Origin: a virus
Length of the DNA stretch: 36,554 nucleotides
Direction: 5' to 3' (one strand)
IMG/VR virus record: IMGVR_UViG_3300032087_002006
Location: 1 to 36,554 of that record
This document shows, piece by piece, positions 1 through 36,554 of the stretch (positions are counted from its first letter, which is position 1; each line of letters starts with the position of its first letter). The notes under the pieces are model-generated. The model was not told where the DNA came from, did no database searches, and saw nothing but the letters and a program-made list of their open reading frames with translations. The position numbers were made by a program, and so were the translations under genes.

Positions 1-1559
1 TTAGTTATTTAGGGAGTATATATAAATGTATAGAAACTCATACTTCATCGCCATCTGAAACACCCGATACTAGTTCTAAGTGGTCTTTATCTACGGATGT
101 ATCATCAGCGGACGCTTGGGCATCCGGTACACTGTACAACTTCTCTACCCTAAAAGGTATCGGAGGTGTGTACTTAGGATACTGTGTAAATTCAGCGATT
201 ACTAATTGTTTGTTTAGAGATGGATGGTCTGGGTTTGTAATTACTGAAACTCAAACAGGATACACAGAAGCTACCAACATAAGAATCGATAACTGTGTTG
301 TTTTTAATTCTACAAGTTGGTCACAAAACGGAGAACCAGGTACACCTAGAGGTTTTAATTTAGGAACAAAAGCTGTCAAAGCTACTAACTGTGCTTGTTA
401 TGGCTCCTCTACTGGATTTTATATCAACGCTGATTTAGGTGTGTTTAATGGTTTATACGCAATAGATTGGAACGCTGATAACGGTTTTTACATTATTGGA
501 GACTTCCAAAAGTTTTCTAACTGTGTAGCGGATGGGAATAATTTTGGTAGTGGTTTTGCAATAGCTTATAGCTACGGTAGTGAATACAATAATTGTATAG
601 CTAAGAATTGTTCTAATATGGGTTTTCGTTTACACGCACCACAAAGCGATACTAGGTTCGCTAATATATCATCTTATGATTGTGGATATTGTATACGCAC
701 AGAAAACACTCTTACATATACTCCCACTTCTGTAACATCTTCTGCTGGTGTTGTGACAGTAACTTTAGCAGTTGATGCTGCTGATAATAGATTCAGAGCA
801 AATGACGCTGTTTACATAGATGGTGTTAATGAAGCAGGTTATAATGGTGTTTGGAAAATAGAAAGCGTATCAGGTAATACATTAACTTATAAGAGTGCGG
901 ACGCTGTAACATCTCCAGCAACTGGAACTATTGTGGTACGCCACGCTGTAAGTAATTTACAATTTGATAATGTATTAGTTGATAACCCTACCATCGATAC
1001 GATTGAACTCTCTAAAGCTGATAATATACAATTCAATAATGTAACTGTTAAATCTAATTCAAATGGTTACGGTATGGACATTGAGGATTGTAAGAATTTA
1101 ACAGTAAATAACTCAACCTTTTACGATACTAAAGACCAAGCTATTGATGTTCTTAGAAGTGAGAATGTAACCATAGATAATATTAATGTACATAACTGTA
1201 ATACAGATGCTGGTACAGGAGCTACAGAAAGAGGTGCGATTCGTATTAAATCAGTAGTAGGTGTTTCAATTACTAATGTAAAAGGTACATCTCCTAGTGC
1301 TTACTTTATTTATCAAGACGGATTAAATGAAGGTTCTTCTCCTTCTTCGGGATACATAAAAAACAATAGAAGAACGGACGGTGTTAATAATGATCGGAGT
1401 TATGTTGGTGTCCACTACGAAAACATTGATACAGGAACTCCTGAAGGTAATGTTGTCGCAGGTGTTGGTGCGATATACTACAGACAAGATGGTGGAGCTG
1501 GAACTACTTTATACATTAAAGAAAGCGGTACAGGTAACACGGGGTGGGTAGCTAAGTAA
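1..1559 (+). CDS. tailspike / tail fibre protein, 5'-truncated
   Basis: The reading frame is open from base 3, so the gene begins before the window; the GTG at 168 is internal. The protein is rich in short Asn/Val/Ile strands (for example NVTIDNINVHNC) typical of a right-handed parallel beta-helix tailspike. Near the N-terminal edge is a segment reading YKCIETHTSS...WSLST, common in phage receptor-binding proteins. At about 730-945 an inserted module with AGYNGVWKIESVSGNTLTY interrupts the helix. The end, RQDGGAGTTLYIKESGTGN then TGWVAK, is a frequent tail-fibre C-terminus. By position it corresponds to T7 gp17, but the N-terminal tail-attachment domain is not visible. The role in binding or degrading a surface polysaccharide is inferred. 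Base use is A+T-rich compared with the terminase and replication genes. Confidence 0.8.
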   Translation, partial: SYLGSIYKCIETHTSSPSETPDTSSKWSLSTDVSSADAWASGTLYNFSTLKGIGGVYLGYCVNSAITNCLFRDGWSGFVITETQTGYTEATNIRIDNCVVFNSTSWSQNGEPGTPRGFNLGTKAVKATNCACYGSSTGFYINADLGVFNGLYAIDWNADNGFYIIGDFQKFSNCVADGNNFGSGFAIAYSYGSEYNNCIAKNCSNMGFRLHAPQSDTRFANISSYDCGYCIRTENTLTYTPTSVTSSAGVVTVTLAVDAADNRFRANDAVYIDGVNEAGYNGVWKIESVSGNTLTYKSADAVTSPATGTIVVRHAVSNLQFDNVLVDNPTIDTIELSKADNIQFNNVTVKSNSNGYGMDIEDCKNLTVNNSTFYDTKDQAIDVLRSENVTIDNINVHNCNTDAGTGATERGAIRIKSVVGVSITNVKGTSPSAYFIYQDGLNEGSSPSSGYIKNNRRTDGVNNDRSYVGVHYENIDTGTPEGNVVAGVGAIYYRQDGGAGTTLYIKESGTGNTGWVAK

Positions 1560-1564
1560 ACAAG

Positions 1565-1816
1565 ATGATCGACTCTCTATCAGGACTTCTCAACACCGTA
1601 TTAGCTGTTGGTTTAGCACTTATCGGTTGGATTATTAAACGCTTGATCGAACGCTTAGACCTCGGTGAAAAAAGAATGACACAGATAGAGGTAGAGTTAG
1701 CTGCTCAACGGGAAAGAGATATAGCTGTTGAATCCCGGATAGCCAAGGTAGAGGAAGCAATTAAAGAAGTTCACGGTAAGTTAGACCGTATGATGGAAAT
1801 ATTAGTGAGGAAATAG
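1565..1816 (+). CDS. small membrane protein with coiled coil, holin or spanin candidate
   Basis: This 83-residue protein has one N-terminal hydrophobic segment (about residues 8-27, LLNTVLAVGLALIGWIIKRL) followed by a charged heptad-like helix to the C-terminus. The start lies 5 bases after the tailspike stop. The layout, between tail fibre and terminase, is where T7 carries its holin (gp17.5) and inner-membrane spanin (gp18.5). A short single-pass protein with a coiled-coil tail would fit either, and a tail-associated membrane factor cannot be excluded. No family is recognised with certainty. Confidence 0.6.
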   Translation: MIDSLSGLLNTVLAVGLALIGWIIKRLIERLDLGEKRMTQIEVELAAQRERDIAVESRIAKVEEAIKEVHGKLDRMMEILVRK

Positions 1817-1818
1817 AT

Positions 1819-1947
1819 ATGCCAAAAGGATTATATTACAACATAAACAGAAGAAAGAAACTAGGCATCAGCCGTAGTAAGAAGAAGTCTACAATATCTG
1901 CTAAAGCTTACGCTAATATGAAGCGTGGGTTTCCGAAGAAGAAGTGA
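1819..1947 (+). CDS. small basic protein, 42 residues
   Basis: An ATG two bases after the previous stop opens a 42-codon frame beginning MPKGLYYNINRRKKLGISRS and ending GFPKKK. It is strongly basic, with runs of Arg/Lys and no acidic residue. Its TGA is overlapped by the GTG of the next gene (GTGA), the tight packing seen throughout the window. Short MPKGLY-type basic proteins are, from memory, frequent beside terminase genes of aquatic phages. Function is unknown; nucleic-acid or membrane contact is only a guess from the charge. Confidence 0.65.
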   Translation: MPKGLYYNINRRKKLGISRSKKKSTISAKAYANMKRGFPKKK

Positions 1948-2180
1948 GTGTATCGTTATCTATAGGTAGAGGCGAGAAGTCCCGTAAAGGTGGACTCACT
2001 GCTAAAGGTAGACGGAAGTACAATCGTGCTACTGGTTCTAATTTGAAAGCTCCTCAACCTGGTGGTGGTCCTAGAAAGCGTTCCTTCTGTGCTCGGATGT
2101 CTGGAGTCAAAGGACCGATGAAAGACAGTAAAGGTAGACCTACAAGAAAAGCTTTAGCGTTGCGTAGATGGAAGTGCTGA
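1944..2180 (+). CDS. conserved basic protein with GGLTAKGRRKYN motif
   Basis: This 78-residue basic protein starts at a GTG overlapping the previous stop. It contains GGLTAKGRRKYNRATGSNLK, then PGGGPRKRSFCARMSGVKGPM, and ends in RRWKC. I recall this signature as a conserved protein of unknown function in many aquatic phages and some bacteria. The single-stop packing (the next gene begins one base after the TGA) indicates cotranscription with the adhesin genes. It has no signal peptide or membrane segment. A structural or DNA-contacting role would suit the charge but is not shown by the sequence. Confidence 0.75.
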   Translation: MSVSLSIGRGEKSRKGGLTAKGRRKYNRATGSNLKAPQPGGGPRKRSFCARMSGVKGPMKDSKGRPTRKALALRRWKC

Positions 2181-2181
2181 G

Positions 2182-2481
2182 ATGCCTCGACGAACAGTAC
2201 AAGCAGTTGATCCGTTATCAGCACAATCACGCACGCTGGCACTAACCTCTGCTTCAGATTTACAGCAACTAAAGAGCGACTTTCAATCGGATAAAGCAAC
2301 ACAAGACAGTAAGATTTCAACACTAGAAGCAGATAAGATAAGTAAAGATACACAGATGACGGCACTAGATACCAGAGTAACAACAATGGAGAACTCAGCT
2401 ACAGGTATTGTTGACGGTGGTCGTGCGGATGTACAACACTTAGAAGCTACTGATATAAACGGAGGTAGTGCATCGATATGA
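2182..2481 (+). CDS. coiled-coil tail-associated protein
   Basis: This 99-residue protein starts MPRRTVQAVDPLS and is followed by a Ser/Thr/Asp-rich heptad region (about residues 24-70, with repeats of DSKISTLEADK type). Its end, GGRADVQHLEATDINGGSA, looks like a tail-fibre connector. The last four bases overlap the ATG of the adhesin gene at 2478 (ATGA), suggesting translational coupling. It is probably a short trimeric stalk or adaptor for the downstream adhesin. This is inferred from its coiled coil and position rather than from a recognised family. Confidence 0.65.
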   Translation: MPRRTVQAVDPLSAQSRTLALTSASDLQQLKSDFQSDKATQDSKISTLEADKISKDTQMTALDTRVTTMENSATGIVDGGRADVQHLEATDINGGSASI

Positions 2482-4388
2482 GTGTAAGAAGAATATTTTT
2501 AAGACGGGATACCGCAGCTAATTGGTCAAGCGAGAATCCGGTACTTTCCGAGGGAGAACCAGGCTTTGACACCACCAATCAAATATTAAAGGTAGGTAAC
2601 GGTACAACTGCGTGGAACTCTTTATCACAGTTTCAAGGACCACAAGGTGCTCAGGGACCAGCGGGTGCGGATGGTGTAGACGGGGTATCAATTAATACCT
2701 ACACGAAAGCTAACCTACCACTTAACGCTACAGCAGGAACAAACGCTCTAGTCACAGACGGTACAATAGGTGGTACTCCTACAATGTCCTACTTCTATAA
2801 CGGTAGTTGGTATCGCACTTTTGATAACTCTGAAATCGTAAATCAAACAATCGATCTGTTTATATTAGCGGGTCAATCAAATGCACACGGTCACGCTGAT
2901 GTGTCTGATTTAACTTCTGCACAAGCTACACAGGACGGTTTGTTCTATACCTCTTGGCATGACAGCACTTCTAACGCTGAATCCACACAGAACTACTCAT
3001 CTTGGGCGACATCTCTAGTGGCTGGTAGTACCAGGGGAGATAGTAATAACTTAGTCAACTCACCTAACTTTGGACCTGAGCTTGGTTTTGTTAGTCGAGC
3101 AAACGCAATCAATCTTACTACACAACCTATAGGTATTATTAAATACGCTGTAGGTGCTTCGACCCTTAATGCTGGCACATCTCTTTCCGATTGGGATACC
3201 ACCGCCACAGGCACAAACGAAGGTGACTGCTATCGAGGATTACTTTCCGCACTATCCGATGCTACCACTAAGCTAACCAACGCTGGATACTCTTGGAACT
3301 TCAAAGGTATGATATGGTGGCAAGGAGAGAGCGGTGCTTCAGTTAGTGGTCTTAATACATTTATAGCAGCAGTACGCACGGTACTAGGTAATTCATACGG
3401 AGTATCTAACACATCTCAATTCCCTGTAGTCATAACAAAAATAGGATACGGCACAGACCTAACTCCTGTTGCTAATGCAGATGCATATGTTGGGATCGTG
3501 GATTCCGCAACCTACGGACATAGTGCTTCTCAAAACCATGTAGGGCGAGCCGCAGAAGGAAGTTCTGACACTAACAGTAATGGCGTAAATGATATGTTTG
3601 ATATAGGTGAGGCATTTGCTGATGAGATGCAACTCGCTATCAGCGGTTCTACAAACGCCGCTTGGGATCCATCATCGATTACTACTCGTTTGTGGCTCGA
3701 TATGGACGATCAGACTACCTTTACTTCTAGTGCTGGAAATGTCACACAGATTGCAGATAAGTCAGGTAATAACTACACCTTTAACGCTCAATCGGGTAGC
3801 ACACTCACAGCGGTTAATACAGCACAGAACAACAAGAATATACTTAGGTTTGATAACAACTCAGATGCGACTTCATACACAAGTGTAGGGTTTAGTTCAA
3901 CTGCTGTTCATAAATGGTTCTTTGTGGTCAAGGTTACAGCGTCTGATAATCACGATGCACTCGTAACATTCACTAAGAGTAATCCAACACTACAGATGAT
4001 CATGTTTAACATGAGTGGTGCTGGTGTATTCTCAGGTGATTGGTACATGAATCCGGGTACAAACATGACAGGTAACTCTACAAACTTGTTGAACCAATGG
4101 GTAATGTTATCTGCTGAAATGGATATTCCTAACACTCGCGCAACCTTAGCTTTAAATGCTACAAATTATAACACCAATGTTACTCAGTCAGGACTATCCA
4201 CAATGGGTGCTATGTCAGTAAGACTGAACGATTATCAGAACAACGCAGACTCTGATTGGGGCGAGGTAATATTTACGGAAGATGTAACACAAGCAAACTC
4301 CGATAAGATCGAAGGTTACCTAGCACACAAGTGGGGGCTGACAGCAGACCTACCATCTTCACACCCATATAAAACATCCGCACCATAA
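2478..4388 (+). CDS. tail adhesin with SGNH esterase-like and LamG-like domains
   Basis: This 636-residue multidomain protein has four parts. The N-terminus (1-50) resembles phage tail proteins that carry FLRRDTAANW...GEPGFDT and a VGNGTTAW motif. Next is a short collagen-like stretch at about 54-67 (GPQGAQGPAGADG). Residues about 124-390 resemble a sialate O-acetylesterase/SGNH hydrolase, with the nucleophile block AGQSN (Ser at about 134), IIKYAVGAS and IWWQGES at about 279-285. A C-terminal concanavalin/LamG-like domain from about 403 starts RLWLDMDD and ends GYLAHKWGL...SSHPYKTSAP. The probable role is removal of acetyl groups from host surface glycans combined with glycan binding. The catalytic His of the last block is not clear; candidates lie at about 348-354 (GHSASQNH). 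It sits directly before the terminase genes. Confidence 0.8.
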   Translation: MSVRRIFLRRDTAANWSSENPVLSEGEPGFDTTNQILKVGNGTTAWNSLSQFQGPQGAQGPAGADGVDGVSINTYTKANLPLNATAGTNALVTDGTIGGTPTMSYFYNGSWYRTFDNSEIVNQTIDLFILAGQSNAHGHADVSDLTSAQATQDGLFYTSWHDSTSNAESTQNYSSWATSLVAGSTRGDSNNLVNSPNFGPELGFVSRANAINLTTQPIGIIKYAVGASTLNAGTSLSDWDTTATGTNEGDCYRGLLSALSDATTKLTNAGYSWNFKGMIWWQGESGASVSGLNTFIAAVRTVLGNSYGVSNTSQFPVVITKIGYGTDLTPVANADAYVGIVDSATYGHSASQNHVGRAAEGSSDTNSNGVNDMFDIGEAFADEMQLAISGSTNAAWDPSSITTRLWLDMDDQTTFTSSAGNVTQIADKSGNNYTFNAQSGSTLTAVNTAQNNKNILRFDNNSDATSYTSVGFSSTAVHKWFFVVKVTASDNHDALVTFTKSNPTLQMIMFNMSGAGVFSGDWYMNPGTNMTGNSTNLLNQWVMLSAEMDIPNTRATLALNATNYNTNVTQSGLSTMGAMSVRLNDYQNNADSDWGEVIFTEDVTQANSDKIEGYLAHKWGLTADLPSSHPYKTSAP

Positions 4389-4390
4389 CT

Positions 4391-4633
4391 ATGAAGAAAC
4401 GCGAACAACTAGAAGAACTTCAGGTCTTACTTGCCGACACCTACCGTAAAGTTATATCCGATATGGATCTTGACGATCCTAATGCGGCGATTTTAAACGG
4501 AGCTAGGCAATTCCTAAAGGACAACGATATTATCAGCGTAACCGAGAAGTCTTCACCGCTTGGTAAACTCGCTGATGTACTCCCTTTTGACGAGTCCTCA
4601 CACACACAAGAAGCCCTTAGACAGTCGAAATAA
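4391..4633 (+). CDS. terminase small subunit (T7 gp18-like)
   Basis: This 80-residue protein has the AAILNGARQFLKDNDI segment (about residues 32-47) typical of the small DNA-packaging subunit of T7-like phages; T7 gp18 is 89 residues. It would recognise concatemeric phage DNA and load the large subunit. The gene is two bases after the adhesin stop, and its TAA shares a base with the ATG of the large subunit, so translation is likely coupled. No separate DNA-binding motif can be seen by eye. Confidence 0.85.
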   Translation: MKKREQLEELQVLLADTYRKVISDMDLDDPNAAILNGARQFLKDNDIISVTEKSSPLGKLADVLPFDESSHTQEALRQSK

Positions 4634-6309
4634 TGAACGAGGTTCCAGCGGAGCTTCGGGACTTCCGAAACTTCTTGTTCGTTTGTTGGAAGCACCTAGG
4701 TCTACCTGACCCTACACCGCTTCAGTACGACATTGCAAACTACCTACAATACGGCCCAAAGCGAGCAATCGTCATGGCGTTCCGAGGCGTGGGTAAATCG
4801 TGGATCTGTTCCGCCTATGTCGTCCACCAACTACTCCTAGATCCATCTAAGAATATACTCGTCGTATCGGCGTCTAAAACGCGTTCTGATGACTTCAGTA
4901 CCTTCACGCTTAGGTTGATCCATGAAATCCCCGTATTGGAGGGTCTAAAGCCACGAGACGGGCAACGCTTCTCTAAGATCTCATTTGATGTTGGCCCCGC
5001 TCCAGCGTCCCATGCACCGTCGGTTAAGTCGTTAGGTATCACCTCGCAGTTGACGGGATCTCGTGCCGATATAATCGTCGCTGATGACGTGGAAGTGGCG
5101 AACAACTCAGCTACCCAAGGAATGCGTGATAAACTATCTGACCAAGTAAAAGAGTTTGATGCTATCGTTAAACCGCTAGATACCTCCCGTATTCTATTCC
5201 TAGGGACACCTCAATGCGAAGACTCCATCTACAACAAACTAAGAGAGCGTGGATACGCCATTCGTATTTGGCCTTCGGAGTATGTCGGTTCCAAAAAGAA
5301 CACAACCATCTACGACGGCGCTATTGCCCCGTTTATAGACGAGAATACAACCGACGATAATATCGGGAAATCAACCGAGCCTTTACGGTTCTCTGACATC
5401 GACCTTGAAGAACGAAAGCTCTCATACGGAAGATCCGGGTACTCGTTACAGTTCCTCCTGAATCCCCGCCTAAGCGACGCTGATCGCTACCCGTTAAAGA
5501 TCAACGATCTAATCGTACATGACCTCGATAACGATGTGGCACATGAAAAGTATGTGTGGGCTTCGTCCCCTGACCTCGCTATAGGCGACCTTCCAAACGT
5601 CGGTTTTAACGGCGATAGGTTCTACCGTCCATTCCAAACACTAGGAGATATGGTCGAGTACACAGGCTCCGTTATGGCGATTGACCCATCGGGTCGTGGT
5701 CGCGATGAAACCGCCTATAGCGTCGTTAAGATGCTGAATGGGTTCCTGTTTGTACACGCTTGTAACGGCATTAAAGGCGGATACGGTGAGAACGTCCTTA
5801 ATGAACTAGCTCGTGTAGCAAAACGCTACAAGGTCAACGAAATCATTATTGAGTCCAATATGGGCGATGGTATGTTCACCGAGCTTTTTAAACCTGTTAT
5901 TACCTCCGTTTATCCCGTTACACTTAGTGAAGTAAGACACAATATTCAGAAGGAAAGACGGATGATAGACACGCTAGAACCCGTCTTAAACGCCCATAAA
6001 CTCGTCGTTGATCCCACCGTTATTAAACACGATTATCAAAGCCTAGCGTCATATCCTATCGAAATTCAAACACGATATTCACTTATGTACCAGCTATCAC
6101 GCCTTACAGCGGAGAAAGGATCTATCCTTCAAGACGACCGCTTAGACGCCTTAGCTATGGCTGTAGCTTATTGGGTACAACAAATGTCGGCTAACGCTGA
6201 CACGAAAATGAAAGACCGAAGAGAAGAACTCCTTAATGAAGAACTTGAAAGCTTCGTTAATAGTACCTTCGGAGTCAACAAATCTAAGTCTTCGTTAGTG
6301 TGGTTCTAG
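4633..6309 (+). CDS. terminase large subunit (T7 gp19-like)
   Basis: This is the packaging ATPase and nuclease, 558 residues (T7 gp19 is 586). The Walker A-like P-loop FRGVGKSW is at about 50-57, Walker B IIVADDVE at about 147-154, and a coupling motif LFLGTPQ at about 188-194. The RNase H-fold nuclease shows acidic residues in AIDPSGRGRDETA (Asp about 351), IIIESNMGDG (Glu about 408) and DDRLDALAMA (about 501-510). It would pump DNA through the portal and cut the concatemer at the genome end. In T7 this gene lies next to the right genome end, which makes the repeat-rich DNA downstream a candidate for the terminal region. Confidence 0.96.
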   Translation: MNEVPAELRDFRNFLFVCWKHLGLPDPTPLQYDIANYLQYGPKRAIVMAFRGVGKSWICSAYVVHQLLLDPSKNILVVSASKTRSDDFSTFTLRLIHEIPVLEGLKPRDGQRFSKISFDVGPAPASHAPSVKSLGITSQLTGSRADIIVADDVEVANNSATQGMRDKLSDQVKEFDAIVKPLDTSRILFLGTPQCEDSIYNKLRERGYAIRIWPSEYVGSKKNTTIYDGAIAPFIDENTTDDNIGKSTEPLRFSDIDLEERKLSYGRSGYSLQFLLNPRLSDADRYPLKINDLIVHDLDNDVAHEKYVWASSPDLAIGDLPNVGFNGDRFYRPFQTLGDMVEYTGSVMAIDPSGRGRDETAYSVVKMLNGFLFVHACNGIKGGYGENVLNELARVAKRYKVNEIIIESNMGDGMFTELFKPVITSVYPVTLSEVRHNIQKERRMIDTLEPVLNAHKLVVDPTVIKHDYQSLASYPIEIQTRYSLMYQLSRLTAEKGSILQDDRLDALAMAVAYWVQQMSANADTKMKDRREELLNEELESFVNSTFGVNKSKSSLVWF

Positions 6310-6598
6310 TTATAAACGCGTTTAAAACGAGCTTATTACGAACACTTAGGTAAGCTTTGATTTATTCAAAGATTGTAAGTCTATTAGTAATAATCGAAAT
6401 TTAAAGGTCGTTATAAACGAAGCTTTGACGATGACGACTTATAACTTTAGATTTAAATCAAATGTTAGTCATAACGGAAGTTATAATCGTCGGTCATAAC
6501 CGCGAAGCAAACTCGTATAATACGCTATCGCTATATACTCTATTTTAATCGAGTTTTCAAAATGTCAATCCTTAACTTTTTAACTGTGCCATAAGTCT
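6310..6598 (+). other. A+T-rich intergenic region after terminase
   Basis: No gene is seen in these 289 bases. The 10-mer GTTATAAACG begins in the last base of the terminase gene (6309-6318), recurs at 6410-6419, and has a variant GTTATAATCG at 6480-6489. GTCATAAC occurs twice near 6467 and 6495. A perfect TATAAT lies at about 6514 without a convincing -35 box. The region could hold an early promoter or part of the genome-end repeat, but neither is demonstrated. Confidence 0.4.
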
Positions 6599-6796
6599 AT
6601 GAATATCAACGAACAAACAGATGCATTTTTATTCGAGTTACAAAACGTTGTAAATCGTTTCAGAGCCGAATATGACCTTAATCACGCTACAATCGTAGGC
6701 ACACTTGAGATCGTAAAGATGGACTATCTGATTGAAGGTGATGATGTTGAGTTCATAGCCGACGACGACATGGAGGACGAAGCTTGTGAAACTTGA
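6599..6796 (+). CDS. small acidic conserved phage protein
   Basis: This 65-residue protein has a central helix HATIVGTLEIVKMDYLIEGD and a strongly acidic tail (DDVEFIADDDMEDEACE). The TIVGTLEIVK pattern is, from memory, seen in short uncharacterised proteins of many T7-like phages. The 3' end overlaps the GTG start of the next gene by 11 bases, so the two are probably translated together. There is no signal peptide or membrane segment. Function is unknown. Confidence 0.65.
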   Translation: MNINEQTDAFLFELQNVVNRFRAEYDLNHATIVGTLEIVKMDYLIEGDDVEFIADDDMEDEACET

Positions 6797-7103
6797 TGAG
6801 AACACACAGATAAAAGCGAACGCCACTTTCGCCGCCAAACTCGTCGTAGGAATCATTACGGCGGTGTGGTCATATAGTGTCATCGTAAACAGGATCTCCG
6901 CCCTTGAACTCGAAATAGTACGCCTTAAAGACGACATCCATTTAAACAGCGAATTTAGGGTACAGTGGCCTCGCGGAACTATGGGCGCATTACCTGACGA
7001 CAGTGAACAGAACATGAGGCTGGACTTCTATGAGCGAGAGCTGGAAAAGTTTAAAGCTATCGTTGATGATATGAGGTTCAAGCGCCTAGAAAACAGTGAG
7101 TAA
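6786..7103 (+). CDS. membrane-anchored small protein with WPRG motif
   Basis: This 105-residue protein starts at GTG within the end of the preceding gene. One hydrophobic segment (about residues 16-36, AAKLVVGIITAVWSYSVIV) is followed by a charged helix, then FRVQWPRGTMGALPDDSEQN and a second coiled-coil-like helix. The one-pass, N-in layout with a long extracytoplasmic helix resembles inner-membrane spanins, but no partner lipoprotein is evident. The W-P-R-G ... LP-D-SEQ pattern is, from memory, conserved in small membrane proteins of aquatic T7-like phages. A lysis role is a hypothesis. Confidence 0.65.
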   Translation: MKLDENTQIKANATFAAKLVVGIITAVWSYSVIVNRISALELEIVRLKDDIHLNSEFRVQWPRGTMGALPDDSEQNMRLDFYERELEKFKAIVDDMRFKRLENSE

Positions 7104-7218
7104 CTGCCAGCACGAATGGCGGTGGATGATCGCGTTAGGGATGTTCTTCCTCGAAAGAGACGCGATTATGGACGTTGCGTTCATGCTGATAGAGATCGTG
7201 ATACGAGCGACGTCGTAA
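7096..7218 (+). CDS. possible 40-residue ORF overlapping the preceding gene
   Basis: A GTG at 7096, eight bases inside the previous gene, opens a 40-codon frame: MSNCQHEWRWMIALGMFFL followed by ERDAIMDVAFMLIEIVIRATS. It is Trp/Met-rich with two short amphipathic or hydrophobic helices. The overlapping start fits the local style, but there is no recognised family and the start codon is weak, so it may be an accident of the overlap. Confidence 0.4.
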   Translation: MSNCQHEWRWMIALGMFFLERDAIMDVAFMLIEIVIRATS

Positions 7219-7234
7219 GGGCGTTGTAAACGAC

Positions 7235-7278
7235 GCTTTAGGAGCGGTTTAGGCGAGCTTTAGGCGCGTTATGGGCGC
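7235..7278 (+). repeat. degenerate 11-bp tandem array, four units
   Basis: Four consecutive 11-bp units read GCTTTAGGAGC, GGTTTAGGCGA, GCTTTAGGCGC and GTTATGGGCGC. Units 1 and 3 differ at one position and unit 4 is the most diverged. The 11-bp period is close to one DNA turn, so a protein binding each unit would sit on one face of the helix, as in iteron or packaging-site arrays. The function is not known. Confidence 0.6.
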
Positions 7279-7290
7279 GTCCAAAAGGTT

Positions 7291-7319
7291 TTGGTACAAA
7301 AATCTGAGGGGGTTATACT
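7291..7319 (+). promoter_or_regulatory. possible sigma70-like promoter
   Basis: TTGGTA (7291-7296) and TATACT (7314-7319) are separated by 17 bases; they match TTGACA at 4 of 6 and TATAAT at 5 of 6 positions. No plus-strand gene follows for almost 3 kb. If active it would make a short structured RNA or oppose the minus-strand operon. Chance matches of this quality are common, so confidence is low. Confidence 0.3.
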
Positions 7320-7402
7320 AGCGTGTGGGTTGCGGAATCCCCCCTTGACCCCCTTAAAAACTAGCGAATGGGGTGGGGGTGGCCTCAATCTGTGTCGTAA
7401 GT

Positions 7403-7440
7403 CGTTGATATTCAACGGCACACAGCGGATATCGTATCCG
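7403..7440. repeat. two adjacent perfect hairpins
   Basis: CGTTGA-TAT-TCAACG (7403-7417) is followed eight bases later by CGGATA-TCG-TATCCG (7426-7440). Both have 6-bp perfect stems and 3-base loops. The first is nested in a wider imperfect arm, TGTGT (7391-7395) with ACACA (7420-7424). No T-run follows, so these are not ordinary terminators. Tandem cruciform-type sites suit a nicking, packaging or replication-control site, or a structured RNA. Confidence 0.6.
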
Positions 7441-7624
7441 ATTGCAACGGGATCCAAGCGGCGGCAACGCGGCGCCTTTATCTTTACCTTTATCGGTGTT
7501 TTTTTGGCTCGCCTTAAAACGCGATAAAGACCGCCGCCTAAAACGCGCCGTTTCCTCGCCGTAAAGCCGCCTTAAAACGCGTTTTAATCTTTCCGTGTAT
7601 ACTAACTAAGGCCAGCCTTTGCCG

Positions 7625-7641
7625 CCGTTTAAAACGCGTTA
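7625..7641 (+). repeat. left copy of 17-bp flanking repeat
   Basis: The 17-mer CCGTTTAAAACGCGTTA here matches CCGTTTAAACCGCGTTA at 9928-9944 in 16 of 17 positions, in the same orientation. The pair brackets the whole minus-strand gene block. Because the core AAAACGCG is repeated several times locally, this may reflect a shared motif rather than an insertion duplication. Confidence 0.4.
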
Positions 7642-7665
7642 AAAGCCGCCGCTAAATCTAGGCAC

Positions 7666-7687
7666 AAAAAAGCCGCCCGAAGGCGGC
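7666..7687 (-). terminator. Rho-independent terminator with UUCG loop
   Basis: Read on the minus strand: GCCGCC, TTCG loop, GGCGGC, then TTTTTT. This is a perfect 6-bp G+C stem closed by the exceptionally stable UUCG tetraloop and followed by six T. It lies about 30 bases past the stop of the last minus-strand gene (7718-7864). It therefore fixes the direction and end of that operon and shows it is built for host-type RNA polymerase. Confidence 0.88.
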
Positions 7688-7717
7688 GATTAAGGCGGCG
7701 TTTAAAACGCGGCGAGG

Positions 7718-7864
7718 TTAGAGTGAACGGGATCCAGCGCTAAGCATTAAGAAACAAATTACAAGCCATAAGATCCCGCCTATAATTGCAACGGCGGCTG
7801 TGACTATCTTTTCTTGCCGGGAACGAATAGGGAAGCCGCAAGAGTCTACTTTATCTTTTTTCAT
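7718..7864 (-). CDS. 48-residue single-pass membrane protein
   Basis: This short frame reads MKKDKVDSCGFPIRSRQEK, then a hydrophobic helix of about 21 residues (IVTAAVAIIGGILWLVICFL), then MLSAGSRSL. The positive N-terminal segment predicts a cytoplasmic N-terminus. It starts 22 bases downstream of the GP88-like gene stop, with an A-rich leader ending ATAAGAAA before ATG. It is the last gene before the terminator at 7666-7687. A holin-like, toxin-like or superinfection-exclusion role is conceivable, but no family is recognised. Confidence 0.7.
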   Translation of the reverse strand: MKKDKVDSCGFPIRSRQEKIVTAAVAIIGGILWLVICFLMLSAGSRSL

Positions 7865-7886
7865 TTTCTTATATTTTGCTTGGTTA

Positions 7887-8594
7887 TTAGTTAAGAATAA
7901 AACCGCTGGTATCTTTTTTTGCCGTGCCTTTAGCTAATAGACCGACAACGTGCCCGGCTGGATCCAAAAAACGCAAATCATTCTTGTCACCGTCTAAAAC
8001 GGGAGCGCCTTGCCACTCATCCGGCAACCTATTTCGAAACACAGCGGCAACGTTCGCGCCGCGGCTCGCCAATTGCGCCGCCTTTGCACCGTTTGATTCG
8101 TCGCGGGAAAACGTCAGGCTGTAATTTTCGGGAAGGTTGCCGCTTAGATATTTTTCTATCCTGTGGGATCCCTTGCTATAATCGTAAAAAGGAACCGTCG
8201 GCAACGCGTCAATTATCCCATACTTTTCCCACGCAACGTCGCTGGTACCGTTCAGGCGCACGCTCAATCTATAGCCTTGCGACGCGCTCCAAACGACGGC
8301 CTTTTTTATTTCACTTTTCAGGATATCGACAAATTGCTGGGGATCCTTTTCGAATAGTTGCGTTTTTCTCAGGCGGCCCTTTTGAACCGTCGACATCTTG
8401 CCGCGGCCCTGATTAAAAAGACAGGCGTCTTTACAGGCTCCAGCCCACGGGCAAAGGTTTTTAGTTCCTAGCTGGCCCGCTGGGACAAGATAAAGAATAG
8501 CTGTAAGCCAGCCTAAGTCTTGCCCTTTTCGCGTTTTAGGATCCCCGCCGATTGCAAGTAAATCGTACCGTTTTGATATAGTTTTGCTTTTCAT
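7887..8594 (-). CDS. GP88-family protein
   Basis: This 235-residue protein is assigned by pattern to the family named after mycobacteriophage 'gene product 88'. In order it has GGDPKTRKGQ (16-25), YLVPAGQLGTKNLCPWAGAC (35-54), a Cys cluster C48-x5-C54-x3-C58, KGRLRKT (72-78), VRLNGTSDVAWEK (112-124), FYDYSK (136-141), YSLTFSRDESN (158-168), NVAAVF (181-186), DGDKNDLRF and GLLAKGTAKKDTSGF near the end. The family occurs in phages and plasmids; its biochemical function is, to my knowledge, not established. The Cys cluster suggests a metal site. I chose the ATG at 8594, four bases after the upstream stop; an in-frame ATG at 8651 would overlap the previous gene by 53 bases. Confidence 0.85.
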   Translation of the reverse strand: MKSKTISKRYDLLAIGGDPKTRKGQDLGWLTAILYLVPAGQLGTKNLCPWAGACKDACLFNQGRGKMSTVQKGRLRKTQLFEKDPQQFVDILKSEIKKAVVWSASQGYRLSVRLNGTSDVAWEKYGIIDALPTVPFYDYSKGSHRIEKYLSGNLPENYSLTFSRDESNGAKAAQLASRGANVAAVFRNRLPDEWQGAPVLDGDKNDLRFLDPAGHVVGLLAKGTAKKDTSGFILN

Positions 8595-8598
8595 TTTC

Positions 8599-8838
8599 TT
8601 AATTTGTTTCAATTTCGCCTGTAAGCCGCATCCTAAACTGCACTCCATCAATAAAGGCGTCGACGCGGCTTAATAGATCCCTTTTAGTTTTAGACTCAAT
8701 TCTAACAAAAGGGTGCTCTTTAGATTCAATTCTGTAATGTGCCGGGGCCTTTGTAATGTGCCAACTTGCGCCGCGCGTCCAAAGGCTCAAACGGTTTAGA
8801 GAATATTCTATATCTTTTTTGCTTATTTGTTTTTTCAT
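8599..8838 (-). CDS. small hypothetical protein of the minus-strand operon
   Basis: This 79-residue basic protein starts MKKQISKKDIEYSLNRLSLW and continues with ASWHITKAPAHYRIES, then TKRDLLSRVDAFIDGVQFRM. The plan of an N-terminal helix, short strands with a YRIES-type line and a C-terminal helix ending in a DAFIDG motif resembles short proteins I associate with plasmid and phage accessory regions. I cannot name the family. It lies two bases after the stop of the upstream gene, with GGAG about ten bases before the ATG inside that gene's end, so translation is probably coupled. Confidence 0.7.
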   Translation of the reverse strand: MKKQISKKDIEYSLNRLSLWTRGASWHITKAPAHYRIESKEHPFVRIESKTKRDLLSRVDAFIDGVQFRMRLTGEIETN

Positions 8839-8840
8839 GA

Positions 8841-9263
8841 TTAATAGGCTCCCATTGCGGATAATTTTGCCCGGTCTTTTTCAAGGTGTGCAAGATACGG
8901 TGCAAGCGGCGTTAAAATCTTATCGATTGCTTCAAAAGCTTGCCGCTGGCAATTATCCCAAAACATCATTGTGTGAACCTCAATTTTGTATGGATTTGCA
9001 TTGCTAGTCACAGCCCACCAAAGCGCCGTTGCGATAAGCGCGTTTTCCTCGTCGACTAAGGCGCGCTCCTTATTCATTGAAAACTTTTTCGCTAGCGTTG
9101 CCTTGCTGATTAAATAGCCGGTGCGTTGGTTAAATATTTCAGGCCATACCATTGCCAGCCGCGGCCCTGAGATCCATTGAGGCAACCTATCCCGCGTTAT
9201 TTTCGGGAAAGTGCTGGCAATTGTCTTAATTAGTAAAATACGGTTTTCTTTTGACGTTTCCAT
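8841..9263 (-). CDS. hypothetical protein of the minus-strand operon
   Basis: This 140-residue protein is mostly helical by composition and has no signal peptide. Notable segments are METSKENRILLIKTIASTFP, RDRLPQWISGPRLAMVWPEI, ISKATLAKKFSMNKERALVD and a hydrophobic EENALIATALWWAVT. The SKATLAKKFSMN stretch could be a helix-turn-helix-like recognition segment, but the match is weak. It begins three bases after the upstream gene's stop, with AGGAAA lying in that gene's last codons as the ribosome binding site. No family is recognised. Confidence 0.65.
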   Translation of the reverse strand: METSKENRILLIKTIASTFPKITRDRLPQWISGPRLAMVWPEIFNQRTGYLISKATLAKKFSMNKERALVDEENALIATALWWAVTSNANPYKIEVHTMMFWDNCQRQAFEAIDKILTPLAPYLAHLEKDRAKLSAMGAY

Positions 9264-9266
9264 TGC

Positions 9267-9461
9267 TTAGATTTCCTCGCTTTTTACTTCAAACTTGAAC
9301 CCCATTGCCTTAATTTCCTTCACGGCGTGCGGCGGCAATGTCTTTTTATTGATAAGCCGGGCAAAGGCGGCGGAAAGACAGCAATTAGGGTAAACTAGTT
9401 TATTGCCGTATTTAGTCTCAACCTTAACATATAAGGTATTTTTTACATATGGATTATTCAT
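9267..9461 (-). CDS. small hypothetical protein of the minus-strand operon
   Basis: This 64-residue protein has strands YVKNTLYVKVETKYGNKLVY, a PNCCLSAAFARLI helix with two adjacent cysteines, then KKTLPPHAVKEIKAMGFKFE. The design (two strands, helix, 'KTL ... IKAMGF', final strand) resembles short proteins of phage and plasmid accessory regions whose function I do not know. Its leader is one of the two copies of a 33-bp repeat, with AGAAAG about 10 bases ahead of ATG in place of a canonical Shine-Dalgarno sequence. Confidence 0.65.
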   Translation of the reverse strand: MNNPYVKNTLYVKVETKYGNKLVYPNCCLSAAFARLINKKTLPPHAVKEIKAMGFKFEVKSEEI

Positions 9462-9494
9462 TTTTTCGTTTTCTTTCTATTTTTGTGATTATTG
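9462..9494 (-). repeat. 33-bp leader repeat, copy 1
   Basis: This is identical to 9707-9739 over 33 bases. Read on the minus strand it runs CAATAATCAC, AAAAATAGAA, AGAAAACGAAAAA and ends at the ATG of the 64-residue gene. It contains the TAA stop of the preceding gene (9489-9491), so the whole 27-base spacer between the two genes is repeat. A conserved translational leader or a recent duplication are both possible. Confidence 0.85.
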
Positions 9495-9707
9495 ATTAAA
9501 TTTTTCAACCTCGCTTGCCAGCAATTCAAACACAGCACCGTTTTGGATGTCGTTTTCCTCGGCAAGCTTTAAAACGTTGCGGCTTTCATTAAGTAAAAAG
9601 GCGTCCCCAGCAATATAACCGTAGGCGGCAAAAGGGCCGTATCTTAATTTACTGAGTAATTCTAAGGCGTGGCTGTAAAGCGCGTTCTCTAATGTGGAAT
9701 TTTGCAT
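9489..9707 (-). CDS. first gene of the minus-strand operon, hypothetical
   Basis: This 72-residue protein, MQNSTLENALYSHALELLSK onward, has alternating helices, a central YGPFAAYGYIAGDAFLLNES stretch and an acidic C-terminal helix ending EVEKFNQ. No membrane segment or family is recognised. It is the promoter-proximal gene of the minus-strand operon. Its ATG follows the second copy of the 33-bp leader repeat. No convincing -10/-35 pair is visible upstream on the minus strand. Confidence 0.65.
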   Translation of the reverse strand: MQNSTLENALYSHALELLSKLRYGPFAAYGYIAGDAFLLNESRNVLKLAEENDIQNGAVFELLASEVEKFNQ

Positions 9708-9739
9708 TTTTCGTTTTCTTTCTATTTTTGTGATTATTG
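9707..9739 (-). repeat. 33-bp leader repeat, copy 2
   Basis: This exact copy of 9462-9494 directly abuts, and includes one base of, the ATG of the first gene in the minus-strand operon. Identity stops at both edges, so the unit is the leader itself rather than a longer gene duplication. Confidence 0.85.
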
Positions 9740-9927
9740 TTTTTTCCCGTTTTGAGCCCGGCGGCTGGATCCCTTAAAAACTAAGGCCGCAACCGTTGCA
9801 AGCTTTTTTTAAAACTTTTTATTTCAATGACCACCTTAAGGGATCCCTTGCAAGCGCTCAGGCGGCGGCTTTTTTCAACCATGCAAATCTAAACTAAAAC
9901 TTTAAAATTTCAAGGTAAGTAAAAGCA

Positions 9928-9944
9928 CCGTTTAAACCGCGTTA
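9928..9944 (+). repeat. right copy of 17-bp flanking repeat
   Basis: CCGTTTAAACCGCGTTA matches 7625-7641 in 16 of 17 positions and lies on the far side of the minus-strand gene block. It may mark a boundary of the block or simply be another copy of the local AAAACGCG-type motif. Confidence 0.4.
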
Positions 9945-9945
9945 T

Positions 9946-9960
9946 TAAATACACTAAAAA
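9946..9960 (+). promoter_or_regulatory. candidate phage RNA polymerase promoter, copy A
   Basis: The 15-mer TAAATACACTAAAAA is identical to 9990-10004. Its CACTAAA core equals the core of the bacteriophage T3 promoter and is close to T7's CACTATA, with an A+T-rich upstream half as in those promoters. The orientation faces the early genes at 10188. This assignment is an inference from the pattern; no matching series was found by eye before the late genes. Confidence 0.4.
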
Positions 9961-9987
9961 CACCGTTTCCACCGTTTCCACCGCGTC
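9961..9987 (+). repeat. three 9-bp tandem units
   Basis: CACCGTTTC, CACCGTTTC and CACCGCGTC run end to end. They fill most of the space between the two promoter-like 15-mers, so they may be operator or iteron sites acting on them. Confidence 0.65.
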
Positions 9988-9989
9988 CA

Positions 9990-10004
9990 TAAATACACTA
10001 AAAA
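9990..10004 (+). promoter_or_regulatory. candidate phage RNA polymerase promoter, copy B
   Basis: This is the second exact copy of TAAATACACTAAAAA, 44 bases after copy A and followed by GACC. Tandem promoters close to the primary origin are known in T7 (phi 1.1A and 1.1B), which makes this pair plausible as a start point for transcription-primed replication. That role is inferred. Confidence 0.4.
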
Positions 10005-10011
10005 GACCTTT

Positions 10012-10025
10012 ATTTCGACCGAAAT
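10012..10025. promoter_or_regulatory. operator-like palindrome
   Basis: ATTTCG-AC-CGAAAT is a perfect 6-bp inverted repeat with a two-base centre. It lies just after promoter-like copy B and before the duplicated 20-mer, as expected of a site for a small dimeric repressor. The HTH protein encoded at 10474-10707 is a possible but unproven ligand. Confidence 0.45.
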
Positions 10026-10044
10026 CCAGCCCCAAATCAAAAGA

Positions 10045-10093
10045 TTTTACGTGTACGTGTTCGTGGCTAGACTTTTTACGTGTACGTGTTCGT
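10045..10093. repeat. duplicated 20-mer with ACGTGT hexamers
   Basis: TTTTACGTGTACGTGTTCGT occurs at 10045-10064 and again at 10074-10093, with a 29-base start-to-start distance. Each copy holds two head-to-tail ACGTGT hexamers followed by TCGT. Direct repeats with internal hexamers are typical of iterons or multi-site operators. Their position about 100 bases before the first early gene suggests control of early transcription or replication. Confidence 0.75.
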
Positions 10094-10187
10094 AAAGGCG
10101 GGGTAGGGTACGATATTTTTTTCTTGCACCGCCTATAACTTTTTACATTCTCACGATTATTAACCATAAACCAAAGGATATATAAAG

Positions 10188-10361
10188 ATGACACCTGTAA
10201 CCGAATTAGAAACCGATGAGATCGACGCTTTGATCTACCATTATGGACGCATCAGGGAACGCATTAGTGACAATGTAACCGCGATGCAACGCCTGTTGGA
10301 TCTCCAGCTAGAACGCGATAAGAGACTAGCAATATTAAACGACGAAACAATCGCCGCTTGA
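10188..10361 (+). CDS. small early helical protein, 57 residues
   Basis: An ATG preceded by AAAGGA (10173-10178) opens a 57-codon frame: MTPVTELETDEIDALIYHYG, then RIRERISDNVTAMQRLLDLQ and a charged helix ending NDETIAA. It is predicted to be entirely helical and acidic-to-neutral, without a membrane segment. It is the first plus-strand gene after the repeat region and starts the tight run of early mini-genes, where T7-like phages often keep host-takeover proteins. Function is unknown. Confidence 0.65.
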   Translation: MTPVTELETDEIDALIYHYGRIRERISDNVTAMQRLLDLQLERDKRLAILNDETIAA

Positions 10362-10362
10362 C

Positions 10363-10446
10363 ATGACCTCAATCGAAGTATTTGTAGTATCGATAATATT
10401 AATTCTTGGTTTCGCTTTTCTATGGTATGAGAAGGGAGACCGCTAA
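10363..10446 (+). CDS. 27-residue membrane miniprotein
   Basis: This frame starts one base after the previous stop. It reads MTSIEVFVVSIILILGFAF and then LWYEKGDR, a single hydrophobic helix with a short charged C-terminus. The length and position fit the miniproteins often packed among early phage genes. It is very short, so coding status rests on its tight spacing and clean membrane-helix pattern. Confidence 0.5.
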   Translation: MTSIEVFVVSIILILGFAFLWYEKGDR

Positions 10447-10473
10447 TCACAACCAACATATATAAATAAAGAA

Positions 10474-10707
10474 ATGAAACTATCATTAAATCTATTCACC
10501 CACAATCTCACCATCGCACTTCAGCGTAAGCGTCGTTTATTAACGACAGTTGAATGCGCCAAACAGCTAGGACTCAGTCGAGCCACAGTCAATCTGTACT
10601 CACGCCAAGGACGCATTAAGTGTCGCGGTAAGGCTACAGTTGGATTCTCGAAACAGACCGCATTTCTGTACGACATTGACGAAGTAAGAAAGGTAGCGTT
10701 CAGATGA
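10474..10707 (+). CDS. small helix-turn-helix DNA-binding protein
   Basis: This 77-residue basic protein has a recognisable MerR/excisionase-like helix-turn-helix: TTVECAKQLGLSRATVNLYS (about residues 24-43) followed by RQGRIKCRGK. The C-terminal part, FSKQTAFLYDIDEVRKVAF, matches the wing and final helix of such proteins. It could be an early regulator or a recombination directionality factor for the integrase 1 kb downstream. The gene order and size suit either, and the sequence alone does not decide. Its stop overlaps the next ATG (ATGA). Confidence 0.75.
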   Translation: MKLSLNLFTHNLTIALQRKRRLLTTVECAKQLGLSRATVNLYSRQGRIKCRGKATVGFSKQTAFLYDIDEVRKVAFR

Positions 10708-10883
10708 TCGACCCATACGATAATTGGTTAAGCAGTCCTTACGATGATTACTACGATGATTACGAAGAAGAAGAAGTGGAAGACGACGGTGGTGAAGCTT
10801 ACGAACGCGCTCAAGAACGCCACAACGAAGAAAACCAGCCCTCGTATATGCAATCGCCCTACTACGACGGCACAGGTAGCTAA
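10704..10883 (+). CDS. highly acidic Tyr/Asp/Glu-rich protein, 59 residues
   Basis: The ATG overlaps the stop of the HTH gene. The product begins MIDPYDNWLSSPYDDYYDDY, runs into EEEEVEDDGGEAYERAQERH and ends SPYYDGTGS. Tandem PYDDYYDDY units and near absence of Lys give a strong negative charge. Acidic early phage proteins can mimic DNA (T7 Ocr is the classic case), but this protein is shorter and may be disordered, so that is speculation. Coupled translation with the DNA-binding neighbour is likely. Confidence 0.6.
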   Translation: MIDPYDNWLSSPYDDYYDDYEEEEVEDDGGEAYERAQERHNEENQPSYMQSPYYDGTGS

Positions 10884-10915
10884 TAAACCGTTTATAATCG
10901 AAGACACAACACATT

Positions 10916-11407
10916 ATGAGTAACAATCTTAGAAGTAAACCGAAACTGATCGCTCTTACCGGGCCAAAAGGCGTTGGTAAATCCACCTATGCGAAGTTCT
11001 TGGCGGGTGAGAACGGCGTTGTAATGTCGTTTGCATCGCCCATCAAGGATATGTTGAGAGTGTTCATCAAGGACGAGTATATCGACACCCACAAGGAAGA
11101 GTTGATACCGCATATAGGGACGACAGCCCGTACGCTTTTACAGACGCTTGGTACTGAATGGGGACGAGACACGATCAATCCTGATATATGGGTCAATGTT
11201 ATGAGGCGTAAGCTTTGCCACGGTATGTTCAACGAGTATCATCCTGTCATCATCGACGATCTTCGCTTCAAGAATGAGGCGGAGATGGTACGACAGCTTG
11301 ACGGCGAGGTATGGAAGGTAGCTCGTAAAGGTTTTGATAGCGACGCTACTGACAAGCACATATCGGAAGCTGGATTGCCTGATTGGGACAAGAGTGTGTT
11401 GCTATGA
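10916..11407 (+). CDS. deoxynucleoside monophosphate kinase-like protein
   Basis: This 163-residue P-loop protein has Walker A GPKGVGKST at about 16-24. It also has MSFASPIKDMLRVFI, a conserved block TARTLLQTLGTEWGRDTINP with DIWVN following (about 69-93), and VIIDDLRFKNEAEMV. This pattern belongs to the T4 gp1-like dNMP kinase group found in many phages, which phosphorylates dNMPs to dNDPs. It would feed the phage DNA polymerase. The stop overlaps the next gene's start (ATGA). Confidence 0.85.
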   Translation: MSNNLRSKPKLIALTGPKGVGKSTYAKFLAGENGVVMSFASPIKDMLRVFIKDEYIDTHKEELIPHIGTTARTLLQTLGTEWGRDTINPDIWVNVMRRKLCHGMFNEYHPVIIDDLRFKNEAEMVRQLDGEVWKVARKGFDSDATDKHISEAGLPDWDKSVLL

Positions 11408-11745
11408 ATTGGGAGATCAAAGGCGACGATATAATCTTGCATGATTACGAAGCTGATCTTGCCCAAGGCGATTGGATGCACCTTACTGTCGAGTTTCCTA
11501 CTCGTGAAGAAGTCATAAAGGGCTTCGAGGAGTTTTGGAGAAAGAACGAAGTGAAGGAGTTTCCAAAGGACGAACACGGCAGAAACCTACGCGACGAGAA
11601 CGGCGATATAATCGTCATTAGAACCGACAAGCCAAGAGAGCGGAAGAAAGATCAACTGTACTTCCGTAATGAACGGCAAAAGGCGGTAGCTAGAGAACGC
11701 AAACGAATGCAAAAGAAAGAAAACGAAGACTATGAAACTAATTGA
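11404..11745 (+). CDS. conserved early protein with long basic coiled C-terminus
   Basis: This is a 113-residue protein. I chose the ATG at 11404, which overlaps the kinase stop, rather than an in-frame ATG at 11383 inside the kinase gene. The N-terminal half (MNWEIKGDDIILHDYEADLA, then QGDWMHLTVEFPTREEVIKG) is strand-rich, while the C-terminus is a charged helix rich in Arg/Lys/Glu (RNERQKAVARERKRMQKKEN). There is no recognised catalytic motif. The last 14 bases overlap the integrase start, so expression of the two is probably linked. Confidence 0.65.
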   Translation: MNWEIKGDDIILHDYEADLAQGDWMHLTVEFPTREEVIKGFEEFWRKNEVKEFPKDEHGRNLRDENGDIIVIRTDKPRERKKDQLYFRNERQKAVARERKRMQKKENEDYETN

Positions 11746-12547
11746 TTTAGCTGGAGAAGTATATGACCGACATTGGCGCGGGTGTAAGGATGGATTGGGA
11801 CTACTAAGGAACGCTGAAGACGTCTGTGACCGCATGGGAAGCGTGTCTGTGACGAAGCTGGACGAACGGAACATTGATGACCTCGTCTTGGATCTCGAAA
11901 GGGACGGCAAAGCAAACGCTACGATCAATCGTCGATTAGCGGCGTTAAGTAAGATGCTACAACACGCCTATCGTCGTCGATACATAGAAAGGCTACCCGT
12001 AATCGAAAGAAAGCGGGAGCCTGAAGGTCGTATGCGTTGGTTGACCAAGGACGAAGAGATCAGAATGATCGACAAGTTACGAGCCATGAAGCTCGATGAC
12101 ATCGCCGACTTCTGCATCGTGTTGATCGACACCGGGGCGAGGACAGGGGAACTGTTTAAGTTACAAGCCAAAGACATCGATCTTGACCAGCGTATGATGT
12201 ACCTAAGAAACACAAAGAATGGTAAGTCACGAGCTGTACCGCTCACATCGCGAGTCGTTGAGATAATGAGAGGGTGCATAAGGCAGACCTTTTTGTTCGA
12301 CTTCACACAAGACTCATTGAATTACCATTGGAAAAAAATGAAGTTCCTGATGGGCTTTGGCGACGACAAGGAGTTCACACCGCATTGTTTACGACACACT
12401 TGTGCGTCTAGGCTCGTTCAAAAAGGCGTTGATATATGTGTAGTACAGAAGTGGCTGGGTCACACCTCGATTCAAACGACGATGAGGTACGCCAAGATCG
12501 CGCCTAAAAACTTAGCAGATGCACGGGACATATTAGAAAGTCATTGA
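11732..12547 (+). CDS. int: tyrosine recombinase / phage integrase
   Basis: This 271-residue tyrosine recombinase has the full catalytic set: Arg137 in DTGARTGEL, Lys at about 162-165 in NTKNGKSR, His218-x-x-Arg221 in PHCLRHTCAS, His244 in KWLGHTSIQT and nucleophile Tyr253 in TTMRYAKI. An N-terminal SAM-like core-binding domain covers about 1-95. It would recombine phage attP with a host attB, often a tRNA gene. The place directly before the RNA polymerase is the same as in integrase-bearing pelagiphages and some cyanophages. It appears intact, implying a temperate option, but no attP could be identified nearby (42 bases to the next gene). Confidence 0.93.
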   Translation: MKLIDLAGEVYDRHWRGCKDGLGLLRNAEDVCDRMGSVSVTKLDERNIDDLVLDLERDGKANATINRRLAALSKMLQHAYRRRYIERLPVIERKREPEGRMRWLTKDEEIRMIDKLRAMKLDDIADFCIVLIDTGARTGELFKLQAKDIDLDQRMMYLRNTKNGKSRAVPLTSRVVEIMRGCIRQTFLFDFTQDSLNYHWKKMKFLMGFGDDKEFTPHCLRHTCASRLVQKGVDICVVQKWLGHTSIQTTMRYAKIAPKNLADARDILESH

Positions 12548-12589
12548 CAAGTTCTATATATCTTAGTTTTATGAAACGACACAACCAAT

Positions 12590-14995
12590 ATGGATCAATC
12601 AACTCTTAATCGCGACATGGTCGAGCAAGGAGTCGCTCGATATAGACGACGTGTTCAATCGGCTCGTGAACGCGGTAGTGAATCTGAAGCTCCGTACAGT
12701 ATCCGAATAATGCGGAACTACCTACCGCAGATTACGGAAGATGTAGCGAAAAGATTTGAGTTCCATCGCAAGTACAGACACGCCATACCCGCATTCATGC
12801 CGTTGATATGGAACATGGATGTCAATGCGTTGTGTTTGCTGGCGTTTAAAAGCGTCCTTGACGGCATTTGTGAGCGTCGTCCTTTGACTTCAGCGGCGAT
12901 ACGATTGTCGTCTTATATCGAGGATGAACTGCGTTACTGTCGCATGAAGGAAGAGTATCCTGATATTTGGAAGTATGCAGAGCGTGATCGTCTGAAGCAC
13001 AAAGGCAAAAGACGAAGCCGTGATGCGTGGTTGAGACACGATAAAGGCGAGACCCGCAAGGGTAACATGGAGCAATGGCGGACATGGACTCGCAAGGAAA
13101 AGCTAACGATGGGTACATGGTTTCTTGAGATCATCAGAACCAACACTCATGTCATCATGTTTCAAACGATCAGCGATGCTCCGAATAAAACAGTTTTATA
13201 TGTAACAGCAACTGAAGAACTATTTGATTGGATACAAGATTACAATAAACATTCAGAAGTTTTAAAACCTTTGTGGTTACCAACGGTGGAACCTCCGCAA
13301 GATTGGAAGTCTATTCTTGTTGGGGGGTACGATAAGAACGCGGGGGTTCCACCGCTTTGTTTCATCAAGTCATTCGACCATGACTACCTTGATAGCTTGG
13401 ATAAGAGCGAGCTGAAGCACGTCTTTGACGCGGTTAATCATCTGCAAAAGACGCAATGGCGCGTTAATAACGCCGTTTTAGACGTCGTCAGGTGGGCGTG
13501 GGAGAACAACAAAGAGATCGGCGATATGACCCGTCGTAGTGATTACGAGACACCGCCTTGGAATCCAGCGTATGAAACCGACGATGATGCTCGTAAAGAG
13601 TTTAGCCGTAAGTGCGGAGCTATCCACCGATTAAACATCAGCTTGAAGAGTCAGCGACTACACACGATTAAGCTGTTGTACATGGCTGATAAGTTTGAGA
13701 ACGAAGTCTTTTACTATCCGTACCACATCGACTTTCGTGGAAGAGTGTATCCGATCCCTTACTTTTTACAGCCACAAGGGAATGATCTTAGTAAATCGTT
13801 ACTCAGGTTCGCAATTAGCAAGGAAATAAAGACCGATGAGGACGCCAAATGGCTCGCTATTCACGGGGCTAATTGCTTCGGTAATGACAAGTTATCGTTT
13901 GATGAACGAGTTAAGTGGGTAAAATCCAAACGCCGTGAGATCGAGGAAGTCTACGAAGATCCAAAGACGAACGATTGGTGGGCATCCGCAGACAGTCCGT
14001 GGCAGTTCCTAGCGTTCTGTTTGGAGTGGGGTGAGTACCTCAAGGTAGGTAAAGGTTTCCTAACGACGCTACCGTGCGCTATGGACGCGTCTAATAACGG
14101 CATACAAATACTCAGCTTGTTGGGACGAGACGAAGAAGGCGGACGTAGCACAAATGTAACACACAACGATACACCAGCAGATCTTTACGGCGAGATAAGC
14201 GACAAGGTAAACGAGGAATTGATGAAGCGAGCCAAGGACGGCGATCACATCTCGTCTGCATGGCTGAAGTTTGGAGTGGATCGGAAGACGACAAAGCTCC
14301 CGGTCATGGTCAAGCCATACGGCGGTACACGATATTCGTGTCGTGACTTAGTCCAACAATGGTACAACGACAAGTGCAAGAAGTTGGAACTCGATCCATT
14401 CGGGTATGAAGCGACAGTAGCAATCGGGGAACTATCGCAGATCATTTGGAACACGATGAATGCCAGCTTGAGAAAGCCCAATAAAGTTATGGCGTGGCTA
14501 CAGCAAGCGATCAGAGTCGTGAACAAGGACGATAAGTATGTGGAATGGACGACGCCTTTAGGATTTCGTGTTCGTCAGAGATACTTCGCTACCAAGATGC
14601 AGAGAATACAGACGCTGTTGGGCGATAAGATCTCGTGGATTAACTATCACTTACCGCTTGAAGGCGTCGATAAACAACGACAAGCCAATGCGATCAGCCC
14701 TAACTTCGTTCACAGCCTCGATGCAAGCGTCGCTCAGAAGACTGCGATAATGGCGAAGGCACAGGGGATTGATTCGTTGGCTATGGTACACGACAGTATA
14801 GCAACTCATTGTACAGAATGTCGTACATTAGGTAAAATCATTCGACAATCTACCGCTGATATATTTTTAACCGATCAACTCGCAAAGTTTCGCGACGAGA
14901 TCACACAACAAACCGAGAGGGAGTTACCTGAGTTGCCGACATACGGATCATTAGATCCTAAAGCGGTGCTAGACTCAGCATACTTCTTCGCATAA
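12590..14995 (+). CDS. single-subunit DNA-directed RNA polymerase (T7 gp1-like)
   Basis: This 801-residue polymerase (T7 is 883) transcribes middle and late phage genes. It contains DFRGRVYP at about 381-388, motif A PCAMDASNNG with the metal-binding Asp at about 499, motif B RKTTKLPVMVKPYG at about 565-578 (Arg, Lys, Tyr, Gly conserved) and motif C AMVHDSIATH with the second Asp at about 735. The N-terminal domain is shorter than in T7. Cognate promoters are unknown; two candidates lie at 9946 and 9990. The gene is the defining marker for a T7-like phage. Confidence 0.97.
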   Translation: MDQSTLNRDMVEQGVARYRRRVQSARERGSESEAPYSIRIMRNYLPQITEDVAKRFEFHRKYRHAIPAFMPLIWNMDVNALCLLAFKSVLDGICERRPLTSAAIRLSSYIEDELRYCRMKEEYPDIWKYAERDRLKHKGKRRSRDAWLRHDKGETRKGNMEQWRTWTRKEKLTMGTWFLEIIRTNTHVIMFQTISDAPNKTVLYVTATEELFDWIQDYNKHSEVLKPLWLPTVEPPQDWKSILVGGYDKNAGVPPLCFIKSFDHDYLDSLDKSELKHVFDAVNHLQKTQWRVNNAVLDVVRWAWENNKEIGDMTRRSDYETPPWNPAYETDDDARKEFSRKCGAIHRLNISLKSQRLHTIKLLYMADKFENEVFYYPYHIDFRGRVYPIPYFLQPQGNDLSKSLLRFAISKEIKTDEDAKWLAIHGANCFGNDKLSFDERVKWVKSKRREIEEVYEDPKTNDWWASADSPWQFLAFCLEWGEYLKVGKGFLTTLPCAMDASNNGIQILSLLGRDEEGGRSTNVTHNDTPADLYGEISDKVNEELMKRAKDGDHISSAWLKFGVDRKTTKLPVMVKPYGGTRYSCRDLVQQWYNDKCKKLELDPFGYEATVAIGELSQIIWNTMNASLRKPNKVMAWLQQAIRVVNKDDKYVEWTTPLGFRVRQRYFATKMQRIQTLLGDKISWINYHLPLEGVDKQRQANAISPNFVHSLDASVAQKTAIMAKAQGIDSLAMVHDSIATHCTECRTLGKIIRQSTADIFLTDQLAKFRDEITQQTERELPELPTYGSLDPKAVLDSAYFFA

Positions 14996-15012
14996 ATGGA
15001 GATAAAACGATA

Positions 15013-15684
15013 GTGAAAGAAATCACAACACCAATAGGAACCGCAAGATATTGCTGGCTAACAGCACCAGCTACAGGAGAATACGATGGCGAGCATGGCC
15101 TGTATCGTACAGAACTCGTTCTCAGTCAAGAAGATTGGGAAGCATTGAAGCTAGAAGTAAAGCCAAGCTTTGAAGCGTTTCTCGAAGCGGAGTCACAAAA
15201 GAAAGGTAAACAACTAAAACCAGCACCAGCGTCGCCGTTTAAAATCGATGACGAAGGCAACCACTACATCAAAACGAAGCGTAAAGCGGCATACAATATG
15301 AAAGCTAATGCTCGTGATGTTGAAGATGGTAAAGCTGAAAAGGTTGGAGATCCTGTAGTGATTAACGCGCCAGCTACATTACTTGTAGACTCATCAGCAA
15401 CACCGATTAAAGGCGACAAGCCCGTCATCGGAGCTGGTAGTCGTATAAGGCTGGGCTTAAAGGTCAGGTTTTGGTACGTGCCAACACAAGGTGTAGGTAT
15501 GACGCTTGAACCAATATCAGCACAGATCATAGAGCTTAAAGATGTCGCTGAATCTGAGAGTGTAGGCGCGTTCAAAGCCGAAGAATCCGGGTACAAACAC
15601 GGGGGAGAAACCTTCGAGTTTAAAAAAGAAACAGAACTGAATGAGAAAGAAGAGGAAGCCAAGCCGCTCGCGGCGGACTTCTAA
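15013..15684 (+). CDS. single-stranded DNA-binding protein (T7 gp2.5-like)
   Basis: This 223-residue protein (T7 gp2.5 is 232) starts at GTG with MKEITTPIGTARYCWLTAPA. The OB-fold core ends around LGLKVRFWYVPTQGVGMTLE (about 150-169). The acidic tail finishes EEEAKPLAADF with a terminal Phe, as in T7 gp2.5, where the acidic, aromatic-ended tail contacts the polymerase and helicase. It coats single-stranded DNA in replication and recombination. The 3' end overlaps the endonuclease gene by 44 bases. Confidence 0.9.
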   Translation: MKEITTPIGTARYCWLTAPATGEYDGEHGLYRTELVLSQEDWEALKLEVKPSFEAFLEAESQKKGKQLKPAPASPFKIDDEGNHYIKTKRKAAYNMKANARDVEDGKAEKVGDPVVINAPATLLVDSSATPIKGDKPVIGAGSRIRLGLKVRFWYVPTQGVGMTLEPISAQIIELKDVAESESVGAFKAEESGYKHGGETFEFKKETELNEKEEEAKPLAADF

Positions 15685-16090
15685 CTTTCGTTCAGGATTT
15701 GAAGCAAAGACCGCCAACTATTTACGGCGGCTGGGCATCGAGTTCGAGTACGAAAGCTTAAAGGTCTCTTATATGCGCGAGGCAACATACACGCCTGACT
15801 TCATCCTACCTAATGGAATCATCATCGAAACCAAAGGGCTATGGACGAGTGAAGATCGAACCAAACATCTGCTTATAAAAGAACAGCACCCCGAACTCGA
15901 TGTCCGACTTTGCTTTCAGAACGCATCAAACAAACTTCGCAAGGGTAGCAAGACTACCTACGCGATGTGGTGCGAAAAGAAAGGATTAAAATACTGTGAT
16001 AAAACAATTCCAAAATCATGGCTGAATACAAAGAAATGCACACGTCGTGTTCGTCATGTGGATCAAGTGACGCCCGATGTGAATACATAG
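15641..16090 (+). CDS. endonuclease I, Holliday junction resolvase (T7 gp3-like)
   Basis: This 149-residue protein has the same length as T7 endonuclease I. The active-site set is present: Glu21 in SGFEAKTAN, Asp53 in YTPDFILPNG, and Glu63 and Lys65 in IIIETKG, matching T7 Glu20, Asp55, Glu65 and Lys67. The basic N-terminus (MRKKRKPSRSRR) fits DNA binding. It resolves branched replication intermediates and helps degrade host DNA. The gene overlaps its neighbours on both sides, by 44 bases upstream and 73 bases into the primase-helicase gene. Confidence 0.93.
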   Translation: MRKKRKPSRSRRTSNFRSGFEAKTANYLRRLGIEFEYESLKVSYMREATYTPDFILPNGIIIETKGLWTSEDRTKHLLIKEQHPELDVRLCFQNASNKLRKGSKTTYAMWCEKKGLKYCDKTIPKSWLNTKKCTRRVRHVDQVTPDVNT

Positions 16091-17631
16091 ACGGCTCAAG
16101 CCATTGCTTTAGCTGTGGCGAGAATAAACAACCCAACAAGAAACGAATGGAACCACAAAATAAACCACCAACTTCGTTTGTTACTAACGGAGAATACACA
16201 AACCTAACCCGTAGGAATCTAACGGAACAGACCTGTCGAAAGTGGGGCTATCAAATAGCTACTATCGATGGGGAACAAGCACAGATCGCCAACTACCGCA
16301 GTCGAGATGGTAAGCTGGTAGGTCAGAAAATCAGATTTGCTAACAAAGACTTCAAAGTCAGAGGCGAGCTAGTCGGATTATATGGTCAGCATCTATGGCG
16401 TGACGGCGGAAGACGCGTCGTTGTAGTCGAAGGTGAGATCGATGCCTTATCAGTCAGCCAAGCTTTCGAGCATAAGTGGCCCTGTGTCTCGATTCCACAC
16501 GGCGCTCAAAGCGGGAAGAACCACGTCGCTCAGGCACTCGATTGGCTCGAACGATTTGAGGAAGTTGTGTTCATGTTTGATAACGACGATGTGGGACGCA
16601 AGAGTGCGGTGGAATGTGCCGCGTTGTTATCGCCGGGTAAGGCGAAGATAGCCGAGCTTCCACTCAAAGATGCAAACGATATGATCGTGGCTAACCGTAG
16701 CAAAGAATTAGTCGATGCGATATGGCAAGCACGAGACTATCGTCCTGATGGTATCATCGGAGCTGAAGAACTATGGGACAAGATCATCGACTTTGACGTC
16801 GCTCAAAGCGTACCTTATCCATACCACGAGCTAAACGAAAAGACTTATGGCTTGCGACAAGGCGAGCTTGTAACCGTTTGTGCTGGTAGTGGGATCGGTA
16901 AGTCGTTGTTCTGTAGGGAGATAGCTTACCATTTGATACAACAGGGACAAGCCGTTGGGTATATAGCCCTAGAAGAAAGCGTCCGTAGAACGGCGTTGGG
17001 AATCATGGGGTTACACATCGGTAAACAGCTACACCTTGAACACGATGTAGAACATGAAGCATTACGACCAATCTTCGAGGAGACCGTCGGCAATGGGAAG
17101 TTCTATACCTACGATCACTTCGGCAGTTGCGACAGCGATAATCTACTTAACCGAATTAGATACCTATGCAAAGGACTAAACTGTAAGTGGATATTTCTTG
17201 ACCACCTGTCGATTGTGGTGAGCGGGTTTGATGGCGACGATGAACGACGCTTGATCGACAACACCATGACGAGATTAAGATCTCTGGTAGAAGAGACTCA
17301 ATGCGGAATGGTATTGGTCAGCCATCTTAAACGACCACCGGGCGGGGGACATGAGGAAGGACACGCGACATCGCTGTCTCATCTTCGTGGTTCCCATGCG
17401 ATTCCTCAACTGTCTGATATGGTTATCGGATTGGAACGGAATCAACAAACAACAGAAATAGATAAAGCAAACCAAACGCGAGTACGAGTCTTGAAGAACC
17501 GATTCTCAGGTGAGACAGGGGAAGCTGGAACATTGTACTTCGACAAAAATACAGGGAGATTAAATGATAGTGTGGCGATGTTTAGAACTGATAAAGATAA
17601 CAATCAAGCGATGGGTAAGGATCCTTTTTAA
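16018..17631 (+). CDS. DNA primase-helicase (T7 gp4-like)
   Basis: This 537-residue bifunctional protein (T7 gp4A is 566) has an N-terminal zinc ribbon with Cys pairs at 11/14 and 30/33 (CSSCG ... HCFSCG). The TOPRIM primase domain has VVVEGEIDAL at about 134-143 and FMFDNDDVGR at about 185-194. The RecA-like helicase has Walker A AGSGIGKS at about 289-296, Walker B KWIFLDHLS and LVSHLKRP. It unwinds DNA at the fork and lays primers for the downstream polymerase. The initial ATG lies well inside the endonuclease gene; the zinc ribbon immediately after it supports this start. Confidence 0.96.
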   Translation: MAEYKEMHTSCSSCGSSDARCEYIDGSSHCFSCGENKQPNKKRMEPQNKPPTSFVTNGEYTNLTRRNLTEQTCRKWGYQIATIDGEQAQIANYRSRDGKLVGQKIRFANKDFKVRGELVGLYGQHLWRDGGRRVVVVEGEIDALSVSQAFEHKWPCVSIPHGAQSGKNHVAQALDWLERFEEVVFMFDNDDVGRKSAVECAALLSPGKAKIAELPLKDANDMIVANRSKELVDAIWQARDYRPDGIIGAEELWDKIIDFDVAQSVPYPYHELNEKTYGLRQGELVTVCAGSGIGKSLFCREIAYHLIQQGQAVGYIALEESVRRTALGIMGLHIGKQLHLEHDVEHEALRPIFEETVGNGKFYTYDHFGSCDSDNLLNRIRYLCKGLNCKWIFLDHLSIVVSGFDGDDERRLIDNTMTRLRSLVEETQCGMVLVSHLKRPPGGGHEEGHATSLSHLRGSHAIPQLSDMVIGLERNQQTTEIDKANQTRVRVLKNRFSGETGEAGTLYFDKNTGRLNDSVAMFRTDKDNNQAMGKDPF

Positions 17632-17634
17632 AAG

Positions 17635-19518
17635 ATGAGACTGAAAACATATTACTTTGATATTGAAACGAACGCCATCGAGGACTTCGTTTTACTCACC
17701 GATTTAAAGGTAGTCCATTGCCTGAGTTTGTACGACAGGGACTTAGATAAAGTCGTAACCTTCAGCGGCGATTCCATACGCACGGGACTAGAAGAAATGG
17801 ATCGCGCTCATACGATCATCGGTCACAATGTGATTAAGTTCGATCTACCAGCGTTGTATAAGCTGTATGGATGGACGCCTAAAGCTCGTGTGTTGGACAC
17901 CTTGGTTAGTTGTAGGTGCGTTGAAAGCGACATCAGAGCGTTGGATGCTTTGCGTGATAACTTCCCGCCTGAACTGCGTGGGTCACATAGTTTGAAAGCG
18001 TGGGGACATCGTATCGGTCAGGTACAAAAGCTAGACTTCGGCAGTAAGGAAGGAGCTTTCGATGTGTTCACCGAAGAGATGAAAGAATACTGTGAGATCG
18101 ACACGATACTAACGGCTAGTGTTGGTAGCTATCTTCGCGATGCTAACCCTGATAGTCAGATGCTGACACTCGAACATAGCTTCGCTAGACTCATGCGTAA
18201 ACAGGAGATGCGCGGCTTCGCTTTCAACGAGGAAAAAGGCGAGCGATTGGTGATGACGCTGACATCCCGCCGTGCTGAACTTACTGACACACTACACAAA
18301 ATGTTCCCACCTGTGATCGAGGAGATGAAGACCGCACAAGGTTGGGAACTAACTGTTAAAACATCGGACGACGATTTATTAGTTATTACTAAACCAACCA
18401 AAGGTGAGATAGCTAAGGAGTTGAAAGAACGTGGCATGGTACAAGCGTTGTCAAAGAAGGCGGTCAGGCTAGGCAATAGATCCAAGGAGATCCCGTTCAA
18501 TCCTAATAGTCGTATGCAAATAGCTGATCGATTGATGGAGCTTGGATGGAAACCTAAACAGTTCACACCTGATGGTAAGCCAAAGATCGACGAAGCAATC
18601 CTATCAGAGATGAAGTACGAAGCGGCTAAACCTTTGCTTGAGTTCCTGATGGTCAGTAAACGATTGAGTATGCTCGATGAAGGCGACGGCTCGTGGCTCA
18701 ACTGTGTATATAAAGGACGCATACATGGACAAGTAAATACAGGCGGAGCGGTCACAGGACGATGCACACATTCCAATCCTAATATCGCTCAAGTCCCAGC
18801 CGTAAGCGTACCTTATGGTACAGAGTGTCGCGGACTATTCGAGGCGGGTAAAGGTTACAAGTTAGTCGGATGTGATGCGAGCGGTCTTGAACTTCGTATG
18901 TTAGCTCACTATCTATTCCCGTTTGACGGCGGTAGGTACGCAGATGAAATCCTGACAGGTGACATCCATACACTCAATCAGAATGCGGCGGATTTGGAAA
19001 CACGTAATCAAGCTAAGACGTTTATCTACGCATTTTTATATGGCGCGGGTGACGCTAAGATCGGAAGCATTGTCAACGGTACAGCACGGGAAGGGAAACG
19101 ATTGAAAGAAAAGTTCCTTACTGCGTTACCAGCTTTGGCTGGATTGAAAGAAGCAGTCGAACAAAAGGTTCGTAGGCACGGCAGACTACGCGGTTTAGAC
19201 GGGCGGGTACTACCGATCAGATCGGAGCATTCAGCGTTGAACACATTGCTACAATCGGCTGGGGCTGTCGTTATGAAACAAGCTATCGTCACATTGGACG
19301 AACATTTACGACGCCATCAAGGTTGGGCTAACGGTAGGGAATATGCGTTCGTGGCTAACATCCATGACGAGTTCCAAGCTGAAGTCCTACCTGATTATGT
19401 ACCGATGTATGGGCCACTAGCTGTCAAAGCTATTAAGAAAGCTGGCGATCTACTAGGTATCAACTGCCCGTTGGACGGTGAGTACAAAGTAGGTACGAAT
19501 TGGGCGGAGACTCATTGA
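17635..19518 (+). CDS. DNA polymerase, family A (T7 gp5-like)
   Basis: This 627-residue polymerase (T7 gp5 is 704) has 3'-5' exonuclease motifs DIET (Asp9, Glu11), HNVIKFD (Asp70) and YCEID (Asp156). Polymerase motifs are motif A GCDASGLELRML (Asp414), motif B RNQAKTFIYAFLYGAG (about 457-472) and motif C NIHDEF (Asp578). The residue equivalent to Klenow Phe762 is Tyr465, as in T7. The thumb segment before FNPNSRMQIADRL is about 50 residues shorter than in T7, where the thioredoxin-binding loop sits, so that loop looks reduced or missing. Start spacing is 3 bases after the helicase stop. Confidence 0.96.
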   Translation: MRLKTYYFDIETNAIEDFVLLTDLKVVHCLSLYDRDLDKVVTFSGDSIRTGLEEMDRAHTIIGHNVIKFDLPALYKLYGWTPKARVLDTLVSCRCVESDIRALDALRDNFPPELRGSHSLKAWGHRIGQVQKLDFGSKEGAFDVFTEEMKEYCEIDTILTASVGSYLRDANPDSQMLTLEHSFARLMRKQEMRGFAFNEEKGERLVMTLTSRRAELTDTLHKMFPPVIEEMKTAQGWELTVKTSDDDLLVITKPTKGEIAKELKERGMVQALSKKAVRLGNRSKEIPFNPNSRMQIADRLMELGWKPKQFTPDGKPKIDEAILSEMKYEAAKPLLEFLMVSKRLSMLDEGDGSWLNCVYKGRIHGQVNTGGAVTGRCTHSNPNIAQVPAVSVPYGTECRGLFEAGKGYKLVGCDASGLELRMLAHYLFPFDGGRYADEILTGDIHTLNQNAADLETRNQAKTFIYAFLYGAGDAKIGSIVNGTAREGKRLKEKFLTALPALAGLKEAVEQKVRRHGRLRGLDGRVLPIRSEHSALNTLLQSAGAVVMKQAIVTLDEHLRRHQGWANGREYAFVANIHDEFQAEVLPDYVPMYGPLAVKAIKKAGDLLGINCPLDGEYKVGTNWAETH

Positions 19519-19997
19519 TGTTGCAAGAAAAGCAGTACGACCATTATACTTGCCTCGCACAACTATATGATACTCAAGATCTTAACTACCCTGTAGTCAT
19601 GCCAAGCAGTAATGAACAACGCATCGGAGCTATAGCAGAAAGTAAATTCATTACAGATTGTTTAGAGCGAGACTTTGAACCGCATCTACCTGTCACACCT
19701 ATGCCGTGGGACTTCATCGTCCATTGCCCCGCTGGAGATCTCAAGGTGCAAGTTAAGTGTACGAGTTGTAGAGCAAAAGAAGGATGCTTTGTTGTAAACA
19801 CATCAAGCGGACAATCTAATAAAGAACACGTTAGTGACTTGGTTGATGTCGTAGCTTGTTACGTATCACCAATCGATACATGGTGGATGATGCCGCAGTC
19901 TGATGTGACGAGTAAAACGGTCAAGCTATACGAAGAACACAATACCAAAAGTAAATACAAGAAATACCAAAACAATTGGAGTATATATTATAAATGA
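19518..19997 (+). CDS. PD-(D/E)xK-type nuclease
   Basis: This is a 159-residue protein. I chose the ATG at 19518, sharing a base with the polymerase stop (TGATG), over an in-frame GTG/ATG start at 19500. The fold signature is Glu41 in GAIAESKFITDCLE, Asp65 in PWDFIVHC and Gln78-x-Lys80 in LKVQVKCTS. It resembles the small PD-(D/E)xK endonuclease family that includes Holliday-junction-resolvase-like and intron-associated enzymes. Lying between polymerase and exonuclease, it may process replication or recombination intermediates or degrade host DNA. There is no intron or frameshift around it, so a homing role is not indicated. Confidence 0.75.
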   Translation: MLQEKQYDHYTCLAQLYDTQDLNYPVVMPSSNEQRIGAIAESKFITDCLERDFEPHLPVTPMPWDFIVHCPAGDLKVQVKCTSCRAKEGCFVVNTSSGQSNKEHVSDLVDVVACYVSPIDTWWMMPQSDVTSKTVKLYEEHNTKSKYKKYQNNWSIYYK

Positions 19998-20842
19998 AAA
20001 CGAAACTATTAATCGACGGCGATGTACTCGCCTATCAATCCGCCTTCATCGCACAAACAAACTTCCAATGGGCTGAAGACTTATGGTCAGTCCAAAGCGA
20101 CATAGCCGAAGCGAAGGTATGGATCTCAGAACGCCTTGACTACTTCATGCAGAAGACCAAAGCGGACGACTTCATACTCGCCATAAGCGACCGCAATAAC
20201 TTCCGTAGGAAACTGTTCCCTGAATACAAAGCTAATCGTCGTTCCAAGTTCGCACCCATTGGACTCAATCCGATACGCGATTGGATAAACGAAACCTATG
20301 AAAGCGTGACCTATCCGAACCTAGAGGCTGACGATGTCTTAGCTATCTTAGCTACGGAAAGAACTACCAAGGACAAACGGATCATCGTGTCAATCGATAA
20401 GGACTTCAAAGGTGTACCGTGTAACTTCTACGACTTCAACCGCGATGAGATGCACGAAATAGACGAGGAACAAGCTGACGCCTACCACTTGATGCAAGCG
20501 ATTGCTGGTGACGCGGTTGATGGATACAAAGGTGTCCCCGGTATAGGTGCAGTCAGAGCCGAGCGTATGTTACGAGAGAAAGGTGCGACATGGGACACCG
20601 TTATGAGCGCGTATAAAGCGGCGAACATGACCGAGGAAGAAGCGCTTATGAACGCGTGGATGGCGTACCTTATTCGTAAGAAAGACTACAATCATAAGCG
20701 TAAACAAATCAACTATCTATGGATGCCAAAAGAGTTTGATGTTGCCCAAAAGCGAAAGTATTCTAAGATCGTACATGGGGTGACAGGTGAGCTTGATGAA
20801 GATTTATCTCGACCAAAAGCTTTTGAACCTTTAAAACTTTAG
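19994..20842 (+). CDS. 5'-3' exonuclease (T7 gp6-like, FEN family)
   Basis: This 282-residue protein (T7 gp6 is 300) has the flap-nuclease metal sites: LLIDGDVLAY (Asp8, Asp10), SDRNNFRRKLFPEYKANR, NLEADDVLAI and IVSIDKDFKGVP. The helix-hairpin-helix is GVPGIGAVRAERML. It removes RNA primers, makes 3' overhangs for concatemer joining and degrades host DNA. The start overlaps the upstream nuclease (ATGA). Confidence 0.93.
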   Translation: MKTKLLIDGDVLAYQSAFIAQTNFQWAEDLWSVQSDIAEAKVWISERLDYFMQKTKADDFILAISDRNNFRRKLFPEYKANRRSKFAPIGLNPIRDWINETYESVTYPNLEADDVLAILATERTTKDKRIIVSIDKDFKGVPCNFYDFNRDEMHEIDEEQADAYHLMQAIAGDAVDGYKGVPGIGAVRAERMLREKGATWDTVMSAYKAANMTEEEALMNAWMAYLIRKKDYNHKRKQINYLWMPKEFDVAQKRKYSKIVHGVTGELDEDLSRPKAFEPLKL

Positions 20843-20846
20843 TATA

Positions 20847-21050
20847 GTGGACAACCATATCCAAAGAAAACTACCTGACCTTAGCAAGGATTTAATCGCC
20901 GTCTTAGACGAGCGGTTTCCTTCTAGGTGTCCTGATCCCAAAGATAGTGAACGGGAAATATGGATAAAGGTAGGTCAGCGTAAGGTCGTTGAATTTCTAC
21001 AAGACGTTTACGACGAACAGAATACAACAGTAATCTCAACAAAGGTATAA
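20847..21050 (+). CDS. small conserved protein, 67 residues
   Basis: This starts at GTG four bases after the exonuclease stop and lacks a clear Shine-Dalgarno sequence. The central segment DERFPSRCPDPKDSEREIWI followed by KVGQRKVVEFLQDVYDEQ looks like a conserved, soluble, mostly helical phage protein. I recall similar short proteins at this point in aquatic T7-like genomes, but not a function. It closes the replication block. Confidence 0.7.
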   Translation: MDNHIQRKLPDLSKDLIAVLDERFPSRCPDPKDSEREIWIKVGQRKVVEFLQDVYDEQNTTVISTKV

Positions 21051-21052
21051 TT

Positions 21053-21256
21053 ATGTGCGGCGGTTCAGCTCCTCCTCCTCCTCCCCCTCCACCACCTCCT
21101 CCTCCACCGCTTAAAACGGCGGAGACTGTACAACCAGCTCAGGCTGGTCGTCGTGCTGGATCTACTCTTAAACGGAAACGGGGAACTACCCAGCTTACTC
21201 GTCCGTCTATAAGTGGTGAAGCAATGGCTGGAGCTGGAGTTAATCTGCCACGATAA
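21053..21256 (+). CDS. MCGG/polyproline small virion-region protein
   Basis: This 67-residue protein starts MCGGSA, followed by an unbroken run of 13 prolines, then a basic segment (GRRAGSTLKRKRGTTQLTRP) and a Gly/Ala end. MCGG-polyproline proteins just upstream of the portal are a recurring feature of T7-like phages of aquatic bacteria and have no known function. The proline run (about 21074-21112) may slow ribosomes and would normally need EF-P. It may be a minor virion protein. Confidence 0.8.
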   Translation: MCGGSAPPPPPPPPPPPPPLKTAETVQPAQAGRRAGSTLKRKRGTTQLTRPSISGEAMAGAGVNLPR

Positions 21257-21260
21257 AGTT

Positions 21261-21575
21261 ATGAAAGGTTTAGAAAAGTTACAATTACTTACAAACGCTG
21301 TAGCCACAGGCAACGGTGGAACATTTGGAACTGAACGCTCGAAAGGTTGGACATTTGTTATCGATTCAGCTTCGGTCACAAGTGGCGCTACCGTTAATAT
21401 CGAAGCTTGGATCGGAGGTGCTTGGCGAGTGGTTCATCCTGAAACAGTCACCGCCGATGGCTCAGTTATGGTGCGTGATGACCTTGGTCAATACGAGAAA
21501 CTACGGGCTAACATCAGCGCTTATACCGACGGCACTTACAATGTATATGCCACAGGTTCTGTTGAATCTCTTTAA
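21261..21575 (+). CDS. small beta-rich structural-type protein
   Basis: This 104-residue protein starts at ATG 21261 (MKGLEKLQLLTNAVATGNGG); an in-frame start at 21213 would overlap the previous gene. The rest is strand-rich (WTFVIDSASVTSGATVNIEA, WRVVHPETVTADGSVMV) and ends YNVYATGSVESL. This pattern resembles small phage head or tail decoration proteins that measure a noisy signal-like beta sandwich, but the assignment is by composition. The stop shares a base with the next ATG. Confidence 0.6.
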   Translation: MKGLEKLQLLTNAVATGNGGTFGTERSKGWTFVIDSASVTSGATVNIEAWIGGAWRVVHPETVTADGSVMVRDDLGQYEKLRANISAYTDGTYNVYATGSVESL

Positions 21576-21847
21576 TGTCGCTCAAGTTCGTAGAGGTCGA
21601 GAAGCCAGCGGGCATAACCGCGTTTCCAGCGAGTTTAAAGCGTCCTGCATTCGGAGCTTTATACGGATTTGATGCACCACAAGAAGAAGCATCTGTCATA
21701 TACAATACTGATATAGAGACCGACGCAACAATCCGAGCATCATCACCCACTAATCCGAGTGGAGAAGTTACCGTTAAATTTGGAAGCGATACTTTTGATT
21801 TGTATGTTTGGAATGGTTCTGCATGGTACATTTATAATAACGATTAA
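21575..21847 (+). CDS. small protein with tail-fibre-like C-terminus
   Basis: This 90-residue protein has an N-terminal VEVEKPAGITAFPASLKRPA, a middle DTDATIRA-like strand region, and the end FGSDTFDLYVWNGSAWYIYN. The VWNGSAWY finish is of the kind found in phage tail proteins. Start and stop are packed against neighbours. It probably belongs to the same surface-structure cassette as the lectin-like gene downstream. No defined family was recognised. Confidence 0.6.
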   Translation: MSLKFVEVEKPAGITAFPASLKRPAFGALYGFDAPQEEASVIYNTDIETDATIRASSPTNPSGEVTVKFGSDTFDLYVWNGSAWYIYNND

Positions 21848-21849
21848 AC

Positions 21850-22734
21850 ATGAGTACACTTTTAACAACTACATCTAGCACGAGACCCGCCTCACCTAAC
21901 GCTGGTGATACTTACTTTGAAACAGATACTAACAAAATAATAGTATACAGTGGTACAGCTTGGAAAGAATATGAAGACAATGGTCAGTTGTACAACGATT
22001 CAGACATAACAGCTTTAAGTCCTCACATTTGGTTGGACGGTGCTGGTGGTTACCTCTATGATGATGAGTTAAAAAGCAGTTTAGTTTCCAACGATGGTTC
22101 CTATGTAGGTACTTGGGCAGATAGATCAGGTAATGGTTTTGATTTTTCACAAAGCACTGCGACATTAAGACCTCGTATACTTAAAAACTTTGGAGCAAAA
22201 AATGCAACAATGCTTAGTTACAGTGCAGAGCAGTTAGTTTTTACAGGTACTGCATCTAGTCAAATAGCAGGTGCTGGTAGTACAATGTTTTTCGTATTGT
22301 ATTCAAGTTTGACCAATGCTGATTACATCCTGTTTTCTTCAGATTCCACCACCCGAATAGCATCAAGATCAGGGGACTATTTACAGGCTTTTAACTATGC
22401 AGGTACAGCGTCTAACTCTAATTATTTAAAAACAGATGCCGGAAACACAGATGTACTTTTTAATTTGTGTATCTACGCAATTCGTATGGGTGCATCATTA
22501 GGTGAATCATTTGTAAATGGAACAACTCAAGCAGATACCGAAACGACAATTCCTACAGGAACTTTATTTACCAGTGGTGTTACTTATGATTTATTTGATA
22601 GTACCACCACTGTTGACGCTCCTAATTTGTTAGGTGAGTACATGGTATTTGATTCAGCTTTGTCCGACTCAGATATGAATACGGTAACTAATTACTTAGG
22701 TAAGAAGTACAGCATTACTGTATCAACTCTTTAA
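21850..22734 (+). CDS. LamG/concanavalin-like lectin-domain protein
   Basis: This 294-residue protein has an N-terminal tail-fibre module (TRPASPNAGDTYFETDTNKI with IVYSGTAWKEY) and a jelly-roll lectin domain from about 55. The domain has SPHIWLDGAGGYLYDDELKS, GTWADRSGNGFDFSQS and a closing LLGEYMVFDSALSDSDMNTV with TNYLGKKY. The same domain plan ends the adhesin at 2478-4388. A role in glycan binding on the virion surface is inferred. It is unusual between replication genes and portal. Its A+T-rich codons (TTA, ATT, AAT) contrast with the adjacent portal gene and suggest separate acquisition. Confidence 0.75.
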   Translation: MSTLLTTTSSTRPASPNAGDTYFETDTNKIIVYSGTAWKEYEDNGQLYNDSDITALSPHIWLDGAGGYLYDDELKSSLVSNDGSYVGTWADRSGNGFDFSQSTATLRPRILKNFGAKNATMLSYSAEQLVFTGTASSQIAGAGSTMFFVLYSSLTNADYILFSSDSTTRIASRSGDYLQAFNYAGTASNSNYLKTDAGNTDVLFNLCIYAIRMGASLGESFVNGTTQADTETTIPTGTLFTSGVTYDLFDSTTTVDAPNLLGEYMVFDSALSDSDMNTVTNYLGKKYSITVSTL

Positions 22735-22739
22735 TCTTT

Positions 22740-24296
22740 ATGCACGAAACAGCTCAAAGCCTTTACACTTCTTTAGAGAATACTAGGTGGACGTTCCTTG
22801 ATCGGGCTAGGACGTCGTCTGAATTGACGATTCCTTATGTCCTACCACCTGAAGGTCACGGGCCACACACTAAGTATTACACGCCTCATCAAGGGATCGG
22901 AGCTAGGGGCGTTAATAACCTCGCTTCCAAGCTCTTGATGGCGTTGCTTCCGCCTAACGCTCCTTTCTTCCGCCTAGTCATCGACAGGTATGAGCTTGAT
23001 AAAGCCAAAGCCGAGATGGGTGAGGAGCAAGGTGAGGAGTTACGGACGGATCTTGAGAAAGCTTTAAGCGAAGTAGAGCGCGCTGTTTCACAAGAGGTTG
23101 AAGTAGAAGCATTTAGAGTCGGAGTATTTGAGGCGTTAAAGAATCTACTCATCACAGGTAATACATTATTATACCTACCCGATGAAGGCGGGATGAGAGT
23201 CTTCCGTCCTGATCGTTATGTGGTAAAGCGTGACCCAATGGGTAATGTTACGCACATAGCCGTCAAGGAAACTGTCGCCCCGATGATGCTTCCTGAAGAA
23301 GTACGACAAGAAGTTTATAAGGAGTCTAAGGATAATACCTGCGATCTTTATACTTCGATTGTACGGGAAGATGATAAGTTCTATGTCCAGCAAGATGTCA
23401 AAGGTATCGTCATTGAATCGTCGAAAGGTTCGTACAATATCGACAAGTCGCCTTGGATACCTTTACGCTATACACGTATTGATGGCGAGGACTACGGGCG
23501 TGGCTTTGTCGAAGAGTACATCGGAGATCTGAAGTCGCTTGAGTCGTTGACCAAAGCTATCGTCGAGGGATCAGCCGCCGCCGCTAAGGTGCTATTCATG
23601 GTCAATCCTAACGGAACGACTAGAGCGCGCACCATAGCTGAAGCCGCAAACGGAGCTATCGTCCAAGGATCGGAACAAGATGTATCGGTTCTTCAGTTGA
23701 ATAAGTTTAATGACTTTCGTGTTGCTCAGACAGTTATGGCTCAGATCCAAGACCGCTTGAGTCACGCATTCCTTTTAAACAGCAACGTCGTTAGAGACGC
23801 AGAACGAGTCACCGCCGAGGAAATACGAATGTTATCGCAAGAACTCGAAGCGGCTCTAGGCGGGCTGTATTCTATTTTATCACAGGAGTTCCAGCTTCCG
23901 CTTGTGACTCGTTTGATGGATCGTATGGGGCGTACCAATCGTCTACCTAAACTACCAAAGGACATCGTCAAACCTACGATTGTCACAGGCGTTGAAGCTC
24001 TTGGTCGTGGTAACGATCTTAATAGATTGGATATGTTCTTAGCAGGGGCTGGTCAAGTCGTTGGCCCTGACGCTGTAGCTCAGTTTGTTAATGTATCGGA
24101 TTACTTCAAACGCCGTGCAACCGCGTTAGGAATCGAGACCGAAGGACTTATCAAGACTGAAGAAGAAATTCAACAAGCCATGCAACAAGCTCAGATGGCG
24201 GAGATGGTGCAGAAACTAGGCGCGCCCGCTATGGGGCCAGCTATCAATGCTATGGCTAATCAACAGCAACAACCACAACAACCAATGGAAGGATAA
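22740..24296 (+). CDS. portal (head-tail connector) protein, T7 gp8-like
   Basis: This 518-residue protein (T7 gp8 is 536) has the family opening RTSSELTIPYVLPPEGH and a block with ARGVNNLASKLLMALLPPNA (about residues 54-74). RLSHAFLLNSNVVRDAERVT and AEEIRMLSQELE in the clip/wing region follow. The Gln-rich end (QQAQMAEMVQKLG ... NQQQQPQQPMEG) is typical. It forms the dodecameric ring through which the terminase packages DNA and to which the tail tube attaches. Six bases separate it from the scaffold gene. Confidence 0.95.
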   Translation: MHETAQSLYTSLENTRWTFLDRARTSSELTIPYVLPPEGHGPHTKYYTPHQGIGARGVNNLASKLLMALLPPNAPFFRLVIDRYELDKAKAEMGEEQGEELRTDLEKALSEVERAVSQEVEVEAFRVGVFEALKNLLITGNTLLYLPDEGGMRVFRPDRYVVKRDPMGNVTHIAVKETVAPMMLPEEVRQEVYKESKDNTCDLYTSIVREDDKFYVQQDVKGIVIESSKGSYNIDKSPWIPLRYTRIDGEDYGRGFVEEYIGDLKSLESLTKAIVEGSAAAAKVLFMVNPNGTTRARTIAEAANGAIVQGSEQDVSVLQLNKFNDFRVAQTVMAQIQDRLSHAFLLNSNVVRDAERVTAEEIRMLSQELEAALGGLYSILSQEFQLPLVTRLMDRMGRTNRLPKLPKDIVKPTIVTGVEALGRGNDLNRLDMFLAGAGQVVGPDAVAQFVNVSDYFKRRATALGIETEGLIKTEEEIQQAMQQAQMAEMVQKLGAPAMGPAINAMANQQQQPQQPMEG

Positions 24297-24302
24297 ACGA
24301 AG

Positions 24303-25082
24303 ATGGGAGACTACCAAAAACACGAGATAAACGAACCAACAGTGGGGGAGATTGAACCCGAAGAAAAACCAGCAGAAGCTCAAGCCGAAGAAGCGGAAAA
24401 ACCGCAAGTGGAAGAACAGCCACAAGCCGAGCGTCCTGAATGGTTGCACGATAAGTTTGAGGCGCCTGAAGATTTAGCTAAAGCCTACGATGAACTCGTT
24501 AAGAAAATGAGTAGCGGTGAGGAACAAGTCGAGGAACAACCTCAACAAGAAGAGCAATCGGAAGAGGAAGCGCCTGAAGTCACAGCCGAAGCTCAACAAC
24601 GTATCCAAGAAGCTACCAAGGAATACTACGACAATAACGGAGAGATTGGAGATGCTACTTACAAAGCTTTAGAGGAAGTCGGAATCAATCGTGATCTTGT
24701 TGATCGTTTTAAAGCGGGGCAAGAAGCGTTGGAAGAAGCTGAGATTAAGATGATCCAAAGCGGAGCCAATGGCGAGTATGATGCGATGGCTGAATGGGCT
24801 GGTAAGAATCTTTCCGATACAGAGTTCAACGCTTTTAACGAAGTAATAAACACAGGCTCACCTGAACAAGCGCAACTCGCTGTAAGCGGGATGTTTGCTC
24901 GCTATAAATCCGAAGTAGGCGGTGGCCCTAAACTCGTTACAGGTGGTACTACAGGATCATCAGTTATGCCGTATCAATCGAACCAAGAAATGGTAAGAGC
25001 GATGCAAGATCCACGATATAAAAGCGGAGATAAGGCGTACCATACCGAAGTCGAAAGGCGTTTGGCTGTATCTACTTTTTAA
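24303..25082 (+). CDS. capsid assembly scaffolding protein (T7 gp9-like)
   Basis: This 259-residue acidic protein has a Glu/Gln/Pro-rich disordered N-terminal half (EEKPAEAQAEEAEKPQVEEQ and similar). A helical C-terminus follows, with YKALEEVGINRDLVDRFKAG and NGEYDAMAEWAGKNLSDTEF. Position between portal and capsid, composition and the AEWAGKNLSD block match T7-type scaffold. It directs capsid shell assembly and leaves before DNA fills the head. Confidence 0.9.
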   Translation: MGDYQKHEINEPTVGEIEPEEKPAEAQAEEAEKPQVEEQPQAERPEWLHDKFEAPEDLAKAYDELVKKMSSGEEQVEEQPQQEEQSEEEAPEVTAEAQQRIQEATKEYYDNNGEIGDATYKALEEVGINRDLVDRFKAGQEALEEAEIKMIQSGANGEYDAMAEWAGKNLSDTEFNAFNEVINTGSPEQAQLAVSGMFARYKSEVGGGPKLVTGGTTGSSVMPYQSNQEMVRAMQDPRYKSGDKAYHTEVERRLAVSTF

Positions 25083-25085
25083 CCG

Positions 25086-25550
25086 ATGTTTGAATTGCTG
25101 ACATTATTCCTAACAGGCGGCGGTAGTGCCGCGATGGGGTCGATGCTGAAAGGCGTCTTCGGCATGATGGTGGATAGTCGTCAGCAAAAGTTTGAACTAG
25201 AAATGGCAAGGGAGGCAAGGAATAATGAATTTGCACTTAAATTTCAAGAGAGTCTTAATAGCGGTGATGGTGGTGCTTTCACTCGCGCTACAAGGAGGAT
25301 GCTCGCATTCATCGGAATGGGCGTCATCGCCTTCGTCACGTGTCTCACAGCGGTTTATCCATCAGTCCCGCTTCTCAGTACAACAAACATTACAGGCGAA
25401 GGAAGAACAGAAGTTCTTTTCGGACTCCTCAGTTTTCCAGCAGAGCAAGCCAATATGGTCGTTACAACAGGACATCTCTGCTTATTCCAAACTTCCGTAG
25501 TATTGCCGATGATTGTCGGATTTTACTTCACTCCCGGCGGTAGGAGATAA
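25086..25550 (+). CDS. two-helix membrane protein, holin candidate
   Basis: This 154-residue protein has an N-terminal amphipathic or hydrophobic part (MFELLTLFLTGGGSAAMGSM), a charged helix with ARNNEFALKFQESLNSGDGG, then a membrane segment at about 72-92 (MLAFIGMGVIAFVTCLTAVY). A second segment is at about 129-149 (HLCLFQTSVVLPMIVGFYF). A membrane protein between scaffold and capsid is a repeated feature of aquatic T7-like phages. A holin is the natural guess, since T7's holin position (after tail fibre) has only a single-pass candidate here. The family is not named with certainty. Confidence 0.65.
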   Translation: MFELLTLFLTGGGSAAMGSMLKGVFGMMVDSRQQKFELEMAREARNNEFALKFQESLNSGDGGAFTRATRRMLAFIGMGVIAFVTCLTAVYPSVPLLSTTNITGEGRTEVLFGLLSFPAEQANMVVTTGHLCLFQTSVVLPMIVGFYFTPGGRR

Positions 25551-25585
25551 ATATTTTGACATCGAACGAAGACAGAAATCGTTGC

Positions 25586-25597
25586 CCCGCGCGCGGG
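25586..25597. repeat. perfect 12-bp G+C palindrome before capsid gene
   Basis: CCCGCGCGCGGG is a self-complementary 12-mer in the 126-base leader between the membrane-protein gene and the capsid gene. No T-run follows, so it is not a standard terminator. It could be an RNA-processing or mRNA-stabilising structure at the 5' end of the capsid message. Confidence 0.5.
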
Positions 25598-25661
25598 ATA
25601 ACCTCGAAGGAATCGACGCAAGAGGTCAGCTAAAACTAACAATAAAACTAATCATTAAAAT

Positions 25662-25666
25662 AGGAG
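25662..25666 (+). promoter_or_regulatory. strong ribosome binding site of the capsid gene
   Basis: AGGAG lies ten bases before the capsid ATG (25677), in an A+T-rich leader (AATAAAACTAATCATTAAAA just before it). It is one of the clearest Shine-Dalgarno sequences in the window, which fits the most highly expressed gene and fixes the start codon. Confidence 0.75.
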
Positions 25667-25676
25667 ATTATTAATC

Positions 25677-26744
25677 ATGGCTAATGGAGATACCAGTCCA
25701 AGTCGCGTCGGTCAGATTAACTCAGCGGGCGATGCAAACGCATTGTTCCTGAAGAAGTTTGCTGGCGAGATCCTCACTACCTTTGAAGAAAATAACGTCT
25801 TCAAGGCCTTACATACAATCCGTACCATCGAGAATGGTAAAAGCGCTCAGTTCCCTGTAACAGGAATTGCTTCCGCTTCTTACTACACTCCCGGTCAAAG
25901 CATCGCCGACGCTGGAAACAGCTACTTGAGCGACATCAAAAAGAACGAGAAGATCATCACCATCGATGACGTACTTCTTGCTTCTACCTTTTTGGCGTCC
26001 ATCGACGATGTAAAGAATCACTACGACATCCGTTCCGTCTACGCTTCCGAGCTTGGTAAAGCATTGGCATTACGCTTTGATACCGCTATTGCTAAGGTAT
26101 TCATCGCCGCCGCTCGCGAAACCACTCCCGGTGTAACAGGCGGAAAGCTTGGTGGAGTTCTTGATGTGTCCGCTAACGCAATGGGAACAGGTGCTGACAG
26201 CGCTGACGATACCGACAATACTGATCCTACAGGAGCAGAGTTGGTAGCCGCGCTTTTCACCGCCGCCCAAAAGCTCGATGAAAACGACGTTCCTAGCGAC
26301 GGTCGCTTCTGTGTACTTCGCCCTAGCGAATACTACAAACTCGTTACAGGTGCTGACGGAAACAATTCCTTCAACTTGGTGTCTGCTGTTAATAAAGACA
26401 TCGGAGGTTTAGGTTCCATCGCCACAGGTATGATCCCTCAAGTTGCTGGTATCAGCATCTACAAGTCCAATCACTTACCTTCAACTGACTTGTCAGGCGG
26501 AGCTGGTATTGACGCTGGTGGATCTAACGATGTGTTCGGTGCTGGTGGAGTCGGTTACGACGGAAACTTTACCAACTCGCTTGGTATCGTTGCTCACCCA
26601 TCCGCAGTTGGAACTGTTAAATTGCTTGATCTTGCTACCGAGTCCGAGTATCAAATCGAGCGTCAAGGAACTTTGTTTGTAGCGAAGTACGCAATGGGGC
26701 ACGGAATCCTCCGCCCTGAGTGTGCTATCGAGTTACAGAAGTAA
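25677..26744 (+). CDS. major capsid protein (T7 gp10-like)
   Basis: This 355-residue protein (T7 gp10A is 345) has MANGDTSPSRVGQINSAGDA, then LFLKKFAGEILTTFEENNVF at about 24-43, FPVTGIASASYYTPGQSI and IDDVLLASTFLASIDDVKNH. The HK97-fold E-loop and spine region follow. FCVLRPSEYYKLV and the closing FVAKYAMGHGILRPECAIEL are typical of the family. It forms the icosahedral shell. It has a separate leader upstream and a strong hairpin downstream, so it probably has its own message level. Confidence 0.96.
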   Translation: MANGDTSPSRVGQINSAGDANALFLKKFAGEILTTFEENNVFKALHTIRTIENGKSAQFPVTGIASASYYTPGQSIADAGNSYLSDIKKNEKIITIDDVLLASTFLASIDDVKNHYDIRSVYASELGKALALRFDTAIAKVFIAAARETTPGVTGGKLGGVLDVSANAMGTGADSADDTDNTDPTGAELVAALFTAAQKLDENDVPSDGRFCVLRPSEYYKLVTGADGNNSFNLVSAVNKDIGGLGSIATGMIPQVAGISIYKSNHLPSTDLSGGAGIDAGGSNDVFGAGGVGYDGNFTNSLGIVAHPSAVGTVKLLDLATESEYQIERQGTLFVAKYAMGHGILRPECAIELQK

Positions 26745-26764
26745 TTCTTGTTTGGTTGTGTTGT

Positions 26765-26799
26765 GGGAGCGGGGTCTTTTTTCGTTTCGCCTCGCTCCC
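26765..26799 (+). terminator. strong hairpin after capsid gene, possible terminator
   Basis: GGGAGCGGGG (26765-26774) pairs with CCTCGCTCCC (26790-26799): 10 bp with one G-T wobble and a 15-base loop that contains TTTTTT. It lies 20 bases after the capsid stop, where T7 has its T-phi terminator. The T-run is in the loop rather than after the stem, so it may act as a partial terminator or an RNA-stabilising end. Confidence 0.55.
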
Positions 26800-26831
26800 C
26801 TTCACACCATATATTATAACTAATTTTAAAC

Positions 26832-27413
26832 ATGGCACTTACATCAAAGCTTGAAGCGGTAAATACAATGTTGGGAGTTATTGGGGAAGCCCCTGTGAAC
26901 TCGCTTACTCCCGTTGATAATCGTTTACCTGTATCCGTAGTAACCGCAGTTAATATCTTAGATGAAGTCAGCCGTGAGATTCAGTCCGAAGGCTGGCACT
27001 TTAATACGGAGCATGAATACGAGCTTCTACTTACGACTCAAAATAAAATAAACCTACCAAGCAGTACATTAAAAGTAGATACAGCCTTAAACGAATATAC
27101 CGATATTGATGTCGTTCAACGTGGTACTGTTTTATACGACAGAAAGAACCATACCGATGTCTTTAATAAAAATTTAAAAGTTACGATCACATTTGAATTA
27201 AGTTTTGAAGAACTACCACAACAGTTTAGAAGTTACATCATAACAAGAGCTAGTAGAAAGTTTGCTAATCGTTACCTTGGCTCGCAAGAGATCGAAGGCT
27301 TTACTCTTCGTGATGAAGTGATAGCTAAAGCTTTGGCGATTGATAGCGACTCTGAGAACGCTGACAGAACTATCTTTGATAACTACGATGTAAAACGCGT
27401 TATTGATCGCTGA
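26832..27413 (+). CDS. tail tubular protein A (T7 gp11-like)
   Basis: This 193-residue protein (T7 gp11 is 196) starts MALTSKLEAVNTMLGVIGEA with PVNSLTP following. It then has VSREIQSEGWHFNTEHEYEL and FRSYIITRASRKFANRYLGS, all typical of the gatekeeper ring that joins portal and nozzle. It shares a stop/start base with the tail tube B gene (TGATG), so the two tail proteins are translationally coupled. Confidence 0.94.
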   Translation: MALTSKLEAVNTMLGVIGEAPVNSLTPVDNRLPVSVVTAVNILDEVSREIQSEGWHFNTEHEYELLLTTQNKINLPSSTLKVDTALNEYTDIDVVQRGTVLYDRKNHTDVFNKNLKVTITFELSFEELPQQFRSYIITRASRKFANRYLGSQEIEGFTLRDEVIAKALAIDSDSENADRTIFDNYDVKRVIDR

Positions 27414-30067
27414 TGCCATTAATCACTACATCTGTACCTAATCTTGTACAAGGCGTATCGCAACAGCCTGATAATCTTCGTTATCCCGGTCAGGCGGAAG
27501 AACAGATAAACGCTTTTAGCTCCGTTGTGGACGGGCTTAACAAACGCCCCCATACCGAGTATGTAGCGAATCTTAATACGTCGCTCCAAGACGATGCACT
27601 CGTTCATTTCGTTGATCGAGATCCGTTGAATAAACACGCGATGATATTCAACAACGACAGTGGGACTACATCGGTAAGTATTTATAATGTAGCCGATGGT
27701 GCTGGTATTCCTGTATCTATTTCTAGCAACGCTCAAACCTACCTTAATGGTGCGTTAAATCCACTTACAGATTTACGGGCGTTGACCGTTGCTGACTATA
27801 CATTCGTGGCTGATACGACACAAGAGATCGCTATGACGAGCGACTTATCACCTGAGCTACCGCACGAGGCGTTAGTGTTTGTTAAGTTGGGTGACTACAG
27901 TAAAGAATACAGCATCGAGATTGATGGTGAAAAATATATCTATAAAAGTGGTGATGGTCAAAATTCCTCTAGTGATACAACAGGTAATAGCGAAGGTAGT
28001 GGACGAGACGCTGATACAGAATACATCGCTTCTCAATTAGCTTTAACTTTAGGTACAGGTGGTCGTGTAACATCTATAACCATTACTAACGGAGGAAGCG
28101 GTTATACATCACCACCAACTGTAAATTTTTCAAACCCCACGACAGGTACGGATAACGCTGTTGGATACGCAGTCCTATCCGCTGGTGTGGTTACTGAAAT
28201 AGTATTAACACATGGTGGGTCTAATTACTCTAGCGCCACAATCACGCTTACAGGCGGAGGTGGTAGCGGTGCTACAGCTACAGCTTCAGTCGCTACCAGC
28301 GGTATATCTCAGACACTAGAAATCCAAAACGCTTGTTTACGAATCAGTTCAGCATCTGCGTTTCAAATCGGCGTTAAAGACGGTTTAGGTGACGAAGGTC
28401 TTGGTATCGCTTTTCAAGAAGTCAGGGCGATAACAGAGCTACCTAGGAAGTGCTTTGGGGCGGTGGGAGCTTATCCCGGATTCCGTATAAAAGTTAGAGG
28501 CGATGTGGAACTCGTTCAGGACGACTATTATGTCAAGTTCGAGGTTCACGACGGGGAAGCGTTTGGTGACGGAGCTTGGGTAGAAGATGTGGGCTATGGA
28601 ATAAAGACTAATTTGGACACAGTCACGATGCCTGTTCAAATTGTGCCTACAATCGTTAATGATGTAATTACGGCGTATACAATCGATGTAGCGTCTTGGA
28701 CGGGTAGAACTGTTGGTGATAATGATACAAATCCATTGCCGTCGTTTGTTGGTAAAAAGATCAATGACTTATTCTTCTTTAAGAATCGATTAGGCATACT
28801 GACCGATACCGCTGTTATCTTCTCCGAGGCTGACGAGTATTTCAACTTCTTCAGGACTACCGTCTTGACACTTCTTGACAGCGCCCCAATCGACGTTGGA
28901 GTCGCGCATACAAAGGTTTCAAAGCTGACCCATGCTTCTGCGTTCCAAGAAAAGCTGGTGCTGTTTTCACCGCAGTCTCAATTTGTGTTGAGGGGGTCGG
29001 ATCTTCTGACGGCTAAGACCGTTAATATCTCTCCTATTACCGAGTACAATGTCAGCTCACAGGTGCGCCCATTGGCGTTGACTAACTACGTTTACTTCAG
29101 TTTCTCACGCGATTCATACGAAGGTATATACGAGTTCTTTGTTAATCGTGATAGCGACGTTTTTGACGCGTCTGAAATCACTCAGCAAGTACCGACATAT
29201 ATCGAAGGTAATCTTAGGATGATGGTGGGGACGGCGACTGAGAACGTTATTGTCGCGTCTTCAAACGAGAATTTAAATGAACTATATGTATACAAATATT
29301 TTTGGTCTAATAAAGAAAAGATACAATCAGCTTGGATGCGCTTTGACTTCCGTAAGGAAATCGTCGGCATGGGCTTCATTGACTCAGATCTATATGTCGT
29401 TACAAAAGATGGTTTCCTCGAAAAGATGGCGATGGAAGCCGGGCATAAAGACACAGGACTAAACTATTCATTACACCTCGATAGACGGGTTCAGGATCTT
29501 GCCGCGTCTCCCACACTAACTAGAAGCTACGACTCAGGAACGAACAGAACTACCATATCGGGTATGGTGTATGATCCTGACGGAGCTGTACTATATAAGA
29601 CGAGTGGTGAGCGTTTTGAAATTACTCGTTTAAGTGCTACATCTTTTACCGTTAGAACCGACATTTCAAACGACGATTTCTTCGTAGGTTTTGAATACGA
29701 AACAAGTTATAAGTTTTCTACACAGACCTTGAAGCAACCTACAGAACGCGGTGGTAGGTCTTCTAGTAACTTTACCAAACAACTGATAAGAAACGGAGCG
29801 ATTGATTATTCCGATACAGGCCACTTTACCGTCGAGGTAACGCCGTTATATCGCGATACATACAAGTACATATTCAATCCTACCACGCTTGGAGCGGACT
29901 CTGTAATCGGCAGTTTAGTGCTGGATAGTGGTTCGTTCCGATTCCCCGTCCAAGGGCGACACGATGAGATCGAGATTACTATCAAGTCCTCATCGGCGTT
30001 ACCAATGAAGTTATTATCGGCAGAGTTTGAGAACTTTGTACACTCAAGATCAAGACGATATGGATGA
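27413..30067 (+). CDS. tail tubular protein B / nozzle (T7 gp12-like) with inserted Gly-rich module
   Basis: This 884-residue protein (T7 gp12 is 794) starts MPLITTSVPNLVQGVSQQPD, the family hallmark, followed by LRYPGQAEEQINAFSSVVDG. KINDLFFFKNRLGILTDTAV and FVLRGSDLLTAKTVNISPIT are also family blocks. The extra length is explained by residues about 218-300, a Gly/Ser/Thr-rich insertion with two units, ITITNGGSGYTSPPTVNF and IVLTHGGSNYSSATITL, then GGGGSGATATAS. It forms the tail nozzle. The insertion probably adds a surface domain. Confidence 0.94.
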   Translation: MPLITTSVPNLVQGVSQQPDNLRYPGQAEEQINAFSSVVDGLNKRPHTEYVANLNTSLQDDALVHFVDRDPLNKHAMIFNNDSGTTSVSIYNVADGAGIPVSISSNAQTYLNGALNPLTDLRALTVADYTFVADTTQEIAMTSDLSPELPHEALVFVKLGDYSKEYSIEIDGEKYIYKSGDGQNSSSDTTGNSEGSGRDADTEYIASQLALTLGTGGRVTSITITNGGSGYTSPPTVNFSNPTTGTDNAVGYAVLSAGVVTEIVLTHGGSNYSSATITLTGGGGSGATATASVATSGISQTLEIQNACLRISSASAFQIGVKDGLGDEGLGIAFQEVRAITELPRKCFGAVGAYPGFRIKVRGDVELVQDDYYVKFEVHDGEAFGDGAWVEDVGYGIKTNLDTVTMPVQIVPTIVNDVITAYTIDVASWTGRTVGDNDTNPLPSFVGKKINDLFFFKNRLGILTDTAVIFSEADEYFNFFRTTVLTLLDSAPIDVGVAHTKVSKLTHASAFQEKLVLFSPQSQFVLRGSDLLTAKTVNISPITEYNVSSQVRPLALTNYVYFSFSRDSYEGIYEFFVNRDSDVFDASEITQQVPTYIEGNLRMMVGTATENVIVASSNENLNELYVYKYFWSNKEKIQSAWMRFDFRKEIVGMGFIDSDLYVVTKDGFLEKMAMEAGHKDTGLNYSLHLDRRVQDLAASPTLTRSYDSGTNRTTISGMVYDPDGAVLYKTSGERFEITRLSATSFTVRTDISNDDFFVGFEYETSYKFSTQTLKQPTERGGRSSSNFTKQLIRNGAIDYSDTGHFTVEVTPLYRDTYKYIFNPTTLGADSVIGSLVLDSGSFRFPVQGRHDEIEITIKSSSALPMKLLSAEFENFVHSRSRRYG

Positions 30068-30533
30068 TGACGAAATAAAGTATAAGGATTGTATCGTGAT
30101 GAAAGCTAACGGGTATTTCGATGCGCCACAGCTATATCACGATCTTCGTACTATTGATATGTTGGAGATCATAGGCTTAGGTAATCATCCGCGTTTGGCT
30201 ATCGATGAATCGTATAAACTATCGGACGAATCTTGGACAATACTTGACAATGACCATCGTATGATTGGGTCGTTTGGGATCGCTAGATCGGGTGTTGAAG
30301 GGATGGGTGTGCCGTGGTTATTGGGTACTCATCGTATGCACCTTATTAAACGGACTTTTATCAAATACTCAAAAGAGTGGTTAAATCGTTTGTTTAATGA
30401 TAGTTATAATGTATTGACTAACTATGTTATGATTGAAAATGAATTATCAATTCGATGGTTAAAATGGTTGGGTGCAGTATTTAATGAGTCTAATATAGAA
30501 GGTTATCAACAATTTTCATTTTATAAATCTTAA
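30060..30533 (+). CDS. internal virion protein A-like, acetyltransferase-fold (T7 gp13 position)
   Basis: This protein has 157 residues from the ATG at 30060 (MDDDEIKYKDCIVMKANGYF); an in-frame start at 30027 lies deeper in the tail gene. It has GIARSGVEGMGVPWLLGTHR and the closing LSIRWLKWLGAVFNESNIEG, which resemble the GNAT-like fold reported for T7 gp13-type proteins and small phage acetyltransferases. T7 gp13 is 138 residues and is needed for virion maturation. The start overlaps the tail tube B stop by eight bases. Confidence 0.75.
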   Translation: MDDDEIKYKDCIVMKANGYFDAPQLYHDLRTIDMLEIIGLGNHPRLAIDESYKLSDESWTILDNDHRMIGSFGIARSGVEGMGVPWLLGTHRMHLIKRTFIKYSKEWLNRLFNDSYNVLTNYVMIENELSIRWLKWLGAVFNESNIEGYQQFSFYKS

Positions 30534-30538
30534 ACGTT

Positions 30539-31063
30539 ATGTGTGATCCTGTTACATTGACAACTTTAGCCGTCGTTTCGGGGGGTGCTCAATATATTGG
30601 TCAGCGTCGTATGGCTCGCCAGCAAGCTCGTTATCAAGCAAGAGCGTCAGAGGCGGAGCGTCAACGCGCGATGCAAGAGCAATCAGCTATGCGTATCCGT
30701 CAAGCTCAAGAGCAAGAGGCGGCTAATCGTGAGTTGGCTGATGTATCGCTGAAGAGTCGCGAAGCACTCGCAAAAGCGAGAACAAGTGCGGGGGAAGCTG
30801 GCGTATCAGGTGCATCTGTTGAGATGTTATTAGACGACTACACCCGTCAAGAAGCGGCGTACAGAATCGGTATTACCCGTCAACAAGAGATGCGTGATGT
30901 GCAGACAGGACTCGCTTTAACCGACGCTGGATACCGCACACAAATGCGTCAGATCGAGATCAATAAACCGATAGATAAACCGAGCTTCTTAACGGGAGCT
31001 TTAAACGTCGCTCAAAGCGGTCTATCGGGATACAGAACGGGATTGGAATTAACAAGAGAATAA
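30539..31063 (+). CDS. internal virion protein B (T7 gp14-like)
   Basis: This 174-residue protein (T7 gp14 is 196) has a short hydrophobic N-terminus (MCDPVTLTTLAVVSGGAQYI) and a long Gln/Arg/Ala-rich helix, RRMARQQARYQARASEAERQ and on. GEAGVSGASVEMLLDDYTRQ (about residues 83-102), a block common in this family, follows. It is ejected into the host envelope at infection and helps form the DNA channel. Confidence 0.88.
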   Translation: MCDPVTLTTLAVVSGGAQYIGQRRMARQQARYQARASEAERQRAMQEQSAMRIRQAQEQEAANRELADVSLKSREALAKARTSAGEAGVSGASVEMLLDDYTRQEAAYRIGITRQQEMRDVQTGLALTDAGYRTQMRQIEINKPIDKPSFLTGALNVAQSGLSGYRTGLELTRE

Positions 31064-31064
31064 T

Positions 31065-33296
31065 ATGGCTACGATTGATGACTTAGTAAAAGCGACGCGT
31101 AGTAGGCGTGTTCAAGTTGCGGATCTTCCTGACGCTCCAAAGCTTCAGCCTACAGTTCGTAGTGGTGGTCAATATACAGTAGCTGTTCAACAAGCGGGTA
31201 AGAACAAGTTGATGGACTTGGCTGATGCCTTGTCTACGATCAATCCGATGCTCAAAGATTACAAGGGCATAGCTGATATAGAACTTGAGGAGTATGAGGC
31301 GCAGTTAAAACGAACAAAGCCTGAAGATTTAAAAGCACAATTACAAAAGACTACCGATCAATTTGATAGTATGTCTCGTAAGGGCGGATTCCTTGAGTGG
31401 ATGGTGTCGCCTATAAACGAAGTTAGAAAGCGTCGTGCTTTAGGTAAAGCCGCTCACGATCAATTTGTACAAGGACTTATATCGTCGGAAGGTAGGTTGA
31501 ATAAGCCGAAGGAAGGCGACGACAAGCTCACTACTGCTCAAATAATGAAGGAGGAGTTTGACGCATTTGTCGAAGCTAATCCCGCTTTACAAGGTCAGTA
31601 TGCTAACGAAGGTTTTACGGAAGCTGTCAATCCTACGATCTTACAACTTACAAACCGTTACGATCAGCAGAAAGCAAACCAAAGCAAGGCAGATACTTTA
31701 CTAGGGAATACATCGTCGATCTACAGACTCGCTAAAAACGCAACGCTTGGTAGCGCTCAGTACGACATTGATATGTCAGAAGCTTTGAAAGATTGGGGCG
31801 ATTTAAACGCATTCCCACCAGCGAAACAAATCGAGGTTATTCAGAATGTTTCAGAACAGCTTGCAAGACTCGATGGTGGCGAGCGTAAAGCTCGTCAGTT
31901 CCTAATATGGGCGGGTCAGAATCTAAAGGTTGGTAATGCGTTGTTCCATAAAAACGAAGATCAAGTGGATCGCATTGAAAGCTTAATTGAAGCTACTGCC
32001 GAAGCGTCCGATAGATTGCGTGAAACGGATCGTAAAGATCGTATCGACGCTAAGGTAGCTGAGTTCGGTACGTTAGCTAACCGCCTACAAAATACGGGAC
32101 AGCCTGTTGAATATACAGATAGTAACGGTGAAGTGAAACAAGCTACATCGCGTGAAGAGCTGTTAAAAGGTTTCCAACTCGATGCAGACGCGGATGGAGA
32201 TTTTGAATATACATACGAAGTTCAGCAAGCGATTGAAAAGGCGTTTGTAAACGACATTGATCCTAATCAGTATTTAAAGAACGAGATAACCAAGGAAAGC
32301 TTTAACTACAAAAATTTAGATAGTTTATTAATGCGTAGAATGGAGCTATTAACTAAACAGGAATATAGCGACATCGCATTAAAGTTTCCCGGTCAAATTA
32401 TGAGTATCCAGCTTGATATTAGAAATGATATGAAAGCTAAGGTAGATACCGAAATGAATCGTTTGATTGCGTCAGGTCAGATTGAGGACACAAAGGCTTT
32501 AGCCGCAAATATTGATGGTTTTATTACGACTCAATTTGAAGGTTTAGACAGTATCGCCAAACATAGGTTTGAAATCGTAAGGGAACAATCCAATAGAGAG
32601 GCTGAAGATATAAAAGAATATAATCAGTTTGTTGGGCTTAAACCTGAAGATGAAGACGATTTAACTACCGCATATACTGAGAATTTAATATTCAGAGAAA
32701 GCCCTGACGATATAATTGAGAAAGCGACTAGGAATACTTTTGTTATAGGCAATCGTAATACAACGCCTAAGAATCGTAAGGAAGCTATCAAATATAACGA
32801 AAAGTATGTTAATCAAGCTTTAAAGGATTTAGGTAGAAAATCTTCAGGTGCGTACAAAAAAACACGATTACAAAATTACAGAGTCGCTCAAAGTCAAGGC
32901 TTGAAAGTTGTGAATCCCGATCAGAGGTTTGGAGCTTATGGTAATCTTGTTATGGTTGAAGTTGGCGAATTATCTTTTGAAGAACGAGAAAAAGCTAGAG
33001 TTCAATACTTCGAGTTGGCAAGATTAAGCGATGTGTTTACTGACGTTAAAGTTTTGAAAGATGAGGTAACGCCTCATGGTCAAGATTTTGATCCTAAAGA
33101 AGATATTAATCCTAAAGTTTTTAAACTTATTAAACCTGAGCTTTTAAAATCTGTTGTGAAAATCGAGAAGGTCGAAGATGTGCCTGACGAGATAAAAGAG
33201 ATTGCAGATCTTATTGGAGCGGATGATTATTTACAATTTATACGAGATCAAATAAACATTCAAAAAAGCGTGTACGATCCTAACTTTGATAAATAA
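31065..33296 (+). CDS. internal virion protein C (T7 gp15-like)
   Basis: This 743-residue protein (T7 gp15 is 747) is almost entirely helical, charged, and without membrane segments. It begins MATIDDLVKATRSRRVQVAD and includes AKNATLGSAQYDIDMSEALK and IEVIQNVSEQLARLDGGERK. It sits between the gp14-like and gp16-like genes at the expected size, and its TAA shares a base with the next ATG. The identification relies mainly on order, length and helix content. Confidence 0.85.
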   Translation: MATIDDLVKATRSRRVQVADLPDAPKLQPTVRSGGQYTVAVQQAGKNKLMDLADALSTINPMLKDYKGIADIELEEYEAQLKRTKPEDLKAQLQKTTDQFDSMSRKGGFLEWMVSPINEVRKRRALGKAAHDQFVQGLISSEGRLNKPKEGDDKLTTAQIMKEEFDAFVEANPALQGQYANEGFTEAVNPTILQLTNRYDQQKANQSKADTLLGNTSSIYRLAKNATLGSAQYDIDMSEALKDWGDLNAFPPAKQIEVIQNVSEQLARLDGGERKARQFLIWAGQNLKVGNALFHKNEDQVDRIESLIEATAEASDRLRETDRKDRIDAKVAEFGTLANRLQNTGQPVEYTDSNGEVKQATSREELLKGFQLDADADGDFEYTYEVQQAIEKAFVNDIDPNQYLKNEITKESFNYKNLDSLLMRRMELLTKQEYSDIALKFPGQIMSIQLDIRNDMKAKVDTEMNRLIASGQIEDTKALAANIDGFITTQFEGLDSIAKHRFEIVREQSNREAEDIKEYNQFVGLKPEDEDDLTTAYTENLIFRESPDDIIEKATRNTFVIGNRNTTPKNRKEAIKYNEKYVNQALKDLGRKSSGAYKKTRLQNYRVAQSQGLKVVNPDQRFGAYGNLVMVEVGELSFEEREKARVQYFELARLSDVFTDVKVLKDEVTPHGQDFDPKEDINPKVFKLIKPELLKSVVKIEKVEDVPDEIKEIADLIGADDYLQFIRDQINIQKSVYDPNFDK

Positions 33297-36200
33297 TGGA
33301 CGAAGAATTAAATAATCCACAGCAAGAAGAAGATAGCGGAGAGTTCTTCGATTTATTCGATACATTAGCCGCACCATTTAGAGGCATCGAGGGCGCGCTT
33401 CAAGGCGTTTATAACCTCGCCGATTACGTCGTTGATGACTATCTACCCGATTGGGACGAACGTTGGTTAGGCGAGTCTGAAACTACAGTCGGATCTTTCG
33501 TTGAAAGCGCATCACAATTTGCTACAGGATTTTTACCTATCTTTGGTATTGCTGGTAAAGCTGGTAAGTTAGCTAAAGCTGGATCGCTCACACAACGAGC
33601 ATTGTCCAATAATTTTACACGCGGTACAGGCGCGGCTGTGGCTTCTGACTTCTCTGTATTCAACGGGCAAGAAGCTAGACTATCAAATCTTGTACAACAA
33701 TACCCTGAGTTACAGAACCCTATAACGGAGTTTTTAGCACATGACGAAGACGAAGGAGAAATCGAAGGTCGTCTTAAAAACGTATTAGAAGGTCTTGGTC
33801 TTGAAGCGGCTACACTTGGTTTGATACGCGGTCTTAAAGGTATCAGAAAAGGTAATCAACTACGCCGTGATGGTGGTTCACCTTTAGATGTGTATCAAGG
33901 CGCGGTCAAGGAAATGGGCGGAGATTTCGCTAAGTTATTACCTGACTTTTTAGCTGGCGGTAAAGAACGTTTCCCTGATTCTCCTGAAGTCTTTGAATCT
34001 GTCATCGAGTCTCGTCCGCCTAGAAAACCATTCCAAACAAATCTTGAAGCGAAGCGAGGACTCGAAGGTAGCCGTGGCCCTGACTACATCAAAGGACGTT
34101 TACAAAAGAAGTTTACTGTTGCTGGTGCTGATCCCGCAGATGTTAAAGACATCGAGACTTTTATCGATACGATTGGTGAACGGATGTTTGACGATGTGTC
34201 AATGTCGGTTACAAACAAGATCCAAGCTCGTGGTCGTTTTAACTTTTCTAACAAGCTATTAGAGATCCGTAAGAGTGTGATTGAAGAGGGCGATCTAAAA
34301 CGCCCCATGATTCACGAGTTATGGCACAGCTTGAGTCGTTACTTGCCTAAAGCAGATGTTACTCGTCTCACTAAACAGTTTGACGAAGAAAGAGCTAAGT
34401 TCATGGGCGACTTGAGCAAGCGAGCCAAAGACGAAACCTTGAGCAATAGTGAGCGTTTGAAACTCGCTAGGGAACTCAATGATTTCAAAAAGGGCAACTT
34501 TAACGAAGCCAACTATCGTTTCTCCGACATTGACGAATACTTCGCTGAAGAGATGACTGATGCGTTCTTGTCCAAGCTCGATGCAGACGACGCTTTAGCT
34601 CCGTCAGGAACTTTTAAACGGGCGGCACAGGAAATAGCTATCTTGTTAAAAGATTTGTTTGCTAGTGTTAAATCGAAGCTTGGTATCGATCAGCGACAAA
34701 AGATCTTCAACGACTTCATTAAACAGCGGAATGTAAAGATCCAGCGTCAAGCTCCGTTAGACATGACAGGCAAGACCTACGCTGATATGCCTGAGCTAGA
34801 CCCCGCCGTTAAACAAGCTTGGGCGGAAACAAAAGCCGATGAGATCGACGCTCCAAGAGGGCGCTTCCTAAACATCGGTCAGATAAAGAACACAAATCAA
34901 ATCGATCAAATACGAATTGCTGGACGGGAATGGGCGCAAGCTAACTTGCCTGATCCGGGAGCAAAGTCTATCGATGAGATGACCGAAGAAGCTTTTGATG
35001 ACATCGAGAACATTTCTCCTGACATCGCTAGAAATTGGAAAAGCCAAGTTGTAGACACCGAAGAGAAAGCCCGTGAGCTTCGTATGGAAGTTACGATTAT
35101 GAAGCAGTTCGGTCGTACACTTTCCAAGAAAGCTTTGGATCTCGCTAAGGAGTATAAGAAAACAGGCGGTGGTGATGTTGCTTTAGCTAAACTTAAAAAC
35201 GCGTTTCAGGAACTTGTAGAGTTTGAAGCTTATTACTCCGCTATTGGTCGTGAACAATCTTTAGGTTTAGGTGTTCGTCGTTTTACAGGTGAATACAAAG
35301 GTAAAAAGATTGGGGTTGATGAAGCTGAGATTAATACATCTGAAGGTATTCGTAACAAATATTTAAACGAGAGTGGTGGGCTTAGTCCTGATAAACTCGT
35401 TAAAATCGTCGAAGAAGCGGCGGATGATGCTGACATCGAGAAGACTCTGACAAGTATGTTGAAGCTGGCTAAGAAAGCCCAAGGCAACAAGATGTTGGAC
35501 ATGACTCAAGAGTATTGGATTAACGCTATCTTGAGTGGCCCTAGAACTCACATGGTCAACGCCACAGGCAACTTCTTAACTTCGTTCCTATCGACATTAG
35601 AAACTGCTTTAGGCGGAGCATTGACGGGTAATTTAAATGTAACCAAACACGCATTCGCTTCATGGGCAGATTGGGAAATGGTTAAAGAAGCTTGGAAGTT
35701 TTCAAAGAGAGCTTGGCAAGAAGGCGAGAATCAATTATTACCTGACTCTAAAAGTTTTGATGAAGGTCGTGTAGATGCGATCACTCCCGAAGCTTTTGGA
35801 TTAGCTGGCGAAGAAGGAACTGCACTTTACAAGACTGTAACTAATGTTGGTCAGTTCTTACGCCTCCCATCGCGGTTACTACTCACTTCAGACGAGTTCT
35901 TTAAACAGATGAATTATCGTCGTGCGGCGCGCTTTAAACTCGCTATGGAAGGTTTAGAAGGCCCAGCTAAGATCTCAGATCCATACGCATTAGCTCAATA
36001 CATCGAAGATGGTTTACAGAAAGTTGTGACTTCAGGCGGTAGGTATTACTCCGAAGAAGCCATCATTAGGAAAGCCTCTAATCAAGCAGATGCTCGCGGT
36101 ATTACCGATCCTAAAAAACGGACTGCGTTCATCATGGATTACAAGAATCAGAACTTTGATGAAAAGATTGGGGCTGTAGCTGAATTTGCAAAAGATCAAA

Positions 36201-36484
36201 CCGAATACCTTACGCATACAAGGGCGTTGAAGAAAGGCACATTTGGTCGCGGTGTACAGACATTTACTAATAACCATCCGACTATGCGATTCGTTCTGCC
36301 ATTCGTCAGGACTCCTACTAACTTGTTGTCGTTTTCATTCGAGCGTTTATTACCGTATCAAGCTGGTAAAGTCGCTTTAGTCAAAGATTACAGGGAAGAG
36401 TTCTTAGCGGCGTTGAAATCTAACGATCCAATCATTCGCTCACAAGCTCAAGGTAAACTCGCTTCAGGCGCGATTATGGCATAA
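33296..36484 (+). CDS. internal virion protein D-like (T7 gp16) with HExxH metallopeptidase motif, probably 3'-incomplete
   Basis: At least 1062 residues are present (T7 gp16 is 1318). The N-terminal part has a Gly/Ala-rich hydrophobic region, SQFATGFLPIFGIAGKAGKL (about 73-92). Residues about 310-425 look like a zinc peptidase: RPMIHELWHSLSRYL with His340-Glu341-x-x-His344, then SDIDEYFAEEMTDAF (Glu at about 414-419) as a possible third ligand. I saw no T7-type transglycosylase signature. Later parts include GPRTHMVNATGNFLTSFLST and LPFVRTPTNLLSFSFERLLP, shared with large phage internal proteins. The frame stops just after SGAIMA, where such proteins normally continue, 70 bases from the window end. 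Confidence 0.82.
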   Translation: MDEELNNPQQEEDSGEFFDLFDTLAAPFRGIEGALQGVYNLADYVVDDYLPDWDERWLGESETTVGSFVESASQFATGFLPIFGIAGKAGKLAKAGSLTQRALSNNFTRGTGAAVASDFSVFNGQEARLSNLVQQYPELQNPITEFLAHDEDEGEIEGRLKNVLEGLGLEAATLGLIRGLKGIRKGNQLRRDGGSPLDVYQGAVKEMGGDFAKLLPDFLAGGKERFPDSPEVFESVIESRPPRKPFQTNLEAKRGLEGSRGPDYIKGRLQKKFTVAGADPADVKDIETFIDTIGERMFDDVSMSVTNKIQARGRFNFSNKLLEIRKSVIEEGDLKRPMIHELWHSLSRYLPKADVTRLTKQFDEERAKFMGDLSKRAKDETLSNSERLKLARELNDFKKGNFNEANYRFSDIDEYFAEEMTDAFLSKLDADDALAPSGTFKRAAQEIAILLKDLFASVKSKLGIDQRQKIFNDFIKQRNVKIQRQAPLDMTGKTYADMPELDPAVKQAWAETKADEIDAPRGRFLNIGQIKNTNQIDQIRIAGREWAQANLPDPGAKSIDEMTEEAFDDIENISPDIARNWKSQVVDTEEKARELRMEVTIMKQFGRTLSKKALDLAKEYKKTGGGDVALAKLKNAFQELVEFEAYYSAIGREQSLGLGVRRFTGEYKGKKIGVDEAEINTSEGIRNKYLNESGGLSPDKLVKIVEEAADDADIEKTLTSMLKLAKKAQGNKMLDMTQEYWINAILSGPRTHMVNATGNFLTSFLSTLETALGGALTGNLNVTKHAFASWADWEMVKEAWKFSKRAWQEGENQLLPDSKSFDEGRVDAITPEAFGLAGEEGTALYKTVTNVGQFLRLPSRLLLTSDEFFKQMNYRRAARFKLAMEGLEGPAKISDPYALAQYIEDGLQKVVTSGGRYYSEEAIIRKASNQADARGITDPKKRTAFIMDYKNQNFDEKIGAVAEFAKDQTEYLTHTRALKKGTFGRGVQTFTNNHPTMRFVLPFVRTPTNLLSFSFERLLPYQAGKVALVKDYREEFLAALKSNDPIIRSQAQGKLASGAIMA

Positions 36485-36554
36485 CTCTGTTCAAACACAC
36501 TCCAATGATTATGTTTGATACAATATTTCAAGAGTCCAGAATACTTTTCATTAT
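36485..36554 (+). other. non-matching tail of the window
   Basis: The last 70 bases are A+T-rich. They hold no gene start and do not continue the gp16-like protein in its own frame. The +2-shifted frame stays open to the end (about ITLFKHTPMIMFDTIFQES) but does not look like the family. A real gene end, a frameshift or a chimeric/low-quality end are all possible. Confidence 0.4.

Follow-up and report, generated by a model that had tools for sequence, protein, structure and literature searches.

Organisation of the minus-strand cassette

The window, i.e. the whole stretch of 36,554 nucleotides analysed here, is a metagenomic contig of a T7-like temperate phage with replication genes, connector, scaffold, capsid and internal virion proteins. 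It begins inside the tail genes and carries, after the packaging genes and ahead of the early genes, a cassette of six tightly packed minus-strand open reading frames (ORFs; 7718-9707) that are separated, from c1 to c6, by 27, 3, 2, 4 and 22 bases. The initial annotation had described six consecutive minus-strand genes followed by a UUCG-loop terminator in an otherwise plus-strand genome. This was confirmed by an ORF check, which returned the same coordinates, and by a gene caller trained on the core genes, which placed every gene outside the cassette on the plus strand. The features of the locus and of its genome setting are:

4391-6309, plus strand: terminase gene (genome setting)
7218-7712, strand not applicable: non-coding; contains repeats of TTTAGG and TTTAAAACGCG as well as the block GGTTTTGGTACAAAAATCTGA (7287-7307), which is conserved
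7687-7672, minus strand: intrinsic terminator with UUCG loop (GCCGCC-UUCG-GGCGGC-UUUUUU) that closes the operon
7718-7864, minus strand: c6, 48-aa single-span tail-anchored membrane protein (KIVTAAVAIIGGILWLVICFLMLSA), final gene of the operon
7887-8594, minus strand: c5 = GP88 (PF17338, phrog_1617), 235 aa, ATG start
8599-8838, minus strand: c4, ORF of 79 aa that occupies the variable slot separating c3 from GP88
8841-9263, minus strand: c3, 140 aa, predicted all-helical
9267-9461, minus strand: c2, conserved 64-aa protein
9489-9707, minus strand: c1, ORF of 72 aa specific to the window, with a copy of the c2 leader ahead of it
9764-9829, minus strand: conserved non-coding block with CTTGCAACGGTTGC (minus orientation) upstream of the operon, candidate leftward promoter
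10045-10093, strand not applicable: direct-repeat pair TTTTACGTGTACGTGTTCGT between the divergent units, candidate operator
11732-12547, plus strand: integrase gene (genome setting)
12590-14995, plus strand: RNA polymerase gene (genome setting)

For four of the six genes the coding nature follows from the distribution of substitutions over codon positions. In GP88, 123 of 180 substitutions relative to the relative L016 fall on third codon positions; the corresponding fractions are 29/43 for c2, 80/155 for c3 and 33/68 for c6. These patterns show purifying selection on GP88, c2 and c3 and a weaker one on c6. For GP88, a longer product from a TTG start at 8651 is an alternative. The c1 ORF is supported as a gene by its structure and by its score as coding under the core-gene codon model; c4 fails the same model and is supported solely by ORF structure. 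No homologue of c1 or c4 was detected; for c1 there was neither a family match nor a cluster partner. An A-rich leader of c2 is duplicated ahead of c1 (51 bases, 9447-9497 and 9692-9742, 86% identical), possibly a trace of how a new gene was added.

Searches against family profiles revealed no integration, replication or packaging gene among the six, and these profiles together with defence profiles gave no match to a known takeover or anti-defence gene; none of the six proteins matched a PADLOC defence profile at E 0.1. An Rfam scan returned no RNA family, and a DNA-level search for isolates close to the cassette produced only a chance match of 33 bases.

Flanking non-coding regions

A region of 480 bases with conserved blocks separates the cassette from the first plus-strand gene. 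The block at 9764-9829 is 80-84% identical to relatives (blastn) and has invariant bases in an alignment of seven sequences; it is our candidate for the leftward promoter. The TTTTACGTGTACGTGTTCGT repeats, which are followed by a CTTGCA element ahead of the first plus-strand gene, may serve as operator, and we propose, as a candidate arrangement, divergent host promoters with this operator between them. A scan with the sigma-70 consensus found sites no more frequently than in shuffled sequence and supported no specific promoter, and a search of the intergenic regions for repeated 20-mers yielded no convincing promoter motif for the phage RNA polymerase. GGATCC occurs ten times in the window, eight times within the cassette region (7450-9841); these sites were considered as operators and dropped, as they are not conserved in relatives.

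On the other side, relatives have a similar ACAAAAAAGCCG-type terminator after the cassette, and the initial reading of a separate transcription unit is supported by its own strand, its own terminator and a conserved divergent region of promoter-like character, with a content that is accessory and fast-changing. The block GGTTTTGGTACAAAAATCTGA (7287-7307) is conserved in relatives, and the region 7218-7712 is a candidate for a natural genome junction or terminal repeat region. By analogy to T7-like phages, the site of the cassette is where the linear genome would have its left end. One related contig (L019) ends in a tandem repeat region just beyond its homologue of g6786, which is compatible with a genome terminus and no proof of one. 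The ends of the window itself (1-168 and 36485-36554) show no in-frame join and no end repeat was found between them; the contig may lack a segment that would link the internal virion gene to the tail fibre gene. Palindromic TTTAAAACGCG-type motifs recur around the cassette and after the terminase gene (6305-7712, 9926-9940). In the window and close relatives the integrase has 271-278 aa; that of L025, L028 and L047 is longer (341-345 aa). The segment 11404-11745, considered as a MarR-like regulator in analogy to HTVC134P, had no family match.

Conservation and turnover in related phages

Environmental relatives (n=80) were retrieved by their terminase, and 35 informative rows entered a terminase tree. 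The window and its eight nearest rows without exception have a minus-strand cassette at the same site, and the cassette label changes four times on the tree compared to 11.2 times in shuffles. Altogether the window and 17 other members of the lineage have the cassette between terminase and early genes. More distant relatives are heterogeneous: GP88 is on the minus strand in L048, L051, L055, L062 and L174 and on the plus strand in L053, L057 and L083; L019, L025, L034 and L039 have minus-strand cassettes of other small genes; L028, L046 and L047 have no minus-strand run. The identity of GP88 falls in step with that of the terminase (88/83, 70-74/69-75 and 60/69-70%), as expected if GP88 descended vertically in the lineage. 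Judged from these comparisons, the cassette is old and no recent insertion.

The initial annotation had inferred an acquired module and named two findings that would speak against it. One, an assembly chimera at the cassette edges, is unlikely because the same layout occurs in several contigs from different metagenomes. The other, that all six genes are vertically conserved core genes, applies in part: c2, c3, GP88 and c6 recur in close relatives with order and position unchanged, which does not hold for c1 and c4. A search of bacterial genomes for prophage relatives gave four terminase matches, all on contigs of metagenome-assembled genomes (MAGs) and the closest with 65% identity. In this closest one (L187, 37.8 kb, Rhodospirillaceae MAG bin) the terminase is followed by three minus-strand genes (12555-13192), one of which weakly resembles the plus-strand g6786 of the window.

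Within the conserved position the gene content is exchanged. Nothing lies between c3 and GP88 in L016 and L014; other members have unrelated ORFs at this junction, of 79 aa (c4 of the window), 97 aa (L012) and 65 aa (L015); in L174 a 56-aa ORF is present. The c2 protein is 59-83% identical in relatives including L023, which has no GP88: between c2 and c6 of L023, a 53-aa ORF and a 313-aa phrog_7247 protein replace c3 and GP88. The same swap was observed in a second lineage, the Rhizobium T7-like phages TRX32-1, with GP88 in the slot, and RHEph01, with phrog_7247, in both cases followed by four downstream genes that are 87.5, 96, 93 and 99% identical. No phage name was common to GP88 and phrog_7247 among the matches listed, for which the chance expectation is also below one, so that this observation carries little weight. 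In its sequence organisation, the cassette is best described as a fixed frame with continually remodelled contents.

The constant component of this frame is the tail-anchored membrane protein and not GP88. Homologues of c6 in close relatives are 42-60% identical over the alignment, and exactly one small tail-anchored protein is encoded in 17 of the 18 cassettes, the lone exception (L063) being cut by the contig end. Of the small proteins that these loci encode on the plus strand, 1 of 110 is of this type (Fisher p = 2.5e-8, an optimistic value as the loci are related). The tail-anchored proteins share a strongly hydrophobic C-terminal segment with a tryptophan in mid-segment and split into several sequence families, which may reflect either divergence beyond recognition or replacement by look-alikes.

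The GP88 and c3 proteins

GP88 matches Pfam PF17338 with E 1.5e-43 and 149.8 bits (cut-off 24.4; residues 20-233) and phrog_1617 with E 3.5e-67. In agreement with the initial annotation, the family recurs in phages and plasmids, although it is sparse in the latter: a pattern search of viral contigs gave more than 600 matches, and 264 annotated phage records contain it, next to a few plasmids. An alignment of 75 sequences has C48, C54, C58, R113, N115, D119, Y137-D-Y, N157, T161, S163, D206 and R208 as invariant positions, and the cysteines form an equally invariant C48-X5-C54-X3-C58 motif (CX5CX3C). The AlphaFold2 model (mean pLDDT 93.0) is a partial (beta-alpha) TIM barrel in which the three cysteines lie in the loop after the first barrel strand. 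Comparison with PDB folds gave no significant match (best E 0.16), the weak ones including several radical SAM entries; among viral structures, the matches were further GP88 proteins and, at a weak level, putative radical SAM proteins. The model would be consistent with an enzyme, and the three cysteines possibly bind a metal or an Fe-S cluster. A sequence search of solved structures with the GP88 alignment gave one weak match, to a complex I assembly factor (residues 107-184, E 6e-4), which was judged to be due to chance.

The model of c3 is helical (pLDDT 81.2) and had no Foldseek match in the PDB. Wherever c3 occurs, a gene of the GP88 family follows downstream, either directly or after a single intervening gene. 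c3 was found in none of the annotated phages; in viral contigs, a single-sequence scan gave 0 and an alignment-based scan 9 matches. No c3 turned up in the remaining GP88 loci, so it is an optional partner of GP88. In L176 (7983-8961) a c3-like gene overlaps a gene of the GP88 superfamily, on the strand opposite to a terminase of unrelated type.

GP88 and phrog_7247 in other phages

In 16 of the 27 phages listed, GP88 lies within 5% of a record end (p = 4e-10 under uniform placement, where record starts are partly conventional and some of the phages are related). GP88 is at the left end in the isolates HTVC134P and HTVC309P and within the same terminase-to-integrase interval in S42C7 and TRX32-1. 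XacN1 has GP88 in two places; the listed one, at 25 kb, is enclosed by the direct terminal repeat of 66 kb (PMC5852040). phrog_7247 occurs in the annotated terminal repeats of Caulobacter phiCbK-like phages and near the left end of RHEph01. In the cluster A mycobacteriophages Kampy and Caelakin, GP88 is the second gene from the right end and is read leftward. RNA-seq of Kampy at 5 min of infection found expression largely confined to genes 82-88 (PMC4626039); gene 87 is the GP88 homologue, about 36% identical, of a phage unrelated to that of the window.

Possible functions of the cassette

Genes at the entering end of a genome are often expressed first, and we therefore favour, with somewhat better than even confidence, a pre-early operon of accessory genes that serves host takeover and lies at the natural left end of the genome of this temperate T7-like phage. 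Host RNA polymerase would start in the divergent region (9.71-10.19 kb) and read leftward to the terminator at 7687-7672, and the conventional early genes would be read rightward from the same region. The operon would deliver a small tail-anchored membrane protein in every lineage and an exchangeable soluble effector, here GP88 together with the helical c3. In the first minutes these products would target the defences or the physiology of the host, or else a second phage; a counter-defence role is possible. Several findings run counter to this pre-early operon: GP88 has the direction of the early genes in Kampy and in the pelagiphages and the opposite one in the window, the sigma-70 scan remained at the level of shuffled sequence, the Kampy homologue is distant and its phage unrelated, and the cassette has no match to known takeover or anti-defence genes. 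A more far-reaching version, possible although somewhat doubtful in our view, is a kind of pre-early module that has no name yet, in which a constant mini-membrane protein with mid-membrane tryptophan is combined with an exchangeable effector, either GP88/c3 or the unrelated phrog_7247, both with an equivalent task at the end of the genome that enters the cell first.

Many exclusion proteins are small membrane proteins, and the constant product of the cassette is likewise a small membrane protein. Together with the integrase of the phage and with a variable unit that has its own strand and terminator between oppositely read units, this would fit a moron-like operon for lysogenic conversion or superinfection exclusion, with a promoter of its own that is active in the prophage when the rightward lytic genes are off; the membrane protein and GP88 would then protect or modify the lysogen. 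We regard this as rather unlikely, since GP88 is also present in large phages and in the phage CRP-143, for which the annotation of the left region shows no integrase, and some integrase-bearing relatives (L028, L047) lack any minus-strand cassette. In addition, the right-end promoter Pleft of cluster A phages is repressed in lysogens (PMC5712189) and the GP88 region of Kampy is read at 5 min of infection. Expression in lysogeny, as suggested in the initial annotation, is possible, but Kampy is the one family member for which expression data were found, and these point to the first minutes of infection.

A loosely selected gene sink at the genome junction, where small genes are tolerated without a common role, would explain the fast turnover with several unrelated ORFs in one slot and the many products without family match. 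It is difficult to reconcile with purifying selection on the GP88, c2 and c3 families, and the constant tail-anchored protein and the repeated exchange of GP88 and phrog_7247 speak for constrained roles, so that we consider a gene sink improbable. Least convincing is a recently acquired foreign module or a small satellite, the latter also named in the initial annotation. The opposite strand and skewed short words such as GGATCC (8/10 in the region) are in its favour, but the presence of the cassette at the same place in all nearest relatives, with the few changes on the terminase tree, and the identity of GP88 that tracks that of the terminase speak against a recent insertion, and a satellite would be expected to bring integrase, replication or packaging genes of its own, of which there are none inside. 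Both variants are very improbable.

Comparison with known systems

Radical SAM enzymes share with GP88 the predicted partial (beta-alpha) barrel and the cysteines after the first strand, and viperin and NifB are among the weak fold matches; GP88 differs by its CX5CX3C motif, which is neither the classical CX3CX2C motif nor an accepted variant of it, and by the lack of a significant PDB fold match. Moron or lysogenic-conversion units resemble the cassette in independent orientation, own terminator and variable content; here, the terminator was found and a promoter is suggested by conservation. In contrast to morons, the cassette stays at one site throughout the lineage and is present, not absent, in the nearest relatives on the terminase tree.

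In Kampy and Caelakin, GP88 likewise is read leftward, second from the end and in the earliest transcribed region, but all right-arm genes of Kampy share the direction of GP88, and the host is actinobacterial. The temperate marine Autographiviridae HTVC134P, HTVC309P and Sieqvirus S42C7 also have GP88 between the terminase and the MarR-integrase-RNA polymerase genes; in these phages GP88 lies on the plus strand, and a DNA methylase gene comes after it. The class I genes 0.3-0.7 of T7 are, like the cassette, small accessory genes of rapid turnover before the phage RNA polymerase gene. They lie by the left genome end, which would also be the position of the cassette: its place in the gene order, between terminase and RNA polymerase, fits, and the terminus is a candidate. 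The cassette differs from class I in being on the minus strand, opposite to the rest of the genome, in having its own terminator and in lacking a homologue of a known takeover gene. Taken together, the cassette is probably a takeover kit and a foreign insert is disfavoured. GP88, a protein of hundreds of phages, thereby gains candidate partners (c3 and the constant membrane peptide), a swap with phrog_7247 and a probable time window, and T7-like phages can retain a divergent, leftward accessory operon over long times.

Follow-up and report, generated by a model that had tools for sequence, protein, structure and literature searches.

What does a protein do that occurs in at least 264 phage records (Mycobacterium phages account for 235) and in at least 583 viral contig stretches, and for which a literature search (PF17338, DUF5131) has yet found no paper describing a function? 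The question is raised by the GP88 family, whose name comes from gene 88 of Mycobacterium phages such as L5, and here by one member encoded on the minus strand of a 36,554-nucleotide stretch (the window), an IMG/VR virus record (IMGVR_UViG_3300032087_002006) of a T7-like phage. In one mycobacteriophage paper "gp88" is a gene number used for Cluster K phages, and it was not taken as the GP88 family. The window encodes a terminase (4633-6309), a dNMP kinase (10916-11407), an integrase (11732-12547), an RNA polymerase (12590-14995), and a Gp2.5-like ssDNA-binding protein (15013-15684), as well as an endonuclease, a primase/helicase, a DNA polymerase, an exonuclease, and a head-tail adaptor; Rfam and tRNA scans of the window returned none. 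The closest RNA polymerases (33-37% identity) are those of an uncultured Mediterranean phage, Pseudomonas phage LUZ100, and pelagiphages.

The gene is a 235-a.a. ORF at 7887-8594, with its ATG at 8594 and its stop ending at 7887; read on the plus strand, this interval is rich in stops, and it is coding on the minus strand only. A sequence-only reading of this DNA had described a cysteine cluster (C48-x5-C54-x3-C58) together with several recognizable blocks, and correctly so, as the cluster, VRLNGTSDVAWEK, FYDYSK, LTFSRDES, and AKGTAKKDTSGF are all found in the protein. The same reading had assigned the protein to GP88 and proposed an HMM search, which bears the assignment out: Pfam PF17338 (GP88) matches residues 20-233 at 149.8 bits (E = 1.5e-43), against a curated cut-off of 24.4 bits. 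The protein also matches phrog_1617 (E = 3.5e-67), a family whose function is unassigned, and carries all of the family invariants (three Cys, R/N/D, YDY, S, D..D.R, and KG). The window gene belongs, as an ordinary member, to a known, widespread, uncharacterized phage family, and is not a new kind of system.

Conservation was counted over 116 distinct GP88 homologues. C54 and C58 are cysteines in 115/115 homologues and C48 in 115/116; R113, D119, D138, Y139, S163, and D206 are identical in 116/116; and K20 and K23 are invariant in all 112 homologues that have these positions. In all, the three cysteines and some ten polar residues are invariant, which is far beyond chance. The spacing of the cysteines is x6-x3 in 82 homologues, x7-x3 in 27, and x5-x3, the rarer form found in the window, in 7. 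No fourth invariant Cys or His is present among the 116 sequences.

According to an AF2 model built with 70 sequences, the window protein is a confidently predicted β/α barrel-like fold (pLDDT 93.6, pTM 0.90), with strands at residues 29-34, 109-113, 136-140, 158-163, 182-186, 197-201, and 216-220. By residue number, the Cys loop (8421-8453, minus strand), whose three cysteines are probable ligands of a metal cluster, lies after strand 1, with 13 residues between the strand and C48; in the model, the order of strand and Cys loop agrees with that of radical SAM barrels, in which the loop directly follows the strand. Invariant polar residues fall, again by residue number, at the C-ends of strands 2, 3, 4, 6, and 7. 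For instance, R113-L-N-G-T-S-D119 (8238-8258) lies at the C-end of strand 2, Y137-D-Y-S-K141 (8172-8186) in strand 3, and G202-D-K-N-D-L-R208 (7971-7991), in which D203, D206, and R208 are nearly invariant, in the loop after strand 6 (all minus strand). In the model, the invariant residues would line the mouth of the barrel, a spatial clustering that is argued from strand order and residue numbers.

Comparison of the model with the PDB by Foldseek gave no solved structure at E ≤ 0.001, and the radical SAM matches (viperin, prob 0.28) were no better by E-value than those to other barrels. Run against viral models, the comparison gave a putative radical SAM protein of Campylobacter phage F379 as the top named match beyond GP88 itself (E = 0.007, prob 0.85). 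Sequence searches of solved structures with three queries (P0001, A2, and A5) gave chance matches or none. The CX3CX2C motif is absent from the window protein, and a PF04055 match is found neither for this protein nor among the families listed for 70 homologues; because of these two absences, GP88 is not filed as a tested radical SAM member. A generic radical SAM profile, made from the PF04055 proteins of five genomes, aligned with GP88 at P = 0.006-0.011 and, against GP88 as against DUF5131, gave nothing convincing.

The nearest annotated group was reached by a different route. PF07505 (DUF5131) weakly matches 2 of 70 GP88 relatives (best E = 0.0018), the window protein itself not being matched, and in Alphaproteobacteria independent searches with PF17338 and PF07505 return several of the same genes. 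A DUF5131 protein (E = 5e-77 to its own family) is matched by Pfam GP88 with an E-value of 2e-7, which clears the GP88 cut-off, in an alignment that starts near the Cys motif. Over 395 Bacteroidota genomes the Pfam GP88 profile gives 2 strong and 26 weak matches, and 24 of the 26 weak ones are to genes that NCBIfam TIGR04471, 'radical SAM mobile pair protein A' (rSAM_mob_pairA), finds as well. DUF5131 proteins likewise match TIGR04471, the best of them (E = 3e-25 to 4e-32) over most of their length; the TIGR04471 matches are far below the 355-bit cut-off of that model, whose radical SAM name is itself an annotation.

Profile-profile alignment (hhalign) of GP88 with DUF5131 gave P = 8e-5 with the (N)xxSD and TK blocks aligned, and P = 2.7e-4 for a second pair with the Cys loop, SD, and TK blocks aligned, as compared with P = 0.14-0.89 for reversed or shuffled controls. 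In these alignments R113-L-N-G-T-S-D119 matches the N-S-M-S-D block of DUF5131, and Y137-D-Y-S-K141 matches L-T-K-R. Two other profile pairs gave P = 0.03-0.04, and a narrower, custom-built profile of GP88 finds DUF5131 only marginally (best E = 0.013), so that the case rests mainly on the Pfam profile and on the specificity of its matches. On profile evidence, GP88 and DUF5131 are distant homologues that share ancestry at the superfamily level. A DUF5131 model (pLDDT 91.4) has strand 1, C19-x6-C26-x2-C29, and helix 1 in succession, which is the order of strand, Cys loop, and helix in radical SAM domains. Foldseek found nothing in the PDB for this model at E ≤ 0.001; its list is headed by E-value by O-GlcNAcases and includes lipoyl synthase (prob 0.90), Mmp10 (0.85), and lysine aminomutase (0.84). 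The name 'ssDNA-annealing protein' given in one paper to a Gp37Gp68 protein (PMC5463345) is a label by annotation only and was not adopted.

The gene lies in a leftward operon in the order 72-, 64-, 140-, 79-a.a. ORFs, GP88, and 48-a.a. ORF, and is, as the sequence-only reading had said, the largest ORF of this minus-strand cassette (9707-7718). The 72-a.a. ORF (9489-9707) has no homologue in GP88 loci, nor has the 79-a.a. ORF (8599-8838) in other GP88 loci. The 64-a.a. ORF (9267-9461) belongs to no family and has homologues in the four closest relatives (L001-L004), which are IMG/VR contigs with an 88% identical GP88; outside them, the only resembling ORF among other GP88 loci is one of 65 a.a. 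beside GP88 in the more distant L044. The 140-a.a. ORF (8841-9263), also without a family, has homologues of 57-60% identity upstream of GP88 in the same relatives, and the 48-a.a. ORF (7718-7864), directly downstream of GP88 and with one apparent membrane-spanning stretch, has homologues there too (all on the minus strand). A hairpin resembling an intrinsic terminator, GCCGCCTTCGGGCGGC followed by TTTTTT (7672-7687, minus strand), ends the operon; a hairpin and T-run stand at the same place after the 48-a.a. ORF in the four relatives, with different stem sequences that nonetheless pair. These relatives keep the 64-, 140-, and 48-a.a. ORFs and the same flank, and are without the 79- and 72-a.a. 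ORFs. Since AATGGGAGCCTATTAAT precedes GP88 in L001 and the 79-a.a. ORF in the window, the latter looks inserted in the window genome, or else was lost in L001. NCBIfam searches of GP88 and the cassette proteins gave nothing meaningful. Near-identical leaders, with CAATAATCACAAAAATAGAAAGAAAACGAAAA before the ATG, precede the 64- and 72-a.a. ORFs (9447-9497 and 9692-9742), a duplicated translation-start region, and several CGCCGYYTAAAACGCG-type repeat copies occupy the non-coding stretch after the cassette (7523-7711).

This operon separates the late end of the genome (terminase and small late genes) from the early end (excisionase-like protein, dNMP kinase, integrase, and RNA polymerase). The small excisionase-like protein (10474-10707; phrog_66, E = 8e-5) is near the integrase, which suggests a temperate lifestyle for this T7-like phage. 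Upstream of the early genes are two exact 20-nt direct repeats, TTTTACGTGTACGTGTTCGT (10045-10064 and 10074-10093, 29 nt apart), possibly regulatory or recombination sites, and beside them a 42-nt direct repeat whose copies are 83% identical and lie 44 nt apart (9926-10011). GGATCC is clustered in the 2.4-kb minus-strand cassette: 8 of the 10 sites in the window lie within 7450-9841, where 8 of 11 GATC are part of GGATCC, versus 2 of 179 elsewhere in the window. The clustering is absent from the four relatives and was rejected as a functional signal; it may have arisen by chance or be left over from a recent acquisition.

Outside the Mycobacterium phages, GP88 is carried by pelagiphages, HMO-2011, roseophages, rhizobial phages, and jumbo phages, and it is found at 19 loci in bacterial genome records and in one plasmid record. 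Of 24 small-phage records, 17 have the gene no more than 3.3 kb from an end of the record, a placement that suggests early entry or expression, and only suggests it, because many phage records start arbitrarily. The commoner neighbors elsewhere are terminase (33 loci), C5 DNA methylase (17), integrase (17), and a cluster including DUF932 (14). There is thus little support for the idea, put forward from the sequence, that GP88 defines the job of a cassette with partners of 79, 64, and 48 residues: the 79-a.a. ORF is absent from L001-L004, the 64- and 48-a.a. ORFs, like the 140-a.a. ORF that had not been listed, occur almost only in those relatives, and other genes flank GP88 elsewhere. In very different phages (L012, L104, and L016: Puniceispirillum phage HMO-2011, Aminobacter, and a Mycobacterium phage), GP88 has a homologue of Mycobacterium phage L5 gp82 close by. 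As a general partner of GP88, the gp82-like protein was rejected: 7 of 37 records or genomes carry it, and the window does not.

The reading we favor, with somewhat better than even confidence, is that GP88 is a non-canonical, three-cysteine, radical-SAM-like Fe-S barrel enzyme, and it is favored because the Pfam GP88 profile reaches DUF5131/TIGR04471 genes. From this we infer a cluster, a use of SAM, a substrate, and an early timing, as follows. GP88 would be expressed from the short leftward operon between the late and early genome ends. The three cysteines in the loop after strand 1 (C-x5/7-C-x3-C) would hold a [4Fe-4S] cluster with one iron open, SAM would bind at the open iron and be cleaved to a radical, and both SAM and substrate would be held in position by invariant residues (Arg, Asn, Asp, Tyr, Lys, and Ser) of that face. 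The putative early role would be to modify a host or phage macromolecule or metabolite. A bolder version, which we advance tentatively and think doubtful as a whole, would make GP88 a separate non-canonical radical SAM family (C-x5/7-C-x3-C), present in many unrelated phages at or near the genome end and serving in early take-over, with a host or phage macromolecule as the target of the enzyme. The earlier suggestion of a metal-binding enzyme is upheld indirectly, by the three invariant cysteines, the polar residues at strand C-ends in the model, and the DUF5131/TIGR04471 homology; its other half, a nucleic-acid protein, found no support beyond the neighbor genes.

Three close cysteines are typical of zinc sites as well, and GP88 could instead be a zinc protein, in which they and another ligand would hold a structural Zn and the protein would be a non-catalytic binder of DNA, RNA, or a host protein, as neighbors in other loci, such as the DNA methylase and DUF932, might suggest. 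We consider this unlikely, as a fourth invariant Cys or His was not found in the 116 sequences, the confidently modeled barrel-like fold carries invariant Arg, Asp, Tyr, Lys, and Ser at strand C-ends that look catalytic, and the homology is to a radical-SAM-annotated group. GP88 could also be a barrel enzyme that binds Fe-S or zinc and works by another mechanism, e.g., an open-iron hydro-lyase or a Zn(Cys)3 alkyl-transfer enzyme; the matches to solved structures are scattered over many barrel enzymes, none of them significant, and the canonical radical SAM motif is absent. However, Zn(Cys)3 methyltransferases have their ligands on late strands, whereas GP88 has its three cysteines in a single loop past strand 1, and the annotated group closest to it bears the radical SAM name, so such a mechanism seems quite improbable to us.

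Whatever the chemistry of GP88, it could also be the effector of a dispensable accessory or superinfection/defense module. The separate leftward operon with its own terminator, the small membrane-type 48-a.a. ORF, the turnover of neighbors (the 79- and 72-a.a. ORFs), and the spread of GP88 over many unrelated phages are consistent with such a module. On the other hand, PADLOC gave no match for GP88 or the neighboring cassette proteins, and the partner ORFs are not kept with GP88 elsewhere; we regard the module as very improbable. With the link to DUF5131 and the radical-SAM-annotated group, a family that had been an orphan gains an enzyme hypothesis open to testing, for which the cultured Mycobacterium phages are practical material.

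Set beside the canonical radical SAM superfamily (PF04055), GP88 resembles it, in the model and by residue number, in a barrel-like order with a three-Cys loop after strand 1, but differs in having no CX3CX2C, no PF04055 match, and no significant structural match. To DUF5131 (Gp37/Gp68, PF07505, including TIGR04471), a link that is new here, GP88 is distantly related: HMM homology is found in both search directions, and the two have in common an early-barrel Cys loop, xxSD after strand 2, and TK after strand 3. Their Cys motifs differ, being C-x6-C-x2-C-Y in DUF5131 and C-x5/7-C-x3-C-L in GP88 (C-x5-C-x3-C-L in the window), and the GGESG and FFFKQWG blocks of DUF5131 are absent from GP88. Within the GP88 family (PF17338/phrog_1617), the window protein matches over its full length, far above the cut-off and with all invariant residues, and its Cys motif has the same x3-C-L end, but its first spacing is x5 where the usual family spacing is x6. 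In the pelagiphage relatives examined, GP88 is co-directional with the RNA polymerase, whereas in the window it lies on the opposite strand.
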